From Rhodoferax sp. (GTDB lineage Bacteria; Pseudomonadota; Gammaproteobacteria; Burkholderiales; Burkholderiaceae_C), in contig JARLJI010000116.1 in assembly GCA_031291295.1 (NCBI GenBank), forward strand, positions 248,001-312,000: a stretch of 64,000 nt of DNA, given 5' to 3'. Position numbers and translations under genes: made by a program. Shown here piece by piece: positions 1 through 64,000 of the stretch. Numbering within the stretch: position 1 is the stretch's first letter; each line of letters begins with the position of its first letter. The notes under the pieces are model-generated. The model did not search any database. It was given only the letters and a program-made list of their open reading frames with translations, and was not told where the DNA came from.

Positions 1-1
1 G

Positions 2-427
2 GCGGTGGATTACAAGGCCCCTGATTTTACGCAGCGGTTGGCCGAGGCCTGTGCGGGTGGCGTCGACGTCTACTACGACAACACGGCCGGAGCCATCAGC
101 GACGCCGTGATGACGCATCTGAACGTCGGCGCGCGCGTCGTGATCTGCGGCACCGCGTCGGTCGCCACCTGGGATCCGCCGCCGCAGGGTCCGCGCGTCG
201 AGCGTCATCTGCTCGTCAAGCGTGCGCGCATGCAGGGTTTTGTGATCTTCGATGTGCCGGAGTACCACGCTACGGCGCGCGCCGACTTGGCGCAGTGGTT
301 GCGCGACGGCAAGCTGCAGTACGTGGAAGAGGTGCTCGACGGCATCGAACACGCGCCCGACGCTATTGCCGGGCTGTACCGGGGCGACAACCTTGGCAAG
401 CGGCTGATCCGCCTTGCGCGCGATTAG
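2..427 (+). CDS. NADP-dependent MDR oxidoreductase, C-terminal part (CurA/PTGR-like)
   Basis: This is the C-terminal ~141 residues of a zinc-free medium-chain dehydrogenase/reductase. The reading frame is open to the window edge, so the GTG at position 5 is probably internal and the N-terminus lies outside. Visible family features are the VDVYYDNTAG segment (usually VDVYFDNVGG) after the Rossmann GxGxxG region, the ARVVICGTAS strand and the C-terminal GxNxGKRLIR. This group reduces enones and similar alkenals with NADPH in the cytoplasm. It is followed directly by insertion-sequence debris, so its own operon context is lost on this side. Family is fairly sure, substrate unknown. Confidence 0.8.
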   Translation, partial: AVDYKAPDFTQRLAEACAGGVDVYYDNTAGAISDAVMTHLNVGARVVICGTASVATWDPPPQGPRVERHLLVKRARMQGFVIFDVPEYHATARADLAQWLRDGKLQYVEEVLDGIEHAPDAIAGLYRGDNLGKRLIRLARD

Positions 428-562
428 GGCCTGCTAACACATTCGCCATCCATCGGCGATCGGCGCAAAGCTGATAAATCCTAGGAACATCACATCGAGC
501 TTCTCGAATCTTGAGAGGATCCGGCGCTAGCCCTTGAGCCGCCGGAACAGTCTTTCGACTTC
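428..562 (-). mobile_element. IS5-family transposase C-terminal remnant
   Basis: Read on the minus strand this stretch encodes VERLFRRLKG, a stop, then RRILSRFEKLDVMFLGFISF. That is the usual C-terminal tail of IS5-family DDE transposases (..VERxFxRLKxxRRIxTRFEKLxxxFLGFI..). The stop codon replaces a conserved aromatic residue, probably TGG changed to TAG. Only about 40 residues remain, with no DDE core, so it is dead. It abuts a truncated dctP, which suggests the insertion or later deletion removed the rest of both. The exact inner boundary near 562 is approximate. Confidence 0.65.
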
Positions 563-809
563 GCGGGGGCGATGAAGGCGAGATTGACCAGGCCGTCGCG
601 AACGACGTCGAACTGGCCGGCCAAGGTGCCGATCACCTTGGGGCGATCTCAATCTTGCCGCGACCCTCGGCGGTTTTTTCGACCTCGACCATCCAGACAT
701 CGAGGATCTGCGCGCGCACCGGATAGCCAGCTTGCAGCCAGTTTGAATAACGCAGCACGGTCTGCGCAGCAACGGGCGGGGCGGTCAGCCGGGTCAATAG
801 TTTTCGCAT
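563..809 (-). pseudogene. TRAP transporter solute-binding protein DctP, N-terminal fragment
   Basis: A minus-strand ATG at 809 with a GGAG ribosome site opens MRKLLTRL, a short signal-like segment ending VAAQ, then VLRYSNWL, and ILDVWMVEVEKTAEGR. This is the start of a mature DctP-type periplasmic binding protein. A one-base loss near 636 shifts the frame; the next frame continues KVIGTLAGQFDVVRDGLVNLAF, again DctP-like. It then breaks at the IS5 tail near 562. The signal peptide is shortened and the remaining ~250 residues are gone. It lies 33 bp downstream of an acyl-CoA ligase fragment on the same strand, so the two may come from one lost operon. Confidence 0.65.
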
Positions 810-842
810 TGTGGGGCTCCCGTGAGTGGTTGGCTGAAGGGC

Positions 843-1100
843 TCAGATCTTGCGGCTGTGGTTGATCCAGTACGGATCGCGCAGCACGTTCTTGCGTACC
901 TTGCCCACCGGCGTGACAGGCAGGGCCTCGGTCCGGAATTCGACACTGCGCGGGCATTTGTAGCTTCCGATCTGCGTGCGGCAGTGAGCGATCAGTTCCT
1001 CGGCAGTCACCGTGGCGTCGTCCTTGAGTACGACGACGGTATGCACACTCTCACCCCATTGATCGCTCGGGATCCCGATCACGGCAACCGAGTAGCCCAG
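843..1100 (-). pseudogene. Acyl-CoA ligase (AMP-binding), C-terminal fragment
   Basis: About 85 residues of the C-terminal AMP-binding domain remain: AVIGIPSDQWGESVH, AHCRTQIGSYKCPRSVEF, then LPVTPVGKVRKNVLRDPYW, which carries the family's catalytic lysine in GKVRK. It is a near twin of the end of the intact ligase at 21242-22798, which reads the same motifs with scattered substitutions. The frame runs into a stop (TAG) just upstream of 1100, where the match ends. With no N-terminal ATP-binding domain it cannot act. It is best read as a leftover copy from a duplication, cut by transposition. Confidence 0.8.
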
Positions 1101-1130
1101 CTACTGCCATAAGGGTGGGGTCAAGCCAAC

Positions 1131-1322
1131 ATGAAAACCCGGGGTCAAGATTCAGTGGAAATCAACAGTGAGCCGTCCGTCGAACGGATTCCCGGCGCCA
1201 ATGCGAGGACAGTCCCAGGCGTCGGCCATGTGCCGATGTACGACGATCCGGGGCGGGTCACTGCCAACATTCTTGGCGTGACGGGCCCGGTCGATGCCGC
1301 CGCTCAAGGGGTCTTCACATGA
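1131..1322 (+). pseudogene. Alpha/beta-hydrolase C-terminal fragment beside a possible IS terminus
   Basis: The last ~45 codons (from about 1180) read ERIPGANARTVPGVGHVPMYDDPGRV, the typical end of an alpha/beta hydrolase in which the catalytic His is in GHVPM and the final helix follows. The first ~15 codons do not fit the family. They lie in GGGGTCAAGATTCAGTGG-like sequence that resembles an IS21-type end, although that is a weak call. No nucleophile or acid residue is left. The frame's stop overlaps the start of the next small ORF. Treated as a remnant. Confidence 0.5.
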
Positions 1323-1486
1323 TGAAGGCTGTGCGTTCGACGCTGCACTCTCGCAAGCGCAACGCGAAGGACGTGATGACCCGCCAGAAGGCGGTGATTA
1401 TGCGGCTGCCGATGGAGGCGGTCACGAAGCTGATGGCCGGCTTCACGGCCGCGCAGGACGAAGTGCTTGCACCAAGCCAACCATAG
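1319..1486 (+). CDS. Small basic hypothetical protein (55 aa)
   Basis: An ATG-ATG pair at 1319/1322 overlaps the stop of the hydrolase remnant and opens a 55-codon frame ending in TAG. The product is rich in Lys/Arg at the N-terminus (STLHSRKRNAKDVMTRQK) and then forms an amphipathic stretch with Ala and Leu. I recognise no family; a short phasin-like or regulatory peptide cannot be excluded. It stands 77 bp before the broken esterase, with a possible AAGGAG ribosome site for that gene in between, so it could have been its operon partner. Real expression is uncertain. Confidence 0.3.
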   Translation: MMKAVRSTLHSRKRNAKDVMTRQKAVIMRLPMEAVTKLMAGFTAAQDEVLAPSQP

Positions 1487-1563
1487 AGAAACAAATGAAT
1501 TACCTCGAATACGGCAGTCCGAGGAGCCGCCCGCAACATCTCAAGTTCAACAAGGAGAAGCAA

Positions 1564-2324
1564 ATGACCACAGAAACCATCATGCCGGGCGCCGAGCCCT
1601 CTTTCTTCCCCGGTAATGACATCGGCGTGCTTGCGTGCCACGGCGTTACCGGCACAACCCAGAGCATGCGCTATCTGGGCCAGCATCTGCATGGCGCCGG
1701 CTACACAGTGATCGGGCCGCAGCTGAACGGCCATGGCATATCGCTTCAGGCGATGGCCAAGACCACCGCCAGCGACTGGATCGCGTCGGTGGACGAGGTG
1801 CTGACCGAACTGCGCAAGACGTGCTCGCAGATCTACATGTCCGACCTGTCGATGGGGGGCACCTTGACGCTCTAAGGCGCAGCCAAGCACGCTGATGTGA
1901 TCAAAGACGCGATTTCGATCAACGCCCCCGTGCAGATTGGCTCGCCCGATCTGGCCGGGCTGGCCCTCGATCCCGCCGCACCGGAGATGATTCCCGGTGT
2001 CGGCTCTGACACCAAGGATTCGAGCACCAAGGAGCTGGCCTATCTGGAACTGCCGGTGGCCGCCATCAGACAGATCTATGTCTTGACAGCAGTGACGCGA
2101 GACCTGCTGCCCCGCATCAAGTGCCCGACGCTTGTCATCCAGTCGCGCGATGATCACGTGGTGGATCCGACCAATGGCCCCCGTATCGTGCGGTTGATCG
2201 GTACCAACCGGGTGGAACTGTTATGGCTGGAGAACTCGTACCACGTCGCCACGATCGACACAATGACAAGGACCTTATTTGCCAACGGACGGCGGCCTTC
2301 ATCAAGTCGATTGCGGGCCGCTGA
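1564..2324 (+). pseudogene. Carboxylesterase (Est30/monoacylglycerol lipase type), broken
   Basis: The frame starts at ATG 1564 after AAGGAGAAGCAA. It shows the oxyanion motif CHGVTGTTQSM, the nucleophile elbow SDLSMGG (normally GLSMGG), the acid in QSRDDHVVDP and the catalytic His in SYHVATI. This matches ~250-residue esterases of the Est30 group, which hydrolyse short-chain esters. Two lesions are visible. TAA at 1873-1875, right after the elbow, replaces an expected Tyr codon with the frame intact on both sides. A two-base gain near 2260 scrambles the last 20 residues, whose true frame reads RTAAFIKSIAGR and stops at 2324. The first Gly of the elbow is also Asp. Confidence 0.8.
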
Positions 2325-2398
2325 CGTTTCACGTCAAGAGCCCAGCTAGCTACTAAGGCGGTACTCATGTTGATCCCGTCGAGTCAGAATGGAGGTGG

Positions 2399-3424
2399 CT
2401 ATGCGGGCGAAGCCACGCTGCGCTCCAGGAGGTCGAGCGCGACGTCGACGATCATGTCTTCCTGCCCGCCGACCATCCGGCGCTTACCGAGTTCAACAAG
2501 GATGTCAACTGTCTTCAAATCGTACTTCTTTGCCGCAACCTCGGCGTGGCGAAGGAAACTCGAATAGACGCCCGCGTATCCGAGGGCGAGTGTCTCCCGG
2601 TCGACGCGGACAGGTCGGTCCTGCAACGGTCGCACGATGTCATCTGCGGCATCCATCAGTCTGTAGAGATCGCAGCCATGATCCCAACCCATCCGCGCAG
2701 CCGCCGCCACAAAAACCTCGAGCGGCGCGTTGCCGGCGCCGGCGCCCATGCCCGCCAGGCTCGCGTCGACACGGTCGCAACCCTCCTCCACTGCGACGAT
2801 GCTGTTCGCGACCCCAAGACTCAGGTTGTGGTGAGCGTGCATGCCGGTTTGCGTCTCGGGCTTGAGAACGTCCTTGAAGGCACGAAAGCGGTCCCGGACT
2901 TCGTTCATGCTGAGCGCTCCACCGGAATCCACCACATAGCAGCACGTGGCGCCGTAGCTCTCCATCAGCTTGGCCTGCTGCGCCAGCCCTTGAGGCGTTT
3001 GCATGTGGCTCATCATCAGGAAGCCGACGGCCTCCATGCCGAGCTTGCGCGCGTACTCGATGTGCTGCCTGGAGACGTCGGCTTCGGTGCAGTGCGTGGC
3101 GACCCGCACAATTCGCGCGCCGGCCGTGTACGCATCCTTCAGGTCGTGAACCGTGCCGATGCCCGGCAGCAGCAGGGTCGCGATCTTGGCGTGCCTGACT
3201 TCGCTTGCCACGGCCTCGATCCACTCCACGTCGGTGTGAGCGCCGAAACCATAGTTGAAGCTCCCGCCTTGCAAGCCGTCGCCGTGGGCGACTTCGATCG
3301 AGTCGACCTTGGCATCGTCCAGTGCGCGTGCGATCTGCCGCGCCTGAGCGACGCTGTACTGATGCCGAATGGCGTGGCTGCCGTCGCGCAGCGTGACATC
3401 GGAGATGTAGATTTTCTTCTTCAT
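2399..3424 (-). CDS. dmpG: 4-hydroxy-2-oxovalerate aldolase
   Basis: This 341-residue class II aldolase splits 4-hydroxy-2-oxovalerate (or a homologue) into pyruvate and an aldehyde, the last step of meta-cleavage pathways. It opens with [17 protein letters not shown] (Arg13, Asp14, catalytic His near 21) and carries the metal-binding HAHHN at 196-200, at the spacing expected of a DmpG-type TIM barrel plus C-terminal domain. The start at 3424 is chosen for the GAGGAG site just before ATG and the [15 protein letters not shown] family start. It lies 10 bp after acetaldehyde dehydrogenase, its known channelling partner, and is the last gene of the operon. Confidence 0.95.
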
Positions 3425-3434
3425 GCGGATCTCC

Positions 3435-4388
3435 TCAGGCGCCCACCGGGGCGCGCAGCATGCGTTCGGCCATGCGCTCGGCGGTGGCCAGTGCCGCACT
3501 CGTCATGATGTCCAGGTTGCCGGCATAGGCCGGCAGATAGTGCGCGGCGCCTTCGACCTCGAGGAAGACCGAGGTCTTCAGACCGCTCATGCGTGGGCCG
3601 ACACCTGGGATGTTGAGCGGGCGGTCTGCTTCGATGCGGTCGAATTGCACCTTCTGCTTCAACCGGTATCCCGGCACATATCGCCGCACCGCAACCACCA
3701 TCCGCTCGATCGAGGCGGCGATCGCTTCAGGGTCGGCGAACTCACTGAGCGTGTAGACGGTGTCCCGCATGATCGGCGGCGGTTCGGCCGGGTTCATCAC
3801 GATGATGGCCTTGCCTTTGGTGGCCCCGCCGACGGTCTCGATCGCCTTCGACGTGGTCTCGGTGAACTCATCGATGTTTGCACGCGTGCCGGGTCCGGCG
3901 CTCTTGCTCGCGATGCTCGCCACGATCTCGCCGTAGTGCACCTTGGTAACGCGGGCGACGGCGGCGACCATCGGGATCGTCGCCTGGCCGCCGCAGGTCA
4001 CCATGTTGACGTTCAATGCGCCGAGGTGGTCCTCGCCGTTGACCACCGGAACGCAATAGGGTCCTATGGCCGCCGGCGTCAAGTCGACCAGGCGAATCTG
4101 CGGTCTCAGTCGGCGCAGGAATGCGTCGTTGGCGACGTGTGCCGCTGCGGACGTGGCATCGAAGACGATGTCGATTTCGTCAAAAACGGGAAGTCGGGCG
4201 AGTCCCTCTACGCCCTCGTGAGTCACCGCGACGTTCATGCGCGCGGCTCTGGCCAACCCGTCCGAGCCGGCATCGATGCCGACCATGGCGCCCATCGCGA
4301 TGTGTTTGCCGTGGCGCAGGATCTTGATCATCAGGTCGGTGCCGATGTTGCCGCTGCCGATAATGGCTGCCTTGAGTTGTCGGGTCAT
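3435..4388 (-). CDS. dmpF: Acetaldehyde dehydrogenase (acylating)
   Basis: A 317-residue CoA-acylating aldehyde dehydrogenase of the DmpF/MhpF family, turning acetaldehyde, NAD+ and CoA into acetyl-CoA. The N-terminal Rossmann motif is [12 protein letters not shown] (residues 9-20) and the catalytic Cys is C132 in [12 protein letters not shown], the same position as in DmpF. It would form a complex with the aldolase encoded 10 bp downstream, so that the toxic aldehyde passes directly between them. The hydratase gene ends 9 bp upstream. Length and motifs are fully normal. Confidence 0.95.
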
Positions 4389-4397
4389 GACCGGTCC

Positions 4398-5198
4398 TCA
4401 GGCCATCCGACACGACACGGTGCCGAGCGCGCCGATCTGCGCATGCACAAGATCACCGGAGCTCACGGGAACCATCGGCCCCAGCGCGCCCGACAGGATC
4501 ACTTCTCCGGCCCGCAGCCCGTGCCCTCGTTCCGCCATCGTTCGAGCGAGCCAGTAGGCCGCTCGCAACGGATGCCCGAGGCACGCCGCACCCGTCCCGA
4601 CCGAGACGGTCTGGCCGTTCTTGCTCATCTGCATGCCGATGTCGCCGAGCGACAGATTGCCAAGTGCGACCGGTTGGTCACCGAGTACGTACAGGCCGCT
4701 GGACGCGTTGTCGGCCACCGTATCCACGAGCGTGATCTTCCAGTCCGTGATCACGCTGTCGACAATCTCGATCGCCGGCAGCGCGTACGCGATGCACGAG
4801 AGAAACTCGGACCAACTCGGTGTCTTGCCCGTGACATCCCGCCCGACAATGAAGGCGACCTCGGCCTCGACTTTGGGCTGGATCAGGCGCGACGTGTCTG
4901 CGCTGTCACCGCTCAGGACCTCCATGTCGTCGAAGAGGATGCCGAAGTCGGGCTGCTCAACCCCGAGCTGGGCCTGCACGGCTTTAGACGTCAGCCCCAC
5001 CTTCTTGCCGGTGATACGGTGGCCGGCATCGAGATGCGCGCGGGTATTGACCTCGGCGACAGCGTAGGCAGCTTCCAGGCCGACGATGGCGTGGGTCTCG
5101 GAGATCCGTGGAATCGTCCGACGGTTGGCGCGCGCGTCGCGGAGTGCGAACGCCGCTTCCTGTGTCGCGTTGCCTGCCGGCGCAGTGGCTTGACTCAT
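4398..5198 (-). CDS. dmpE: 2-hydroxypenta-2,4-dienoate (2-oxopent-4-enoate) hydratase
   Basis: A 266-residue member of the MhpD/DmpE/DmpH family. It has GKKVGLTSKAVQAQLGV, QPDFGILFDDM, and QPKVEAEVAFIVGRD, which holds the metal-binding Glu residues, followed by AIEIVDSVITDW. The family includes both hydratases and 4-oxalocrotonate decarboxylases. Because it sits beside dmpF and dmpG with no tautomerase or semialdehyde dehydrogenase in the operon, the hydratase role (adding water to 2-hydroxypentadienoate to give 4-hydroxy-2-oxovalerate) is preferred. Its start overlaps the ferredoxin stop by 4 bp (ATGA), a sign of translational coupling. Confidence 0.88.
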   Translation of the reverse strand: MSQATAPAGNATQEAAFALRDARANRRTIPRISETHAIVGLEAAYAVAEVNTRAHLDAGHRITGKKVGLTSKAVQAQLGVEQPDFGILFDDMEVLSGDSADTSRLIQPKVEAEVAFIVGRDVTGKTPSWSEFLSCIAYALPAIEIVDSVITDWKITLVDTVADNASSGLYVLGDQPVALGNLSLGDIGMQMSKNGQTVSVGTGAACLGHPLRAAYWLARTMAERGHGLRAGEVILSGALGPMVPVSSGDLVHAQIGALGTVSCRMA

Positions 5199-5545
5199 GA
5201 TTGCTCCTGATTGGATTTGATAAAGACCTCACCGTCGCGGACGATGGTGGGGTAGACGCGAATGGGCGTGACGGCAGGGAAGTTCACCGCATTGCCGGTG
5301 CGCAGACAGAACTTGCCGCTGTGCCAGGGGCATTCGACTTCCGCGCCGTCGACGCTGCCTTCGGCAAGCGATGCTTCGCCGTGCGAGCAGGTGTCGTCGC
5401 TGACGAAGAACTCACCGTCGACGTGGTAGACCGCGAGGGGTGGGCGACCGTCAATCTCGACGCGAAGCGCCTCGCCTTCCTCGACGGCGTCGACGCGGCA
5501 GAGCCGCAGCTCCACGCTCGAGTCAGTCACCGATTGCCGTTCCAT
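5195..5545 (-). CDS. Rieske [2Fe-2S] ferredoxin of a ring-hydroxylating dioxygenase
   Basis: A 116-residue biphenyl-dioxygenase-type ferredoxin. The cluster ligands are C53 and H55 (CSHGEAS) and C72 and H75 (CPWHSGKFC), with the usual 16-residue gap and a C-terminal strand ending RDGEVFIK. It passes electrons from the flavoprotein reductase encoded 19 bp upstream to the oxygenase alpha subunit at the operon start. The 4-bp overlap with the hydratase gene supports one transcript. Length is a little above the ~105 usual, owing to a short N-terminal extension. Confidence 0.92.
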   Translation of the reverse strand: MERQSVTDSSVELRLCRVDAVEEGEALRVEIDGRPPLAVYHVDGEFFVSDDTCSHGEASLAEGSVDGAEVECPWHSGKFCLRTGNAVNFPAVTPIRVYPTIVRDGEVFIKSNQEQS

Positions 5546-5564
5546 GAGTGGTGCTCCTGCCGCA

Positions 5565-6581
5565 TCAAAAGAAGCGGTCGTAGTGAATCTGTGTGGCCGG
5601 TACCCTGTGCTCGACCATCAGCATGCGCACGAGGGTCTCGATCATCGGTGGCGGCCCGGCCAGGTAGTAGCGGTGTGCGGCCAGGTCACCGGCCAGGTTG
5701 CGGGCCACGAGCTCGTGCACGAAGCCGCGCTCGCCGGACCAACCGTGCGCATCGGCGAGTTGGGGGTCCGAGACGGCGGCCTGGACCCGGACCCGCGAGG
5801 CGGCGTGCAGGCATTCGTCGAATGACGGCAGGTCCGCCGGTCCGCGGCCGCCGTAGAACAGCCAGATCGGCCGTCGAGTGGACGACTGCAAGGCAGCCGC
5901 ATTCGCGATGGAGACAATGGGCGCCAGCCCCGACCCCCCAGCGATGCACACGACATCGCGGTCTGTGTCATCGCGCCAGTGCGCCAAGCCGAGCGGACCG
6001 TCGATACGAACGCGGTCGCCAGGTCGCAAGGCGTCGAAGAGGAGGGTGCTGACACGGCCGTTCGGCACCTTGCGGACCATGAAGTCCCAATCGCCGGCTG
6101 CGTTCGGCAGGTTCGACATCGAGTAGGCGCGCAACTGGTCCGCCCCGGGCAGTTCGAGCAGCGCGTACTGCCCGGGCACGAAGCTCGCCGGCGGCGGGGC
6201 GCGGAAGCGGAATTCGCGGATGTCCGGCGTGACGATCCGCGAGCCAACGAACTCGGCCTCGAACAGACCGGGCGGTGTTGGCGTCAGGTACGCAGGGGCG
6301 GGCCTGATCTTGATCTCGCAATCGGTCAACGGTCGGCACTGGCACGCGAGACGACGCCCCCGCGCCCGGTCCTTTGCGCTCAAGCCGGGCGCTTGGGCCC
6401 ACAGCTCCTCGACCTCGCCGGACAGCAGGTCGAACTTGCACGAACCGCAGCCCCCTGCGTTGCATTCGTAGGGCAGCCCTATGCCGGCGCGCAGCCCCGC
6501 TCGAAGGAGGTTGTCGCCCTCGCCGGCCGGATAGCTCACTTCGCTCCCGGCGATGCGGATCGTGTGGACCGTGGTGTTCAT
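5565..6581 (-). CDS. Dioxygenase NADH:ferredoxin reductase (plant-type 2Fe-2S + FAD)
   Basis: A 338-residue three-domain reductase. The plant-type 2Fe-2S domain has C40, C45, C48 and C80 (YECNAGGCGSC..LACQC). It is followed by an FAD domain (GQYALLELPG, RAYSMSN) and an NADH domain (IAGGSGLAPIVSI, YLAGPPPM, ending YDRFF). It delivers electrons from NADH to the oxygenase through the neighbouring Rieske ferredoxin. An upstream in-frame start seven codons earlier exists. ATG 6581 is preferred because it gives the compact family start and overlaps the amidohydrolase stop by 4 bp. A reductase with its own 2Fe-2S that also has a separate ferredoxin is the class III-like arrangement. Confidence 0.9.
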   Translation of the reverse strand: MNTTVHTIRIAGSEVSYPAGEGDNLLRAGLRAGIGLPYECNAGGCGSCKFDLLSGEVEELWAQAPGLSAKDRARGRRLACQCRPLTDCEIKIRPAPAYLTPTPPGLFEAEFVGSRIVTPDIREFRFRAPPPASFVPGQYALLELPGADQLRAYSMSNLPNAAGDWDFMVRKVPNGRVSTLLFDALRPGDRVRIDGPLGLAHWRDDTDRDVVCIAGGSGLAPIVSIANAAALQSSTRRPIWLFYGGRGPADLPSFDECLHAASRVRVQAAVSDPQLADAHGWSGERGFVHELVARNLAGDLAAHRYYLAGPPPMIETLVRMLMVEHRVPATQIHYDRFF

Positions 6582-7603
6582 GCCGGCTCCTGTCCGAGCC
6601 ATCGAAGGGCGTTGCCCGAGCCGAGCAGTGCCAGGGTGTCGCCGGAGAGTCCGAGGGATTCGAGTCGCGCCACCGGCTCTTCATCCATGATGGCGAATGG
6701 ATAGTCGGACCCGATGAGGATCTGGGTGCTGCCGAAGACATCCATCAACCGGTGGATCGTTGGAGCGTCGTAAACCAGGTCGTCGAAGAACAGACGGCGC
6801 GCCATGCGATCGGGTTCGTCTTCCAACGACGAACGCACGGGTGACAGCGTGTTCCAGGCATGCTGCAGCCGCGGCAACAGCGCGCTCAGCGTGCCGCCGC
6901 CATGACTGAATGCTATGCGGAGCCCCGGGAGGCGCGCGAGCGTTCCGCCGGTGATCAGTGACGCGGCAGCCAGACCCGTCTCGCCAGGGAAGGCGAGCAC
7001 CTGCTCGAGTGCGGCCGGCCCGATGAGCCGGTCCATGCCTGCGGGGCGCAGGGGGTGCACGAACACCGAGGCCCCCCAACCCGCAGCGGCCTCGAAGAAA
7101 GCCAGGAAGTCCGGATGCCCGATGACCTTGCCATTGACGTTGCCGGCAATCTCGACGCCGGCCAGTCCCAGTTCATGGACGAGCCTGTCAAGTTCGCGAA
7201 TCGCAAGCGGGATGTCCTGGAGCGGGACCGCGCCGAGCCCAAAGAAGCTTCTGGGCGCCTCCACGACCATCTTGGCGATCATGTCATTGAGGTATCGGCA
7301 CATCGCGGCGCCGTCGTCCGGATCCATCCAGTACGACAGGAGCTCGGGCATCGGCGAAAGAACTTGCCGACCGATTCGCCGTGTCGCCATGTCGGCCAAC
7401 CGAACCGAGCAGTCCCAGCACTGATGCGACACGGTGCGGTAAACCGAGCCCGACACCATGACGTGCCGATGGCAGGCATGTGCCGGCGCCATCGACGGCC
7501 AGCCAGCGTCCATCCGTCGTCCCAGGTACGGAGGAAATGACTCCGGAACGACGTGCGTGTGAACGTCGATGGCGTCCAAGGGGCGGGCAGGCATGTCGGT
7601 CAA
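6578..7603 (-). CDS. ACMSD-like amidohydrolase, probable decarboxylase of a carboxylated ring-cleavage product
   Basis: This 341-residue amidohydrolase-2 protein has metal ligands H15 and H17 (DVHTH), H183 (FVHPLRP) and D300 (IGSDYPF), with catalytic-type H234 (FSHGGG) and R245. As I recall them, the residues of Pseudomonas ACMSD are H9, H11, H177, H228, R239 and D294. Every one is matched here with a constant +6 offset. ACMSD removes CO2 from 2-amino-3-carboxymuconate semialdehyde without a redox step. Between the extradiol dioxygenase and the C-C hydrolase, the fitting role is decarboxylation of a 3-carboxy meta-cleavage product. It overlaps the genes on both sides by 4 bp. Confidence 0.85.
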   Translation of the reverse strand: MTDMPARPLDAIDVHTHVVPESFPPYLGRRMDAGWPSMAPAHACHRHVMVSGSVYRTVSHQCWDCSVRLADMATRRIGRQVLSPMPELLSYWMDPDDGAAMCRYLNDMIAKMVVEAPRSFFGLGAVPLQDIPLAIRELDRLVHELGLAGVEIAGNVNGKVIGHPDFLAFFEAAAGWGASVFVHPLRPAGMDRLIGPAALEQVLAFPGETGLAAASLITGGTLARLPGLRIAFSHGGGTLSALLPRLQHAWNTLSPVRSSLEDEPDRMARRLFFDDLVYDAPTIHRLMDVFGSTQILIGSDYPFAIMDEEPVARLESLGLSGDTLALLGSGNALRWLGQEPA

Positions 7604-8481
7604 CCCTTCGACGCAGGCGGAAGCTTGCCGGTCGAGAAGAAGCTCGTGGCGACCTCATTGAACTCGGCCGGCGCCTCGTACTGCGGCCAGTGAGCAGCGT
7701 CACCTTGCATGACATATAACACGCTGCCGGGGACCTTCGCTGCAGCAGCGCGAGCCGCTTCGAGATCGTGGATCGGATTGTCCAGTGTCCACAGGAAGAG
7801 CGTCTCGCAGCGCAGAGATTCGAGGGGGATCAGGAAGTCGTCATGACGCCGGATCACAGCGTTGATCTTCGGTGCGACCCGGCGCGTATCGGGCGCAAGG
7901 TAAATCTTCAACCGCAGGTCAACAATTTCCTCGGCGAGCAATTGATGATTGTTCGGATGCATCAGCCACTTCATCCGGGCGAGCACGGTGTCGCGGTTCG
8001 GCACAGCGTCGACATTGGCCTTGTTCAGCGCCATGAAGTTCGCCATGTCTTGCTTGCCCTTCGCCGAGACCACGGGAATTCCGCCTGCCGTGTTGAGCAT
8101 CAGTCGTTTGACACGGGCGGGGTACTTCGCTGCGAAGGTCCCCGACACCCAGCCGCCCAGCGACTCGCCCGACAGGTGTGCCGCGTCGATCTTGAGCGCG
8201 TCCATCAGTTCCCGCAGCTGTTCAGCGAAGATGACCGGGTTGTAATCGTCCAGCTTCTTGTCGGACAGGCCGTGACCGACGTAGTCGAAGGCGATCACGT
8301 GGAACTGCTGGGACAGTGCAATGAGGTTCTTGGCATAGGCCTCCAGGTGCCCATTCAGGCCGTGCTGGAACAGGATCGTCTCTTTGTTGCCGCGGCCCGC
8401 TTCGGCAATTCGGATGCGGCCATAGGTCGGCGTATCGACGTAACGGATTTCGGTGCCCAGAAAGTCAAGCCAGAGGCTCAT
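7600..8481 (-). CDS. Meta-cleavage product C-C hydrolase (alpha/beta fold)
   Basis: A 293-residue alpha/beta hydrolase of the BphD/DmpD/CmtE type. It shows HGLNGH (oxyanion loop, 40-45), S107 in GESLGG, a candidate acid at D234 or D239 (LWTLDNPIHD) and H264 (GDAAHWPQYE). It would cut the vinylogous diketone from ring cleavage into 2-hydroxypenta-2,4-dienoate and a carboxylic acid. Its presence means that the ring substrate carries a side chain that ends as an acid, for example isobutyrate if the substrate is p-cumate. The start at 8481 follows AAGGAG; longer in-frame starts lack such a site. Unlike most BphD homologues the acid strand reads WTLDN instead of WGxxD. Confidence 0.85.
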   Translation of the reverse strand: MSLWLDFLGTEIRYVDTPTYGRIRIAEAGRGNKETILFQHGLNGHLEAYAKNLIALSQQFHVIAFDYVGHGLSDKKLDDYNPVIFAEQLRELMDALKIDAAHLSGESLGGWVSGTFAAKYPARVKRLMLNTAGGIPVVSAKGKQDMANFMALNKANVDAVPNRDTVLARMKWLMHPNNHQLLAEEIVDLRLKIYLAPDTRRVAPKINAVIRRHDDFLIPLESLRCETLFLWTLDNPIHDLEAARAAAAKVPGSVLYVMQGDAAHWPQYEAPAEFNEVATSFFSTGKLPPASKG

Positions 8482-8620
8482 GGAGTTACTCCTTCGGTGA
8501 TGGAACGGTGGGTGAACGGTTTGTTCGGGACGAACGCATCCCTCGACGTGCCGCATAGGCATTCGCGTGGTGCAAACGGCGGGAGGGGCCAGCGCGGTCG
8601 ACCGCGCCGGCGAGGCGAGG

Positions 8621-9313
8621 TCAGTCTGTTGTCGCGCGGTGCGGCAACCCCTCCAGATACTGCGCGACCATGCGTCGCCAGAGCTTGTAAAGGCGGTTGA
8701 AGCGGGGCGCGTCGTGCTGCCAGAGCCCGCGGATCGCCAGACCGCGCACGATACTGATGGTCAGCCACAGGAGGTCTTCCGCGACCTCCCGCGGCACGCC
8801 CGCCTCGATGAGGGCGTTGAGCCAGTTGGCCTCGACGGGCAAACGCGAAGCTGCCGAGATGGCGCCGAGAATATTTCCTTCGCCGCCCTGTGCTCGTCCC
8901 TGTATCGCCAGATCCAAGGCAATAAAGAACAGTTCGCTGAAGAAGAACTCCTGACTGTCCGACAACAGGGCCTTGAACGCCTCGTCCACCGAGTGAACGC
9001 GCCGCGCACGTTTGCGCCCCTGTTCGCTGGCTCGTGCGAACACGTGTTCCACGACCGCAACGACCAGATCGTCCTTCGAGGGAAAGTGGTGCGTCTGCGC
9101 GCCACGTGACACGCCCGCGATCTCCGCCACGTCGGCTGTGCGAAATCCCGCGTAACCCTTCTGCGCCAGCAGGTCGACGGCCGCATCCAGGATGCGTCGC
9201 CGCGTGTCCTCGGTCCTCTCGGCTTGCGTGCGCCTGGCTCGTTTCAAAGGGGGTGCCTCGTTCGACTCGATCGAAGTAGTGTTGCAGGCGGGTTTCGAGG
9301 TAGCCAAAGACAT
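8621..9313 (-). CDS. TetR-family repressor, CymR-like
   Basis: A 230-residue TetR regulator. After a ~24-residue leader come RRTQAER, ILDAAVDLLAQKGYAGFRTA and the helix-turn-helix GVSRGAQTHHFPSKDDL (about 58-82). The C-terminal ligand domain contains EDLLWLTISIVRGLAIRGLW. As I remember CymR of Pseudomonas putida F1, the p-cumate-responsive repressor, it shares the RRTQAER, KGYAGFR, GVSRGAQ-HHFP-K and AED-LWL-VRGLA-R-LWQ blocks. It lies inside the operon, same strand, 71 bp after the SDR gene and 139 bp before the hydrolase. The likely target is the palindrome at 13866-13897. Start choice is uncertain as no strong ribosome site is visible. Confidence 0.85.
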   Translation of the reverse strand: MSLATSKPACNTTSIESNEAPPLKRARRTQAERTEDTRRRILDAAVDLLAQKGYAGFRTADVAEIAGVSRGAQTHHFPSKDDLVVAVVEHVFARASEQGRKRARRVHSVDEAFKALLSDSQEFFFSELFFIALDLAIQGRAQGGEGNILGAISAASRLPVEANWLNALIEAGVPREVAEDLLWLTISIVRGLAIRGLWQHDAPRFNRLYKLWRRMVAQYLEGLPHRATTD

Positions 9314-9384
9314 TTTCGAGGCGTGCGCGCGGCGGACAGGAAGGTACGCGGCGGAGTGGAAAGGATTGCAATTCTCCCATGATT

Positions 9385-10167
9385 TCACAGCATGGTGCTG
9401 CCACCGTTCACGCTGATGACTTGGCCCGTGATGAAGGCGGCCTCGCGCGAAGCGAGATAGGCAACCATCGATGCCACTTCCTCGAGTTCCGCGGCACGCC
9501 CCATCGGGATGACACTCATGAAGCGTTTGGCCGCTTCCGGCTTGTCGCGCACGAATGCCCGGAGCGGCTCGCCATTCACGGCGCAGGGTGCGACCGTATT
9601 GATCGTCACCCCTGACGTGGCGAATTCCCGCGCCAACCCCGTCGTCAACCCGTGAACTCCGCCCTTGGCGGCGTTGTAGGCGGCATGATCGGCGAGGCCG
9701 TTGCGTACCGAGTCGGCGCCAAGGTTCACGATTCGCCCGTAGCCATGTTCCAACATTTGCGGCAGAAACGCGCGGGTACACCACAAGGTGGTCCAGAGGT
9801 TCCGATCGATCGTTGCTCGCAACGTGTCGGGTGTATGCGAGAGAAACGGCAGGATCACGCCGCCGCCGGCGTTGTTCACGAGCACCGAGGCCGCGCCAAA
9901 TGCACTGGTGGTGCGTTCGAGAAGCGCAAGGGCGCCCGCCTCGACGGACAGATCGCCTGACACGCCAAGGACCTTGCCGGGACCAATCTTGGACAGTCGG
10001 GCGACCTCCGGCTGCAACTCGGCGTCCGAAACGTCTGCGAGGACGACAGCGGCGCCTTCCCGTACGAACGCTTCGGCGATCGCCGCGCCGATACCGCGTG
10101 CCGCACCGGTGACAATCACGACCTGCTCGGAGAAACGGCTTGCTTGATGTTGGGCTTGAGTGCTCAT
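9385..10167 (-). CDS. Short-chain dehydrogenase, probable cis-dihydrodiol dehydrogenase
   Basis: A 260-residue classical SDR with the NAD motif TGAARGIG, VNNAGG, and the active-site YNAAK, ending VISVNGGSTML. Start 10167 follows AAAGGAACG. In the operon it stands directly after the dioxygenase beta subunit. The expected step there is oxidation of the cis-dihydrodiol made by the dioxygenase to the catechol-type product that the extradiol enzyme opens. The amino-acid sequence alone cannot distinguish this from other SDR roles, so the assignment rests on context. Confidence 0.82.
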   Translation of the reverse strand: MSTQAQHQASRFSEQVVIVTGAARGIGAAIAEAFVREGAAVVLADVSDAELQPEVARLSKIGPGKVLGVSGDLSVEAGALALLERTTSAFGAASVLVNNAGGGVILPFLSHTPDTLRATIDRNLWTTLWCTRAFLPQMLEHGYGRIVNLGADSVRNGLADHAAYNAAKGGVHGLTTGLAREFATSGVTINTVAPCAVNGEPLRAFVRDKPEAAKRFMSVIPMGRAAELEEVASMVAYLASREAAFITGQVISVNGGSTML

Positions 10168-10183
10168 CGAGTCGTTCCTTTGT

Positions 10184-10672
10184 TCACAGAAGGATGCTGA
10201 CGCGCCCGTGCGGACGAAGGGCATCCATATCGAGCATCGAGCGTTTCTCCCGAATTCGCAGCGCGCCGCCGACGATTGCCAGGCGATAGCGGTAGCTGCC
10301 GACGTAGACATCGGCGGCTGTGTTCTTGAAGCGGTGCACCGCGAATGCGGCAGATACCTGCAATTCGTTCTCATCCCGCTCATCGATCAGCACGTTGGTC
10401 ACCATGTGCCGCGTGCGCGAACGTGGCCACTCGACGTGGGCACCTTTCTTCTTCAGGCGCACGACGCGCTCGCGCAGGCGGACGCGATCGTCTGCGACGT
10501 AAAACAATGTGTTCTCGGGACCGACGTCCGGCGCAGTTCCGATCGTGGGTACGTGGTAGACCGCGTCGTCGGTGAACAAGGCAAGCCATTCATCGAGTTG
10601 CCAGCGGTCGAGCATGGCCGCCTCGCGGTAAAGGAATTCTTCGACATCGTTTCTGGTGATGGTTGAGCTCAT
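10184..10672 (-). CDS. Ring-hydroxylating dioxygenase beta subunit
   Basis: A 162-residue SnoaL/NTF2-fold small subunit. It shows EEFLYREAAMLDRWQLDEWLALFTDDAVY near the N-terminus, RTRHMVTNV in the middle and a strand ending RIREKRSMLD, all usual in this family. It builds the alpha3beta3 hexamer with the alpha subunit encoded at 12540-13829 and has no cofactor. It is unusual that the alpha and beta genes are not adjacent: an extradiol dioxygenase and an FAH-family gene stand between them. Its start overlaps the FAH stop by 4 bp. Confidence 0.92.
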   Translation of the reverse strand: MSSTITRNDVEEFLYREAAMLDRWQLDEWLALFTDDAVYHVPTIGTAPDVGPENTLFYVADDRVRLRERVVRLKKKGAHVEWPRSRTRHMVTNVLIDERDENELQVSAAFAVHRFKNTAADVYVGSYRYRLAIVGGALRIREKRSMLDMDALRPHGRVSILL

Positions 10673-11595
10673 GGTGCTGTCCCTTTTCGAATGTTTTCGG
10701 ACGATGTGCTAGACGCCGAGGTGTTCTCCCCGTCGAGGACCGGGTTCACGAGCGGTTCAAAGCCGTCCACCCGAACGGTGCAGGTATCACCGTGCTTCAT
10801 CCAGAGCGGCGGGGTTCGCCCGATCCCGACCCCTGACGGTGTTCCGGTGACGATCACGTCGCCAGGGAGGAGCGTCATCGCGACCGACAACTCGCTGATC
10901 AGCGTCGCGATGTCGAAGATCATGTCGTTCGTCGAAGCCGACTGAACCGTTTCACCATTGAGTACAGTGCTCAACGTCAGGTCACGCGCACCGGGTGGCA
11001 GCTCGTCAGCGGTGATCAGCTCGGGTCCGAACGCGCCGGTTGCATCGAAGTTCTTGCCCATCGTCCACTGATGGCTCTTGAACTGGAAGTCGCGGACCGA
11101 GGCTTCGTTGAACAGTGCATATCCCCCGACGTAGTGCAGTGCCGTCTCCCGCGTGACGTTCTTGGCAGGGCGGCCGATGATGCAGGCCAACTCACCTTCG
11201 AAGTCGAATTGATCGGAACAGTGCGGCCGACGCAGTGCTTCGCGATGAGCGATCAACGTTCGCGCCTGACGAAGGAAGATCACCGGATACTTCGGCACCT
11301 CCTGAGGCGTCGGAGCCTCCTTGATGTGATTCGCATAGTTCAGGCCGACGCAGATGATCTTCTCGGGTCGCGCAAAAGGCACCAGTGGCCTGATCTCTGC
11401 GAAGTGATGAACCGCCTTCGTCGATGCATGACGTATCAGACTTTCGACCCAACTGAGGCCGTCTTGGCCAGCTGCCAGCAAGGTCGCCAGGTCGAGTTTC
11501 GATCCGCGGGCCGCGATACCAAGGTCAACAATCTCTTCGCCCTGGCGAACGCCCAGCGTGGGGCCTTTATCACTTGCAAATCGGATGAATTTCAT
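10669..11595 (-). CDS. Fumarylacetoacetate hydrolase family protein
   Basis: A 308-residue FAH-fold protein: an N-terminal cap (MKFIRFASDKG), then CVGLNYANHIKE, PVIFLR, the metal-binding DFEGELACIIGR, FNEASVRDFQ, and GDVIVTGTPSGVG. Members hydrolyse acylpyruvates or hydrate or decarboxylate 2-oxo acids with Mg2+. The classic aromatic route already has its hydrolase, decarboxylase and hydratase in this operon. This gene is therefore an extra step or a substitute, perhaps a tautomerase/hydratase on the ring-cleavage product. It starts 15 bp after the extradiol gene and overlaps the beta subunit gene by 4 bp, so it is clearly part of the transcript. Confidence 0.88.
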   Translation of the reverse strand: MKFIRFASDKGPTLGVRQGEEIVDLGIAARGSKLDLATLLAAGQDGLSWVESLIRHASTKAVHHFAEIRPLVPFARPEKIICVGLNYANHIKEAPTPQEVPKYPVIFLRQARTLIAHREALRRPHCSDQFDFEGELACIIGRPAKNVTRETALHYVGGYALFNEASVRDFQFKSHQWTMGKNFDATGAFGPELITADELPPGARDLTLSTVLNGETVQSASTNDMIFDIATLISELSVAMTLLPGDVIVTGTPSGVGIGRTPPLWMKHGDTCTVRVDGFEPLVNPVLDGENTSASSTSSENIRKGTAP

Positions 11596-11610
11596 GGATG
11601 CCTAGAGGGA

Positions 11611-12540
11611 TCAGGACGACGACTCAACAGCGCCAACCTTCCCGAATGCGGGGGCAGGAATTCCACCCCAGCTGTCGAGAATCTCTGGCCGCAGCGGTAG
11701 TTGGCGCGGGGCGCGGGAGGCTTCTTCGGGAAACTCTTCCATCCCGAAGCTGTACTCGGCGGTCAGTCGGTCCGGATCGAGGTAGTAAAGGAAGATCGAG
11801 TTGGAGATGTCGTGACGACCGGGCCCGTACACGATGGGTACGTCGTTGTTGCGCATCCGGTTGTTCGCGCGCCCAACGTCATCAACGTCGGTCACCATGA
11901 AGTTGATGTGATGCAGGGCATCCTTCTCTCCGCGACTGACGCCAAAGCTGTGATGGAACGGGTTCGGGAAGCAGCGAAGAAAAGCAACCTGTTCGCCGAA
12001 GTAGTCAGAGACGCGAAAGTTGAGCTTTTCGGTGAGGGTCCGCAGGAATTCGTCGCGGTTCGCACAGTGCAGCACGACATGGCCCAGTCTCTGAATCTTG
12101 GCCACAGTGGGCACGAACGATCCTGAGGCGCGGTCCATCTGCGCGTAGAACTCAAACGTGATGCTGTGCTCAGGTACGCGGAACCGGAATGTCCGCCCCT
12201 GCTTCAGTTGACGCCGCTCTTCTTCGGGGACTTCCTGAGGGGACCAACCCTGCCGTTCCACGTACGACCGTGCCCGATCGAGGTCTGCGGGGGACTCGAG
12301 CTCGAACGCCATGCGCTTGATCCCGGGAGTTTCCGAGCGGTAGAGCGCCAAGTTGTGATGATCGCCACTGCACCGCAGGAACGCCATGTCGCTTCCGACT
12401 TGTTCCTCCAGTTGCAGGCCGACCAGATCCCGATAGAAATGGACCGACCGGTTCAGATCGGTGACATTGAGCGCGACGTATCCGGGCTTGCGGTAGCGAA
12501 AGGGTGCCATGTTCTCTTTCAATGCAGTGTTCTTTTCCAT
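11611..12540 (-). CDS. Type I extradiol ring-cleavage dioxygenase (two-domain VOC)
   Basis: A 309-residue two-domain vicinal-oxygen-chelate dioxygenase. The N-terminal domain is inactive in metal binding. The C-terminal domain gives iron ligands H154 (RLGHVVLH), H210 or H211 (ALHHINF) and E262 (TAEYS), with a candidate second-sphere His at 196-197 (PFHHSFG) and the signature YYLDPDRLTAEY. It opens a catechol ring next to the hydroxyls using Fe(II) and O2. In context it would act on a carboxylated diol such as 2,3-dihydroxy-p-cumate. ATG 12540 overlaps the alpha-subunit stop by one base (TGATG), so the genes are translationally coupled. Confidence 0.9.
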   Translation of the reverse strand: MEKNTALKENMAPFRYRKPGYVALNVTDLNRSVHFYRDLVGLQLEEQVGSDMAFLRCSGDHHNLALYRSETPGIKRMAFELESPADLDRARSYVERQGWSPQEVPEEERRQLKQGRTFRFRVPEHSITFEFYAQMDRASGSFVPTVAKIQRLGHVVLHCANRDEFLRTLTEKLNFRVSDYFGEQVAFLRCFPNPFHHSFGVSRGEKDALHHINFMVTDVDDVGRANNRMRNNDVPIVYGPGRHDISNSIFLYYLDPDRLTAEYSFGMEEFPEEASRAPRQLPLRPEILDSWGGIPAPAFGKVGAVESSS

Positions 12541-13829
12541 CAGGCCACCTTCAGCGGGACAACGCGTGGCTTGTCGCCCAGCAGTGAGTTCCAGCGTTCC
12601 CAAAACACGCGGATCTGATATTCGTCCACCGTCGCCGGCTCCGTTTTCTTCATCCCTCGCGAGATGTCGTTCCAACCGGCTTCGCGCGCGTTCGTATATC
12701 CGCGCTGGCATGACTCCAACATCTCCACGTCGTCAGGCGTTGCGAAGCCACCCGGCCCCAGGAACTCGAGGAAACTGTGCAATCGGTTCTGTCGCAGCCA
12801 GCCTTCTTCTTCGGACGGCCCGACAGCCCAGGCCGTCACTTCCATGTAATCTGGCGTCTTCGGGAAAAACGTCCGGAACGTGAGGGCCATGACATCGACG
12901 ATCACGAGATTCGGGAAGATCAGCAGGTTGCGGCTGTTCTTCGCGATCCGGGTCGCACGCTCTTCTCCGTGCTTCGCGACCAGTTTTCCGTAGACGGCGT
13001 CGACCTCGCCCCTGCGCTCCTCGCCCCAGGCCGGTACCCAGTTCGCCACGGGCCGTCCCCATGGGGCGCTGTACTCGACGACGGCGTGGCCGTTGCCGAG
13101 GTTCTTCGCGAAGCCGACGACGTTGCTCTGCGAGAGCACGCCATTCATGTTCTTCAAGTAGTCGAAGTAGGTCGCATGCGTCGATAAGGCGTGGTAACCG
13201 TCGAAGCTGTTCTCGACCAACAGCTTCCAATTGGCGCGGATTGCGTACTCCTGTCGACCGCTTACGATCTCGAGGCCCGCCTCCGACTGATCGGCGATTA
13301 GGTCCAAGTACTCGGTGGCGCCTGCCAGATAGTCGACAAGCGGAATCGCCGCCACGTCGAAGCAAACGAACCACAAGCCGCGGTATTGCTCGAGGCGAGG
13401 AACCGGGACGAGGTCCGTGCAGCCGTTGGCATTGAAGCCCTCGGCATACGATTCGATTCCCGGCAGGTCGCGGAGCTTGCCGTCTGCACCGAAAACCCAC
13501 CCGTGATAGCTGCAAGTGAAGTTCTTCGCTGTGCCTGAAGACTCGCGGCATACGGTGGAGCCCCGATGGGGACATGCATTCAGGAACGCGTGAACTTCGC
13601 CGGCAGCGTCTCGATTGAAGATCAGGTTTCGACCACCAACGGGTCGCGTAACAAAGGAGCCCTTTTTGGGTAGCTCCGAAGCGTGGCCGATGTAAAGCCA
13701 ACAGCGATCGAAGATCTGTGAACGCTCCGCCTCAAATACGCTGAGGTCGGTAAAGGATTTGCGAGCCACGCGGAACACGCCTGCGTTCTGATCTACGTGC
13801 AGGAGATTGGCAAAGGGGGCGTCATTCAT
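12540..13829 (-). CDS. Ring-hydroxylating dioxygenase alpha subunit (Rieske, p-cumate-dioxygenase-like)
   Basis: A 429-residue large subunit. The Rieske cluster ligands are C86 and H88 (CPHRG) and C106 and H109 (CSYHGWVFG). Mononuclear iron ligands are H213 and H218 in NSFDGYHALSTH, with an Asp near residue 375. Length and spacing match benzoate/p-cumate-type oxygenases. It would add O2 to the ring to give a cis-dihydrodiol using electrons from the ferredoxin pair further down the operon. The first gene of the transcript, it starts at 13829 after ACGGAGAAAAC. Its promoter lies in the palindrome 37 bp upstream. The exact aromatic substrate is inferred, not seen. Confidence 0.93.
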   Translation of the reverse strand: MNDAPFANLLHVDQNAGVFRVARKSFTDLSVFEAERSQIFDRCWLYIGHASELPKKGSFVTRPVGGRNLIFNRDAAGEVHAFLNACPHRGSTVCRESSGTAKNFTCSYHGWVFGADGKLRDLPGIESYAEGFNANGCTDLVPVPRLEQYRGLWFVCFDVAAIPLVDYLAGATEYLDLIADQSEAGLEIVSGRQEYAIRANWKLLVENSFDGYHALSTHATYFDYLKNMNGVLSQSNVVGFAKNLGNGHAVVEYSAPWGRPVANWVPAWGEERRGEVDAVYGKLVAKHGEERATRIAKNSRNLLIFPNLVIVDVMALTFRTFFPKTPDYMEVTAWAVGPSEEEGWLRQNRLHSFLEFLGPGGFATPDDVEMLESCQRGYTNAREAGWNDISRGMKKTEPATVDEYQIRVFWERWNSLLGDKPRVVPLKVA

Positions 13830-13865
13830 GTTTTCTCCGTAGGCATCCGATTTTGATTAACAGTA

Positions 13866-13897
13866 TTAACATACCGACTGATTTGTTTGTATGTTAA
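13866..13897. promoter_or_regulatory. Operon promoter with CymR-type operator palindrome
   Basis: Arms TTAACATAC (13866-13874) and GTATGTTAA (13889-13897) are perfect inverted repeats. Inside them sit AC and GT at equal distance around a 6-base centre. The known cumate operator, as I recall it, has ACAAAC-N2-AC-N6-GT-N2-GTTTGT; here the same layout reads ACATAC-N2-AC-N6-GT-N2-GTATGT. On the minus strand the arms also form a promoter: TTAACA (13892-13897), 18-bp spacer, TATGTT (13868-13873), about 40 bp before the alpha-subunit ATG. Repressor binding would block RNA polymerase directly. Confidence 0.75.
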
Positions 13898-14138
13898 CCC
13901 GAAGATCGAGCCCTGAAACTAGGGAATACCCCTGGGGATTCTCTGCACAAGTCATCCCAGCCAGGCGTACGAACGTTAAGGCAATGCTTGTATGGGCGCC
14001 TCCCGGATTACAAGTAACTCGTGTGCGTGAAGAATCAGGAGGCAGGGCTGCAGTCTTATATTCGGCCTGTCGTGCAGGCGGTCAAGCCTGCTGGCCCTGA
14101 TGGCATTCGCTGACGAGGTTCCCATCTGAACATCGAGC
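13898..14138. other. Intergenic stretch with no recognised gene
   Basis: About 240 bases between the operon promoter and the transposase remnant. Base composition is lower in GC than the operon. A 69-codon frame (13891-14100, plus) is present but has no family resemblance and no convincing ribosome site. I see no repeat, terminator or RNA structure of note. Confidence 0.4.
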
Positions 14139-14694
14139 TTGACGCTCATTTGCCCTATCGGAGTGTCCTCATCCCGGTCCGACCTGTCTGGCCCATCACA
14201 CGCGTGGCCACTTGCTCTCCTTCAAAACGGTTGTTTCAAGATCCCTTTCAATGCGCGCCCTGCCACGCTTCGGACTGAGCTGGTGGCGTTGATTGAGCCG
14301 CATGCGCCCGCAGGCAAGACCGGACGCCCGCCCTTTGCCGTTGCCACCATGCTGCGCATCCACTTCCTGCAGCAGTGGTTCGGTCTGTCCGACCCGGCCA
14401 TGGAAGAAGCCCTGCACGACGTGCCGCTTTACTGTGAATTTGCGCAGCTGGACGCAGGCATCAGCCGCTTGCCCGACGAGTCCACCATTCTGAGATTCCG
14501 CCACCTGCTGGAGGAGAACAACCTCAGCGTGCAGCTGCTGGCTACCATCAACGCCACCCTGGCCGCTAAAGGACTGCTGCTCAAGACGGGCACCGTGGTG
14601 GACGCTACCTTGATTGCCGCGCCCAGTTCCACCAAGAACAGCAGCGGCGAGCGTGACCCCGAGATGCACCAGACCAAGAAGGAAAATCAATGGG
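14139..14694 (+). pseudogene. IS5-family transposase, N-terminal part, interrupted
   Basis: From about 14235 the frame gives RTELVALIEPHAPAGKTGRPPFA, then TMLRIHFLQQWFGLSDPAMEEALHDVPLYCEF, LPDESTILRFRHLLEENNL, and DATLIAAPSSTKNSSGERDPEMHQTKKENQW. This is the N-terminal half of an IS5-type DDE transposase including the first catalytic Asp region. The match stops exactly after TGG (14691-14693), where a group II intron 5' end begins. The second half of the transposase, with the other acidic residues, is absent. The upstream start region also diverges, so the limits are approximate. Confidence 0.85.
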
Positions 14695-15185
14695 GTGTGT
14701 CACGAACACAGGCGGCAGACCTGTGGTGCTGTACCGAAGATGGGAGTAGGCCTCCCGAAGCCGGCTTGCAGGAGCAGGCTGCAAACCGCCCGGTGCTGCT
14801 GCGTTCAAAAGGCGCGGTGGTGAGCGACTGTGGAAAAGTCACCCGCTGAGGGTGGCAGGTACGTATTGAGAAGATGAGCGAAAGCAAACCGTCCGACGAC
14901 GCATCGTTATGCCCAAAGGCGCTGTCGAAACTGAGGTAGACCATTGGCTTCAGGACGAATCGGGGCGCCACCTGGTTACGGACCCGATGGCAGCCGGTGA
15001 ATAGGCGGCATGATCTCAATACAGGCTTTGGTACGGAACGTGAGAACCTTGTTCCAGATGTGACGGAAAATGACAAGTGGCAGACACCATGGGGAAGCAT
15101 ACCGATGCTGGAACGAGGGGCGGAGTCGCCCGCAGTAGCGTGGAAGCCTCTGTAATGGAGGTGGAGCGAAGGGGCGGCGTTATCC
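14695..15185 (+). mobile_element. Group II intron 5' RNA-domain fragment
   Basis: The sequence begins GTGTGTC, matching the GUGYG 5' consensus of group II introns. It contains blocks familiar from bacterial group II introns ahead of the reverse transcriptase gene: CTTTGGTACGGAACGTGAGA near 15025 and CCTCTGTAATGGAGGTGGAG near 15148, followed by GCGAAGGGGCGGCGTTATCC. No maturase frame and no domain V or VI follow. The fragment ends where an IS3 OrfA remnant begins, so the intron is a truncated relic. It sits in the plus orientation inside the IS5 transposase, as if it had homed into that element. Identification is from memory of such introns. Confidence 0.7.
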
Positions 15186-15361
15186 TGCCGATGAGTGTTG
15201 CCAACCTCCGGGGATGAGCAGCATGGCCTTGGGCATACCGAGCACGTTGGCAACAACCGACATCGCCTGCCCAGCCTTGACCTGCTGAACCGCCTCCAGT
15301 TTGTATTCCAGCGTGTACTACGCACGCGCTTGCTTTTCTGATATTTTTGACTCCTTGGTCA
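15186..15361 (-). pseudogene. IS3-family OrfA remnant
   Basis: On the minus strand ATG 15361 opens MTKESKISEKQAR, then a TAG stop, then YTLEYKLEAVQQVKAGQAMSVVANVLGMPKA in the same frame. This is the helix-turn-helix start of IS3-type OrfA proteins (YxxEFKLEAVxLVxxGxxxxxVAxxLG). The nonsense codon and the loss of the rest, including OrfB with the DDE core, make it dead. It joins the intron fragment near 15186. The ~70 bases between it and the IclR gene hold the likely IS end and no gene. Confidence 0.7.
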
Positions 15362-15431
15362 TATTTTGAGCGGGCCAGCCCCAAGAACCCCACTTTTCGG
15401 GGGCAAGATCACTATTCGTTTGGCACCTGTT

Positions 15432-16238
15432 TCAATGGTGGCCATCTCCCTGGATGGCCTTGCTGATCTTGGCTGCGGTGTCGACGGTTAGCTCGATCAG
15501 GGGAGCAATTTCTCGCTCCTTGAGGCTGGAGAGGCGGCGACCGATAGTAAAGCTGCCAGCGACGCCCTTGGTGTGCATGATGGGCGCCGAGATCCCGTAG
15601 GTGTCGGGGTTGATTTCACCCGGTGCGGCAAAGTATCCCGCCTGACGGATTAGCTTCATCTTGCGGTTGAAATCCTGCCAGTCCTGTCCCAGGCCGGCTC
15701 GGACGATGTCGGCGCCATGATCGAGCATCAGCTCCTTCAATTGACGTTGGGGCAGATGTGCCAGGATGATGCGCGATGGCCCGCCACGAAACAGAGGAAA
15801 CGGTCGCCCACGGTCGTAGCCCGAAGGAATGTCCTTGTCGACTCGCACGTCATGGAGGCAGAGCACGTGGTCACCATAGAAGCTGCATAGCAGTTGTATG
15901 CCTGCTGCCTGCTTGCGGATCGCATTCATCAGCGGTGGACCGGCCTGCAGCAGCGGGTCATTGAGCCGAATCTGCCGGTCCAGTTGGATGATCCGCGGAC
16001 CAAGCACGTAGGCCCCCGCATTGAGTGACGCCAGGAAGCCAGCGTCCGTCAGGGTCTTGGCATAGCGGTAAGCGGTCGTGCGCGCCAAGCCGAGCTTTTT
16101 CGCGATGCCTTCGACAGTCCAGCTTGGCGCTGTCTCCGTGAAGAGATCCATCACCCCGAGCACACGCTCGGAACTGCTCTGCGTCGTCGCTGGCTGGATT
16201 TCGTCGGCCTCTGGCCGGTTTGTGGTCTTGGTCGCCAT
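15432..16238 (-). CDS. IclR-family transcriptional regulator
   Basis: A 268-residue IclR protein. The winged helix covers about 22-85 (SSERVLGVMDLFTE, SWTVEGIAKKLGLARTTAYRYAKTLTDAGFL) and the GAF-like effector domain runs from about 95 to 260 (ISAPIMHTKGVAGSFTIG, SLKEREIAPLIEL). IclR proteins commonly control neighbouring catabolic genes and bind aromatic or oxo-acid effectors. It is divergent from the gene at 16684. The 445-bp gap between them contains an inverted repeat (16360-16387) that may be its site. Start is the ATG at 16238; a good ribosome site is not obvious. Confidence 0.9.
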   Translation of the reverse strand: MATKTTNRPEADEIQPATTQSSSERVLGVMDLFTETAPSWTVEGIAKKLGLARTTAYRYAKTLTDAGFLASLNAGAYVLGPRIIQLDRQIRLNDPLLQAGPPLMNAIRKQAAGIQLLCSFYGDHVLCLHDVRVDKDIPSGYDRGRPFPLFRGGPSRIILAHLPQRQLKELMLDHGADIVRAGLGQDWQDFNRKMKLIRQAGYFAAPGEINPDTYGISAPIMHTKGVAGSFTIGRRLSSLKEREIAPLIELTVDTAAKISKAIQGDGHH

Positions 16239-16359
16239 ATGGTGAATGTGATAGGGGTAGGGTGGCGAAAAAGGGTCAGCTTTGCCTGTCGGCCCACCGA
16301 ATTATCACTCCTGTAGGTCGAGATGAATCCACAACAGAAGAAAATGGATTTATCCTCTG

Positions 16360-16387
16360 TATAGGGAAAACGATAGTAATCCCTATA
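16360..16387. promoter_or_regulatory. Inverted repeat in the IclR divergent region
   Basis: TATAGGGA (16360-16367) and TCCCTATA (16380-16387) are perfect 8-bp arms around a 12-bp centre. Within 30 bp downstream there are further GGA/TCC half-sites (ATGGAAC, ATATCCATGG). The AT-rich stretch lies between the divergent iclR and the RDHSWG-protein gene. It is a plausible operator for the IclR regulator; the rest of 16239-16683 shows no gene. Confidence 0.45.
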
Positions 16388-16683
16388 TATGGAACTATTG
16401 CATATATCCATGGTTTGGAAATAACATAGAGCCATGCCTTGATTCAAGCGCTGTTTGGAAGGCCCCGCTCCCGTCGGGCTGGCCATGCAGGGCGAGAACT
16501 GAGGTGTGTTGATGGGTGGTGCCTTAAGTGCCTTGAGAGAGGCCCGGGGGCATGCACCTTTCGAGATCCAGTTGACCTCGTTCCTGTCCTTTATGCCGGT
16601 TGACGACACGCACAAGCGTCGTCATCGCAGTTGTGACGGTTGACGAAGGCCAGACCCATCAAACCGAACCTGAGCACCGAAAA

Positions 16684-17688
16684 ATGATCACTGCACAAGA
16701 CCTGGAATACCACCACACCGAGACCGACGACTACACTTGGGCCGAGACCTACTACATCCCCATCTCGGTTCCAGAGGAGCGCCTGTTTGCGCATGTCTAC
16801 GTTGTCACCCGCCCCGTGCTGGGCACCATGTCCAACGACATCCGGGTCATGGGTGCGGTCAGCAATACCGAGTTCGAACTGCTCTCCGTCGACACCCGGT
16901 ACCACCTGCCGCTTCCCGAGCGCTTCTCTCACATTCATGCGCCCAATGGCCTGAGCGTGAAGGCGGTGAACGCACCGCGTGACTACCGCATCGACTATGT
17001 CGGTAGCGACGGCACCGAAATTCATGTTGACTACATCGGGATCATGCAGCCCTTCGACATCCATGACCGCGACGAGAACCCTCTCGCGGGCAAGACCGAG
17101 GCGGAGCAACTCGCGAGCACCTCGATGGGCAGCGGCTACAAGGGCCACTACGACATGCACGCACGGGTCAAGGGAACCTTGAAGGTGCGCGGCAAGGAAT
17201 ACAAGGTCGACATCGTCGACCGCATGAACCACAGCTGGGGCCCGCGACCCGAGATGGACATCCCGCCGATGAATTCGGTCTGGGCCCAGTTCGGCGAAGA
17301 ACTTGGCTTCCGCTTCCACATGCACCTTGATCCCAGCAAGCCGGCAGGCCAGGACCAGAAGTTCGCCCACGGCTACCTGCTGGACAAGGGCAAGGTCTAT
17401 GGGCTCGTGGACCTGCAGATGACAACCACCCGGGTCGGCATCGTTCCGTTCTCGATCGACGTCGTCGCCACCGACGAGCGCGGCAACAAGTACCAGTTGC
17501 GCGGCACGCCGCTGGCCGGCGCCCCTTGGCGGGCCTACTCGACCTGCATCTGCTGGATTGGCCTGATCCGCTGGGAGCACGCGGGGATGATCGGTCATGG
17601 ATCGCTCCAGGAGAACCACTCGTTGCCGGTCGAAAGCAAGCTGAGGGGTCGCCGCTGGACGGACCCCATCCCTGCCCTGACGGCCTGA
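16684..17688 (+). CDS. RDHSWG-motif protein (DUF7064-like), unknown role
   Basis: This 334-residue protein is all-beta in character, with DIRVMGAVSNTEFELL, RVKGTLKVRGKEYKVDIVDRMNHSWGPRPEM and FRFHMHLDPSKP. The NHSWGPR stretch matches the DHSWGxR core of a lipocalin-like family often found beside CoA ligases and phosphotransferases in degraders of terpenoids, steroids or aromatics. I know of no established reaction. A broken relative lies at 34136-35236 (DHSWGVRAEM). ATG 16684 is chosen because residues before it do not fit the family; a longer frame starts at 16600. It probably forms a unit with the phosphotransferase that follows 86 bp later. Confidence 0.6.
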   Translation: MITAQDLEYHHTETDDYTWAETYYIPISVPEERLFAHVYVVTRPVLGTMSNDIRVMGAVSNTEFELLSVDTRYHLPLPERFSHIHAPNGLSVKAVNAPRDYRIDYVGSDGTEIHVDYIGIMQPFDIHDRDENPLAGKTEAEQLASTSMGSGYKGHYDMHARVKGTLKVRGKEYKVDIVDRMNHSWGPRPEMDIPPMNSVWAQFGEELGFRFHMHLDPSKPAGQDQKFAHGYLLDKGKVYGLVDLQMTTTRVGIVPFSIDVVATDERGNKYQLRGTPLAGAPWRAYSTCICWIGLIRWEHAGMIGHGSLQENHSLPVESKLRGRRWTDPIPALTA

Positions 17689-17774
17689 GCCGACTGTCGA
17701 TAGGCAGCGACTCGAGGCTCCCTCGGTTACGGATGGCCTCGAGCCGTAAATTCATGCACCTGGAAGGAGGAACC

Positions 17775-19043
17775 ATGCAAGTTCTCGAAACACCGCGGCG
17801 ACAAGACTTGCGGTCTGGCGGTCTGTTCGTGCCGGCAGCCGACGATGCAGCTGATCGGATGCGCGATACGCCAACGGAGGAGTTCAGCGCGACCGTGCGG
17901 GCTGCATACCCGACCGAGGCTGAGTACGACCTCATGCTGACCCGAAAGATGCGCCGTCGGGCCAGTGGCCGATACCGGATACCGACTCCTGAAGAGATGT
18001 CCGGCTACGTCCGCAGCTTTCTCTCGGATCACGTCAAGGGCGGCTTCACCCTGTCCGACGAACGCTGGCTGACAGGGGGCGCATCGAAGCTCCAGTTCGG
18101 CTTCACGCTGCACTGGAATGACCCCGAGGTAGGTCAGACCTCCACGTCCTTGGTGGTGCGGATGGAGCCGGCAGAATCACTCAACGCCACAAGCCGCCGG
18201 CGCGAGCACCAGATCATCACAGCTGTCGCCAAGGTCGTGCCGGTGCCGAGGACTTACTGGGTGGACCCCGACGGTAAATGGTTCCCTGAACCAGCCATCG
18301 TCTACGGGTTCATCCAAGGGACTGCGAAACCGTCGGACGACAGACAAAGAGTCAGCGGGACCGGCACCCGGTTTGGGCCCGAACTGCGCGCGCAACTGGC
18401 GCCCCAGTTCATGCAACACCTTGCCGCGATCCACACCTTCGACTGGTCGGACGCACAGCTCGACGCCTTCGACGTCCCAGCGGTCGGCACGACGCAGTCA
18501 GCTCTTTGGCAGCTCAACCGCGTGCGGCGTGTCTGGGAGGAGGACCGCGGCGAGGACTATCCGCTGATCGAGTACGCCGCCAACTGGCTGGAGGATAACT
18601 TGCCGGAGACGGACAAGGTCAGCGTCCTTCATGGAGACTACCGCAGCGGCAACTTCCTGTTCGACGAAAAGGCGGGTCGGATCACCGGCTGGCTGGATTG
18701 GGAGCGCGGCTACCTCGGTGACCGCCACCGCGATCTGGCCTATACAGCCACACGGCTGTTTGGCAACCTCGCCGAGGACGGCAAGACCTTTCTGGTGAGC
18801 GGTCTGGTTCCACTGGAACAGTTCTTCGAGGATTACGCGCGCCTGTCGGGGCTGTCCGTCGATCCCCGCAAACTCCACTACTACCGCGTCTTCAACACAT
18901 ACCAACTCATGGTGTCGAGCATGGCGTCATCCTACCGGGTAGTGCGCCTGGGTAAGTCGCACCAGGACGTGCTGCTGGCATTTGTCGAGGGGGCCGTCTG
19001 CTCGCTGGGAGACGAGTTGCTGACGTCACTGGAGAACTACTGA
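17775..19043 (+). CDS. Aminoglycoside-phosphotransferase-fold kinase
   Basis: A 422-residue APH/ecdysteroid-kinase-like protein. The N-lobe has WLTGGASKLQFGF and a VVRMEP strand with the expected basic residue changed to Arg. The catalytic loop is VLHGDYRSGNFLFDE (about 290-304) and the metal motif is ITGWLDWERGYLGDRHRDLAY. Such proteins phosphorylate small hydroxylated molecules. In catabolic clusters they often stand next to acyl-CoA dehydrogenases and may activate an alcohol for elimination, but the substrate here is unknown. ATG 17775 follows GGAAGGAGGAACC, an excellent site. Its stop overlaps the next start by one base (TGATG). Confidence 0.8.
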   Translation: MQVLETPRRQDLRSGGLFVPAADDAADRMRDTPTEEFSATVRAAYPTEAEYDLMLTRKMRRRASGRYRIPTPEEMSGYVRSFLSDHVKGGFTLSDERWLTGGASKLQFGFTLHWNDPEVGQTSTSLVVRMEPAESLNATSRRREHQIITAVAKVVPVPRTYWVDPDGKWFPEPAIVYGFIQGTAKPSDDRQRVSGTGTRFGPELRAQLAPQFMQHLAAIHTFDWSDAQLDAFDVPAVGTTQSALWQLNRVRRVWEEDRGEDYPLIEYAANWLEDNLPETDKVSVLHGDYRSGNFLFDEKAGRITGWLDWERGYLGDRHRDLAYTATRLFGNLAEDGKTFLVSGLVPLEQFFEDYARLSGLSVDPRKLHYYRVFNTYQLMVSSMASSYRVVRLGKSHQDVLLAFVEGAVCSLGDELLTSLENY

Positions 19044-19597
19044 TGGCTGATCGAACCGTGAATGGGATTAGGGGCTGCATCAACTCGCTCGACATGACCG
19101 TTGGCCCCTGCGTGGAGCAGGCAAGCAACTCGCTGGCGCGCGAGCAGGTCGCGCTGATGATGAAGTACCTGACCTTTGTTTCGAAACGCGTGAATCTGAT
19201 CGGTGACCGCGTCCGATTCGAACTGGGGTGGTATGTCGAGATGGGCACAGGCGTCGCCGAGGCGATGCAGCGCTTCGGACAGGACACGTCGGAGTTGGTG
19301 GACCTGTGCGACCGGGGCAAGGGATCGTTGGCTTTGGCCGGAGCAAGGCAGGTGGAGCTGGAGGCGGTCTCGTCTGTCCTGCGAACGGAAGTCAGTCGCA
19401 TCCTTCGCACCTTGGCCGGCGGTTGTCAGGCCCTGCGCAAGGCGGTTCATGCGGTCGTAGTCGCCTGCAGTCGCCCGCTCATCGAGTTCCAGCGCTCCTG
19501 GTTTGCACCACAGGCTTGGGAGTCGAATGCGGACCAACTGCCCGACGTGGAGACGTTGCTGGCCAAGCCTGCGCCGAGCGCGCACGCGCCGATCTGA
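19043..19597 (+). CDS. Helical protein of unknown function (184 aa)
   Basis: Coupled by TGATG to the phosphotransferase gene. The product looks mostly alpha-helical, with long stretches such as EQASNSLAREQVALMMKYLTFV and EAVSSVLRTEVSRILRTLAGG, no signal peptide and no membrane segment. It ends in a Pro/Ala-rich tail. I recognise no domain. Overlap with the kinase gene suggests a partner role, for example a small subunit or a dedicated accessory protein of the same modification step. Confidence 0.6.
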   Translation: MADRTVNGIRGCINSLDMTVGPCVEQASNSLAREQVALMMKYLTFVSKRVNLIGDRVRFELGWYVEMGTGVAEAMQRFGQDTSELVDLCDRGKGSLALAGARQVELEAVSSVLRTEVSRILRTLAGGCQALRKAVHAVVVACSRPLIEFQRSWFAPQAWESNADQLPDVETLLAKPAPSAHAPI

Positions 19598-19862
19598 TCG
19601 GAACAGACCTCTTGACTCTTCGCAACTAGTCATGAACATATGCCAAACGAAGCGGCAGGGAGCTCACGAAACCCATGCGAAAGGAGGTCAGACGCAACTC
19701 CTTCTTCCTGACCCAACCACTTTCCCATAGATGGTGAGAACCTGAATTCATGCGCAAGAGGAGATTGAAATGATTCGACTTTCGGGTCTTCGCCCCCCCC
19801 CATCTACTTTGGGCACACTTCGTAGCGCTAACCCACTAACAGGCAATAACAGGAGATAAGCA

Positions 19863-21071
19863 ATGATGACCAGTCAAACTCGCCGCCGCCTGGCGCTCGG
19901 TGTAGCCGCCAGCACCCTGGCTTTTATGACCTCGTTCGCCCTGGCGCAGGGCCAGGGTCCGATCAAGTTAGGTGTCGTGAACATCGACTCGGGCCCGTTT
20001 GCCTTGAACGGGGCGTATATCAATGACGGCGCGACGTTCGCCGTCGAATCGTTGAATGCCCAGGGCGGTGCGCTGGGTCGCAAGTACGAGCTTGTTATTC
20101 AGAATCATGCCGGGACGCCGGCCACTGCCATGGCAGCCGCGGCCAAGTTGGTTGAGCAGGGGGGCGTCTCGTTCTTCACAGGCTTGAACGCTTCGAGCAC
20201 CGCACTTGCCATCACCGCCAAGGTGGCGGGGATGAATGCCCTGTTTCTGGATGCTACTGCCACCAGTGACGACCTCACCGGTAAGAACTGCAACAAGAAC
20301 TACTTCCGAATCGACACGAGCGACAGCATGGTCATGAACGGCCTGCGCGCGCAGCTCCAGGCGAGCGGGATCAAGTCCTGGGACCTGCTCATGGCGGACT
20401 ATGCGGTCGGCCATGACTACGCCAAGAAGTTTGCCGCACTGGTCCAGGACAATGGAGGTACGATTGAGAAGACGATCTTCGCTTCGATGTCCGCCACCGA
20501 TCTCGGCTCCTACATCTCACAGTTGAACGCCAAGCCCGCGGAGGGACTGGCGATGCTGTACCCGAGTTCCGCCGGCAATGCGTTCGCCAAGCAGCAGCGG
20601 GCGTTCGGCCTGTTCGCAAAGTACAAGACCGTTTTATCGGCCAGCACGGTCAACGAAGTGCTGCTGAGCGGACAAGGCGACAGCACGGTCGGTGTGTACG
20701 GCACACAGAGCTACTTCTGGTCGATGCCCGGGGAGCAAAACGCCGCATTCGTGAAAGCATTTGAGGGCCGCTTCAAGCGCAAGCCGACGTACCTGGACGT
20801 GGACGCATACCTGGCGTTCGAATTGCTGCACAACGCCATCCTTAAGGCGAAGTCCACGGATGTTGATGCGGTGCGCTCGGCTTTGGCTGGACTCAAAGCG
20901 AGGACCGTCGTGGGTGATGTCGAGATGCGGGCTGCAGATCATCAATTGCTGCGTCCCCTGCTTTTCATGCAGGCGGTCAAGGCAGGCGAAGGCAAGGCAG
21001 AGATGGCATTGCGGGGGGTTGAGCCCCTTGCCAAGGTGACTGCGCCGGTCAGCCCCGAGTGCAAGCTCTAG
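19863..21071 (+). CDS. LivK-type ABC solute-binding protein
   Basis: A 402-residue periplasmic binding protein (Peripla_BP_6, type 1 fold). The signal peptide runs to about residue 28 (RRRLALGVAASTLAFM..FALAQG). The mature part reads IKLGVVNIDSGPFALNG, NAQGGALGRKYELVIQNHAGTPA, FFTGLNASSTALAIT and DYAVGHDYAKKFA. No transporter genes are adjacent, so it would need permease and ATPase from elsewhere, perhaps the Liv set at 44975-48279. It is closely related to the binding protein at 48300 (shared DDLTGKNC, NYFRI, LSASxVNE). Start ATG 19863 follows AGGAGATAAGC. A terminator follows at 21106. Confidence 0.92.
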   Translation: MMTSQTRRRLALGVAASTLAFMTSFALAQGQGPIKLGVVNIDSGPFALNGAYINDGATFAVESLNAQGGALGRKYELVIQNHAGTPATAMAAAAKLVEQGGVSFFTGLNASSTALAITAKVAGMNALFLDATATSDDLTGKNCNKNYFRIDTSDSMVMNGLRAQLQASGIKSWDLLMADYAVGHDYAKKFAALVQDNGGTIEKTIFASMSATDLGSYISQLNAKPAEGLAMLYPSSAGNAFAKQQRAFGLFAKYKTVLSASTVNEVLLSGQGDSTVGVYGTQSYFWSMPGEQNAAFVKAFEGRFKRKPTYLDVDAYLAFELLHNAILKAKSTDVDAVRSALAGLKARTVVGDVEMRAADHQLLRPLLFMQAVKAGEGKAEMALRGVEPLAKVTAPVSPECKL

Positions 21072-21105
21072 TAGATTGCCATTTCCACAGATACTTTGAC
21101 ATGCA

Positions 21106-21138
21106 ATGAGCCCACGCTGACGGGCTCATCGGTTTTCC
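21106..21138 (+). terminator. Rho-independent terminator after the binding protein
   Basis: ATGAGCCC (21106-21113) pairs perfectly with GGGCTCAT (21122-21129) across an 8-base loop and is followed by CGGTTTTCC. It ends the 19863 transcript about 35 bp after the stop codon. The T run is short, so efficiency is uncertain. Confidence 0.6.
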
Positions 21139-21241
21139 TATCGCTTTTCCTGTCGCCATTCTTGGCCTTCAAGGAGTGATTTCTTGGACTTGTCCCAACT
21201 CTTCAACGGCAAATCTCCTCTTGATTCATACTGAAAAAGAT

Positions 21242-22798
21242 TCAAAGTTTGCGGTTCTGACCGACCCAGTAAGGGTCGCGCAGAACATTCTTCCGCACCT
21301 TGCCCACCGGTGTGACGGGCAGCGGCTCGGCGCGGAACTCCACGCTGCGCGGGCACTTGTAGCCGCCGATGTGTTTGCGGCAGAAAGCGATCAGATCCTC
21401 GGCCGTGGCCGAGGCGCCGTCCTTGAGTACGACGACCGCGTGCACGCTCTCACCCCATTGCTCGCTGGGAATGCCGATCACTGCCGCCTCGCGCACGGCG
21501 GGATGCATGAAGAGTGCACGCTCGACCTCGATTGAATAGACGTTCTCGCCTCCGGTGACGATCATGTCCTTCACACGGTCAGCCACATAGAGGAAGCCAT
21601 CTTCGTCGATCGTGCCGGCGTCACCGGTGTGCATCCAGCCATCGATCAGAACGTCGGCGGTGGCCTGCGGATTGTTCAGGTAGCCCGACATCAGCGTGTC
21701 GCCTCGTACGATGATCTCGCCGAGCGTGTCGGGCGGCGCCATGCTGCCATCGGGCAGCACCACCTTGACCTCAATGCCGGGCGCGGCCTGCCCCGCCGAG
21801 CGCAAGCGCTTGGCCTTAGGGCTCGAGATGATGTGGTCGCGCCAGCGCAGCATGCTCGCGAAGCCGCCAGTCTCGGTCATGCCGAAGATCTGGTAGAAGC
21901 GCCAGCTTGGCAGTTTCTTCATCGCCTGCATCATCAGGGCCTCGGGCATGGGCGAGCCGCCGTAGATGCAAGTCTGCAGGCTGCTCAGGTCGTACCGATC
22001 CAGATCCGGATGGTTGAGTAGCATGTTGATCATTGTCGGCACCAGTACGGCATTAGTGACCTTGTGCTCGCTGATCGCCTGCATCACCAGCAGCGGGTCA
22101 AACTTGGGCAGTGTCACGTGGGTTCCACCCGCCATGGTGATGTACAGCAGTGCGCTCGCACCGGCGAAGTGGAAAAAGCCCGCCACATAGAGGAAGCTCA
22201 GGTCCTCGATCGACGGCAGCATCGCCAGGTAGGTGATCGTGGCCACGAACAGGCCGCGATGCGACATCATCACGCCCTTGGGGTGCGCCGTCGTGCCGCC
22301 GGTGTAGAAGACGACCCACAGGTCCTCGCCGCCGCGATTGGCCGCCTCCATGGGTGTGCTGTCTGCGATCAATGCCTCATAAGACAACATGCCCTCGGGC
22401 GTGGGGCCTTCGCCCATGTAGACTAGCGTCTTCACCCATTCAAGGCGGTCCTGAAGTTCACGGGCCTGGTCGATGAAGCTTTCGTCAACGAAGAGTACGG
22501 ATGCTTTCGAGTCGGTGAGCGCGTACTCGTTCTCGGGCACCGACCAGCGGATGTTCAGCGGCGCGAACGCTCCGCCCGCCCAGGGCACGGCGAAGAAAAG
22601 TTCGATGTAACGGTCGGAGTTCATCGCCAGCGCGGCGACGAAGCGGCCGTCGGCAATGCCCAGTGCGCGCAGCGCCGACGCCAGCCGCGGGACACGCTCG
22701 CCGACTTCGCGCCAGGTGCGGCGCCTCTGACCGCAGATCGTGGCCACGCGATGGGGCTGGCAGGCTATGGCCTGCTTCAGCATTTGGACGCCTTGCAT
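21242..22798 (-). CDS. Medium/long-chain acyl-CoA ligase (AMP-binding)
   Basis: A 518-residue FadD/AMP-ligase. The P-loop is VVFYTGGTTAHPKGVMMSH, the A5 motif QIFGMTE, the A7/A8 region GWMHTGDAGTIDEDGFLYVADRVKDMIVTGGENVYS, and the catalytic Lys lies in PVTPVGKVRKNVLRD. It activates a carboxylic acid to acyl-AMP and then acyl-CoA. ATG 22798 follows GAGGAG; the frame could also open at an upstream TTG. The remnant at 843-1100 is a copy of its end. It converges with the binding-protein gene and diverges from a broken racemase, so it may be a single-gene unit. Substrate unknown. Confidence 0.9.
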   Translation of the reverse strand: MQGVQMLKQAIACQPHRVATICGQRRRTWREVGERVPRLASALRALGIADGRFVAALAMNSDRYIELFFAVPWAGGAFAPLNIRWSVPENEYALTDSKASVLFVDESFIDQARELQDRLEWVKTLVYMGEGPTPEGMLSYEALIADSTPMEAANRGGEDLWVVFYTGGTTAHPKGVMMSHRGLFVATITYLAMLPSIEDLSFLYVAGFFHFAGASALLYITMAGGTHVTLPKFDPLLVMQAISEHKVTNAVLVPTMINMLLNHPDLDRYDLSSLQTCIYGGSPMPEALMMQAMKKLPSWRFYQIFGMTETGGFASMLRWRDHIISSPKAKRLRSAGQAAPGIEVKVVLPDGSMAPPDTLGEIIVRGDTLMSGYLNNPQATADVLIDGWMHTGDAGTIDEDGFLYVADRVKDMIVTGGENVYSIEVERALFMHPAVREAAVIGIPSEQWGESVHAVVVLKDGASATAEDLIAFCRKHIGGYKCPRSVEFRAEPLPVTPVGKVRKNVLRDPYWVGQNRKL

Positions 22799-22939
22799 CT
22801 GATATCTCCTCAATTCTGGTAAAAATCAAGATGGTACGTTAATGTATTATATAGGGGTGCACAACAAGGGATTTCCCGCGACCTTCAAGTCACCGCGCGA
22901 ATCGGCGCTTCCTACCACACGTCTGAGAGGAATGCTCTG

Positions 22940-23745
22940 ATGGGTGGTCCGTAGAACGGAGTTCATGTTTTGGAGCTCGCGGCCGTCGGGCCGGTACCGT
23001 TTGCGGGCGCTCTGCTGGTCGACCTGGGCGCTGACGTGGTTCGGGTGGACAAGGTCCCGACGCCAGGTGTTCCGCCGGACCTGCCGCCACGCTACGACTT
23101 CTACAACCGCAATAAGCGTTCGCCAGCGCTGGACCTCAAGCAGCCCCAAGCGGTGGCGGTCGCGATGGACCTTGTGTCCAAAGTCGATGTGCTCGTCGAG
23201 GGTTTTCGCCCCGGCGTGATTGAGCGCTTGGGACTGGGGCCCGAGCGATGCCTGGCGGCCAATCCGAAGCTCGTGCTCGCGCGCGTGACCGGGTGGGGGC
23301 AAGACGGCCCGCTGGCGCGGGAGGCCGAGCACGGCATCAACCATCTTGCGCTGACGGGTGCGTTGCATGCCATTGGAGAGTTCAGATGTCTGGCCGTTCC
23401 GCCCCTGAATCTGGTCGCTGACCTTGGCGGTGGCGCCATGTACCTGGCCGTGGGCGTGCTGTCCGCGGCCAGGCATGCATGTGACCGGATACGGGTCCGG
23501 TGGTTGACGTGGCCATGGTAGATGGAGTGACCCATCTGATGTTCGCATTCCAGGCATTTCGCCAGCAGGGCACGTGGGTTGACGATCGCGGACGCAACAT
23601 CGTGAATGGCGGCGCGCCCTACTATGGCATGTATGAGACGAGCGGCGGCAAATTTGTGACGGTTGGTGCGATCGAGCCGCATTTTTACGCGCGACTGCTG
23701 GACGTGATGGGACTGACCGGGGGATACCTTGCCCGATCAGAATGA
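22940..23745 (+). pseudogene. Family III CoA-transferase/alpha-methylacyl-CoA racemase, broken
   Basis: ATG 22940 begins MGGP, then TAG at 22952-22954, then NGVHVLELAAVGPVPFAG in the same frame. The intact relative at 51085 shows the expected start MGPLEGVKVVEMAG. The frame continues through VDVLVEGFRPGVIERLGLGP and GWGQDGPLAREAEHGINHLALTGALH, where the racemase HD pair reads HG. It then shifts near 23495 into VVDVAMVDGVTHLMFAF, and runs out at 23745 after MGLTGGYLARSE. The C-terminal ~150 residues are lost, the gap being filled by IS110 debris. At least three separate lesions make it a clear pseudogene. Confidence 0.85.
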
Positions 23746-23799
23746 CCGCGATGCATGTCTTGCGCCAGTTCTGTCCATTGAGAGGCGCCGGAGCATCGG

Positions 23800-24115
23800 C
23801 ACATGAAGGCGCACTGGACGAACACCAGATTTGACGATGTGCGCCACCCGCAACCGGCGCCGCGATTCGGGGGAGACGCCGTCGGCATTGCGCAGGCCGT
23901 ACAGCGCCCGAACATGCGCTTCGTGCCGGTCAAGACCGAGGAGCAGCAGTCGCGGCTGATGGTGCACCGGGCGCGCCAAGACTATGTTGAAGCATGCACC
24001 GCCTGCATCAACCGCATACGAGGCTTGCTCAGTGAGTTCGGCGTGGTGCTGCCGCTGAGGGCCGAGGTGGTGCGCCGCGAGGCGTGCGAGCATCTGGCTG
24101 ACCATGGGCGAAGCG
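23800..24115 (+). pseudogene. IS110-family transposase internal fragment
   Basis: From about 23865 the frame reads GDAVGIAQAVQRPNMRFVPVKTEEQQSRLMVHRARQDYVEACTACINRIRGLLSEFGVVLPLRAEVVRREACEHL. This is the region after the DEDD N-terminal domain in IS110 transposases (normally NDAADAEAICEAVQRPNMRFVPVK). The NDAxDA metal motif is damaged (GGDAVGIA), and both ends are missing. It cut the 3' part of the racemase gene. Confidence 0.8.
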
Positions 24116-24545
24116 TTCAAGCTGCCGGCGTTAGGGGTTCTGCATGCTCAGCAACCTGCAGCTTGCCTACCGGATCTCGATGAACCGGATCACCGCTCCA
24201 CCGCGACCGAACCTGTTTCCACCACCGCGTGAAGTGCAAAAGCGTTGATGAGTAAAGGTTGGACCTGCGCAGGAAGTGACCGATTAGGGCTAGGAGCAAA
24301 TGGCGTGGCTGGTAACTGCATAACAAGCTCGATCAGCGAAAGGGTCTCCTGCGCGCGTCTTTCATCAGGGTCCGCAGTCCAAGGCTGCTTGCAAGATGAC
24401 CGGTTGCGGTTTCTCCAGTCCGCACCCTTTACCTGAATTCAGCGCACCTCGCACTGTATCGGTGGCCTCCAAATCAGGGCCTGAAATTGCTTGATAAATG
24501 GGGAAGCCCTTGTAGTAGTCCTAAGCGTCACTGCGCCGCGCTGAC
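24116..24545. other. Gene-free stretch with insertion debris
   Basis: About 430 bases between the IS110 fragment and the reductase gene. Only short frames with no resemblance to known families occur (for example a 69-codon minus-strand frame at 24117-24326). It may hold the remains of further insertion sequences, but I cannot name any. No terminator or RNA gene is evident. Confidence 0.4.
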
Positions 24546-25529
24546 TCAACGGCGGGCCGCGGCGGCCCGCATGCGCAGCAGAGTGTAAACGTCGTCGATC
24601 GTTGGCGTGGGCGACTGAGCGAGCTCACGCATCGCGACCGCTGAATCGATTAGCACATCGATCTCCAGCGACCGGCCGCGCTCCAGGTCCTGAAGCATCG
24701 ACATCTTGTGGTTGCCGGCATTGCGGGCGGCCTCGATGCGCTGGTCGATCGGGATCGGCATCCGGTCCACGCCCAGCTTCAACGCCATGGCGTCGGCCTC
24801 GATCATCATGCGCTGCACCAGCGCGACGACTTCTGGCGTGGCGTTCATCTCCGACAGTGTCGCGGTGGTCAGCACCGCCACCGGGTTCCAGCACAGGCTA
24901 CTGATCATCTTGGCCCAGATCCAGGCGCGGATGTCGGGCACGATCGGCGCGTCGAGTCCGCTAGCGGCGAAGATCTTGGCAAGCCGCATGATGCGCTCGC
25001 TGTTCGTGCCATCGGGCTCGCCGATCGGAAAGCGCGAGAGCTTGCCGTCGTGGTGGATCACCCCGGGGGCGGTCACCTCGCTGGCGACCCAGTAGACGCA
25101 GCCGATGACGCGCTGCGGCGCGACTGCGCACCACTGCAGGCCCTTCGGGTCCAGCCGCTCGATCTGGTGATTGCGCAGCGGCCCCGGTAGACCATGGAAA
25201 TACCAGTAGGGAATCCCGGTGGTCGGCGGCAGCACGACAGTCTCAGGGCCGAGCAGGGCGCCCACGTCATCGAGTGCCGCGGTGACTTGGTGCGACTTCA
25301 GCGCGACGATCACATAGTCTTGAGGTCCGAGTTCTTGCGCGCGGTCGGTGGCGCGCACGCGGGCGCGCTTCTCGCCCAGCGGCGAGTCCAGACGCAGGCC
25401 GTCGCGCCGGATCGCGGCGAGGTGCTCTCCGCGGCCGACGACGCTGACTTCAACGCCCTCGACCTGGGCCAGGTGCACCGCCAGGTAGCCGCCGATCGCG
25501 CCGGCGCCGAATACACAGATCTTGGTCAT
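24546..25529 (-). CDS. 2-dehydropantoate 2-reductase family protein (PanE/ApbA-like)
   Basis: A 327-residue ketopantoate-reductase-like dehydrogenase. It has an N-terminal ICVFGAGAIGGYLAVHL (NADP motif at 5-15), DYVIVALKSHQ, WAKMISSLCWNPVAVLTTATL with the family Lys, and a C-terminal DLERGRSLEIDVLIDS. Housekeeping PanE makes pantoate. Here it is the last gene of a run of two SDRs and a ligase, and its C-terminal block resembles catabolic PanE paralogues that oxidise or reduce 2-oxo/2-hydroxy acids. A role in the local acid degradation is more likely than in pantothenate synthesis. It starts 27 bp after the SDR stop. Confidence 0.85.
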   Translation of the reverse strand: MTKICVFGAGAIGGYLAVHLAQVEGVEVSVVGRGEHLAAIRRDGLRLDSPLGEKRARVRATDRAQELGPQDYVIVALKSHQVTAALDDVGALLGPETVVLPPTTGIPYWYFHGLPGPLRNHQIERLDPKGLQWCAVAPQRVIGCVYWVASEVTAPGVIHHDGKLSRFPIGEPDGTNSERIMRLAKIFAASGLDAPIVPDIRAWIWAKMISSLCWNPVAVLTTATLSEMNATPEVVALVQRMMIEADAMALKLGVDRMPIPIDQRIEAARNAGNHKMSMLQDLERGRSLEIDVLIDSAVAMRELAQSPTPTIDDVYTLLRMRAAAARR

Positions 25530-25556
25530 GGCTGGGTCCCGTGTATGGGAGCAGGT

Positions 25557-26315
25557 TCAATAGGTGGCCCGGCCACCGGACAGGTCGAAGGTGAAGCCGG
25601 TGGTGAAGGAGCATTCCTCGGATGCGAGCCAAGCCACCATGGCGGCGGCCTCCTCGGGGCGGCCCATGCGGCGCATGGGGATCTTGTCAAAGGCGATCTT
25701 CATCGCCTCGGGCGCGCCCTTGAGCGTGGCCTGGGCTAGCGGCGTGTCGAAGAGCGTGGGTGCGATCGCATTGACGATGACGCCGTTGGCGACGAGTTCC
25801 TTGGCCAGGGCCTTGGTGAAGGCGATTACGCCGGCCTTGGCCGATGAATAGGCCGCCTGCGATGCGTTGCCGTCCTTGCCGGCCATGGAGGACGCGTTGA
25901 TGATGCGCCCGTAACCCTTGTCGACCATGCCGGGCCCGAAGGCACGGCAGCAGAAGAATACGCCATCGAGGTTCACCGCGATGCTCTCGCGCCAAGCCTC
26001 GATCGGCATCTTCAGGGCCGGGCCGGTCTCGGTCGTGCCCGCACAGTTGAAGAGGATGTCCACTTTGCCGTGCCGCGCCAGCGTTCGCTTCGCGGCGGCA
26101 TCGACTGTGTCCCATTGCGAGATGTCGACGACCTGGGTCGTGACTGTCCCAAGCGGCGCGAGAGCGGCGCGGGCTTCCTCCAGCTTCGTGGGGTTGCGGC
26201 CCCAGAGCTCCACCGTGGCACCCGAGCGCAGGAAGCGCTCGGCGCTGGCGTATCCGATGCCGCTGCCGCCTCCAGTGACCACTGCCACGCGTCCGCCTAG
26301 ATCGATCTGATTCAT
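25557..26315 (-). CDS. Short-chain dehydrogenase (3-oxoacyl reductase type)
   Basis: A 252-residue classical SDR: VAVVTGGGSGIGYASAERFL at the start, NCAG, active-site Tyr-Lys in AAYSSAKAG, and a C-terminal TTGFTFDLSGGRATY. ATG 26315 is chosen as it gives MNQIDLGGRVAVVTG, the normal SDR start; the upstream frame encodes unrelated residues. It belongs to a minus-strand run of ligase (broken), SDR, SDR and PanE-like gene, where successive alcohol/keto steps on a CoA thioester or free acid would fit. Confidence 0.88.
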   Translation of the reverse strand: MNQIDLGGRVAVVTGGGSGIGYASAERFLRSGATVELWGRNPTKLEEARAALAPLGTVTTQVVDISQWDTVDAAAKRTLARHGKVDILFNCAGTTETGPALKMPIEAWRESIAVNLDGVFFCCRAFGPGMVDKGYGRIINASSMAGKDGNASQAAYSSAKAGVIAFTKALAKELVANGVIVNAIAPTLFDTPLAQATLKGAPEAMKIAFDKIPMRRMGRPEEAAAMVAWLASEECSFTTGFTFDLSGGRATY

Positions 26316-26352
26316 ATGATTCTTGTCATGTCCGTGTTGATTGCCGATGCCG

Positions 26353-27141
26353 TCACAGCGCGATGCGGCCAAAGGGATGTGTGCTGCTCACGCCGCCATC
26401 CACGGAGAAGAGTTGGCCATCGACGAAGGAGCTGTCCTCACTGGCCAGGAAGGCCGCCATCGCGGCGATCTCGTGCGGCTGTCCGGCGCGCTTCATCGGC
26501 GTCATGTGGCCGATGCGGTTTTCCGAGCCGCGTTGGCGCGCGTACTCGAAGACCGTTTCAGTCATCTGCGTCTTCACCAGACCCGGCAGGATCGCGTTGA
26601 CGCGCACGCCGGTGCCTGCGAAGGCATTGGCCGCGCACTGGGTGAGACTGTTCACCGCCGCCTTGCTTGCGCTATAGGAGATTGCGCCTGCGTTGGCGCG
26701 CAGCGACGCGGCCGATGAGGTGAGGATGATCGAGCCGCCGCCCTGCGCCGTCATGTGGCGGCCGGCGTATTTCGCGGCCAAGAAGCAGCTGATCACATTG
26801 GTCTGCCAGACGTCGTTCCACTCGTCCACGGTCTGCTCCAGCAGGGGCGTGTTGGTGCCGGGGGTCGCGATGTTGGCAAAGAACACGTCCAGCCCGCCGA
26901 ACTCGGCAATGCAGCGTGCGACGATGGCCTCCACATTGGCCTCCACCGAAGCGTCGGTCACCATGGCCGATGCCACGCCGCCCTCGGCGCGGACCAGCTC
27001 CACGGTCTCTTCGGTGTTGGCGGCGCGCCGGCCCACCACCAGCACCGATGCGCCTTCCTGAGCGAAGCGCTGGGCACTCGCGCGGCCGATGCCGCTGCCC
27101 GCGCCGGTGATGACTGTGCGTTTGCCTGTCAGTCTGTTCAT
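26353..27141 (-). CDS. Short-chain dehydrogenase
   Basis: A 262-residue SDR with TVITGAGSGIGRASAQRF, active-site ISYSASKAAV and ending SVDGGVSSTHPFGRIAL. The NAG motif is changed to ANIA (FFANIATPG), which is uncommon. ATG 27141 follows CAGGAGAAACAG. It lies 37 bp upstream of the other SDR gene and shares only moderate identity with it, so it is not a recent duplicate. Its substrate cannot be told from sequence. Confidence 0.88.
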   Translation of the reverse strand: MNRLTGKRTVITGAGSGIGRASAQRFAQEGASVLVVGRRAANTEETVELVRAEGGVASAMVTDASVEANVEAIVARCIAEFGGLDVFFANIATPGTNTPLLEQTVDEWNDVWQTNVISCFLAAKYAGRHMTAQGGGSIILTSSAASLRANAGAISYSASKAAVNSLTQCAANAFAGTGVRVNAILPGLVKTQMTETVFEYARQRGSENRIGHMTPMKRAGQPHEIAAMAAFLASEDSSFVDGQLFSVDGGVSSTHPFGRIAL

Positions 27142-27173
27142 CTGTTTCTCCTGTTGGGTGTTCATGCTTGTGT

Positions 27174-28172
27174 TCATGTGTCACCGAAGGCCTGGGGATG
27201 TTTTCGCCGCCACGGATCAGCAAGTCCTTGGTGCGCCCGCTGATGCGGATATAGCCTTCCGCATTGGCGAGGCGGATCTCGATGCCCTCGAAGGTCCGGC
27301 ACTCGGTGGACGAAGTTCCCTCGCGCCCGTGCGGGCTCGACGAGTGTGCAGGCCAGGGCCTCGGTCATACCCCACTGGGACGAAACGGACAGATCCATCT
27401 TGCGCGCCGCGCGTTCGATGAGTACCGGCGGGATCGGCGCACCGACGCACACGAAAGTGCACAGCCGGGGCGGGCGCGGAGCCCCACCCGCCAACGCATC
27501 GATGGACACCACCAGGCTGTGGTTGCTGTGGATCGCACCCTTGGGCTCACCAGTGATGCCCGAGGTGAACATCAGCACCGAGAGGTGTTCGGCGCCCGCC
27601 GCCGTCATGGCTGCGCCTTCGGCTGGCTGCACGCGGGCCCGGCCGCCCAGCAGGGCGCTGTCAAACGCGTTCGCGCCCTCTCCGTCGACCACGATCACGT
27701 GCGCCAGGCGGGGCCGTTCCGGCTTCAGGCGCTGCGCCATGGCTTTATGATCGAAGCGGCGGAACATCCTGGGCACGATCAGCACGCGCGCCTCGCTGAA
27801 GGCCGGCATGTAGCGCAGTTCGCGCTCGCGAAAGATCGGCAACAGCGGATTGACCGCCGCGCCGATGCGCCTGCAGGCCAGGGCCGCAATCGCGAATTCC
27901 CACCAGTTGGACAATTGGATGGAGACGATGTCTGTGCGCGACACGCCCAGCGCGCGCAGCTCCGCGGCGGCTCGCAACACCTTGTTGCCGAATTCCGCAT
28001 AGGTGAAGCGCCGGGCCTGGCTGCCGGCGCGATGGGTGACCAGAGCCGTTCTGGCGGGCGCGCGACGTAGCGAATCCGCGGCCGGGACGTCGAGCGTGGT
28101 GGCGCCGGAACGCGTGCCCGCGTGAGTGGCTGGCGAACGAGCGCCGACATCAAAATCGCGTCCTACCGTCAT
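27174..28172 (-). pseudogene. Acyl-CoA ligase with internal deletions
   Basis: The first ~215 residues match the intact ligase at 61624: VVSIQLSNWWEFAIAALACRR, AAVNPLLPIFRERELRYM and VLMFTSGITGEPKGAIHS. About 70 residues after SIDALA are then missing and the text resumes at VGAPIPPVLIERAARKMDLSVSSQWGMTEAL. A second deletion with a frameshift removes more than 100 residues; the other frame resumes EIRLANAEGYIRISGRTKDLLIRGGENIP and stops. The catalytic C-terminal domain is gone. The promoter (28207-28259) is retained and is a copy of the one before the intact paralogue. Confidence 0.88.
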
Positions 28173-28206
28173 CGCCTTATCTCCTGTTATGGCCGGTTTG
28201 CCCTAA

Positions 28207-28259
28207 TAGTACACTACCATACGATGTATATTATGACGATTTCTGGCCGCACCGGTCAA
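28207..28259 (-). promoter_or_regulatory. Ligase promoter with TAGTGTACTA operator
   Basis: On the minus strand TTGACC (28254-28259), an 18-bp spacer and CATAAT (28230-28235) form a sigma70 promoter. Just downstream comes TCGTATGGTAGTGTACTAT (28206-28224), whose core TAGTGTACTA is nearly palindromic. The promoter of the paralogous ligase at 61624 has TTGACA-N18-CATAAT followed by TCGTACAGTAGTGTACTAC, so promoter and operator were duplicated together. Confidence 0.65.
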
Positions 28260-28282
28260 TGTCATGTGTTGATCTGTAAAGA

Positions 28283-28308
28283 ACACTACACATGCGTATA
28301 GTGTGCTA
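28283..28308. promoter_or_regulatory. Second palindromic box in the divergent region
   Basis: ACACTACAC (28283-28291) faces GTATAGTGT (28296-28304), 8 of 9 arm positions pairing. TAGTGTGCTA (28299-28308) differs by one base from the core box found at the other promoters. It could serve the plus-strand permease transcript. The rest of 28173-28479 holds no gene. Confidence 0.45.
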
Positions 28309-28479
28309 GCGACCTGATGAAAACCCGTATATTTTTCCGGCGCGCAAATTACTAAGATAGCCTTAGGAAAAGACAAGCAGGATATGTTCCGTGCCTGTCT
28401 TCGTGATTGCGAGCCGCTGATTTGGTCGGTCGCCGTGCGAGTCAACGCCCGACGGAGCTTCGCAGGGAAAGGAAACGGA

Positions 28480-29139
28480 ATGCTGGTCCAGACGTTGAGT
28501 GGCCTGGTGTATGGCAACCTGCTGTACATCGTGGCGGTTGGCTTGGCGCTGATCTTCGGGTTGCGGCGCGTGGTTAACTTAGCCCGGACCATCTGGAGGA
28601 ATGCCTTTCGCAGCCTGCCCGTGCCCGATCTGCTGTCCGGCGCGGTCAAGATCAGCGGGCAGGGCTTTCCGGTCTACCGGCTCATGGTTGTGGTCGTCGC
28701 GGCGCTGGTTGCCGTCGGCCTGTCCCTGTGTCTGCGCTACAGCCGCCTCGGCCTGTTCGTGCGCGCATCCGCCATCGAGCCGATCACCAAGGCGGTGCAG
28801 GGCGTCAACATCGATCGCGTCAGCATGTCCGTGGTGGCGCTCGGAGCAGCGGCCGCCGGGCTGTCAGGCATCATCGCGGCGTCGGTGCTGGGGCTGTCTC
28901 CCTCGATGTGGGGGTTACGTCCTGGTCGAGTCCTTCATCGTCGTGATGGTTGGCGGCCTGGACACTTCTCGGGCGCCTTCGTGGCCGCCCTGGTGATCGG
29001 TCAGATCCACAACTTTGGTGTCGCCCATCAGCCCAGGGCAGCGCCGATGATTCCTTTCCTTCTGACCGTCGCCGCTCTTGTCTCGGGTCCGATGGGCATC
29101 GCCGGGAGCCGCAGCGCGCATGACTCGAGGCCGACGTAG
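28480..29139 (+). pseudogene. LivH-type ABC permease, deleted and frameshifted
   Basis: ATG 28480 after GGAAAGGAAAC opens MLVQTLSGLVYGNLLYIVAVGLALIFGLRRVVNLA, the first helix of LivH. The following helices up to about residue 120 are missing (text jumps to RTIWRNAFRSLPVPDLL). It resumes with YRLMVVVVAALVAVGL, RYSRLGLFVRAS and GVNIDRVSMSVVALG. A frameshift near 28910 hides YVLVESFIVVMVGGL, which is readable in the next frame. It precedes the binding-protein gene at 29217 and would have been its permease; a complete copy of such a permease exists at 44975. Confidence 0.82.
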
Positions 29140-29216
29140 CTGGCTAAGCCTCCACCGTATGACTCTTCCATTCACAACACTTTTCCGGTTTTGACCGGCA
29201 CACTGGAGACAGACCG

Positions 29217-30431
29217 ATGATATATCTTTCCCGTAGATTCGTTGCATTCGCGGCTGCGGCCGGCGGCCTAGCGTTGACGCTGCCTTTGGCCGCATACGCG
29301 CAAGCGCAGGGCCCCATCAAAATCGGCGTGCTCACGATCGACAGCGGGCCGTTCGCCACCTACGCGAGCCTGGTCGAGGAATCGGCGCGTGCGGTCGTCG
29401 ACATTCTCAATACCGAAGGCGGCGCGCTGGGTCGGAAATTCGAGGTCGTCGTCCAGGCGCATGCCGGCACGCCGGCCAGCGCGATCGCCGCGGCGAACAA
29501 GCTGGTGCAGCAGGGCGGTGTCAGCTTCCTCACCGGTCAGACGCCGACGTCGCATTCGCTCGCCATTGCGCCGCGCCTGGACAGCCTGAACGCGCTGGAG
29601 ATCGACGTCTATTCGTCAGGAGACGATCTGATGACGAAGAACTGTCAGCCGAACTTCTTCCGCGTCACCACCCCCGACAGCGTCGTGACCGCAACGATGC
29701 GCGCGTTCGTCAAAAAGTCCGGCGCCAAGACTTGGAACGTGATCTCGCCGGACTACGCAGTCGGCCACACGTTTGCCAAGAAGTTCTCTGAAATGGTCCA
29801 GGAACTGGGCGGCTCGGTGCAGCAGACCCTTTATGCGCCGGTAGGCACCAACGACTTCGGCAGCTATATCTCGCAACTGGGCGCCAAACCCGCCGATGCG
29901 TTGTTGGTGCAGCTCTACATGTCGGACGGCAATTCGTTCGCGAAGCAGCAGAAGCAGTTCGGGCTGTTCGAAAAGTACCACACGGTTCTCGGTAACGGAT
30001 TCGCCACGGAGTTCCAGATGGCGGCGCAGGGCGACAGCGTGCTTGGTGTTCTGAATGGCTTGTCATACCACTATACGATGCCGGGCGACCGCAATGCCGC
30101 CTTCGTCAAGGCGTTCGAGGCACGCACCAAGCGCAAGCCGATCTACACCGATGCCGACATGATGGTCGCGCTGGAGATGCTGCGCGCCGCGATCGTGAAG
30201 GCCAAATCGACCGACGTGCCGGCGGTGCGGGCCGCGCTGGCAGGGCTGAAGGCGCCGACGATCTTCGGAGAGGTCGAGATGCGCGCGGCGGACCACACCT
30301 TGATCCGCCAGAATGGCATGGCGCAAGTCGTCAAGACGGCCGATGGCAAGGGAACGACGTTCGCGATGCGCTCGATCGAACCGGGCCCGACGGTGTTTCC
30401 GCCACCAAGTCTTGAGTGCAAGGCGCAATGA
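29217..30431 (+). CDS. LivK-type ABC solute-binding protein
   Basis: A 404-residue periplasmic binding protein. The signal peptide is about 1-30 (RRFVAFAAAAGGLALTLP..AYAQAQ) and the mature start IKIGVLTIDSGPFATYASL is followed by GGALGRKFEVVVQAHAGTPAS, FLTGQTPTSHSLAIAPRLD and SPDYAVGHTFAKKF. It differs from the 19863/48300 pair (SHSLAIAPRLDSLNA in place of STALAITAKVAGMNA). It is instead the parent type of the broken copy at 32984. Since the permease upstream is broken, it must rely on another transporter or is idle. The crotonase gene starts 46 bp later. Confidence 0.92.
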   Translation: MIYLSRRFVAFAAAAGGLALTLPLAAYAQAQGPIKIGVLTIDSGPFATYASLVEESARAVVDILNTEGGALGRKFEVVVQAHAGTPASAIAAANKLVQQGGVSFLTGQTPTSHSLAIAPRLDSLNALEIDVYSSGDDLMTKNCQPNFFRVTTPDSVVTATMRAFVKKSGAKTWNVISPDYAVGHTFAKKFSEMVQELGGSVQQTLYAPVGTNDFGSYISQLGAKPADALLVQLYMSDGNSFAKQQKQFGLFEKYHTVLGNGFATEFQMAAQGDSVLGVLNGLSYHYTMPGDRNAAFVKAFEARTKRKPIYTDADMMVALEMLRAAIVKAKSTDVPAVRAALAGLKAPTIFGEVEMRAADHTLIRQNGMAQVVKTADGKGTTFAMRSIEPGPTVFPPPSLECKAQ

Positions 30432-30477
30432 GCGCGCCCTCCACTTCATTCACCGAGCCCGAGGAGTCTGCCTCATC

Positions 30478-31266
30478 ATGAACACGAGCTACCGAACCAT
30501 CCAGGTCATTCGCAGCGAAGAGGGTTTTGCGACCATCGTGCTGAACCGGCCGGACAAGCTCAATACCTTGTCCAACGAGTTGCGCGGCGAGTTGATCGCC
30601 GCGGTTGCGGCGCTCGAAAGCGATTCGGGGATCCGCGTTCTGATCCTGACCGGCGCCGGTCGCGCTTTCAGCGCCGGCATGGATCTCGAAGAGTGGCGAA
30701 CGTCCGACAAACTTGCCGCCGGCGCGTACGAAAACGATCCGGTCAAGGCGCTACGCGCTTTCTCCGGCCCGGTGATTGGTGCGATTAACGGCATGGCGGT
30801 GACCGGCGGGCTCGAGATCGCGGTGGTATGCGACCTGCTGGTCGCCTCGACCGAGGCGCGGTTTGCCGACACGCATTCGCTCGTCGGGCTGCTGCCGGGC
30901 TGGGGCGGCTCCGTGCGCATGGCGCGCTTGATCGGCCTGAATCGTACCAAGGAACTGGCATTGACCGGCCGCTTTCTGGGCGCCGAGGAAGCACTCGCCT
31001 GGGGCTTCGTCAACCATGTCGTGGCCCCCGCGGAGTTGATGGCCAAGGCCGAATCCATCGCGCGCCAGATGGCGGCGGCGGTGCCGAAAACGTTGATCGC
31101 TTACAAGCGCCTGCTCGACGAGGAATCGGCGTTGCCGCTCGACGAGGCGCTAGCATTGGAGCGCCGCACCTCGCTCGCCAACAACGCGCAGGTCAAGAGT
31201 GAGGCGATCGATGCACGGGTGGCAGCGATGGTGGCCCGACGCAAGAAGGCAAAGGCCGCCGCCTGA
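30478..31266 (+). CDS. Enoyl-CoA hydratase/isomerase (crotonase) family
   Basis: A 262-residue crotonase. The oxyanion hole is in RAFSAGMDLEEW (63-72) and MAVTGGLEIAVVCDLL (107-121). E113 corresponds to the first catalytic Glu of hydratases. The second position (normally QPE) reads DTHS, with His133 in place of Glu, followed by LVGLLPGWGGSVRMARLIG. The family fold is certain, but classical hydration is doubtful. It is followed 21 bp later by a ligase gene, so both act on one CoA pathway. ATG 30478 follows GAGGAG at a somewhat long distance. Confidence 0.88.
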   Translation: MNTSYRTIQVIRSEEGFATIVLNRPDKLNTLSNELRGELIAAVAALESDSGIRVLILTGAGRAFSAGMDLEEWRTSDKLAAGAYENDPVKALRAFSGPVIGAINGMAVTGGLEIAVVCDLLVASTEARFADTHSLVGLLPGWGGSVRMARLIGLNRTKELALTGRFLGAEEALAWGFVNHVVAPAELMAKAESIARQMAAAVPKTLIAYKRLLDEESALPLDEALALERRTSLANNAQVKSEAIDARVAAMVARRKKAKAAA

Positions 31267-31287
31267 CTGAAACGGGGAACGTCGAAC

Positions 31288-32971
31288 ATGGGCCCCGGCC
31301 ACCTCACTGCGACGAACGATACGCCCGCGACGAACTGGCAGGCCTTCTGGTCCGATCTGACGATCACCGCACTGCTCGACGACGCGATCGCCCGCTTTCC
31401 GGACAAGCCGGCGATCGACGCGTACCGCGCTGATGGCGACGCGCCGACGCGCATCACGTTCCGCGAACTTGGTCGCCGGGTCGAGCGTGTAGCGGCTTCG
31501 CTGCACGCACTCGGCGTGGGCCGCGCCGACGTTGTCGCCGTGCAGTTGCCGAACTGGTGGGAATTCGTCGTCACCGTGCACGCGTGTGCGCGCATCGGGG
31601 CGGTCGTCAACCCGCTGATGCCGATCTTCCGTGAGCGCGAGCTCGGCTTCATGCTCGCGCTGAGCGAAGCCAAGGCGCTGGTCGTGCTGAGCGTGTTCCG
31701 CGGGTTCGACCATGCGGCGATGGCCGAGGCGCTCCGCCTGCAGTTGCCGCGGCTGCGGCACGTGGTGGTCGTCGACGACGACGGGGCGAATGCATTCGAG
31801 CGGCCGCTCGACGACGGACCCGTCGGCGCACCGGCCGTGCCGGCGGACCATGCGATCCGGCCCGACGCTCTGGCGTTGCTGATGTTCACCTCTGGCACCA
31901 TGGGCGAGCCCAAGGGCGTGATGCACTGTTGCAAGGCGCTGCTGGCATGCACCGACTCGTTGGCCGAAGGTTTCCAACTGAGCGCCGACGACGTGCTGTT
32001 GTGCTCGACACCGATGGGCCACATGGCCGGCTACGCCGCGCTGATGCTGCAGGCGCAGCGCCTCGCAGCGCCTCGTGGCGACGCTGGTGCTGCAGGACGT
32101 CTGGGAGCCGCGCCACGGCGTGCCCATGATGGTGGCCGAAGGCGTGCCCCATATCGTCGCGTCGACGCCGTTCCTATCGGACATCTGCGATGCGGTGAGC
32201 GCTGGCGAACCTCGACCCGAGCGGCTTCGTACCTTTCTTTCCGGTGGGGCGCCGATAGCTCAGGTGCTGATCGAACGCGCGGCACGCGACCTGGGCTTGT
32301 TGGTGTCGTCGCAGTACGGCATGACCGACACGCTGGCCAGCACGCTGACCGAGCCTGAGCGGTCGGCTCAAAAATCTTCCACGACCGACGGCCGCGCACT
32401 GCCGGGCGTCGACGTGCGCGTGGTCGGCGCAGATGGCCGCCCATTGCCAACGGGTGAAACCGGCCGGCTGATGGTGCGCGGCGCGCAGATGTGCATCGGC
32501 TACCACAAGCGTCCGGACATCGAAGTCTTCGATGCCGGAGGTTGGTTCGACACCGGCGACCTGGCATACATGGACGACAAGGGCTACATCCGTATCAACG
32601 GGCGAACCAAAGACGTGTTGATCCGCGGCGGCGAGAACGTGCCGGTCGTCGAGATCGAAGGGCTGCTGTACCAGCGCCCGGACATTGCCGCCGCTGCCAT
32701 CGTCGGCTATCTCGATAACCGGCTCGGCGAGCGCGCCTGCGCCTTCGTCGAACTGCGGCCGGGTGCTGCGTTGAACCTGTCGGACGTGCAGGCCTGGATG
32801 CGCGACTGCAAGGTCGCGAAGCAGTACTGGCCGGGGCGTGCCGAGGTCGTCGACGGGTTGCCGCGCACACCAGCCGGCAAGCTCCAGAAGTTCGTTCTGA
32901 GAGAGCGTGCCCGCGTGGTGACGGTGCAACACGCAACGGCCACATCGCCGGCCGACACCGACCCAACTTGA
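31288..32971 (+). pseudogene. Acyl-CoA ligase split by a 10-bp tandem duplication
   Basis: The first frame gives the N-terminal domain (VVAVQLPNWWEFVVTVHACARIGAVVNPLMPIF, LLMFTSGTMGEPKGVMH, GHMAGYAALML). A second frame from about 32076 gives the rest (ATLVLQDVWEPRHG, GGAPIAQVLIERAARDLG, SQYGMTD, WFDTGDLAYMDDKGYIRINGRTKDVLIRGGENVP, and catalytic Lys in TPAGKLQKFVL). The only lesion is an exact repeat of CAGCGCCTCG at 32056-32065 and 32066-32075; removing one copy restores QRLVATLVLQDVW and a complete ~558-residue ligase like the one at 61624. It is therefore a very young pseudogene, or one able to revert by slippage. Confidence 0.9.
32056..32075. repeat. 10-bp tandem duplication causing the frameshift
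   Basis: CAGCGCCTCG occurs twice without a gap. One copy is in frame with the homologous ligases; two copies add 10 bases and shift the frame by one. Such a repeat can arise and be lost by replication slippage. Confidence 0.9.
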
Positions 32972-32983
32972 GAAGACAGAACG

Positions 32984-34107
32984 ATGGTTTGCAACAAGAT
33001 CCGCAGAAACATTGCTTTCCTGACAGCTGCAACGTCGGCATAAGGCGTGCCCATGGGCGCGATGGCCCAGACTCCACCACCGATTAAAATCGGCGTACTG
33101 TTGATCGACGGCGGCCCGTTCGCCACTTACGCCAGCTTGGTCAACTATGGGGCGCGCTCAGCCATCGACATCCTGACCGCCGAAGGTGGAGCGCTCGGTC
33201 GCAAGTTCTAGGTCGTCGCGCAGGTGCATTCCGGCACGCCGGCCAGTGCCCTGGCCGCGGTCATGCGGCTGGTTCAGCAGGGTGGGGTGAGCTTCATCAC
33301 CGGCCAGACACTGTCCTCTCATCCGCTCGCAATCGCACCCAAGCTGGATGGGCTCAATGCGCTGCTGATCGACGTCTACTCATCGAGCGAAGACTTGATA
33401 ACCGCCGGCTGCCAGCCGAACTTCTTCCGCGTGACGACGCCCGACAGCGTGCCGCCGCGATAATGCGCAGCTATGTGGAGAAATCCGGTGCCAAGACCTG
33501 GAACCTGATCTCGGCCGACTACGCACTCGGGCACTCGTTCTCGAAGAAGTTCATCGAGATGGTGCAGGAAACCGGCGACATCGTGCAACAGAATCTTTTT
33601 GCGCCCCAGGGCACCAGCGACTACGGCAGTTTCATCTCGCAGCTCGGCAAGCCGACCGACGGGCTGATTGTGACGCTGAACATGTCTGACGCCAATGTGT
33701 TCGCCAAGCAGCAGAAGCAGTTCGGCCTGTTCGACAAATACAAGATCGTGCTGGGCAACGGTTTCGCAACCGAGTTTCGGCTCGACACGCAGGGCGACAG
33801 TGTGCTCGGTGTGCTGGCGGGGCTGTCGTACCATTACTCGCTGCCGGGCGCACGCAACGCGCAGTACGTCAAAGCCTTCGAAGCCCGCAACAAGCGCAAG
33901 TCGATCTTCGCCGACGGTGACACCATGGTCGCGATGGAAATGCTGCGCACGGCAATCGTCAAGGCGAACCCGACCGACGTGCCGGCGGTACGCGCGGCGC
34001 TTGCGGGCCTGAAAGCGCCGAACGGCAAGACGATGTTCGCAATGCGCTCGCTAGAGCCCGGCTCGGCGCTGTTCGGGCCGCCGAGCACCGACTGCAAGCT
34101 GCACTGA
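32984..34107 (+). pseudogene. LivK-type solute-binding protein, multiply broken
   Basis: Starting at ATG 32984 the frame meets TAA at 33041 in the signal peptide and TAG at 33209 (LGRKF, stop, VVAQVH, where the twin has LGRKFEVVVQAH). It then shifts frame near 33460 and continues MRSYVEKSGAKTWNLISADYALGHSF. Near the C-terminus ~30 residues present in the 29217 protein are deleted (LKAP joins NGKTMFAMRS). It is clearly a decayed tandem duplicate of 29217, separated by the crotonase and ligase genes. Confidence 0.92.
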
Positions 34108-34135
34108 ACCGCTGTGCGATGTCGGCGATCGCCAG

Positions 34136-35236
34136 TCAGATCGGCGGGTGCCCCTGCACTCGTACTGGGCGTAGCCCTTGCCGACGCCGTATTCGATGGT
34201 GCCGTAGCCGACCTCGTCGCCGTCGTGCACCTCGACGACCTGGTCGGCCAGCGTGCGCACTTTCTCGCGCGTGGCCGGCTCGGTCAGGTCCCATACGTCG
34301 TGCTCGAAATACAGCTTGCCGCGGTCGTCGCCGTGGAACCGGCCGTTCAGTCCGCCGTACAGGCCACCCTTCAGGAAGTACTTGGTCGGTAGCACCCGGA
34401 CCGACACCGGCCGTTCGCTGCCATCGGCAAAGCGCAGGTGGAACACCGCGGACTCCATCGACTGGCCGTGGGGGTCGTCGAGCCAGCGCGCTTCGTGGCG
34501 CACGTCGACGAGCTGGTTGCGGCCCGACGCCTTCGTGCCGGCGGCGAACACCTCTTCGCCGGAGAGATAGTTCTTCTCGCCTGCCGTGCGTCCCTTGAAG
34601 AAGATGTGCGGGCCGCGTTGGCGAACTGCGCCGTCGTCCAGCAGTAGAAGAATGGCGGGTAGTAGGTGAGCGGTGGTGCGTTCTCGTCGGTGCGCATCTC
34701 GGCGCGCACGCCCCAGGAATGGTCGCGCTGGCCCATCCAGCTCGCGCCATCGATCGCGACGCGCCGGCCGCCGAATTCGAGCCAGCCGCGGCAGCGTCCG
34801 AGCTGCTGGGCTCGCGCCATGTTCTCGGTGACGCGCCCGTCGCGGCGGCGCAGGTGCGCCTTTTCCTCGTGCGCGTTCATGCTGGCGACGAATTCGATGT
34901 CGAAGCGGATGCTGGAATCGTTGTCGCCGAGTGCCAGTCGGTGGCCGCGCAGGCCTTCGATGACCTGGATCGACAGCGGGCCGTCAGTGGGTCGGGGCGC
35001 AATTTGCGCGCGGCGCGAAAGTTCCATTGTCGGCCGGGAACCGCGACGCCGGCGAACGCGTCCATCACGTTGCGGTTCGGGTGGTAGCCCAGGCCGATGT
35101 CGAAGATGATGTCGCCGGCCGGGGACAGGTGGCCGGTGTACCAGAGCCGTTCCATCCGAACCGGTTCGCTGTTGCCGATCTGGTCGAAGGTGGTCGGCAA
35201 CTGGTGGCCGATCAGGTCGTCTTGAGGGGTCAACAT
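34136..35236 (-). pseudogene. RDHSWG-motif protein (DUF7064-like), frameshifted
   Basis: ATG 35236 opens MLTPQDDLIGHQLPTTFDQI and the frame goes to VPGRQWNFRAAR. Near 35010 a shift leads to PLSIQVIEGLRGHRLALGDND, GWLEFGGRRVAIDGASWMGQRDHSWGVRAEM. A second shift near 34615 leads to KGGLYGGLNGRFHGDDRGKLYFEHDVWDL, ending EYGVGKGYAQYECRG, with a probable third indel before a stop near 34136. The total would be ~365 residues, a relative of the protein at 16684. It diverges from the crotonase gene at 35386 across a shared promoter region. Confidence 0.8.
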
Positions 35237-35271
35237 AGGGTTCACGAGGCCCCGCGAGGTCGCTTCGATGG

Positions 35272-35318
35272 TTGCGCAATTCTAATACGGTAGCGTATAA
35301 TCTACTACAATACGGTAG
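35272..35318 (+). promoter_or_regulatory. Crotonase-operon promoter overlapped by operator box
   Basis: TTGCGC (35272-35277), 18-bp spacer, TATAAT (35296-35301, perfect -10). The box TAATACGGTAGCGTATAAT (35283-35301) fits the regulon motif loosely. AATACGGTAG repeats directly at 35284-35293 and 35309-35318. The -10 inside the box implies repression. The region also serves the divergent broken gene. Confidence 0.6.
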
Positions 35319-35385
35319 TCGGGTTTGCCCGCAACCTTCGGGCGATTCGGGCGAAACGAGACCTCGAACCAGGAGACAGAATTCC

Positions 35386-36177
35386 ATGAAATCCACCGAT
35401 TCCATCCGGGTCGAACTGCAGGACGGCCTCGCCATTCTCACACTCGCGCAACCCGCGCGCGGCAACCCGATCGATGGCGGTTTCGGGCGCGACTTCAAGC
35501 AGGTCGCCTCCGACCTGCTGAACTGCGTGGAGTTGCGCGCCGTGCTGCTGCGCGCCGACGGCGCGAACTTCAGCTTCGGCGGCGATCTCAAGCTTTTCTA
35601 TCCGGCCCGCGATCGTCTCGCGCCGCTGGTGCGCGACTGGACCGCCGAACTGCACATGGGCCTGCAACGCTTCTGGCGCCTGCCGGTGCCGGTCGTTACC
35701 GCAGTGCAGGGTTTTGCGATGGGCGGCGGCGTGGCGCTGCTGGCCGGGTGCGACGTGGTACTCGCCGGCACGTCGGCTCGCTTCGGTTCGGCATTCTCCC
35801 AGCTCGGCTTCAGCTGCGACTCGGGCTCCACCGTAACGCTGACCTGCCGCATGGGGGTTTCGCGCGCCCGCCGCTTCGTGCTGCTCGCCGAAAGGCTGAG
35901 CAGCGACGACGCGCAACGCGCCGGCCTGGTCGACCAAGTGGTCGCCGATGACCGGCTGCAGGACGAAGCGCTGGCGCTCGCGCGCCAATTCGCCGCCGGG
36001 CCGACCGTCGCGTTTGGCGAGACCAAGCGTTTGTTCATGCGCGTGGGTGCGGCGCAGCTCGAAGCGCAGCTGGAAGACGAGGCTCTCACGCTCGCGCGCG
36101 TGTCCGCCACGCTCGATGCGCAGGAAGGCATCGCTGCGCAGGTCGAGCGCCGCAAGCCCATGTTTCAGGGCCGATGA
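35386..36177 (+). CDS. Crotonase-family protein (PaaG-like isomerase type)
   Basis: A 263-residue crotonase. The oxyanion-hole motifs are NFSFGGDLKLFY and GFAMGGGVALLAGCDVVLA. Both hydratase glutamates are replaced (Ala and Phe), while an Asp is present in LGFSCDSGSTVTL. This is the position used by PaaG/ECI-type isomerases. It may isomerise a double bond in an enoyl-CoA instead of hydrating it. Start 35386 follows CCAGGAGACAG. First gene of a run with TesB, GMC dehydrogenase and aldehyde dehydrogenase; the thioesterase starts 3 bp after its stop. Confidence 0.87.
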   Translation: MKSTDSIRVELQDGLAILTLAQPARGNPIDGGFGRDFKQVASDLLNCVELRAVLLRADGANFSFGGDLKLFYPARDRLAPLVRDWTAELHMGLQRFWRLPVPVVTAVQGFAMGGGVALLAGCDVVLAGTSARFGSAFSQLGFSCDSGSTVTLTCRMGVSRARRFVLLAERLSSDDAQRAGLVDQVVADDRLQDEALALARQFAAGPTVAFGETKRLFMRVGAAQLEAQLEDEALTLARVSATLDAQEGIAAQVERRKPMFQGR

Positions 36178-36180
36178 ACG

Positions 36181-37101
36181 ATGAGCGGTGAAGCAAGCCC
36201 TCGTGCGCTCTCGCCCTGGGACAACCGCGATCTGGCCGCGCTGCTGAGGCTGCAGCCGATCGGCTCTTCGACCTTTCGCAGCCGTTACGCGAGCCCGAAC
36301 GCGCGCGGCACCGTGTTCGGTGGCCAGTTGCTGGCCCATGCGCTGATGGCGGCGTCGATGACCGCACCGCCGGGCCGCGATGTGACCGCGATGCAGTTCA
36401 TGTTCCTGCAGAGCGCCACGCCCGAGCGGCCGATTGATTACGAGGTGACGACGCTGCAGGACGGCAAGCGTTTCGCATCGCGCCACGTTCGCGGCACGCA
36501 GGCGAGCGACACGTCGGCGTGCCTGCGCGTCGTGCTCGACGCGCAGGTGACCTTCGCCGTGGCGCTGCCCGGGCCGGAGCACGCCACGCCGTCGCGCGTC
36601 GACGACGTCGACCCGCAAGCCTTGCCGCGCCTGGAAGACCTGCCGGCGGAGCTCGCCGATGCTGTCTGGCGCACGCTCGGTTATCCGTTCGACTCGACCG
36701 CACTGGATCTGCGCGTGGCCGATCCGGCCTACGGCCTGGGCCTGTCGTCGCCGACGCCCACGCTGCGCTTCTGGCTGCGCACGCGCGATCCGCTGCCCGA
36801 CGATCCCGCGCTGCAGGCCGCCGCCTTCGCCTACCTATCAGACTGGTGGCTCAACTTCGCGGCCGTCGGCATCCACGTGCCGCAGCTCGACCGCGACGGC
36901 GAGCGCCTGCATGTGGCAAGCCTGAACCATGCGATCTGGTTCCACCGACCGCTGCGTGCGGACCGCTGGCTTTATTTCGATGTGCAGAGCCCGTGCGCGG
37001 CGCGCGGTCGCGGTCTGTCGGTCGCGTCGGTGTACGACGTCGACGGCGTGCTGGTGGCCAGCGCGACGCAAGAGAGTCTGACGACGCCGGGTGGCATCTG
37101 A
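36181..37101 (+). CDS. Acyl-CoA thioesterase II (TesB family)
   Basis: A 306-residue double-hotdog thioesterase: FRSRYASPNARGTVFGGQLLAHALMAAS and MTAPPGRDVTAMQFMFLQSA in the N-terminal hotdog; LNHAIWFHRPLRADRWLYFDVQSPCAARGRGLSVASVYD in the C-terminal hotdog, containing the Asp/Gln/Thr-type catalytic region. It hydrolyses acyl-CoA to free acid and CoA. Placed directly after the crotonase, it may release a dead-end or final acid product and recover CoA. Confidence 0.9.
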   Translation: MSGEASPRALSPWDNRDLAALLRLQPIGSSTFRSRYASPNARGTVFGGQLLAHALMAASMTAPPGRDVTAMQFMFLQSATPERPIDYEVTTLQDGKRFASRHVRGTQASDTSACLRVVLDAQVTFAVALPGPEHATPSRVDDVDPQALPRLEDLPAELADAVWRTLGYPFDSTALDLRVADPAYGLGLSSPTPTLRFWLRTRDPLPDDPALQAAAFAYLSDWWLNFAAVGIHVPQLDRDGERLHVASLNHAIWFHRPLRADRWLYFDVQSPCAARGRGLSVASVYDVDGVLVASATQESLTTPGGI

Positions 37102-37223
37102 GCCCGGCGGCGCAGGCTGTGCCGCACGGTCACAGATGATGTGCCGCCCGGCGTCTTGCCTGCGAACGCGGCGGCGGCGATCCTGACTGGTCGCCGTGCG
37201 CGGCGCAAGAACAAGGAGACAGT

Positions 37224-38921
37224 GTGTCCGGAATTTTCTCGGGATTCGACTACATCGTGATCGGCGCGGGCTCGGCCGGCTGCGTCGTCGCCAATCGGCT
37301 GTCGGCCGATCCGTCGGTGCGGGTGGCACTTGTGGAGGCGGGCCCTTCGGACCTGCAGTTCCCGGTCAACATTAAGACGCGGCTGCCCATCGGCAACATC
37401 CTGCTGCTGCCGCACGCGCGCTACAACTGGCAGCACCAGTTCACCGGCGGCGAGGGCGTCGGCGGCCGCACCATCAGCTGCCCGCGTGGCAAATTGTTCG
37501 GGGGCTGCAGCGCCGTCAATGGCTCGGTCTACATCCGCGGCCACCGCAGCGATTACGACGAATGGGCGGCGCTCGGCAACGACGGCTGGGACTACGCGAG
37601 CGTGCTCGAGGCCTACATGCAGCACGAGAACCGGCGCACCAGTGCGAGCGCGTACCACGGCGTGGGCGGCGAGCTCGACGTGCAGCTGCCGGCCTCGCTT
37701 AATCCGCTGTCGCTCGCCTTCGTGGATGCTGCGGCCGAGTGTGGCCATCGTCGCAACGACGACTTCAACGGCGCCGTGCAAGACGGCTACGGCGCCTACG
37801 AGCTGAACCAGCGCGACGGCATGCGACTGTCGAACGCGCGCGCTTTCCTGCATCCCGTGCTCGCGCGCCCCAACCTGCAGGTGTTCGCGGACACGCTGGT
37901 GGAACGCATCGAGCTGCGCGGCACGCGCGCTGTCGGCATCACCGTCGTGCACAACGGGCAGCGCCAGCTGCTCACCGCAGCGAACGAGGTGATCGTCTCC
38001 GGCGGCGCGGTCAACTCGCCGCAGCTGCTGATGCTCTCGGGCATCGGACCCGAGGCGCAGTTGCGCCGGCATGGCATCGACGTGGCCGCCGCGCTGCCGG
38101 GCGTCGGGCGCAACCTGCAGGACCACCCGACCGTGTTCGTCTCCACGCGCAACCCCGGCGCCGAGTCGTACGCCTTGTCGATGCGCGCGCTACCGCGCAT
38201 CGCGGCAAGCCCGCTGCGCTACCTGTTCGGTCGGCGCGGCATGCTGGCATCGAACGCGGCCGAGGCCGGCGGGTTCATGCGCACGCTGCCGGGGCTGGAG
38301 CGCCCCGACGTGCAGATGACCTTTTTGGTCGGCCTCAAGGGTACCGCCCGTACCATTCCGCGCGAGCACGGCTTTCTCGTGCTGGTACAACTGCTGAGGC
38401 CGCGCACGCGCGGCCATATCGAGCTGGCCTCGGCGAATCCGCAGGGCCGGCCGGTGATGCACCCTTGTTTCCTCGACGACCCGGCCGACGTGGCGACGCT
38501 GGTGCGCGGCTTGCGCGAGGCGCGGCGCATTTTCGGTGCGGCCGCGCTCGCGCGCTACGCCAGCGGCGAGATCGAGCCGGGCCTGCATGCGTCCAGCGAT
38601 GCGCAGCTCGAAGCCGCGATCCGCGCGCAGGTGACCACCGCCTACCACCCGGCGGGCACCTGCAGGATGGGGCCGGCGCACGACGCGATGGCGGTGGTCG
38701 ATGCGCAATTGCGCGTGCACGGCATCGAAGGCCTGCGCGTGGCTGACGCCTCGGTCATGCCGAACATCATCGGCGGTAACACGAGCGCGCCGGCCACCAT
38801 GATCGGCGAGCGCGCGGCCGACTTCATCCTCGGGCGTCATTCCTTGCCGGCATCGGCATCGGCATCGGCGCCGGCGAACGCCCCGGTGCCGCTGCAGAAC
38901 GCCGAGCCGGCGCTGGCCTGA
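37224..38921 (+). CDS. GMC-family alcohol dehydrogenase (choline-dehydrogenase-like, FAD)
   Basis: A 565-residue GMC flavoprotein. The FAD motif YIVIGAGSAGCVVANRL is at 10-26, GGCSAVNGSVYIRGHRSDYDEW follows the first domain, and the signature SGGAVNSPQLLMLSGIG is near 255-271. The C-terminal catalytic His-Asn pair lies in AYHPAGTCRMG and GGNTSAPATMIGERAAD. It oxidises a primary alcohol to aldehyde with electrons to a quinone or dye. The next gene is an aldehyde dehydrogenase, so the pair converts alcohol to acid. It starts with GTG after AAGGAGACAGT and ends in an Ala/Ser/Pro-rich tail. Confidence 0.92.
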   Translation: MSGIFSGFDYIVIGAGSAGCVVANRLSADPSVRVALVEAGPSDLQFPVNIKTRLPIGNILLLPHARYNWQHQFTGGEGVGGRTISCPRGKLFGGCSAVNGSVYIRGHRSDYDEWAALGNDGWDYASVLEAYMQHENRRTSASAYHGVGGELDVQLPASLNPLSLAFVDAAAECGHRRNDDFNGAVQDGYGAYELNQRDGMRLSNARAFLHPVLARPNLQVFADTLVERIELRGTRAVGITVVHNGQRQLLTAANEVIVSGGAVNSPQLLMLSGIGPEAQLRRHGIDVAAALPGVGRNLQDHPTVFVSTRNPGAESYALSMRALPRIAASPLRYLFGRRGMLASNAAEAGGFMRTLPGLERPDVQMTFLVGLKGTARTIPREHGFLVLVQLLRPRTRGHIELASANPQGRPVMHPCFLDDPADVATLVRGLREARRIFGAAALARYASGEIEPGLHASSDAQLEAAIRAQVTTAYHPAGTCRMGPAHDAMAVVDAQLRVHGIEGLRVADASVMPNIIGGNTSAPATMIGERAADFILGRHSLPASASASAPANAPVPLQNAEPALA

Positions 38922-38960
38922 GCGCGCCCGCGACCTCCCCCACACCCCAAGGAACCGAAC

Positions 38961-40448
38961 ATGACCACGACACCGAGCCTGCGCCCCGCGTTTCTCGAAG
39001 GCAGCCCCAAGGGCCTCTTCATCGATGGCGCCGCCACGCCCGCCGCATCCGGCAAGACCTTCCGTACGCTCAACCCGTCGACCGGCGAGCTGCTTGCCGA
39101 AGTGGCCGAGGGCGATGCACACGATATCGACCGCGCTGTCGCCGCGGCGCGTCGCGCCTTCCAGGATGGGCCGTGGTCCCGCTTCAAGCCCTTCGACCGT
39201 CAGCAGCTGATGCTTAAGCTGGCCGACATCGTCGAGCGCCACTACGACGAACTCGCAATGCTGGATTCGCTCGACATGGGCGGACCGATCTCGCGCACCG
39301 TGCTCGGCCGGCGGCGGGCCGTCGGGCTGCTGCGCTTCTATGCCGGGCTGGCCACCTCGGGCCACGGCGAAACCATCGACAACTCCGCGGCTGGCGAGGT
39401 CTTCTCGTACACGCTAAAGGAGCCGGTCGGCGTGGTTGGCGCCATCAACCCGTGGAACGGGCCGATCGGCCTCGCGATCTGGAAGCTGTGCCCGGTGCTC
39501 GCTTCGGGGTGCACGCTGGTGCTGAAACCGGCCGAGCAGGCGCCGTTGTCGCCCCTGCGGCTGGCCGAGCTGTGCATGGAGGCGGGCCTGCCGCCCGGGG
39601 TGTTCAACGTCGTCACCGGGCAGGGCGTCGCCGGCGCCGCGCTGGCCGAGCATCCGGGCGTCGACAAGATCGCATTCACCGGCTCGACCGAGGTCGGCCA
39701 GAAGATCATCCGCGCCTCAGCGTCCAACGTGAAGCGCGTGTCCCTCGAGCTCGGCGGTAAATCGCCCAACATCGTGTTCGCGGACGCCGACCTCGACGCC
39801 GCGGTGCCCGGTGCCGCCATGGCGGTGTTCGCGAACTCGGGCCAGATCTGCAGCGCGGGCACGCGGCTCTACGTGCAGCGGCCGGTCTACGAAGAGTTTG
39901 TCGAGCGCGTGGCGGCCTACGCGAAGACGCTGCGCGTAGGTAATGCACTCGATCCCGAGACGCAGCTCGGCCCGCTGGTGTCGGCCGCGCAGCTCGAACG
40001 CGTGACCAGCTACATGGCGTTGGGCAAGTCGCAGGGCGCGCGCGCCGCGGCGGGCGGCGAGCGCCTGACCGAGGGCGCGCTGGCGCAGGGCTACTTCGTG
40101 CCGCCGACCGTGTTTGCCGGCGTGAACGACGACATGCGCATCGCCCGCGAGGAGATCTTCGGCCCGGTGATCTCGGCGCTGCCCTTCGACGACGTCGATG
40201 ACGCCATCCGCCGCGGCAACGACACCACCTACGGCCTGGGCAGCGGCGTGTGGACGCGTAACGTCAACACCGCGCATCGCGTGGCCCGCGGCCTGCGCAC
40301 CGGCACCGTGTGGGTCAACTGCTACCAGGTGATGGACCCGGCCGTGCCCTTCGGCGGCTACAAGATGAGCGGCTACGGCCGCGAGTCGGGCGCCGAGCAC
40401 ATGCAGGAGTACCTGCAGACCAAGGCGGTGTGGATCAAGACCGACTGA
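38961..40448 (+). CDS. NAD(P)-dependent aldehyde dehydrogenase
   Basis: A 495-residue ALDH. It has N165 in AINPWNGP, E263 in LELGGKSPN, C297 in NSGQICSAG and the NAD-binding AFTGSTEVGQ. It ends FGGYKMSGYGRESG.. with a normal oligomerisation tail. It would take the aldehyde from the GMC enzyme encoded 39 bp upstream to the acid, which a ligase in the region could then charge with CoA. Start ATG 38961 follows CAAGGAACCGAAC. Highly regular in length and motifs. Confidence 0.94.
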   Translation: MTTTPSLRPAFLEGSPKGLFIDGAATPAASGKTFRTLNPSTGELLAEVAEGDAHDIDRAVAAARRAFQDGPWSRFKPFDRQQLMLKLADIVERHYDELAMLDSLDMGGPISRTVLGRRRAVGLLRFYAGLATSGHGETIDNSAAGEVFSYTLKEPVGVVGAINPWNGPIGLAIWKLCPVLASGCTLVLKPAEQAPLSPLRLAELCMEAGLPPGVFNVVTGQGVAGAALAEHPGVDKIAFTGSTEVGQKIIRASASNVKRVSLELGGKSPNIVFADADLDAAVPGAAMAVFANSGQICSAGTRLYVQRPVYEEFVERVAAYAKTLRVGNALDPETQLGPLVSAAQLERVTSYMALGKSQGARAAAGGERLTEGALAQGYFVPPTVFAGVNDDMRIAREEIFGPVISALPFDDVDDAIRRGNDTTYGLGSGVWTRNVNTAHRVARGLRTGTVWVNCYQVMDPAVPFGGYKMSGYGRESGAEHMQEYLQTKAVWIKTD

Positions 40449-40461
40449 TGCGCCGCCGGCC

Positions 40462-41376
40462 GTGAACGATCGCATCCACGAGCTCGACGTGTTCCTGCGC
40501 GTCACCGAGGCGGTGAGCTTCTCGGCCGCGGCGCGCAGCCTCGACTGCAACCCCTCGACGGTCAGCAAGGTGATCCAGCGGCTGGAAGACCGGCTGGGCG
40601 CGCGCCTGTTCGACCGCACCTCGCGCACCATGCACCTGACGCAGGAGGGCGAGCGCTTTCTCGAGGCGGCCCGCCGCGTGGTCGAGGCGATCGAAGACGC
40701 CGAGCATGTGCTGGGCGAGCGCGGCGCCGAGTTGGGCGGCCTGCTGCGCATCAACAGTACGCTCGCGTTCGCGCAGTTCCACCTCGCGCCGTGGGTGGCG
40801 GAGTTCGTCGAGCGCCATCCGAAGCTGCGCCTGGAGTTCATGCTCACGGCCGCGCCCGTCGACCTGTTCGAGCACCAGATCGACATCTCCTTGCGCAGCG
40901 GCTACATCCCCGACTCGTCGCTGGTGGCACGGCGCATCGCGACCAGCCGCTGGTTCATCTGTGCCTCGCCGGCCTACCTGGCGCGCGCCGGCACGCCGCG
41001 CGAGCCGGTCGACTTGGAGCGCCACCAATGCTTGAACTTCCTCCCGGGCTCCTATCGCAGCAGTTGGCCGCTGCAGGGCGGGGCCGGCAAGGCCGGGCTG
41101 CAGCTGCGCGGCAGCGTCGATTCCAATTCTTCCGAGCTGCTGCGGCTGCTGGCGTGCCAGGGCCTGGGCATCGTGCGGCTGTCGGAGTTTGTGGTGGGCC
41201 ACGACCTGGCCACTGGCGCGCTGGTGCCGGTGCTCGCCGACCTGCAGGACGGCGCCGAGGAGCCGGTTTTCGCGGTGTATGCGAGCAAGCGCAACATCAG
41301 CCCGCGGCTCAAGGCCTTCCTTGATTTCTTGGAAGAGAAGCTCAGCCCGGTGCCGCCTGCTCAGCCATCGGCCTGA
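40462..41376 (+). CDS. LysR-family transcriptional regulator
   Basis: A 304-residue LysR protein starting at GTG 40462. The N-terminal winged helix reads LDVFLRVTEAVSFSAAARSLDCNPSTVSKVIQRLEDRLGARLFDRTSR and the effector domain follows from about 90. It lies 13 bp after the aldehyde dehydrogenase on the same strand. That is unusual for LysR, which are mostly divergent from their targets, and it may be expressed with the alcohol/aldehyde genes. Its 3' end overlaps the convergent CoA-transferase gene by 16 bp. Confidence 0.92.
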   Translation: MNDRIHELDVFLRVTEAVSFSAAARSLDCNPSTVSKVIQRLEDRLGARLFDRTSRTMHLTQEGERFLEAARRVVEAIEDAEHVLGERGAELGGLLRINSTLAFAQFHLAPWVAEFVERHPKLRLEFMLTAAPVDLFEHQIDISLRSGYIPDSSLVARRIATSRWFICASPAYLARAGTPREPVDLERHQCLNFLPGSYRSSWPLQGGAGKAGLQLRGSVDSNSSELLRLLACQGLGIVRLSEFVVGHDLATGALVPVLADLQDGAEEPVFAVYASKRNISPRLKAFLDFLEEKLSPVPPAQPSA

Positions 41377-42566
41377 GCGCGGCCGACGGCACCCGCGTCC
41401 TGCAGGTCCGCGATTTGCGCCGGGCTCATTTTTAACAGCTCCCCGAGGATGGCATGCGCATCGGCACCGAGCGCCGGCAGGTGCGCGCGCGGGCCGGCGT
41501 TGCCCTCGTTCATGCGGAACGGCGCGCCTGCGATGCTGAAGCGGCCGGCGCCGTCGTCCACCTCGCAGCGCGTGCCGCGCTCCGTCACCGAGGGGAGGCG
41601 CGAGGCTTCGGCCACGTCGAGGTAGCGGGAGCAGGGCACTTTGTGCGCATCCAGCAGGCGTTCGCATTCGGTCACGCTGAATTGCCCGGCCCACCCGTCG
41701 AGCTCGGCCAGGAAGGCGCTCCAGTACTGCTGGCGGCCACCGCCCGTGGCAAAGCGCGGGTCGGCCAACCACTCGCGGTGCCCGGTCGCCTCGCACAGCG
41801 CGGCGAAGTTGTCCTGCGTAGTAGGCGCCACCATCAGCCAGCCGTCGCGCGCGCGCGTCGGCTCGTAGACGAAGTGGCGCGGCTGCTCGGGAAACTGCGA
41901 CTCCTGCAGCTCGCACACCAGTAGGCTCAGCATGGCGTCGAGCAGCGAGACATCGACCAGATCGCCGCGCCCCGTGCGCTGGCGCTGCAGCAGCGCGGAC
42001 TGGATCGCGCCGAAGGCCAGCGAGCCGCCGAGCACGTCGGCCACGAAGATGCCGGTATTGGGTGGGCGCTCGCGGCCGGGCTGATAGCTGGCCGTGGCCC
42101 GGTCGAAGCCCGAAAGTGCATGCAGTGTCGGCGCGTAGGCGCCTTTTCCGTTGCCGCTGGCGCCCTGGCCGAAGCCCGAGATGGCGCAGTACACGAGCCG
42201 CGGGTTGATGGCCGACAGTGTGGGGTGGTCGAGGCCCAGCCGCTTCATCACGCCGGGGCGAAAGTTCTCGACCACCACGTCGACCTGTTTCACCAGTTCA
42301 TGGAGCACGGCACGCGCGCCCGGCGACTTCAGGTCGAGCACCAGGCTGCGCTTGCCGCAGTTCAGTGCGGCGTAGTAGCTGCTCCTGCCGTCGCGAAACG
42401 GCGGCCGGTTGCGCGTCAGGTCGCCGTGCTTCGACTCGATCTTGATCACGTCGGCACCCAGGTCGGCCATCAGGCGCGTGCAGTAGGGGCCCGACATCAC
42501 GAAGGTGAAGTCGAGCACGCGGATGCCGCTGAGCGCGCCCGGCGTGCCGGGAGAGAAGACGGGCAT
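41361..42566 (-). CDS. Family III CoA-transferase (CaiB/BaiF)
   Basis: A 401-residue family III transferase: LSGIRVLDFTFVMSGPYCTRLMADLGADVIKIE, VDVVVENFRPGVMKRLGL, YCAISGFGQ, and the catalytic Asp near residue 175 in NTGIFVADVLGGSLAFGA. It moves CoA between a donor thioester and a carboxylic acid. It is encoded 7 bp after the acyl-CoA dehydrogenase, an arrangement seen where an acid is activated by transfer and then desaturated. Distinct from the racemase-like relative at 51085, which has the His-Asp pair. Confidence 0.9.
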   Translation of the reverse strand: MPVFSPGTPGALSGIRVLDFTFVMSGPYCTRLMADLGADVIKIESKHGDLTRNRPPFRDGRSSYYAALNCGKRSLVLDLKSPGARAVLHELVKQVDVVVENFRPGVMKRLGLDHPTLSAINPRLVYCAISGFGQGASGNGKGAYAPTLHALSGFDRATASYQPGRERPPNTGIFVADVLGGSLAFGAIQSALLQRQRTGRGDLVDVSLLDAMLSLLVCELQESQFPEQPRHFVYEPTRARDGWLMVAPTTQDNFAALCEATGHREWLADPRFATGGGRQQYWSAFLAELDGWAGQFSVTECERLLDAHKVPCSRYLDVAEASRLPSVTERGTRCEVDDGAGRFSIAGAPFRMNEGNAGPRAHLPALGADAHAILGELLKMSPAQIADLQDAGAVGRAQADG

Positions 42567-42573
42567 GGCGGTC

Positions 42574-43728
42574 TCAGTGCAGGCCGAGCGCGCGGCGCGC
42601 GATCACCATACGCTGGATCTGGTTCGTGCCCTCGTAGATCTGCAGCACCTTGGCGTCGCGCATCATGCGCTCGACGTGGTTTCCGCGCACATAGCCGTGG
42701 CCGCCCAGGATCTGCACCGCATCGGTCGTCACCTTCATCGCCATGTCGGTGCAGAAGCACTTCACCATCGAGGCCATCTCGGTCAGCCGTTCGAGCCGTC
42801 CGGCGTCGATGGCGCGGGTGCACTGATAGAGCAGGGCGCGGCCGGCCTCGATCTGCATGTGCATATCGGCCAGCATAAACTGCATGCCCTGGAACTCGCC
42901 GATCGCCTTGCCGAAGGCCTTGCGCTCCTTCGCGTAGGCCACCGCGATGTCGAAGGCGCCCTGCGCCACGCCGCAGGCGCTCGCCGCCACGGTCGGCCGG
43001 TTCAGGTCGAGGATGTGCATGCACGAGGTGAAGCCCTTGCCTTCCTCGCCCATGCGGTTGTCGATCGGCACGCGCACGTTGTCGAAATGGATGTCGCTGT
43101 GCGGCGTGCCGCGCTGGCCCATCATCTTCTCGGTCTTGCCGAGCGTGATGCCGGGTCTCTTCATGTCGACGATGAAGCAGCTGATGTTGTCCACGCCGCG
43201 CTTGCCGCCGCTGTCGGTCCTGGCGAAGAGGGTGATGTAGGAGGCTAGCGGCGCCATCGTGATGAAGCACTTCTGGCCATTGATCACGTAGTGGTCGCCG
43301 TCGCGGACGGCCTTGGTGCGCATCGCGCCCACGTCGGAGCCCGCATGCGGCTCGGTGATGGCCACGGAGCTGACGATGCCGCCCTTCGCGACGATCGGCA
43401 GCCACTTGCGGCGCTGTTCTTCGGTGCCGAAATGCAGCAGCGGCAGCGTGAAGGAGATGGTGTTCTGGTTGATCAACTGCGCGCCGGTCATCGAGGTGCG
43501 CGCCACCAGCTCTTTGGCCATGCAGGTGGTGGTTAGGTCCAGGCCCGGGCCGCCGTACTGCTCGGGCACCCGGGCCTGCATGAGGCCGAGCTCGCCGAAG
43601 ATGGAGATCAAGTGCTTCGGGAAAGTCTCCGTCTCGTCCATTTCCTGGGCGATCGGGGCGATTTCCTTGTCGACGACGCGTTGCAGGCTGTCGAGCAGGG
43701 CGGCTTGAAGTTCGGTAAGTGGTTCCAT
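42574..43728 (-). CDS. Acyl-CoA dehydrogenase
   Basis: A 384-residue FAD enzyme: FGELGLMQARVPEQYGGPGLD, SSVAITEPHAGSDVGAM, YVINGQKCFITM, and the C-terminal VLQIYEGTNQIQRMVIARRALG with the catalytic Glu in YEGTN. It introduces a double bond next to the thioester and passes electrons to ETF. It begins a two-gene minus-strand unit with the CoA-transferase and is divergent from the MaoC-Liv operon. The next expected step, hydration, could be carried by that MaoC protein. Confidence 0.93.
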   Translation of the reverse strand: MEPLTELQAALLDSLQRVVDKEIAPIAQEMDETETFPKHLISIFGELGLMQARVPEQYGGPGLDLTTTCMAKELVARTSMTGAQLINQNTISFTLPLLHFGTEEQRRKWLPIVAKGGIVSSVAITEPHAGSDVGAMRTKAVRDGDHYVINGQKCFITMAPLASYITLFARTDSGGKRGVDNISCFIVDMKRPGITLGKTEKMMGQRGTPHSDIHFDNVRVPIDNRMGEEGKGFTSCMHILDLNRPTVAASACGVAQGAFDIAVAYAKERKAFGKAIGEFQGMQFMLADMHMQIEAGRALLYQCTRAIDAGRLERLTEMASMVKCFCTDMAMKVTTDAVQILGGHGYVRGNHVERMMRDAKVLQIYEGTNQIQRMVIARRALGLH

Positions 43729-43952
43729 AGAGGCTGATGCTGCCGGCGCATGCGGCGCGACGGAAGTAGGCGCGGCAGAATATTAGGTGTGAAGCGCCGG
43801 CACAGCTGGCCCCGTCGGCACCGGCGAGGGCGAACCCGATTGACGCATGTCATACGGATATATAAGGTCTTTGAGGCATATCAAACTCAACCCCTGGCCA
43901 CAGGTGTAGCCCTAAACCTGCATGCGGGTCATTGCGGCGAAGACCCCCGTAT

Positions 43953-43981
43953 TTACCATAGGTAGTACACATGCATATGAT
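43953..43981 (+). promoter_or_regulatory. MaoC-Liv operon promoter with operator in the spacer
   Basis: TTACCA (43953-43958), 17-bp spacer, TATGAT (43976-43981) make a plausible promoter. The spacer contains GGTAGTACACATG (43961-43973), whose reverse complement shares GTGTACTAC with the box before the 61624 ligase. The remainder of 43729-44096 has no gene. Confidence 0.5.
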
Positions 43982-44096
43982 GATGTATGCTTATGTTCTG
44001 GGGGCGGCGTGGGGCCGCTACCCGCGTCACCCATCCTGGGCAAGCCATGACTCGATTGAACGCAGCGCGGGCCTCCTGCACAGGCCAGCGATACGC

Positions 44097-44963
44097 ATGA
44101 ACCTGCCGAATGTAATTGGACGAAGTTTCGAACCTATCTTGCAGCGCTACGACTGGCGCGACTCGGCGCTGTACGCACTGGGCTTGGGCATGGGCTCCGA
44201 TCCGGTGGACGAAGACGAACTGTCTTACGTTTACGAGGGCCGCGAACAGTCCGTCGTGCCCAGCCAGTGCATGGTGCTCGGCTGGCCCGAGTTCTGGCAT
44301 GCCGATCCAGCCGCCGGCATCGACTGGGTGAATATCCTGCATGGCGAAGAAAGCTTCGAGCTGCACAAGCCACTGCCGCTTACTGCGTTGATCCGCGCCA
44401 CGCACCACATCCGTGCCGTCGTCGACAAGGGTGTCGGACGTGGCGCCCTGATCTATTTCGACACCGAGATCGCCGATGCGCAAACCGGCGATGCGCTGGC
44501 CACCTTGCGCGCAACACAGTTCCTGCGCGGCGATGGCGGTTGCGGCAACCATGGCGAGGCGCCGCCAGTCGTGCCCGCACTGCGCGATGGCGCCACGCCG
44601 AGCGCCGTCGCCGAATACCGCACCGCGCCGCAGGCCGCGCTGCTGTACCGCTTGGTCAGCCGCGACTACATGCCGATTCACGCCGACCCTGTCGTCGCGC
44701 GGCGCGCCGGCTTCGAGCGGCCGATCTCGCACGGGCTCAACACGATGGGCTTGGCGTGCCGCGCAATCCTGAAGCACTTCGGCCTGGGCCGGCCCGATCG
44801 GCTGCGATCGATGTTCGTGCGCTTCGCCCAGCCGGCGTATCCTGGCGAGACCATCCGCGTCGATTTGTTCGACGAGGGCGTCGATGTGCGTTTTCGTGCG
44901 CTGGCTGTCGAGCGGAATGTAATTGTGCTCGACCGCGGCCTGTGCCAGCTTGGCGAACACTGA
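44097..44963 (+). CDS. MaoC-like (R)-enoyl-CoA hydratase
   Basis: A 288-residue two-hotdog hydratase of the MFE2/hydratase-2 type. The N-terminal hotdog has DELSYVYEGREQSVVPSQCMVLGW. The C-terminal hotdog has the hydratase-2 motif SRDYMPIHADPVVARRAGFERPISHGLNTMG with catalytic Asp and His. It hydrates 2-enoyl-CoA to (R)-3-hydroxyacyl-CoA. A longer frame starts at 43971, but its first 42 residues are unlike the family and would cover the promoter, so ATG 44097 is chosen. First gene of the transcript leading into the Liv transporter. Confidence 0.88.
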   Translation: MNLPNVIGRSFEPILQRYDWRDSALYALGLGMGSDPVDEDELSYVYEGREQSVVPSQCMVLGWPEFWHADPAAGIDWVNILHGEESFELHKPLPLTALIRATHHIRAVVDKGVGRGALIYFDTEIADAQTGDALATLRATQFLRGDGGCGNHGEAPPVVPALRDGATPSAVAEYRTAPQAALLYRLVSRDYMPIHADPVVARRAGFERPISHGLNTMGLACRAILKHFGLGRPDRLRSMFVRFAQPAYPGETIRVDLFDEGVDVRFRALAVERNVIVLDRGLCQLGEH

Positions 44964-44974
44964 ACGGATTCCAC

Positions 44975-45847
44975 ATGGAGTTTTCAGATATCCTCACCAT
45001 ACCTCAGCTGGCCAATGCGCTTGCGCTGGCGTCGCTGCTTACGATCCTGGCCAGTGGACTGGCGCTTATTTTCGGCTTGCGCGACGTGATGAATTTTGGT
45101 CACGGTGCGTTGTTCATGCTAGGTGCCTACTTGGGCTACACCTTCTCGGGTCTACTCAATTTCTGGATGGCGCTAGTGATCGTACCCTTGTTACTGGCGC
45201 TGCTGGGGGTCGTCTTTGAGTACGCGGCGATCAGGCCGCTGCAGAAGCGCTCGCAAATGGACGTGGCGCTCGTCACCTTCGGCCTGGCGATGGTGCTCAG
45301 CCAGGTGGTGATCAAGATCTGGGGCACCGCGCCCTTGTCGGTGGAGGCGCCGGAATCGCTGGCCGGTTCCATCGACTTGTTTGGCCAGCGATATCCCACC
45401 TACCGGATTTTCCTGATCGCTGTGGGCTTCGGCACCTGCATGGCGCTCGCCGCGTGGTTGAAATTCACACGTTCCGGCATGCATGTGCGCGCCGTCAGCC
45501 AGCAGCCCATGGTCGCGCGCATGATGGGCGTCAACACCGATCGTCTGAGCCTGCTTGTCGTTTGCATGGGCACGGGCTTCGCCGGATTCGCCGGTGTATT
45601 GGCGGGGCCCTATCTTTCCGTCGACCCCGGAATGGGCGCCGGCATCTTGATTAGCTGTTTGATCGTGGTCGTCATCGGCGGCCTGGGCAGCATCGGCGGG
45701 GCCATCGCCGCGGCCGTGGTGTATGGCCTGATCCAGGTGATTGGCACACTCCTGTCGCCCACATTGGCTGTGACGGCGCCGTACCTGTTGTTGTTCTTTG
45801 TGCTGTTATGGCGGCCGCAAGGGTTCGGCCGCGGGAGGGTGGATTGA
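44975..45847 (+). CDS. livH: LivH-type ABC permease
   Basis: A 290-residue membrane protein with about eight hydrophobic segments: LASLLTILASGLALIFGLRDVMNFGHGALFMLGAYLGY at the start, the central RSGMHVRAVSQQPMVARMMGVNTDRL cytoplasmic loop, and ILISCLIVVVIGGLGSIGGAIAAAVVYGLIQ at the end. It forms the inner-membrane channel with LivM. It is the first of a complete set of five (livH-M-G-F and a binding protein), packed with overlaps and placed between a hydratase and a ligase, so it most likely imports the substrate of the pathway rather than leucine. Confidence 0.93.
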   Translation: MEFSDILTIPQLANALALASLLTILASGLALIFGLRDVMNFGHGALFMLGAYLGYTFSGLLNFWMALVIVPLLLALLGVVFEYAAIRPLQKRSQMDVALVTFGLAMVLSQVVIKIWGTAPLSVEAPESLAGSIDLFGQRYPTYRIFLIAVGFGTCMALAAWLKFTRSGMHVRAVSQQPMVARMMGVNTDRLSLLVVCMGTGFAGFAGVLAGPYLSVDPGMGAGILISCLIVVVIGGLGSIGGAIAAAVVYGLIQVIGTLLSPTLAVTAPYLLLFFVLLWRPQGFGRGRVD

Positions 45848-46902
45848 TGTCTGCTATGCAAGAATTGACGGCGCAGGCGCGCACAATGTCCGGCGCGGCC
45901 AGTAGCAAGGCGCCCGACCTCCTAAAGCCTGCGCTCGTGGTTGCTGTGCTCATCGCGCTGGGCTTGTTCGTGCCGACAGTGCTCAAGAGCAGCTTCTATC
46001 TTGGGCTGCTGGTCAATGCTATCTTGCTGGGGATCGCGGCTGTCTCGATCGGCTTTCTGGCGCACCAGAGCGGGCTTATGATGTTCGGCGCAGCGGCCTT
46101 CACCGGCGGCGCCACCTACCTGTTCGCCATCTCGGTCACGCGGTTCGGCTGGAATGCGATGACGGCCGCCGCCTTCGCGCTGCTGGCGGCCACGCTGCTG
46201 GCGGCCCTGATCGGTGCGCTGGTCGTGCGTACCCGGCCCTTGCCGTTTGCCATGCTGACGCTGGCATTGGCGCAGATGCTGCGCTCGCTGGTGATGATCA
46301 CCGAGTTCCGGCCGGTGACCGGCGGCGACGACGGACTGGCGCTCAGCTTCGGCGGCACCTTCTTCGGTCTGACGCAGGCGCAATTATCCAAGCCCGAGAT
46401 GTTCTGGCCGGTCGCATGGCTGGCGCTGTGCGGTGTGATGCTGCTAGCCTGGGGCGTCGGGCGTTCGCGCACCGGCCGCGTGCTGCGCGCCATTCGCGCG
46501 AACGAGGAGCGTATGCGCTTTTCCGGCTTTAATACCTACGTGCCACGCATCATTGCATTCACTCTGGCCGGCTTCATCGCCGCCGTTTCCGGTGTGCTGA
46601 CCGGGTTGTACACCGCGTTCGCGTCGCCCGAGTTGCTGGATTTCGTGACCGGCGGAAATGCGCTGGTGTCGACGCTGGTCGGCGGCGTCGGCAGCGTCAG
46701 CGGCCCGGTGCTGGGCGCGCTGCTGTATGTAATCGGACAAGACCAGTTCGGCGCCACCGGGAACCTCGAACTGCTGACGGGCGTAGCCGTCGTGCTGGTG
46801 ATCGTCACATTTCCCGAGGGCGCCATGGGCGCCATCCGCAATACCATCGCCCGCTTCGGCACGCGCTTACCAGCCAATGGGGGCAACGATGCTGCGCATT
46901 GA
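45847..46902 (+). CDS. livM: LivM-type ABC permease
   Basis: A 351-residue permease with an N-terminal cytoplasmic tail, then LLKPALVVAVLIALGLFV, LLVNAILLGIAAVSIGFLAHQSGLMMFG, LLAATLLAALIGALVVRTRPLPFAMLTLALAQML and GRVLRAIRANEERMRFSGF, the loop that contacts the ATPase. It ends VLGALLYVIGQ and LTGVAVVLVIVTFPEGAMG. ATG 45847 overlaps the livH stop by one base. It pairs with LivH as the second membrane subunit. Confidence 0.92.
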   Translation: MSAMQELTAQARTMSGAASSKAPDLLKPALVVAVLIALGLFVPTVLKSSFYLGLLVNAILLGIAAVSIGFLAHQSGLMMFGAAAFTGGATYLFAISVTRFGWNAMTAAAFALLAATLLAALIGALVVRTRPLPFAMLTLALAQMLRSLVMITEFRPVTGGDDGLALSFGGTFFGLTQAQLSKPEMFWPVAWLALCGVMLLAWGVGRSRTGRVLRAIRANEERMRFSGFNTYVPRIIAFTLAGFIAAVSGVLTGLYTAFASPELLDFVTGGNALVSTLVGGVGSVSGPVLGALLYVIGQDQFGATGNLELLTGVAVVLVIVTFPEGAMGAIRNTIARFGTRLPANGGNDAAH

Positions 46903-47587
46903 AGACTTGAGCGTTTCCTACGGCAGTGTCAAGGCACTCGAGGGCATCACTCTCGAGGTAGCCGAGCGCGGCGTACTGCACGGCGTGATCGGCCCGAACG
47001 GCGCCGGGAAATCGACCTTAATGGATGCCATCACCGGCCGGCGCAAGCCGACCCGCGGGCGCGTCTTTATCAACGGCCAGGACATCACCCACCAGTCGGT
47101 CGTGCAACGGCGCCGGCTCGGTATGTCGCGATCGTTCCAGCGCACCAGTATCTTCCCCGGCATCAGCGTGGGCGAACAGTTGGAACTGGTGGCCTCGCAG
47201 CTCGGTGAGGCCGATCTGCAAGGCATCGTCGACACGCTGGAACTCGGGCCCGTGTACCACGAGATCGCCGACAGCATTGCCTATGGCGACCAGCGGCGCG
47301 TGGACATCGCGCTGGCGCTGGTCGGCCGGCCGACATTGATGCTTTTGGACGAACCCGCCGCCGGCCTGTCGACCACCGAGACCATCGGCCTGTTCGAACA
47401 TCTGTCCACCGTGGTGCGCAAGCGCAACGTCACCGCGCTGGTGGTCGAGCACGATGTCGATGCGGTGTTTCGCTTCTGCGACACCATCATCGCGCTCGAT
47501 CTCGGACGGTTGCTGGCCAATGGCTCGCCGGCCGAAGTGCGCAGCAATCCGAAGGTGATCGCCGCCTACCTGGGGACAGCGGCATGA
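46889..47587 (+). CDS. livG: LivG-type ABC ATPase
   Basis: A 232-residue ATPase: Walker A GPNGAGKST (about 34-42), Q-loop RSFQRTSIF, signature AYGDQRRVDIALAL (a LivG-type variant of LSGGQ), Walker B LMLLDEPAAGL, and H-loop VVEHDVDAV. Start 46889 lies within the end of livM (overlap 14 bp); an alternative ATG is four codons earlier. It ends by overlapping livF by 4 bp. It powers import together with LivF. Confidence 0.92.
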   Translation: MLRIEDLSVSYGSVKALEGITLEVAERGVLHGVIGPNGAGKSTLMDAITGRRKPTRGRVFINGQDITHQSVVQRRRLGMSRSFQRTSIFPGISVGEQLELVASQLGEADLQGIVDTLELGPVYHEIADSIAYGDQRRVDIALALVGRPTLMLLDEPAAGLSTTETIGLFEHLSTVVRKRNVTALVVEHDVDAVFRFCDTIIALDLGRLLANGSPAEVRSNPKVIAAYLGTAA

Positions 47588-48279
47588 GCTTCATTCACGT
47601 CAAGGGCCTGCGCGCAGGCTACGGTAAATCGGTGGTACTGCGCGAGGTCGACCTCGAGGTCGAGGAGGGCGAAGCGGTCGCTGTGGTCGGCAAGAACGGC
47701 GCCGGCAAGTCGACCTTGCTGCAATCCTTCTTCGGCGGGACCACAATCAGCGGCGGCAGCATCGAAGTCGGCGGCGTCGCGTTGCAGAAGCTGCCGGCCT
47801 ACCGCGCCGCCATGCAGGGGGTCACGCTGTCGCCGCAGGGCCGGATGATCCTGCCGCACCTGACGGTCGGTGAGAACCTGCTGCTGGGCGCCGCCAGCAA
47901 GCGCAAGGGGCACTGGACGGTCGATTTGGTCCACAAGCTGTTTCCGGTCCTGCGCGAGCGCCGCGACCGCATGGGCAACGAACTGAGCGGCGGGCAGCAG
48001 CAGATGCTGGCGGTCGGCAGGGCGCTGCTGGGCAACCCGCGCGTGCTCCTGCTCGACGAACCGTCGGAAGGGCTGTCACCGGTGCTGGTGGACGACCTGG
48101 CACGCGTGTTCAACGAGATCCGCGCCGCCGGCACTGGTGTGCTGATGGTCGAGCAGCACCTGAACCTGGTGCGCCGCGTCAGCCAACGCTTTGTCGTGAT
48201 GGCCAAGGGCGAAATCATCGACTGCGGGCGCACTGAGGATATCGATTCGGAGCAGCATCGCGCCGCGTTGGCTTTTTGA
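47584..48279 (+). CDS. livF: LivF-type ABC ATPase
   Basis: A 231-residue ATPase with Walker A GKNGAGKST, signature LSGGQQQMLAVGRALL, Walker B VLLLDEPSEGL and VEQHLNLVRRV as H-loop. Translationally coupled to livG by a 4-bp overlap. It completes the heteromeric LivHMGF transporter, whose cognate binding protein follows 20 bp later. Confidence 0.93.
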   Translation: MSFIHVKGLRAGYGKSVVLREVDLEVEEGEAVAVVGKNGAGKSTLLQSFFGGTTISGGSIEVGGVALQKLPAYRAAMQGVTLSPQGRMILPHLTVGENLLLGAASKRKGHWTVDLVHKLFPVLRERRDRMGNELSGGQQQMLAVGRALLGNPRVLLLDEPSEGLSPVLVDDLARVFNEIRAAGTGVLMVEQHLNLVRRVSQRFVVMAKGEIIDCGRTEDIDSEQHRAALAF

Positions 48280-48299
48280 CCACAGAAATGGAGACTTGT

Positions 48300-49481
48300 A
48301 TGCTGAAGAAACTACTGGCCATCATGGCCGCCATCGTGGCATTCCAGGGCGGCGCCTTAGCCCAAAACACGATCAAACTCGGTGTGGTGAACATCGACAC
48401 CGGACCCTTCGCGGTCAGCGGCGCCTACGTCAACGACGGCGCGGCGTTCGCAGTGGAGACGCTCAATGCTCAGGGCGGGGCGCTTGGGCGCAAGTACGAA
48501 CTTATCACACAGAACCATGCGGGCACCCCGGCGTCGGCCATCGCCGCCGCTAACCGGCTGGTTGAGCAACAGGGCGTTTCGTTCTTCACCGGCCTCAACC
48601 CGTCCGGTACCTCGCTGGCCATCGCGTCCAAGATGTCGGGGCTGAACGCGTTGTTCCTCGATGCGACGGCAGCCTCGGACGACCTCACTGGGAAGAACTG
48701 CGGACCGAACTACTTTCGTATCGGCATCACCGACGGCATGCAGGTTAACAGCTTCCGCGAACTCGCGGCCAAGAGTGGTGTCAAGACTTGGGATCTGCTG
48801 ATGGCTGACATCGCGGTCGGCCACGACACCGCAAGGCGCTTCGCCGCCGCGATACAGGAAAGCGGTGGCAAGATCAACAAGACGCTGTTCGCGCCGATCA
48901 CGGCTTCCGACCTCGGCAGCTATATCGACCAACTGCTCGACAAGCCGGCCGAAGGCCTGTTGATGTACTACCCGTCGTCGGGCGGCATCGCCTTGATCAA
49001 GCAGCAGCGGGCCTTCAGGCTGTTCGAGAAGTACAAGACGGTGTTGTCAGCCTCGATGGTCAACGAGATCCTGATCGGCGCGCAGGGCGACGCCAGCGTT
49101 GGACTGTGGTCGGCTCAAAGCTACTTTTGGACCATGCCCGGCGAGCGCAATGCGGCATTCGTGAAAGCTTTTGAGCAGCGCTACAAGCGCAAGCCGACCT
49201 ATATTGACGCGGACGCCTACATGTCGTTTGAACTGCTGCATCAGGCAATCCTGAAAGCCAAGTCGACCGATGTCACGGCTGTGCGCAACGCGCTGGCCGG
49301 CCTCAAGGCCGAGACCGTGGTGGGCGAGGTCGAGATGCGCGCGGCCGACCATCAGCTGCTGCGTCCGCTGGTGGTGGTGCAGGCCACCAAGGCCGGCGAG
49401 GGCAAGGGGGAGATTACGATGAGGTCGATCGAAACGAGGGCGCAGATCGCGCCAGCGCTCAGCCCGGAATGCAAGATGTGA
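48300..49481 (+). CDS. LivK-type ABC solute-binding protein of the Liv operon
   Basis: A 393-residue periplasmic protein: signal peptide MLKKLLAIMAAIVAFQGGALAQ, then IKLGVVNIDTGPFAVSGAY, QGGALGRKYELITQNHAGTPA, FFTGLNPSGTSLAI and DIAVGHDTARRFAAAI. It ends SPECKM, like the SPECKL end of the 19863 protein, to which it is closely similar throughout. The C-terminal Cys pairs with the Cys of DDLTGKNC in this subgroup, probably as a disulfide. ATG 48300 follows ATGGAGACTTGT; a longer frame starting eight codons earlier is less likely. Confidence 0.93.
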   Translation: MLKKLLAIMAAIVAFQGGALAQNTIKLGVVNIDTGPFAVSGAYVNDGAAFAVETLNAQGGALGRKYELITQNHAGTPASAIAAANRLVEQQGVSFFTGLNPSGTSLAIASKMSGLNALFLDATAASDDLTGKNCGPNYFRIGITDGMQVNSFRELAAKSGVKTWDLLMADIAVGHDTARRFAAAIQESGGKINKTLFAPITASDLGSYIDQLLDKPAEGLLMYYPSSGGIALIKQQRAFRLFEKYKTVLSASMVNEILIGAQGDASVGLWSAQSYFWTMPGERNAAFVKAFEQRYKRKPTYIDADAYMSFELLHQAILKAKSTDVTAVRNALAGLKAETVVGEVEMRAADHQLLRPLVVVQATKAGEGKGEITMRSIETRAQIAPALSPECKM

Positions 49482-49482
49482 C

Positions 49483-51060
49483 ATGCCTGCGAACGATAGC
49501 TCGATGCAGATAGCCAACTTGCTGGAGCAGGACTTCAGCACCATCTCGACGCTGATCCGCGCGCACGCTGAGGCGCACCCCGCGCAACCCGCGTTGGTGC
49601 AGGAGGGGCGCACGCTCAACTACCGCGACCTCGATGCCGCGATGGATCGGGTGGCCGCTGCACTGCAGCGCGATGGTATTGCACCACGCGACGTTATCGC
49701 CATCTGCAGCGCGACCTCGCTGGAATACGCCGTCGTGTTCCTGGGCAGCGTGCGGGCCGGCGTGACCGTCGCGCCACTTGCGCCCGATTCGACGCCCGTC
49801 GGGCTTGCCGCCATGGTGGCCGACGCCGGCGCCAAGCTCTTCTTCCTGAGCGACGGGGTGGCCGGCTCGCTCGGCGACGTCGCCACAATGATCGGCGCGC
49901 GCCGCATCGCGCTCGACGACTCGACGGCCGGCGCGGCGCTGTCGACGTGGCTGGCTGCGCCCGGCTTCGTGCCGCAAGCGGTCGAGATCGAGCCACAATG
50001 GCCGTTCAACATCATCTATTCGTCCGGCACCACGGGAATGCCCAAGGGCATCGTGATGCCTTACGCGTTCCGCTGGGCGCAGGTCAAGCTTTTCCGTGTG
50101 CTCGGCTACGGCCCCGGCGCGGTGGTACTGGTGTCGATCCCGCTGTACTCGAACATGACCTTGTCGAGCTTCCTGCCGGCGCTGTCGCTCGGCGCGACCG
50201 TCGTGCTGATGGCGAAGTTCGATGCCGGCCATTACCTCGCGCTGTCGCAAGAGCACCGTGTCACGCACAGCATGATGGTGCCGGTGCAGTTCCAGCGGAT
50301 TATGGCGCGGCCAGACTTCGACAGCTATGACCTGTCGTCGTTCTGCGTCAAGTCGTGCGGCAGCGCACCGTTCCCGGCGGCACTGAAGGCTGACGTCGTG
50401 ACGCGCTGGCCCGGCGGACTGGTCGAGTACTACGGCATGACTGAAGGCGGCGGCGTGTGCGCGCTGCCGGCGCACGAACGGCCCGACAAGCTGCACACCG
50501 TCGGCAAGCCGGCGGCCGGCCACGACATGCGCGTGATCGATGAGGAAGGCCGTGAGCTGCCGCGCGGCGAGATCGGCGAGATCGTCGGCCGCTCCGGCAC
50601 CATGATGGTCGGCTACCACAACCTGCCGGCCAAGACCGCCGAGGTCGAATGGTTCGATGCCGAAGGGCGTCGCTTCATCCGCAGTGGTGATATCGGCCGT
50701 TTCGATGAAGACGGCTATCTGGTCCTCCTCGACCGCAAGAAGGACATGGTCATTTCGGGCGGCTTCAACGTCTACCCGATCGACCTCGAGAACGTGCTGC
50801 GCAGGCATCAAGACGTGGCCGACGCGGCCGTATTCGGGGTGCCTTCGGAGCGCTGGGGCGAGTCGCCGATGGCCTGCGTCGTGCTGCGCGCCGGATCGAC
50901 GACCACGGCCGATGCGCTGATGGCCTGGGCCAACGGGCAGTTGGCCAAGGCGCAGCGCCTGGCCGCGGTGAAGCTCGTCGCGAGCCTGCCGCGCAGCGAC
51001 ATCGGCAAGATCCTCAAGCGCGAATTGCGCGCGACCTGGGGCGCCGTGCCCGCGCCCTGA
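49483..51060 (+). CDS. Acyl-CoA ligase (AMP-binding, class I)
   Basis: A 525-residue ligase: P-loop IIYSSGTTGMPKGIVMPY, A5 YYGMTEGG, RSGDIGRFDEDGYLVLLDRKKDMVISGGFNVYPIDLE as A7/A8, and catalytic Lys in PRSDIGKILKREL. It belongs to a different subgroup from the 31288/61624 pair. Directly after the transporter genes (1 bp gap) and before a racemase, it would charge the imported acid with CoA. The intact end shows no decay. Confidence 0.92.
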   Translation: MPANDSSMQIANLLEQDFSTISTLIRAHAEAHPAQPALVQEGRTLNYRDLDAAMDRVAAALQRDGIAPRDVIAICSATSLEYAVVFLGSVRAGVTVAPLAPDSTPVGLAAMVADAGAKLFFLSDGVAGSLGDVATMIGARRIALDDSTAGAALSTWLAAPGFVPQAVEIEPQWPFNIIYSSGTTGMPKGIVMPYAFRWAQVKLFRVLGYGPGAVVLVSIPLYSNMTLSSFLPALSLGATVVLMAKFDAGHYLALSQEHRVTHSMMVPVQFQRIMARPDFDSYDLSSFCVKSCGSAPFPAALKADVVTRWPGGLVEYYGMTEGGGVCALPAHERPDKLHTVGKPAAGHDMRVIDEEGRELPRGEIGEIVGRSGTMMVGYHNLPAKTAEVEWFDAEGRRFIRSGDIGRFDEDGYLVLLDRKKDMVISGGFNVYPIDLENVLRRHQDVADAAVFGVPSERWGESPMACVVLRAGSTTTADALMAWANGQLAKAQRLAAVKLVASLPRSDIGKILKRELRATWGAVPAP

Positions 51061-51084
51061 TCACAACCAAGGAAGGATACAGCG

Positions 51085-52242
51085 ATGGGACCACTCGAGG
51101 GAGTCAAGGTCGTGGAGATGGCGGGGCTCGCGCCCGGGCCGTTCGCCGCGATGATGCTGGCCGACATGAGCGCGCAGGTGCTGCGCATCGAGCGGCCGGG
51201 GCAGGTTTCACCGCCCGGTCATCCGACCGTGGAGCTGCTCAATCGCAGCCGCGGCGTGGTCGCGCTCGATCTGAAGTCGCCGGCCGGGCTCGGCACCTTG
51301 CGGCGGTTGCTCGACGGCGCCGATGCATTCATCGAAGGCTTCCGGCCGGGGGTGATGGAGCGGCTCGGCCTCGGGCCCGACGCTTGCCTGGCCACCAACC
51401 CGAAGCTGGTCTACGGCCGCATGACAGGCTGGGGGCAAGACGGCCCGCTCGCCAAGGCGGCCGGCCACGACATCAACTACATCGCGCTCACCGGCGCGCT
51501 GCATTCGATCGGCCGCAAGGGACAGCCGCCGACGGTGCCGCTGAACCTGGTCGGCGACTTCGGCGGCGGCGGCATGTACCTCGCGTTCGGCATAGTCTGC
51601 GCGCTGCTCGAGGCGCGACGCTCGGGCAAGGGGCAGGCCGTCGATGCGGCGATGGTCGATGGCGCGGCCTCGCTGATGACCTACATGTTCGCCTCGCACG
51701 CGGTCGACGCCTGGAGCGACACGCGCGGCGAAAACGTGCTCGATGGCGACACCGCGCCCTGGTACGGCGTGTATGAAACTTCGGATTGCAGCTACATCAG
51801 CATCGCCTCGGCCGAACCGCAGTTCTATGCGGAGCTGCTGCGGCTGACCGGACTTGCCGACGCCGCCGATCGTGCCGCGTTGCCCAATCAGCTCGATCGC
51901 ACCAGCTGGCCTGCATTTCGCGCGCGCTTGGCCACGCTGTTCAAGGGGAGGACGCGCGCCGAGTGGTGCGCCGTTATGGAAGGCAGCGACGTCTGCTTCG
52001 CGCCGGTGCTGACATTGGGCGAAGCTATGGTGCATCCGCACAACCAGGCGCGCGGCATTTTCGTCGAAGTCGACGGCGTGGTGCAGCCGGCGCCGGCGCC
52101 GCGCTTTAGCCGCACCGTGCCCGATCGTCCCACCCTGCCCAAGCGGGTGAGCCAGGACAACACCGATGTGCTGGCCTCGTGGGGTTTCACTTCACAAGAG
52201 GTGCAGGCACTGCGCAGAGAAGGCGCGTTCGGCACAGCCTGA
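51085..52242 (+). CDS. Alpha-methylacyl-CoA racemase (family III CoA-transferase fold)
   Basis: A 385-residue protein: LEGVKVVEMAGLAPGPFAAMML, GFRPGVMERLGLGP, GWGQDGPLAKAAGHDINYIALTGALHSIG and VPLNLVGDFGGGGMYLAFG. H128 (GHDINY) and D158 (VGDFGGG) match the acid/base pair of AMACR enzymes (about His126 and Asp156 as I recall). It would epimerise a 2-methylacyl-CoA so that an acyl-CoA dehydrogenase can act. ATG 51085 follows AAGGAAGGATAC. Its stop TGA is followed at once by the TA target of the IS630 element, so the gene is complete but has lost its native downstream sequence. Confidence 0.92.
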   Translation: MGPLEGVKVVEMAGLAPGPFAAMMLADMSAQVLRIERPGQVSPPGHPTVELLNRSRGVVALDLKSPAGLGTLRRLLDGADAFIEGFRPGVMERLGLGPDACLATNPKLVYGRMTGWGQDGPLAKAAGHDINYIALTGALHSIGRKGQPPTVPLNLVGDFGGGGMYLAFGIVCALLEARRSGKGQAVDAAMVDGAASLMTYMFASHAVDAWSDTRGENVLDGDTAPWYGVYETSDCSYISIASAEPQFYAELLRLTGLADAADRAALPNQLDRTSWPAFRARLATLFKGRTRAEWCAVMEGSDVCFAPVLTLGEAMVHPHNQARGIFVEVDGVVQPAPAPRFSRTVPDRPTLPKRVSQDNTDVLASWGFTSQEVQALRREGAFGTA

Positions 52243-52295
52243 TACCAAATAGCCTTCAATAAGGTTGATAATCAACTTCATCCTGACCTGATAGG

Positions 52296-52817
52296 ATGAA
52301 GCGGATGAAGGCCTTGATCAATGCGGACCCCTCGATCATCGAGAGCCTGGCCGAGCGGCTCAAGAGCGCGCGAGGGCGCCCCGAATACCAGCGCATCCAG
52401 TGCGTTCTGCTACGCGCCACGCTGGGCAGTTCAGCCGCCGAGATCGCCAAGGTGCTGGGCTGGGCCACCACCACGGTGCACAACATTCACTCGCGCTTTG
52501 CTCGCGAGCACGAGGCCATCTTCGATCTCAAGCCCAAGGGTGGGCGCAATCACCAGCACCTCACGCCCGAGGACGAGGCCGGGCTGCTTGCCCCCTTCAT
52601 CGGGCAGGCCCGCGCCGGCGGCATGCTGCAGGTGGCACAAGTGCGCAGCGCCTACGAGCAGCGCGTAGGCCAACCGGTGGCTGCAAGCACCATCTACCGG
52701 CTACTGGATCGCCACGGCTGGCGCAAAGTCGTGCCGCGCCCGAGGCACCCCAAGGCAGATGTCGCGGCACAGGCCGCCTTTAAAAAAACTGCGCCCCGCG
52801 CTGCGCCGCGAGGTTGA
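52296..52817 (+). CDS. IS630 transposase, N-terminal frame
   Basis: 173 residues containing two helix-turn-helix parts: QRIQCVLLRATLGSSAAEIAKVLGWATTTVHNIHSRFA and VAASTIYRLLDRHGWRKVVPRPRHPK. It binds the terminal repeats. The frame ends soon after TTTAAAAAAAC (A7 at 52782-52788), where the next frame takes over in phase +1. Six A residues would give a single frame, so either slippage on A7 makes the fused protein or a base was gained. Confidence 0.88.
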   Translation: MKRMKALINADPSIIESLAERLKSARGRPEYQRIQCVLLRATLGSSAAEIAKVLGWATTTVHNIHSRFAREHEAIFDLKPKGGRNHQHLTPEDEAGLLAPFIGQARAGGMLQVAQVRSAYEQRVGQPVAASTIYRLLDRHGWRKVVPRPRHPKADVAAQAAFKKTAPRAAPRG

Positions 52818-53370
52818 GCGCCAGGCTCGGCTGGGCCGAGCGGTGCGGCTGATGTTCCAGGACGAAGGCCGCTTCGGCCTGTTGGGCAGTCCCAGGCGGT
52901 GCTGGGCACCCCGGGGCATGCGCCCTGTCGTCGGCGCACGTCTGGTTCGTCAATTCACCTATGCCTTTGCTGCGGTCAGCCCACACGACGGCGTCATGGA
53001 CACCCTGATCCTGCCGTGGGTGAACGCGCAGACCATGTCTTTGTTCCTGGACACGGTGGCACGGCGCCATGCCCATGAGTTCATCGTCATGGTCATGGAT
53101 CGGGCGGGTTGGCATGTCGCGGGTGATTTGGTGGTGCCCGAGAACATGCGCCTGTTGTTCCTTCCCCCCTATAGCCCCGAACTCAACCCGGCCGAGCACC
53201 TGTGGAAGGCGCTGCGCGAGGCCTGCTTTGCCAACACGGTGGTCGCCAGCATGGATGCCGTGGAGAGCGCCTTGGTCAGCGGCCTGCGCGACATGGAGCA
53301 GAACCAGCACCGAACCCAGTCACTGACCGGGTTCGATTGGATAACTTCTATTTCATTGAACGCAATTTAG
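52759..53370 (+). CDS. IS630 transposase, C-terminal catalytic frame
   Basis: Up to 203 residues with the DDE/DDD core: VRLMFQDEGRFGLLG (first Asp/Glu region), VMVMDRAGWHVAGDL (second Asp) and LLFLPPYSPELNPAEHLWKALRE (third acid in LNPAE). The frame is open from 52759, but useful protein starts about 52790 as a continuation of the first frame. Together they make a ~355-residue IS630/Tc1-mariner type transposase. Confidence 0.88.
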   Translation: MSRHRPPLKKLRPALRREVERQARLGRAVRLMFQDEGRFGLLGSPRRCWAPRGMRPVVGARLVRQFTYAFAAVSPHDGVMDTLILPWVNAQTMSLFLDTVARRHAHEFIVMVMDRAGWHVAGDLVVPENMRLLFLPPYSPELNPAEHLWKALREACFANTVVASMDAVESALVSGLRDMEQNQHRTQSLTGFDWITSISLNAI

Positions 53371-53408
53371 TATGAGTCCGAACACCCGGAGCGCACGGGC
53401 GCTCGGCG

Positions 53409-53990
53409 CTAGGGCGTCGATTCGTTCAGCGTTCTCACGCGCATGTCGTCCAGCGAGCTGCCGACCATCCGTGTCACCGAGCAGTGATCGAGCGAGAAGG
53501 TCTCGGTGCCCGGCATGCGCATCGCGTGGGCAACCAGCGTCTTGATCGGCATGCCGTGCGAGAACACGGCGACCACGCTCCCGCGCGAATCGGCCAGCAG
53601 CGCGGCGAACGCGTCCATCACTGTCTTGTGAAAGACATCTGGATCAACGCCCAGGAAGCCCGGCGGCGACGCCAGGAACTCGGCCCAGCGGTGCGGCTCT
53701 TCTCGCCGGATGGTGTCGGGCGAGCGATAGCGATCGGTGTAAAGGTCGCATTCGGCCAGGCCGTTGATCACCTCGATATCGATGCCGAGCAGGCGCGACA
53801 GCGGCGCCGCCGTATCCAGTGCCCGCTGCTGCGGACTGCAGACGATGCGATCGATCGGCTCGAAGGCGAGCCGGCGAAGCGCAAGCACACGCGCCTGCAC
53901 TTGGCCCGCTGCATGCAGCGGCGGATTGCCGGGTCGCAGCGCGTGACCTTCATCGGGCTGGCCGTGTCGAACGAGCAAGAGCTGCTTCAT
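53409..53990 (-). CDS. Histidine phosphatase family protein
   Basis: A 193-residue member of the phosphoglycerate-mutase-like clan. LLLVRHGQPDEG gives the catalytic RHG at 7-9, IVCSPQQRALDTAAPL the second Arg, GLAECDLY the Glu and VFSHGMPIKTLV the second His. Small proteins of this type remove phosphate from varied substrates, including sugar phosphates or CoA-pathway intermediates. It ends a minus-strand run with an MDR dehydrogenase and an SDR, and converges with the IS630 element. A start two codons earlier (GTG 53996) is possible. Confidence 0.88.
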   Translation of the reverse strand: MKQLLLVRHGQPDEGHALRPGNPPLHAAGQVQARVLALRRLAFEPIDRIVCSPQQRALDTAAPLSRLLGIDIEVINGLAECDLYTDRYRSPDTIRREEPHRWAEFLASPPGFLGVDPDVFHKTVMDAFAALLADSRGSVVAVFSHGMPIKTLVAHAMRMPGTETFSLDHCSVTRMVGSSLDDMRVRTLNESTP

Positions 53991-54009
53991 GGTCACCGAG
54001 GGATCTTCA

Positions 54010-55035
54010 TCAGGCCATCAGGACGACGACCTTGCCGAACTGCTCGCCACGTTCCAGGCAGTCGAAGGCCGCGTGCACATCATCAAGGGCGAAGCGGCGA
54101 TCGATCACCGGCTTGATGGCGCCGCTGGCGAACAAACTGACCAGCTGGCGGAACTCGTCGACGCTGCCGCCTGTGGAGCCGTAGATCTCGAGCTGGCGAA
54201 TAAACAGGCGCTGGATTTCCGCCGGCGGATTGGAGCCTGTCGTAGCGCCGCAGGTGACCAGCCGGCCACCGCGCCTCAGGCAACGCAGCGAGTCGCCCCA
54301 GCTCGCCTGGCCAACGCTGTCAATGACCATGTCGACACCTTCGCCGCCGGTCAGCGCGAGCACGCGCTCGGCCACCTGTTCAGTCCGGTAGTTGACGCCG
54401 CTGCTCGCGCCGAGCGCCAGCGCACGTTCTATTTTCGCGTCGCTCGATGAGGTGACGAGTACCCGCGCACCGGCCCGCAATGCCAGTTGCAGGCTGGCGA
54501 CAGCGACGCCGCCGCCGATGCCGACGACCAGCACCGTCTCGCCGGGCTGCAGCGCCCGCTTGCCGAACAACATGCGCCAGGCGGTGAGGTGGCCCGTCAT
54601 CAGTGCCCCGGCATCGACCAGGTCCACCGCGTCGGGCAAAGGGAAGAAGCACCGGTTGGGCATCACCACGTACTCGGCGAAGCCCCCGTCGCGATGCTCG
54701 CCCATGATGTGGGCCCGCAGGCACAGCGGCTGCTCGCCAGCCATGCAATAGCGGCATCGGCCGCAGAAGGCGTTGGAGTAGAGAACGGCCTTCTGCCCCG
54801 GTCGCAGCCCGCTGTCCGCATCGGCTTCGACCACCACGCCGGCCGCCTCCACACCCATGGTCTGCGGCAGGCTGTGAGTGATCCCGCTGCCGTTGTCGCG
54901 CATGTACAGGTCGACCCGGTTCAGCCCCGCGGCATGCACGCGCATCAAAGCCTCGCCCGGGCGAGGCTTCGGCACAGCGATGTCGCGCACGAAGAGCCCG
55001 GCACGGCCGCGTTGTTCAAGGATGGCAGCTTTCAT
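54010..55035 (-). CDS. Zinc-dependent MDR alcohol dehydrogenase / quinone reductase
   Basis: A 341-residue MDR. The structural zinc cluster is CGRCRYCMAGEQPLC (about 91-105) and GVEAAGVVVE the N-terminal fold marker. The cofactor motif is VLVVGIGGGVAVASLQLAL and the C-terminal QLEIYGSTGGSVDEFRQLV is typical of the Qor/YhdH-like subgroup. The catalytic zinc site is weak, so it could be a reductase of enones more than an alcohol dehydrogenase. It lies 12 bp after an SDR gene in an operon headed by a second Liv transporter. Confidence 0.86.
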   Translation of the reverse strand: MKAAILEQRGRAGLFVRDIAVPKPRPGEALMRVHAAGLNRVDLYMRDNGSGITHSLPQTMGVEAAGVVVEADADSGLRPGQKAVLYSNAFCGRCRYCMAGEQPLCLRAHIMGEHRDGGFAEYVVMPNRCFFPLPDAVDLVDAGALMTGHLTAWRMLFGKRALQPGETVLVVGIGGGVAVASLQLALRAGARVLVTSSSDAKIERALALGASSGVNYRTEQVAERVLALTGGEGVDMVIDSVGQASWGDSLRCLRRGGRLVTCGATTGSNPPAEIQRLFIRQLEIYGSTGGSVDEFRQLVSLFASGAIKPVIDRRFALDDVHAAFDCLERGEQFGKVVVLMA

Positions 55036-55047
55036 GGGCGCCTCGCC

Positions 55048-55851
55048 TCAGTTGGGCGTCAGCACGGCGCCGCCGCAGACCGAGATCACTTGGCCGGTGA
55101 CGTACTGCGAAAGATCGGTCACAAGGAACTCGAGCACCCCCGCGCAATCCTCGACCTTGCCGAAGCGGCGCAGCGGTATTTGCGCTGCCTCGTCGTCGGT
55201 ACCGACGCCGCGCTGGGCAGCTTGCGCTGCCACGCGTGCGGTCATCATCACGCCGGGCGCGAGGCAGTTGGCCCGGATGCCGTGCGGCCCGAGTTCGGCG
55301 GCAAGGTAGCGCGTGTAGTGGGTCACGGCGGCCTTCGCCGCGCCGTAGCCCGCCAGCAAGCCCTGCTTGTACGTAGTGATCGCCGACTGCGACGAGATGT
55401 TGACGATCACGCCGGAGCCCTGGCGTTTCATGATCGGCGTCGCCGCCTGACAGCAGTGGACGGCGCTCATGTAGTTCACGTCGAGCAAGAAGCGCATGTC
55501 CTCTTCGGGCGACTCCGACGCGCGGCTGCGCTCGGCCGGAGTCAGTGCGCCGCCTGCGTTGTTGACCAGGATGTCGATCCGGCCGAAGGCCCGCAGCACT
55601 GCGTCTATCGCCCTAAACGCCTCGTCGCGTTGCGCGAGATCGACCTCGATCCCTAGGCTGCGCCGGCCGAGCTGTTCGATCTCCTTCGACACGCTCGATG
55701 CGTTCAGTCTCTCGCCGAACTCGGCCGCACCATCGAGCTTGATGTCGGCGACGACGACATCGGCTCCGAGAGATGCGAGACGCAGCGCATACGCGCGACC
55801 TAGACCGCGTGCCGCGCCGGTGACGACGGCGGTCTTGCCGAGAAGCTTCAT
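55048..55851 (-). CDS. Short-chain dehydrogenase
   Basis: A 267-residue SDR: KTAVVTGAARGLGRAYALRLASLG, ILVNNAGGALTP, SSQSAITTYKQGLLAGYGAAKAAV with the catalytic Tyr-Lys, and VTGQVISVCGGAVLTPN at the end. It resembles those acting on 3-hydroxyacyl-CoA or steroid-like alcohols; the substrate cannot be read. Its start overlaps the stop of the livF-type ATPase by 4 bp, so the dehydrogenase is translationally coupled to a transporter gene. Confidence 0.88.
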   Translation of the reverse strand: MKLLGKTAVVTGAARGLGRAYALRLASLGADVVVADIKLDGAAEFGERLNASSVSKEIEQLGRRSLGIEVDLAQRDEAFRAIDAVLRAFGRIDILVNNAGGALTPAERSRASESPEEDMRFLLDVNYMSAVHCCQAATPIMKRQGSGVIVNISSQSAITTYKQGLLAGYGAAKAAVTHYTRYLAAELGPHGIRANCLAPGVMMTARVAAQAAQRGVGTDDEAAQIPLRRFGKVEDCAGVLEFLVTDLSQYVTGQVISVCGGAVLTPN

Positions 55852-56618
55852 GATGGATTCCTTTCAGTGTCGATGGGATGAGAGGCAACCTTGCGGGACG
55901 CGCTCGCGCCGAGATAGGCCTGACGGATCAGGTCACCGTTGCGCAGCTCGTGCGCTGGCCCGTGACCGATGACGCGACCGTTCTGGAGCACGTAGGCGGT
56001 GTCAGCGATCTGCAACGCGCGCTCGACCATCTGCTCGACTAGTAGGATGGTTGTGCCCTCGGCGCGCAGTTGTACGATCGCGTCGAACACCTGGTCGATG
56101 ACGGCCGGCGCCAGGCCAAGCGAGGGCTCGTCGAGCATCAGCAGCCGGGGCTTGTGCATCAGTGCCTGCGCAATGGCGAGCATCTGCTGCTGGCCACCCG
56201 AGAGGATGCCGGCGCGCACCCGCTGCCGCTCTTGGAGCACGGGAAACAGCGTGAACACGCGCTCGAAGCGCGCTGCCGCCTCGCCCTTCGCAAGCCGGGT
56301 GGCCCACAGGCCGAGCTCGAGATTGTCGCGCACCGACTGCGCACGGAAGAGGCGCCGACCCTCAGCCACGTGCAGCAGGCCTTGAGCGACGATCGCCGCC
56401 GGGTTCGCGCCGACCAGCGACGCGCCGTCGAAGGCGATACTGCCCGAGCTCGGTCGCAGCAGGCCCGACAGCGCTCGCAGCAGCGTCGACTTGCCAGTCC
56501 CATTGCTGCCGACCAGCGCGACGAGGCCGCCCTCGGGGAGTTCGAGCGATACGCCTTCGAGCACACCGACATGCCCATAGCCGGCGTGTAGGTCACGCAC
56601 TTCCAGCGAGGCGCTCAT
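55848..56618 (-). CDS. livF: LivF-type ABC ATPase (second transporter)
   Basis: A 256-residue ATPase: Walker A GSNGTGKST, signature LSGGQQQMLAIAQALM, Walker B LLMLDEPSLGL, and VEQMVERALQIAD as H-loop region. It ends with a ~20-residue basic extension (SRKVASHPIDTERNPS). Coupled by 4-bp overlaps to the LivM-LivG fusion upstream and to the SDR downstream. It belongs to a complete second transporter with livH (58429) and binding protein (59323). Confidence 0.92.
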   Translation of the reverse strand: MSASLEVRDLHAGYGHVGVLEGVSLELPEGGLVALVGSNGTGKSTLLRALSGLLRPSSGSIAFDGASLVGANPAAIVAQGLLHVAEGRRLFRAQSVRDNLELGLWATRLAKGEAAARFERVFTLFPVLQERQRVRAGILSGGQQQMLAIAQALMHKPRLLMLDEPSLGLAPAVIDQVFDAIVQLRAEGTTILLVEQMVERALQIADTAYVLQNGRVIGHGPAHELRNGDLIRQAYLGASASRKVASHPIDTERNPS

Positions 56619-58432
56619 CGGGAGCCTCCAGTACCCTCGCGGCCCATGTACGCGCGTTCGACTTCCAGATTGCTGAACACCTCGCCCGGCGTACCGGCGG
56701 CCAGCACCATGCCGCGGTCGAGGACGGTGACCGAGCGGCTGACGCGGGCGATCAGCTCGAGATGGTGTTCGACGATCAGGACCGTCGTGCCCTGGGCGGC
56801 GATGGCCTCGATCAACGCGCCGAGCCGGTCAAGTTCGTCCATCGACAGGCCGGCTGCCGGTTCGTCCAGCAGCAGCAGCGACGGACGTCCGGCCAGCGCG
56901 CGTGCGATCTCGACAAGACGCTGCTGGCCGTGCGGCAGGTCGCCGGCAAGCGCGTGTGCGAGGCCGGCCAGGCCGACGAAGCGCAGCAGCGTCATCGCCG
57001 CGGCCGCGCTCTGGCGCTGATCGCGGTGGGCGCGCGGCAGGCCGAGCACGATCTCGGCGGCCGTGGCCTGCTCGCTGACGAAACCGCCGAGGCGAACGTT
57101 GTCGAGCACCGTCATTTCGTTGAGCAGCTTCGGCGTCTGGAAGGTGCGCCCGACGCCGAGCCGCGCGATCTCGTGCGGCGCAAGCCCCGAGACGTCGGTC
57201 TCGCCGAGCAGCACGTTGCCCTGGTCGCTGCGGATGAAGCCGCTGATCACGTTTAGCGTCGTCGTTTTGCCCGAGCCGTTCGGTCCGACCAGCGCATGCG
57301 TGTGACCGGCCTCCGCCGTGAGCGCGCAACCGTTGAGCGCCTTGACGCCGCCGAAGTGCTTCTGCAGGCCGCACACGGTAAGCGTCAAACGCGCCACGGG
57401 TGCGTTGTGTACATCGTGCGATTCGTCTAGGTCGACGTCTGTGCTGCGGATGTTCCAGCGCCGCCAGATCTTCATGCCCATAATACCGTTCGGTGCGAAG
57501 AGCATCAACACCAGCAGCATGACGCCGTAGACCATCAGTCGCCAGCTCTGCAGCGCGCCGAGCAATTCGGGCAGGAGGAAGAAGATCAGTGTGCCGATCA
57601 CCGGGCCCCATAGCTTGCCAAGGCCGCCGATCACGATCACCAGCAGGAAGAAGATCGAGAAGTCAACGCTGAAGTCTTCCGGCGTGATGACGGTGTTCTG
57701 CACCGCGTAGAACCCGCCGGCTAGGCCCGCAAGCGCCGCGCTGATCGCAAACGCAAACAGTTTGATGCGAAGCAGCGAGATGCCCGAAGCGGTGGCAGCG
57801 AGCGGGTTGTCTCGCGCCGCGACCATGCCGCGACCGAGCCGCGAGCGAACGAGATTGCGCGTGCCCCAGAACGCCAGAACTACGCACGCGGCCACCGCGA
57901 CGTAGAGCTGCGCGGCGCTCAACGGCTGCCCGCCGATCGTCGGCGCCGGGATACCGACGACGCCGGAGAAGCCGCCCGTCAATCCGCGCATTTCGACCAG
58001 CAGGTCGGTCACGACCTGGGCGAAGGTTAGCGTGACGAGTGCGAAATACCAGGTCGATAGGCGAAGCGCCGGCAGCGCCATCACGAGGCCGGCCAGTGCG
58101 GCGGCGGCCATACCGGCGAGCGCGGCAAGCCAGAACGACCAGTGCGCATCGACCATCAACAGTGCGGTCGTGTAGCTGCCGATCGCGACCAGCGCGCCGT
58201 GACCGAGCGACACTTGTCCGGCATAGCCGGTGAGCACGTTCAGGCCGACCGCGACCAACATCATCACGCCGGCCCGGGTTGCGAGGAACAGGATGAACTC
58301 GCCACGAAACCACAGCGGCAAGGACAACGCGGCAAGCACCGCCACGGCCCACACGGCCGGTGGCAGACGCAGGGCTACGTTTGCGGACGAGGCGGCCGCT
58401 GCCGGCGGACTGTGTTCAGTCATTGGGATCAT
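56615..58432 (-). CDS. LivM-LivG fusion: ABC permease joined to ATPase
   Basis: A 605-residue fusion. Residues ~25-325 are a LivM permease (AVLAALSLPLWFRGEFILF, GLNVLTGYAGQVSLGHGALVAIGSY, DNPLAATASGISLLRIKLFAFA). Residues ~350-600 are a LivG ATPase (HALVGPNGSGKTT for Walker A, GVGRTFQTPKL Q-loop, DLPHGQQRLVEIARAL signature, LLLLDEPAAGL Walker B, VEHHLELI). The linker near 330-350 is short and acidic (STDVDLDESHD). Separate proteins are the usual form, as in the first transporter here. It begins with a 4-bp ATGA overlap with livH. Confidence 0.92.
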   Translation of the reverse strand: MIPMTEHSPPAAAASSANVALRLPPAVWAVAVLAALSLPLWFRGEFILFLATRAGVMMLVAVGLNVLTGYAGQVSLGHGALVAIGSYTTALLMVDAHWSFWLAALAGMAAAALAGLVMALPALRLSTWYFALVTLTFAQVVTDLLVEMRGLTGGFSGVVGIPAPTIGGQPLSAAQLYVAVAACVVLAFWGTRNLVRSRLGRGMVAARDNPLAATASGISLLRIKLFAFAISAALAGLAGGFYAVQNTVITPEDFSVDFSIFFLLVIVIGGLGKLWGPVIGTLIFFLLPELLGALQSWRLMVYGVMLLVLMLFAPNGIMGMKIWRRWNIRSTDVDLDESHDVHNAPVARLTLTVCGLQKHFGGVKALNGCALTAEAGHTHALVGPNGSGKTTTLNVISGFIRSDQGNVLLGETDVSGLAPHEIARLGVGRTFQTPKLLNEMTVLDNVRLGGFVSEQATAAEIVLGLPRAHRDQRQSAAAAMTLLRFVGLAGLAHALAGDLPHGQQRLVEIARALAGRPSLLLLDEPAAGLSMDELDRLGALIEAIAAQGTTVLIVEHHLELIARVSRSVTVLDRGMVLAAGTPGEVFSNLEVERAYMGREGTGGSR

Positions 58433-59307
58433 ACGGTTCTGGCCTCGAGGGTACTGAACAGACCTCCCGGTCTCGCCAGTAGCACGATTAACACGAGCGC
58501 CAGCATGACCGCATTGTCATAACCCGGTGAGAGCAGCAATGCGCTCATGGCCTCGACCAGACCAATCATGTAGCCGGCGATCAGTGCGCCGCGATTGCTG
58601 CCGAGGCCGCCGATCGCGGCCGCGGCAAAGCCCTTGAGCAACAGCACGCCCCCGAGGGTGGTCGATGCGCTGAGAACGGGCGAGGCGAGGTAGCCGGTCG
58701 CGCCCGCGAGCATGCCGCCGAGCGCGAACGACCAGCGGCTGATGGAGCCCGGATCGATGCCGCGCAGTAGCGCCGCGTCGCGGTCCTCCGCGACGGCGAG
58801 TGTGGCCTTGCCCCAGAGGCTGCGGTAGAGCTGATCGATGCCGAAGACCAGCAGCAGCGTCAGCGCGATCAGCGCGATCTGGTAGCTCGACACGCTGACG
58901 CCGTTCAGCGGCAGCACGCCAACAGAGAACGGCGGCGGCGCGTGTACGACGATCGGGTCCGGGCCCCACACCTTGCCGACGGCGTTGGTGATGATCATCG
59001 AGACCGCCAGTGTGGTGATGATCCACGCAGTGCCGTTCGCGCTGCGCTTAAGCACCGGTGCGACGGCGATTCGCTCCTCAAGCAGTGCGAGCAACGCGAT
59101 CGCCACCATTGCGGCCGCCAGCGCCGCGTACCATGGCCACGACTGTTGCGTGATCAGCAGCGCGCTGGCCATCGAGCCGAGCATGACGAGATCGCCCTGC
59201 GCGAAGTTGAACACCTTGGTCGGCCGATACAGGATGTTGAATCCCATGGCCACCAAGCAGTAGAGGCTCCCGGCGGTGAGCCCGGACACGATCGCGTCTA
59301 GCCACAT
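58429..59307 (-). CDS. livH: LivH-type ABC permease (second transporter)
   Basis: A 292-residue permease with about eight hydrophobic segments: IVSGLTAGSLYCLVAMGFNILYRPTKVFNFAQGDLVMLG at the start, LAVAEDRDAALLRGIDPGSISRWSFALGG for the cytoplasmic loop, GGVLLLKGFAAAAIGGLGSNRGALIAGYMIGLVEAM near the end. First membrane subunit of the transporter; it starts 15 bp after the binding-protein stop. It is only distantly similar to the first livH at 44975. Confidence 0.92.
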   Translation of the reverse strand: MWLDAIVSGLTAGSLYCLVAMGFNILYRPTKVFNFAQGDLVMLGSMASALLITQQSWPWYAALAAAMVAIALLALLEERIAVAPVLKRSANGTAWIITTLAVSMIITNAVGKVWGPDPIVVHAPPPFSVGVLPLNGVSVSSYQIALIALTLLLVFGIDQLYRSLWGKATLAVAEDRDAALLRGIDPGSISRWSFALGGMLAGATGYLASPVLSASTTLGGVLLLKGFAAAAIGGLGSNRGALIAGYMIGLVEAMSALLLSPGYDNAVMLALVLIVLLARPGGLFSTLEARTV

Positions 59308-59322
59308 ATCGCGAGGGAAGCC

Positions 59323-60552
59323 TTAGGCGCGTTCGCGGAACACGTGCATCGCCTTCGGATCCTTGCCTGAGAGAAGCGTTGCCATCACCATCTGGTCGCT
59401 TGTCAGCGCGCAGTGGTTCTCTGGGCTGAAGCTGATGCTGCCGATCATCCCCGAGTATCCTTTGGTCGAATCAAACGCATGCTTGATGCGCTCGGTGTCG
59501 AACTTCTTTTCGGTGTCCACCACTTGCCGCAGCAGATGGAGGTAGTCATAGAACGGGCTGATGACCGCGTTGATCTCCCACTCTTTCGATTCGGGGAAGG
59601 TGACAACGCGCTTCGCATAAGCGACCTGCCGGGCACCGGGCGGCTCGGTAGCGGTGTAGGTCATGGTCTTGATAAGCGTGCCATACGCGTTTTTCAGCAC
59701 CTCGGGGTCGGTGTTCTCGAGCACGGCGTTCGAGAACAATGAGTTGCCGCCGAGGATTGCCGGATACCACTTCATCGCCTGCAGGCCGGCGGCAGTGAGC
59801 AGCATGCCCTGGGCTGGCGAGTTCCATAGCACCAAGGCCTCGACACCGGAGGCGCGGAGCTTGCTGAGGTAGACCTTCAAGTCGGTTGCAGTGACGGGGT
59901 ACACTTGAACAGAAGCTGGTTCGATCCCGTATTTCTTCAGTGAGCGCGCCGTAGCGGCGCCACCGGATTCGCCCAGGGCGCTGTTCTCTTGCAGAATACC
60001 GACCTTTTTTAGCTTCAGTTTCTCGACGATATGGCGGGCGATCGCCTCGCCCTGCTGGCCAGTGTTGTAGGTGAACTGGTATTGATACGGATATTTTCTT
60101 CCGTCGGCCAGTTCCTCGGCCCAGCCGCCACCGGCTTGGACTATCTTCATCGCAGTCGTTGTTGCGACCGCGGCCAGCGTCTGCGAACTGCCGACCGGCC
60201 CGAGCAGCGCTTGTGCCCCGTCGTCGACTAGCTTCCGCATCACCGCCGGCTCCTTGGCCGGGGAGCTCTCGTCGTCGGCCTCGATAATTTCGATTGGCCG
60301 GCCGAGCATACCGCCAGATGCGTTGATCTCGCCGACCGCGATTTTGACCGAGATATAAAGCGGCGCAAAAGACGATGAGGTGAGGCCGGTCATGGCTCGT
60401 GCCGAGCCGATCTTGATGGTGTCGCCGCGTTGGGCGAAGACGCTCTGCGCGGCGATCAGCAAAGAAGTGCCTGTCAACGAGGCCGCAGCGGCAGACAGCA
60501 CGGTGCGGCGCGAGACGCCATGGTTGGGACTGTTAACGTTTAACGTATTCAT
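59323..60552 (-). CDS. ABC solute-binding protein with Tat-like signal (second transporter)
   Basis: A 409-residue periplasmic protein. The N-terminal SRRTVLSAAAASLTGTSLLIAAQSVFAQ has twin arginines followed by a hydrophobic core, so export by Tat is possible though the full SRRxFLK motif is weak. The mature part has IKIGSARAMTGLTSSSFAPLY, DDESSPAKEPAVMRKLVDDGAQALLGPVGSSQTLA and ILGGNSLFSNAVLEN. It is a separate branch from the LivK group at 19863/29217/48300. ATG 60552 is chosen; a start five codons earlier is possible. It leads the minus-strand Liv operon. Confidence 0.9.
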   Translation of the reverse strand: MNTLNVNSPNHGVSRRTVLSAAAASLTGTSLLIAAQSVFAQRGDTIKIGSARAMTGLTSSSFAPLYISVKIAVGEINASGGMLGRPIEIIEADDESSPAKEPAVMRKLVDDGAQALLGPVGSSQTLAAVATTTAMKIVQAGGGWAEELADGRKYPYQYQFTYNTGQQGEAIARHIVEKLKLKKVGILQENSALGESGGAATARSLKKYGIEPASVQVYPVTATDLKVYLSKLRASGVEALVLWNSPAQGMLLTAAGLQAMKWYPAILGGNSLFSNAVLENTDPEVLKNAYGTLIKTMTYTATEPPGARQVAYAKRVVTFPESKEWEINAVISPFYDYLHLLRQVVDTEKKFDTERIKHAFDSTKGYSGMIGSISFSPENHCALTSDQMVMATLLSGKDPKAMHVFRERA

Positions 60553-60653
60553 AAGTCTGGCCCCCATTTCGGTGATGGCTCATTGCGCGCCGAGCCAGTG
60601 CAGCGCCTAGCATTTGGCCAACTGCGGCATGACCACGCCAGAGTCAGAACAAA

Positions 60654-60672
60654 TCGTATAGATGTGTATGAT
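60654..60672. promoter_or_regulatory. Possible regulon box before the second Liv operon
   Basis: TCGTATAGATGTGTATGAT shares 13 of 19 positions with the box TCGTAYRGTAGTGTACTAY found at the ligase promoters. It lies about 100 bp upstream of the binding-protein start. No clear -35/-10 pair is seen around it, so this is a weak call. Confidence 0.3.
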
Positions 60673-60778
60673 ACGTGACATATACGAAAGCGCGGTTGTA
60701 TTTTTCTAGTGTTTTCCCTAGGTGCATGGTCCCGGAGAGTCGTAACGTTATTCTGTCCATTGAGGCGGAAAAAGCGTT

Positions 60779-61519
60779 ATGGCAACTATGCTTCACGGCA
60801 GCGCCCGAACAACGCCGCGAGTTCGAGTCAAGCTCCAAAGGCCGAAAGAAAAGACCAGTGTCCTGGCCCGGCGCTACGGGTTGAGCCGCACGACCGTCAC
60901 GAAATGGCGATCTCGCCCCACGACCGCAGATACGCGCATGGGCCCGAGTCAACCCCAAGGCACAGTGCTGTCTCCTGCCGAGGAGGCCGTAGTCGTGGAG
61001 TTCAGGTGAAGAACACTGCTGCCTCTGGATGACGTGATGGGTTGCCTGCGCGAGAGCGTTCCCAAACTCACCTGCTCAAGCCTGCATCGCTGCTTTCACC
61101 GGCATGGCATTTCTCGTCTGCCAGCCAGCGATATAAAAACAACTGGCAGGGAAAAGTTTGCTCCGACTCAGATCGGTTACGTGCACATCGACAGTGCTGA
61201 GCTGCGCTTGGCGCAAGGCAAGCTCAACATGTTCTTGGTTATTGACCGGGTCTCGAAATTCACTTATGTAGAGTTTCGGAACGATGGCGGCAAGATGAAT
61301 GGCGCAGACTTTCTGCACGGCGTGGTCGCTGCTTTACCCTACAAGATTCACACCGTTCTGACCGACAACGGCATCACTTTTGCCGACCCGCGAAAGAACC
61401 GGAACAAGCCTATCCATGTCTTGCTGGGAATGCAAATCTTTGGCAGGGTTTGCAATGAAAATGCCATCATGCACAAGCTAACCAGGCCCTACCCCCTGGG
61501 GACTTTGTTGTCGACATGA
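60779..61519 (+). pseudogene. IS481-family transposase, nonsense and 3' truncation
   Basis: ATG 60779 opens MATMLHGSARTTPRVRVKLQ, then SVLARRYGLSRTTVTKWRSR (helix-turn-helix), VLSPAEEAVVVEFR, TGA at 61007-61009 and, in the same frame, RTLLPLDDVMGCLRESVPKLTCSSLHRCFHRHGISRLP. IGYVHIDSAELRLAQGKLNMFLVIDRVSKF carries the first Asp, and YKIHTVLTDNGITFAD the second. The frame is cut at KLTRPYPLG, just before the third acidic residue (usually HPWTNGQVERMN). A clear dead IS481-type copy next to the ligase promoter. Confidence 0.88.
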
Positions 61520-61521
61520 CC

Positions 61522-61573
61522 TTGACAGTCAGCGCCAACGGCATGCATAATTACTCGTACAGTAGTGTACTAC
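61522..61573 (+). promoter_or_regulatory. Ligase promoter with palindromic operator
   Basis: TTGACA (61522-61527), 18-bp spacer, CATAAT (61546-61551) form a strong sigma70 promoter. TCGTACAGTAGTGTACTAC (61555-61573) follows at the expected transcription start, with core TAGTGTACTA (61563-61572). The same layout precedes the broken paralogue at 27174-28172. Steric repression is the simplest reading. Confidence 0.7.
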
Positions 61574-61623
61574 ATGACCGATGTCGGGCGCAGGTCTTAG
61601 GTGCAGTGACAGGAGATGAATGA

Positions 61624-63276
61624 ATGGCAAACTCTCGATTCGACGCTGTGGCTCATGCCCGCAGCATGCGCGGTGCGGGTTTTTGGGTTGACCGAACCAT
61701 CGATGAATTCTTGGTTGACGCGGTTGAGCGTTTTCCCGACAAGGCCGCAGTGGTGGCCTACCGGACCGATCGAGTAGCGCCAGAGCGAATGACTTTTGCC
61801 GAACTTGAGGCCAAGGTTGCTCGCGTTGCAGGCTCGCTACGCGCGCTCGGTGTCGGGCCTCGCGATGTCGTCGCGGTACAGCTACCCAACTGGTGGGAGT
61901 TCGTCGTCACCGTGTTAGCTTGCGGGCGACTAGGCGCCGTGGTCAACCCGCTGATGCCTATCTTCCGTGAGCGTGAATTGGGCTTTATGTTGGCCTTCTC
62001 TGAAGCCAAGGTGTTGGTAGTGCCACATGTCTTTCGAGGGTTCGACCATTCGGCGATGGCCGAGAGCCTGAAGGCGCAGTCGGCGACATTGCGGTGTGTC
62101 ATCGTAGTTGACGGTCCGGGGACAAACTCGTTCGAGCGCGCACTAATGAACGGCGATGGCAGCGACATGGCGGTTGAGCCGTCGTTCGCATTAAAACCAG
62201 ACGAGCTCGCAGTGCTGATGTTCACGTCTGGGACCACCGGTGAACCCAAGGGCGTTATGCACAGCAGCAACACGCTGGTGGCCTGCACGAACTCGCTTGC
62301 CGATCGCTTTCATCTGACGGCCGACGACGTGCTGCTGTGCTGCTCGCCTTTGGGCCACATGACCGGCTATGCGGCCGTCATGCTTGAGGCCATTCGACTC
62401 TCGGCCACGCTAGTGTTGCAGGATGTATGGGAGCCCAAGCGCGGCGTGGCCATCATGGCCAACGAAGGCGTGACGCACACTGCGGCATCGACGCCCTTTC
62501 TCGCCGACATCACCGAAGCCGTGGTTGCAGGCAGCCCGCGGCCTAATCGCCTGCGCACCTTCCTGTGCGGGGGTGCACCGATCCCACCGGTGCAGATCGG
62601 CCGAGCCGCACGCGAGCTCGGTCTGCTGGTGTCGTCACTATGGGGTATGACCGAATCGCTCGGGGGCACGCTGACCGAGCCCGAGCGGGCGGCTGAGAAG
62701 TCGTCCAAGACCGACGGTCGGGCGGTCGAAGGCATGCAGGTTCGTGTCGTCGACGATGGCGGGCGGCCGGTGCCTGCGGACCAGACCGGGCATCTCGAGG
62801 TGCGCGGCGCGCAGATGTTCCTCGGCTACTACAAGCGGATGGATATCAAGACCTTCGATGCCGAAGGCTGGTTCGACACTGGCGATCTCGCCTACATGGA
62901 TGACGAGGGTTACATCCGTGTCAATGGCCGCACCAAGGACGTACTGATTCGCGGCGGCGAGAATGTGCCAGTGTTCGAGATTGAGAGCTTGCTCTACAAG
63001 CACCCTGCGGTAAGCATGGCGGCAATCGTTGGCTACCCCGATGTACGACTCGGCGAGCGCGCCTGTGCCTTCGTCGTGCTGCGGCCGGGCGCCGCTCTCG
63101 ACCTCGCCGCGGTGCAGGCCTACATGGCCGAATGCAAGGTCGCGAAGCAGTATTGGCCGGAGCAGGTTGAGGTCATCGACGACTTGCCACGCACGGCTAG
63201 CGGCAAGATCCAGAAGTTCGTGCTCAGGGAGCGCGCCAAGGCGCACGGAGACGACTCCAGCTGCGCACGCACATGA
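61624..63276 (+). CDS. Acyl-CoA ligase (cyclohexanecarboxylate/long-chain type), intact
   Basis: A 550-residue ligase: VVAVQLPNWWEFVVTVLACGRLGAVVNPLMPIFRERELGF in the N-terminal domain, P-loop VLMFTSGTTGEPKGVMHS, A5 SLWGMTESLGG, A7/A8 WFDTGDLAYMDDEGYIRVNGRTKDVLIRGGENVPVFE, and catalytic Lys in TASGKIQKFVL. The NWWEF and FRERELGFML stretches mark the subgroup that activates cyclic or aromatic-type acids, by family resemblance. It is the only undamaged copy of three (others at 27174 and 31288). ATG 61624 follows CAGGAGATGA. An SDR follows 350 bp later. Confidence 0.93.
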   Translation: MANSRFDAVAHARSMRGAGFWVDRTIDEFLVDAVERFPDKAAVVAYRTDRVAPERMTFAELEAKVARVAGSLRALGVGPRDVVAVQLPNWWEFVVTVLACGRLGAVVNPLMPIFRERELGFMLAFSEAKVLVVPHVFRGFDHSAMAESLKAQSATLRCVIVVDGPGTNSFERALMNGDGSDMAVEPSFALKPDELAVLMFTSGTTGEPKGVMHSSNTLVACTNSLADRFHLTADDVLLCCSPLGHMTGYAAVMLEAIRLSATLVLQDVWEPKRGVAIMANEGVTHTAASTPFLADITEAVVAGSPRPNRLRTFLCGGAPIPPVQIGRAARELGLLVSSLWGMTESLGGTLTEPERAAEKSSKTDGRAVEGMQVRVVDDGGRPVPADQTGHLEVRGAQMFLGYYKRMDIKTFDAEGWFDTGDLAYMDDEGYIRVNGRTKDVLIRGGENVPVFEIESLLYKHPAVSMAAIVGYPDVRLGERACAFVVLRPGAALDLAAVQAYMAECKVAKQYWPEQVEVIDDLPRTASGKIQKFVLRERAKAHGDDSSCART

Positions 63277-63624
63277 GATCGCATCTTACTCAGTAGTCGG
63301 TGATTTAGACTGGCGATTTACGGCACGATTGACGCCCGTGGCCGGCCTGATCGCCTGGGCCGCGAGTGGGGAAGTCTTCGGGCCGATGAAACCGGCCAGC
63401 GTGGCGGTCGCACAACTTTCTGAGCCGCGCTGACCTGTTGGTAGGGCGTGAGGTGTTCTTGGGTTCGCGAGACTTGGCCGTGGGGCCGGCTTGCTGCCCG
63501 CGGACATCGCGCCCGCAGCGCCATCCGCCTGGTGCCGCGTCAACGCCGCTCAGGCGGGCAATCACGGACTCATCTGAAGCGCGAGAGATCATCAGCCTAC
63601 AGCCTTACCAAGGACGAATCATCC
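63277..63624. other. Gene-free stretch, nothing recognised
   Basis: About 350 bases between the ligase and the last SDR. Several short frames run on both strands (for example 85 codons minus at 63286-63543), but none resembles a known protein and none has a good ribosome site. GC content stays high. No terminator hairpin with a T run is visible. Confidence 0.4.
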
Positions 63625-64000
63625 ATGAACTCGAACCATGAATATCCAGTGGCCCAACGCCTGGCCGGCACGGTGTGCGTCGTCACTGGGGCCGCACGCG
63701 GCATTGGTATGGCAATTGCCGAACGCTTCGCCGCCGAGGGTGGACGCATCGCCTGCTTTGACGTGAGCGACAGGCGCCTGGAGCCGGCTGTCGCCGAGCT
63801 GGTCGCGCGTGGCATCGATGCGCGCGGCTACACCGCCGATGTCTCGCGCCGCGACGCGGTGGCCAAGGCGTTCGAGGCAGTGGAGCGTGATTTCGGCGCG
63901 CCCGTGGGCGTGCTGGTCAACAACGCCGTATGGGCACGTTTCCAGCCGCTAGCTGAGGTGGACGAGGAGTGTGTGGGGCGCATGTTCGACGTCGGCCTCA
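63625..64000 (+). CDS. Short-chain dehydrogenase, N-terminal part
   Basis: The first 125 codons of an SDR, cut by the window end. ATG 63625 follows AAGGACGAATC and opens MNSNHEYPVAQRLAGTVCVVTGAARGIGMAIAERFAAEG, with the NAD(P) motif TGAARGIG near 21-28, the acidic cofactor position in ACFDVSD, and LVNNAVWARF in place of the usual NNAG. The active-site Tyr-Lys lies beyond the window. The NNAV change is unusual. It probably follows the ligase in the same transcript, although the gap is long. Confidence 0.85.
   Translation, partial: MNSNHEYPVAQRLAGTVCVVTGAARGIGMAIAERFAAEGGRIACFDVSDRRLEPAVAELVARGIDARGYTADVSRRDAVAKAFEAVERDFGAPVGVLVNNAVWARFQPLAEVDEECVGRMFDVGL

What the first reader, a model, noticed from the sequence alone, without database searches (positions are those of the whole stretch)
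13866..13897. Palindrome with cumate-operator geometry over the operon promoter
A 32-bp palindrome with 9-bp perfect arms also has inner AC/GT pairs around a 6-base centre. The same half-site layout (six-base arm, two free bases, AC, six-base centre) occurs in the cumate operator of P. putida as I recall it, with ACATAC in place of ACAAAC. The arms coincide with the -35 and -10. It gives a direct target for the TetR protein encoded in the operon.
Basis: partly seen in the sequence, partly recalled or inferred. Interest (0 to 1): 0.8.

Follow-up and report, generated by a model that had tools for sequence, protein, structure and literature searches.

The report
Cumate-type repressor site over operon promoter
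A 32-base mirror-image DNA sequence just upstream of an aromatic-acid-degrading gene set matches the published cumate operators in layout and is the likely binding site of the gene set's own CymR-related repressor, which would keep the genes off until an aromatic acid, predicted to be p-cumate or something like it, appears.

Summary
The palindrome is real: TTAACATAC-N14-GTATGTTAA at 13866-13897. Inside it, 13869-13894 has the published CymR layout of two 10-base half-sites around six free bases. A matrix built only from published cumate operators ranks it first in the 64 kb window; its core occurs once in the genome.

All six close relatives of the operon carry the site 29-46 bp before the alpha-subunit ATG, and each genome gave one TetR ortholog. 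With distant CymR-like loci, 16 of 21 have it. Of 29 alpha relatives with no CymR-like TetR in the fetched DNA, none does. The TetR is 43% identical to CymR over 182 residues without gaps.

The operon is cmt-like, with the regulator just before the CmtE-like hydrolase as in strain LB400. An ACMSD-like decarboxylase and a BenC-like reductase seem to stand in for CmtD and CmtAa/CmtAd.

Corrections: the outer TTA/TAA bases and the ACATAC spelling are not conserved; ACAAAC-N6-GTCGGTWTGT is the usual form. Promoter hexamers are predictions; binding and inducer are inferred. It is a new member of a known kind.

The parts
13866..13897 (.). 32-bp palindrome with 9-bp perfect arms, as reported
13869..13894 (-). 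CymR-type operator, 10-N6-10: ACATACAAAC-AAATCA-GTCGGTATGT (minus strand, operon sense)
   Evidence: best matrix hit in the window, 24.3 bits; next non-overlapping hit 16.1; 0 of 200 shuffles of the 200 bp upstream reach it
13869..13890 (-). core conserved in relatives: ACAAAC-N6-GTNNGTWTGT
   Evidence: alignment with six relatives; one match in the own genome at up to 1 mismatch
13868..13897 (-). predicted sigma-70-type promoter, TTAACA (13897-13892), 18 nt, TATGTT (13873-13868), overlapped by the operator
   Evidence: consensus scan only, 9 of 12 bases
12540..13829 (-). Rieske dioxygenase alpha subunit, CmtAb-like; first gene of the operon
   Evidence: PF00355 and PF00848; many of the 120 listed homologs (60-87% identity for the named ones) bear the automatic name p-cumate 2,3-dioxygenase alpha subunit
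11611..12711 (-). extradiol ring-cleavage dioxygenase, CmtC-like (start uncertain, ORF as listed)
10669..11595 (-). fumarylacetoacetate hydrolase family protein
   Evidence: PF01557
10184..10672 (-). ring-hydroxylating dioxygenase beta subunit, CmtAc-like
   Evidence: PF00866
9385..10383 (-). short-chain dehydrogenase, CmtB-like (ORF as listed; true start probably downstream)
8621..9313 (-). TetR-family regulator related to CymR, proposed repressor that binds the operator (start chosen by me)
7600..8562 (-). alpha/beta hydrolase, CmtE-like
   Evidence: PF00561
6578..7603 (-). amidohydrolase closest in the PDB to 2-amino-3-carboxymuconate-6-semialdehyde decarboxylase; proposed stand-in for CmtD
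   Evidence: 201.6 bits
5565..6602 (-). ferredoxin-domain reductase, BenC-like; proposed stand-in for CmtAa/CmtAd
   Evidence: 166 bits to BenC, below its cut-off of 430
4398..5198 (-). 2-oxopent-4-enoate hydratase family, CmtF-like
   Evidence: 256-278 bits to the two best models, below their cut-offs
3435..4388 (-). acetaldehyde dehydrogenase (acetylating), CmtH-like
   Evidence: TIGR03215, 451 bits against cut-off 282
2399..3499 (-). 4-hydroxy-2-oxovalerate aldolase, CmtG-like
   Evidence: TIGR03217, 592 bits against cut-off 286

Best explanation
The palindrome contains a match to the published operators of CymR, the p-cumate repressor, and is likely the binding site through which the operon's own CymR-related TetR protein represses this cmt-like operon until an aromatic acid, predicted to be p-cumate or something like it, releases it. 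A TetR dimer would sit on 13869-13894, over the predicted -35 to -10 region, and block RNA polymerase (inferred). The regulator is the sixth gene of the operon it would control, so its own level would also be set by the switch (inferred). Shown here: the sequence, the match, the conservation with the regulator, and the gene order. Not shown: binding, transcription start, inducer.
For: Matrix from published CymR half-sites only: best hit in the 64 kb; 0 of 200 shuffles reach it. Six of six close relatives carry the site 29-46 bp before the alpha ATG, and each of the six genomes gave one TetR match, at 67-77% identity on the same contig. With CymR-like TetR: 11 of 12 loci scanned upstream had the site; without one in the fetched DNA: 0 of 29 (Fisher p = 4e-9, which treats related loci as independent). 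The TetR matches CymR at 43% over 182 aa without gaps, with GVSRGAQTHHFPSK against GVSRGAQSHHFPTK. The core occurs once in the genome. LB400 has cymR between cmtD and cmtE (PMC5224996, passages); the window has TetR just before the hydrolase.
Against: No binding or expression data. Five of 21 loci with a CymR-like TetR gave no site in a plausible place (L063, L065, L069, L090, L093). The 29 control loci are mostly Actinobacteria, Bacillales and Chloroflexi, so phylogeny and base composition are confounded with TetR absence; and absence was judged only in the fetched DNA, a test that L003 also failed although its genome has the TetR further off. L005's site is weak (14.4 bits) and is missed by the core pattern at one mismatch, which finds 5 of 6 relatives. 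In two relatives that pattern also has 2 and 3 one-mismatch matches elsewhere. The exact 9-bp arms are not conserved. The substrate is inferred from family resemblance; NCBIfam puts the alpha subunit nearest BenA, far below cut-off (275 against 781 bits).
Confidence: 0.88

Rival explanations
1. The palindrome is an operator, but for another regulator of the region, such as the IclR-family protein at 15432-16238, which would bind it to activate or repress the operon.
For: An IclR-family gene lies about 1.6 kb upstream of the operon; IclR proteins often control aromatic operons (general knowledge).
Against: No homolog of this IclR protein (tblastn, E 1e-5) in the 15 stretches searched, which cover 12 distinct related loci, 11 of which carry the site. 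The site tracks the TetR. A transposase ORF and a group II intron match lie between the IclR gene and the operon.
Confidence: 0.04
2. The site is a CymR-type operator, but the TetR acts as an activator or as a partial roadblock, and the main control lies elsewhere, for example at the conserved GGGTAWWCCC box about 37 bp upstream.
For: GGGTAWWCCC starts 37-38 bp upstream of the operator in 4 of 7 orthologous promoters, with degenerate forms in two more.
Against: The operator overlaps the predicted core promoter, the usual place for a repressor. CymR itself is a repressor (PMC1654148, passages). The box is not enriched in the genome over the reversed control pattern (17 against 14).
Confidence: 0.07
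3. The palindrome is a chance feature of an AT-rich promoter region.
For: 29 listings of 9-bp perfect arms with spacers up to 30 nt exist in the window, some nested.
Against: The matrix match and its conservation with the TetR are not explained this way.
Confidence: 0.01

Closest known systems
CymR operators of P. putida F1 (P1 and P2 CuO) and B. xenovorans LB400
   Same: Layout 10-N6-10 with AC-NN-AC facing GT-NN-GT, in front of a cmt-type operon. The right half-site GTCGGTATGT differs by one base from the LB400 cmtAa half-site GTCGGTTTGT given in PMC5224996.
   Different: The left half has ACAAAC at the inner position (ACATACAAAC), as P1 does, not ACAAACAGAC; flanking TTA/TAA extends the palindrome in the window but not in the six relatives.
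CymR repressor (p-cumate responsive TetR protein)
   Same: 43% identity over 182 residues without gaps; nearly identical recognition helix; gene inside the operon just before the hydrolase gene, as in LB400.
   Different: Far from the CymR group itself, whose LB400 member is 71% (table) or 78% (text) identical to F1 CymR in PMC5224996; inducer unknown.
p-cumate (cmt) operon
   Same: Dioxygenase alpha and beta, dihydrodiol dehydrogenase, extradiol dioxygenase, hydrolase, hydratase, acetaldehyde dehydrogenase and aldolase, in similar order.
   Different: A 341-aa ACMSD-like decarboxylase where LB400 has a 244-aa CmtD, a 345-aa BenC-like reductase where LB400 has CmtAa and CmtAd, and an extra FAH-family gene.

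Membership tests
CymR-type operator | AC-NN-AC-N6-GT-NN-GT core of the published 10-N6-10 site | tested here: met
   ACATACAAAC-AAATCA-GTCGGTATGT; best matrix hit in the window
CymR-type operator | exact half-site ACAAACAGAC on both sides | tested here: not met
   Half-sites are ACATACAAAC and ACATACCGAC; the published P1 site does not have the exact half-site either, so this is a feature of P2, not of every CymR site
CymR-type operator | bound by the cognate TetR protein, released by inducer | not testable with these tools
   needs binding and reporter assays
CymR subgroup of TetR regulators | TetR fold with N-terminal helix-turn-helix | tested here: met
CymR subgroup of TetR regulators | full-length similarity to CymR beyond the DNA-binding domain | tested here: met
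   182 residues ungapped at 43% against a CymR sequence recalled from memory that a database protein matches at 99% over 94% (P0122, unnamed there)
CymR subgroup of TetR regulators | responds to p-cumate | not testable with these tools
   needs a reporter or binding assay with p-cumate
cmt (p-cumate) operon | dioxygenase alpha/beta, dehydrogenase, extradiol dioxygenase, hydrolase, hydratase, aldolase, acetaldehyde dehydrogenase together | tested here: met
   at the level of protein families
cmt (p-cumate) operon | CmtD-type decarboxylase and CmtAa/CmtAd electron transfer | tested here: inconclusive
   an ACMSD-like protein and a BenC-like reductase sit in the operon; no CmtD, CmtAa or CmtAd sequence was compared

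The most novel reading that the evidence does not exclude
CymR-related regulators down to about 28% identity, governing quite different operons, share one operator code, and that code holds two overlapping dyads 2 bp apart, so a dimer can bind in either of two registers or two dimers can crowd one promoter: an undescribed TetR operator grammar that stayed fixed while the enzymes around it were swapped.
Probability: 0.15. Interest if true: 0.6.

Novelty: new member of a known kind. Interest (0 to 1): 0.42.

Why it matters
It turns an unannotated TetR gene and an uncharacterised aromatic operon into a testable pair: one regulator, one site, a short list of aromatic acids to try. The cumate switch is a widely used expression tool, and fifteen further loci with a related regulator and a candidate site are listed here that could give switches with other inducers. 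It also suggests that the repressor-operator module was kept while the decarboxylase and the electron-transfer parts of the pathway were exchanged.

Tried and rejected
Exact ACAAAC-N12-GTTTGT in the window: none (a wrong spacing, tried first). An automatic palindrome search upstream of relatives first suggested an ACAAAC-N10-GTTTGT site. Aligned to the published sites it is the same site read in a second register, centre shifted by 2 bp. Over 12 sites, complementarity is 95 of 168 in the 10-N6-10 register and 93 of 168 in the shifted one, next best 72, so I could not decide between them. In L002 the matrix prefers a reading moved by 4 bases (23.8 bits) over the one aligned with the other sites (18.5 bits).

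TetR relatives of the same order: 0 of the other 398 genomes at E <= 1e-40. Genomes of the family of L005: 6 of 399, L005's own included. In both calls at most 7 candidates per genome were scored, so these are lower bounds. The best PDB match to CymR is 47 bits. Structure comparison says TetR fold and no more.

The GGGTAWWCCC box: 17 matches against 14 for the reversed control in the own genome, so no regulon evidence.

Loci without a site: L063 (best 8.5), L065 (6.4), L069 (4.3, regulator cut by the contig end), L090 (11.2, coding), L093 (15.1, inside an annotated gene). One search was given 12 of the 15 CymR-like loci then in hand; L063, L068 and L069 were left out and are counted. Of 62 plasmid records with a CymR-like match I looked at 9; 38 of the 62 are one Pseudosulfitobacter species and 10 are Agrobacterium. 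The control was given 29 of 31 loci; L034 and L038 have only partial alpha matches. Distances run to the start of the alpha match; in L006 this lies 24 bp inside the gene, so its 53 becomes 29. One search counts one TAG inside the TetR match in two relatives; in L004's genome it is the gene's ordinary end, and the aligned TetR of L007 has no stop.

Full report
What is there. On the minus strand, 39 bp before the start codon of the first gene of an aromatic-degradation operon, lies the 26-mer ACATACAAAC-AAATCA-GTCGGTATGT (13869-13894). Three more bases on each side complete the 32-bp palindrome of the finding. Perfect 9-bp arms are not in themselves rare in this GC-rich window (29 listings at spacers 0-30, some nested), so I did not rely on palindromy.

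Match to known operators. The published CymR sites are P2-CuO AACAAACAGACAATCTGGTCTGTTTGTA and P1-CuO AAAGAAACAAACCAACCTGTCTGTATTATC (PMC1654148, passages seen), and in LB400 ACAAACAGAC-N6-GTCTGTTTGT and ATAAACAGAC-N6-GTCGGTTTGT (PMC5224996, passages seen). A matrix of the six half-sites from P2, P1 and the LB400 cmtAa site, laid out 10-N6-10, puts the window's best hit at 13869 (24.3 bits). Other hits of 14 bits or more are the same site read 4 bases off (13865, 19.1) and 20672 (16.1). In the own genome the core ACAAACN6GTNNGTWTGT occurs once and has no one-mismatch neighbour; the reversed control pattern gives one match on each strand at the same tolerance.

Conservation. The alpha subunit found 37 loci in GTDB genomes. 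The six closest (L002-L007, 80-88% identity; by their record titles Burkholderiales, Rhodoferax, Xenophilus and Ramlibacter) have the site 29-46 bp before the alpha ATG. In the alignment ACAAACA, a C, GT and a T are invariant in the site, while flanks differ. The strict core pattern at one mismatch finds the site in 5 of 6 of these genomes, missing L005; two of the genomes hold 2 and 3 further one-mismatch matches elsewhere. Each of the six genomes gave one TetR match, at 67-77% identity, on the same contig (for five, all candidates scored; for L005's, 7 of 69 scored). More distant CymR-like regulators were then added from plasmids and from a 399-genome family sample. Upstream of the first gene, 11 of 12 loci had the site, none of 200 shuffles reaching it in any of the 11, against 0 of 29 alpha relatives in whose fetched DNA no CymR-like TetR was found (best control score 8.6). 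Adding the three loci left out of that call and six plasmid loci at 28-36% identity, the tally is 16 of 21 loci with a hit of 14 bits or more in a plausible intergenic place, judged by eye against the annotation or ORFs. Whole control loci (31 loci, 458 kb) reach 14 bits in 5 and 20 bits in none. The control set is taxonomically different, and L003 too would have passed as lacking the TetR by its fetched DNA alone; both weaken the contrast.

The regulator. The TetR gene (8621-9313) encodes a protein 43% identical to CymR over 182 residues without a gap. In the recognition helix the window has GVSRGAQTHHFPSK and CymR GVSRGAQSHHFPTK. L002 and, but for one lysine-flanking difference outside this stretch, L003, L004 and L007 have the window's GVSRGAQTHHFPSK but GTTTGT or GTTTGA rather than GTATGT on the right side. 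The model is confident (mean pLDDT 90.3), with helix 70-76 in recognition position by analogy; the fold is TetR.

The operon. In order: alpha, extradiol dioxygenase, FAH-family protein, beta, short-chain dehydrogenase, TetR, alpha/beta hydrolase, ACMSD-like amidohydrolase, BenC-like reductase, hydratase, acetaldehyde dehydrogenase, aldolase. That they form one transcript is inferred from strand and spacing. Many of the 120 listed alpha homologs carry the automatic name p-cumate 2,3-dioxygenase alpha subunit. LB400 has the order cmtAa-Ab-Ac-C-B-Ad-D-cymR-E-F-H-G by the locus numbers of the paper's table; its text swaps G and H (PMC5224996, passages). The window keeps the regulator just before the hydrolase, and the hydratase, acetaldehyde dehydrogenase, aldolase end. 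An ACMSD-like decarboxylase would do the job of CmtD, removing the carboxyl group from a 3-carboxy ring-cleavage product (inferred). The substrate is therefore most likely a p-cumate-like benzoate, but this was not shown.

How it would work. Without inducer a TetR dimer sits on the operator, across the predicted TTAACA-18-TATGTT promoter, and blocks transcription of the operon, its own gene included; an aromatic acid binds the C-terminal domain and releases it. The placement and the match are shown; blocking, release and inducer are inferred from CymR. In the relatives the best promoter-like hexamers lie in varying registers, often but not always overlapping the site, so the exact promoter is uncertain.

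What stays open. The sites carry two overlapping dyads, centres 2 bp apart, almost equally strong over 12 sites (95 and 93 of 168 pairs; two of the 12 were turned to the other strand by me, which favours this picture). They come from the 4-base spacing of AC steps and may be no more than that. A GGGTAWWCCC box starts 37-38 bp upstream of the operator in 4 of 7 orthologous promoters, reason unknown.

Literature. Searches (open-licence PMC papers only; rows listed 5 of 5, 15 of 63, 15 of 84, 12 of 19, 15 of 21 and 12 of 27) listed no paper that by title or abstract start treats this operon or a shared operator code for CymR relatives. I read passages of PMC1654148, PMC5224996 and PMC4349456; the other papers I saw only as listings.

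Noticed in passing
13922-13931 (minus strand); L002, L004, L007 upstream of the alpha gene: A GGGTAWWCCC box 37-38 bp upstream of the operator in 4 of 7 orthologous promoters, degenerate in L003 and L005, not seen in L006; perhaps an activator site.
   Followed up: partly
14139-15218: A transposase ORF (DUF772, 14139-14849) overlapped by group II intron sequence: Rfam RF01999 at 14742-14860, and about 88% DNA match to stretches annotated ltrA on Pseudomonas and Stenotrophomonas plasmids at 14619-15218; a mobile remnant right upstream of the operon.
   Followed up: partly
L003/L070 and L006/L071: In these two relatives about 4.6-4.8 kb of extra DNA lies between the FAH gene and the beta-subunit gene; its genes were not identified.
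   Followed up: no
L064 (one of 38 Pseudosulfitobacter plasmid records with the TetR): A cmt-like operon with CymR-like TetR and a site at 4613-4638 sits on a conjugative 100-kb plasmid; 37 further records of the species hold the TetR but their operons were not looked at.
   Followed up: partly
L089 3669-3694 and 9501-9526: Two near-identical variant sites, TTACAAAC-CGNNCA-CTTGGTATGT (10.9 and 15.5 bits), each between divergent genes in Sphingopyxis, with a shared change in the right half-site.
   Followed up: no
L091 7993-8018 and 8683-8708: Two sites bracket the TetR gene in Salipiger, one before the TetR gene and one before the ABC transporter genes, in a neighbourhood without annotated ring-cleavage genes.
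   Followed up: no
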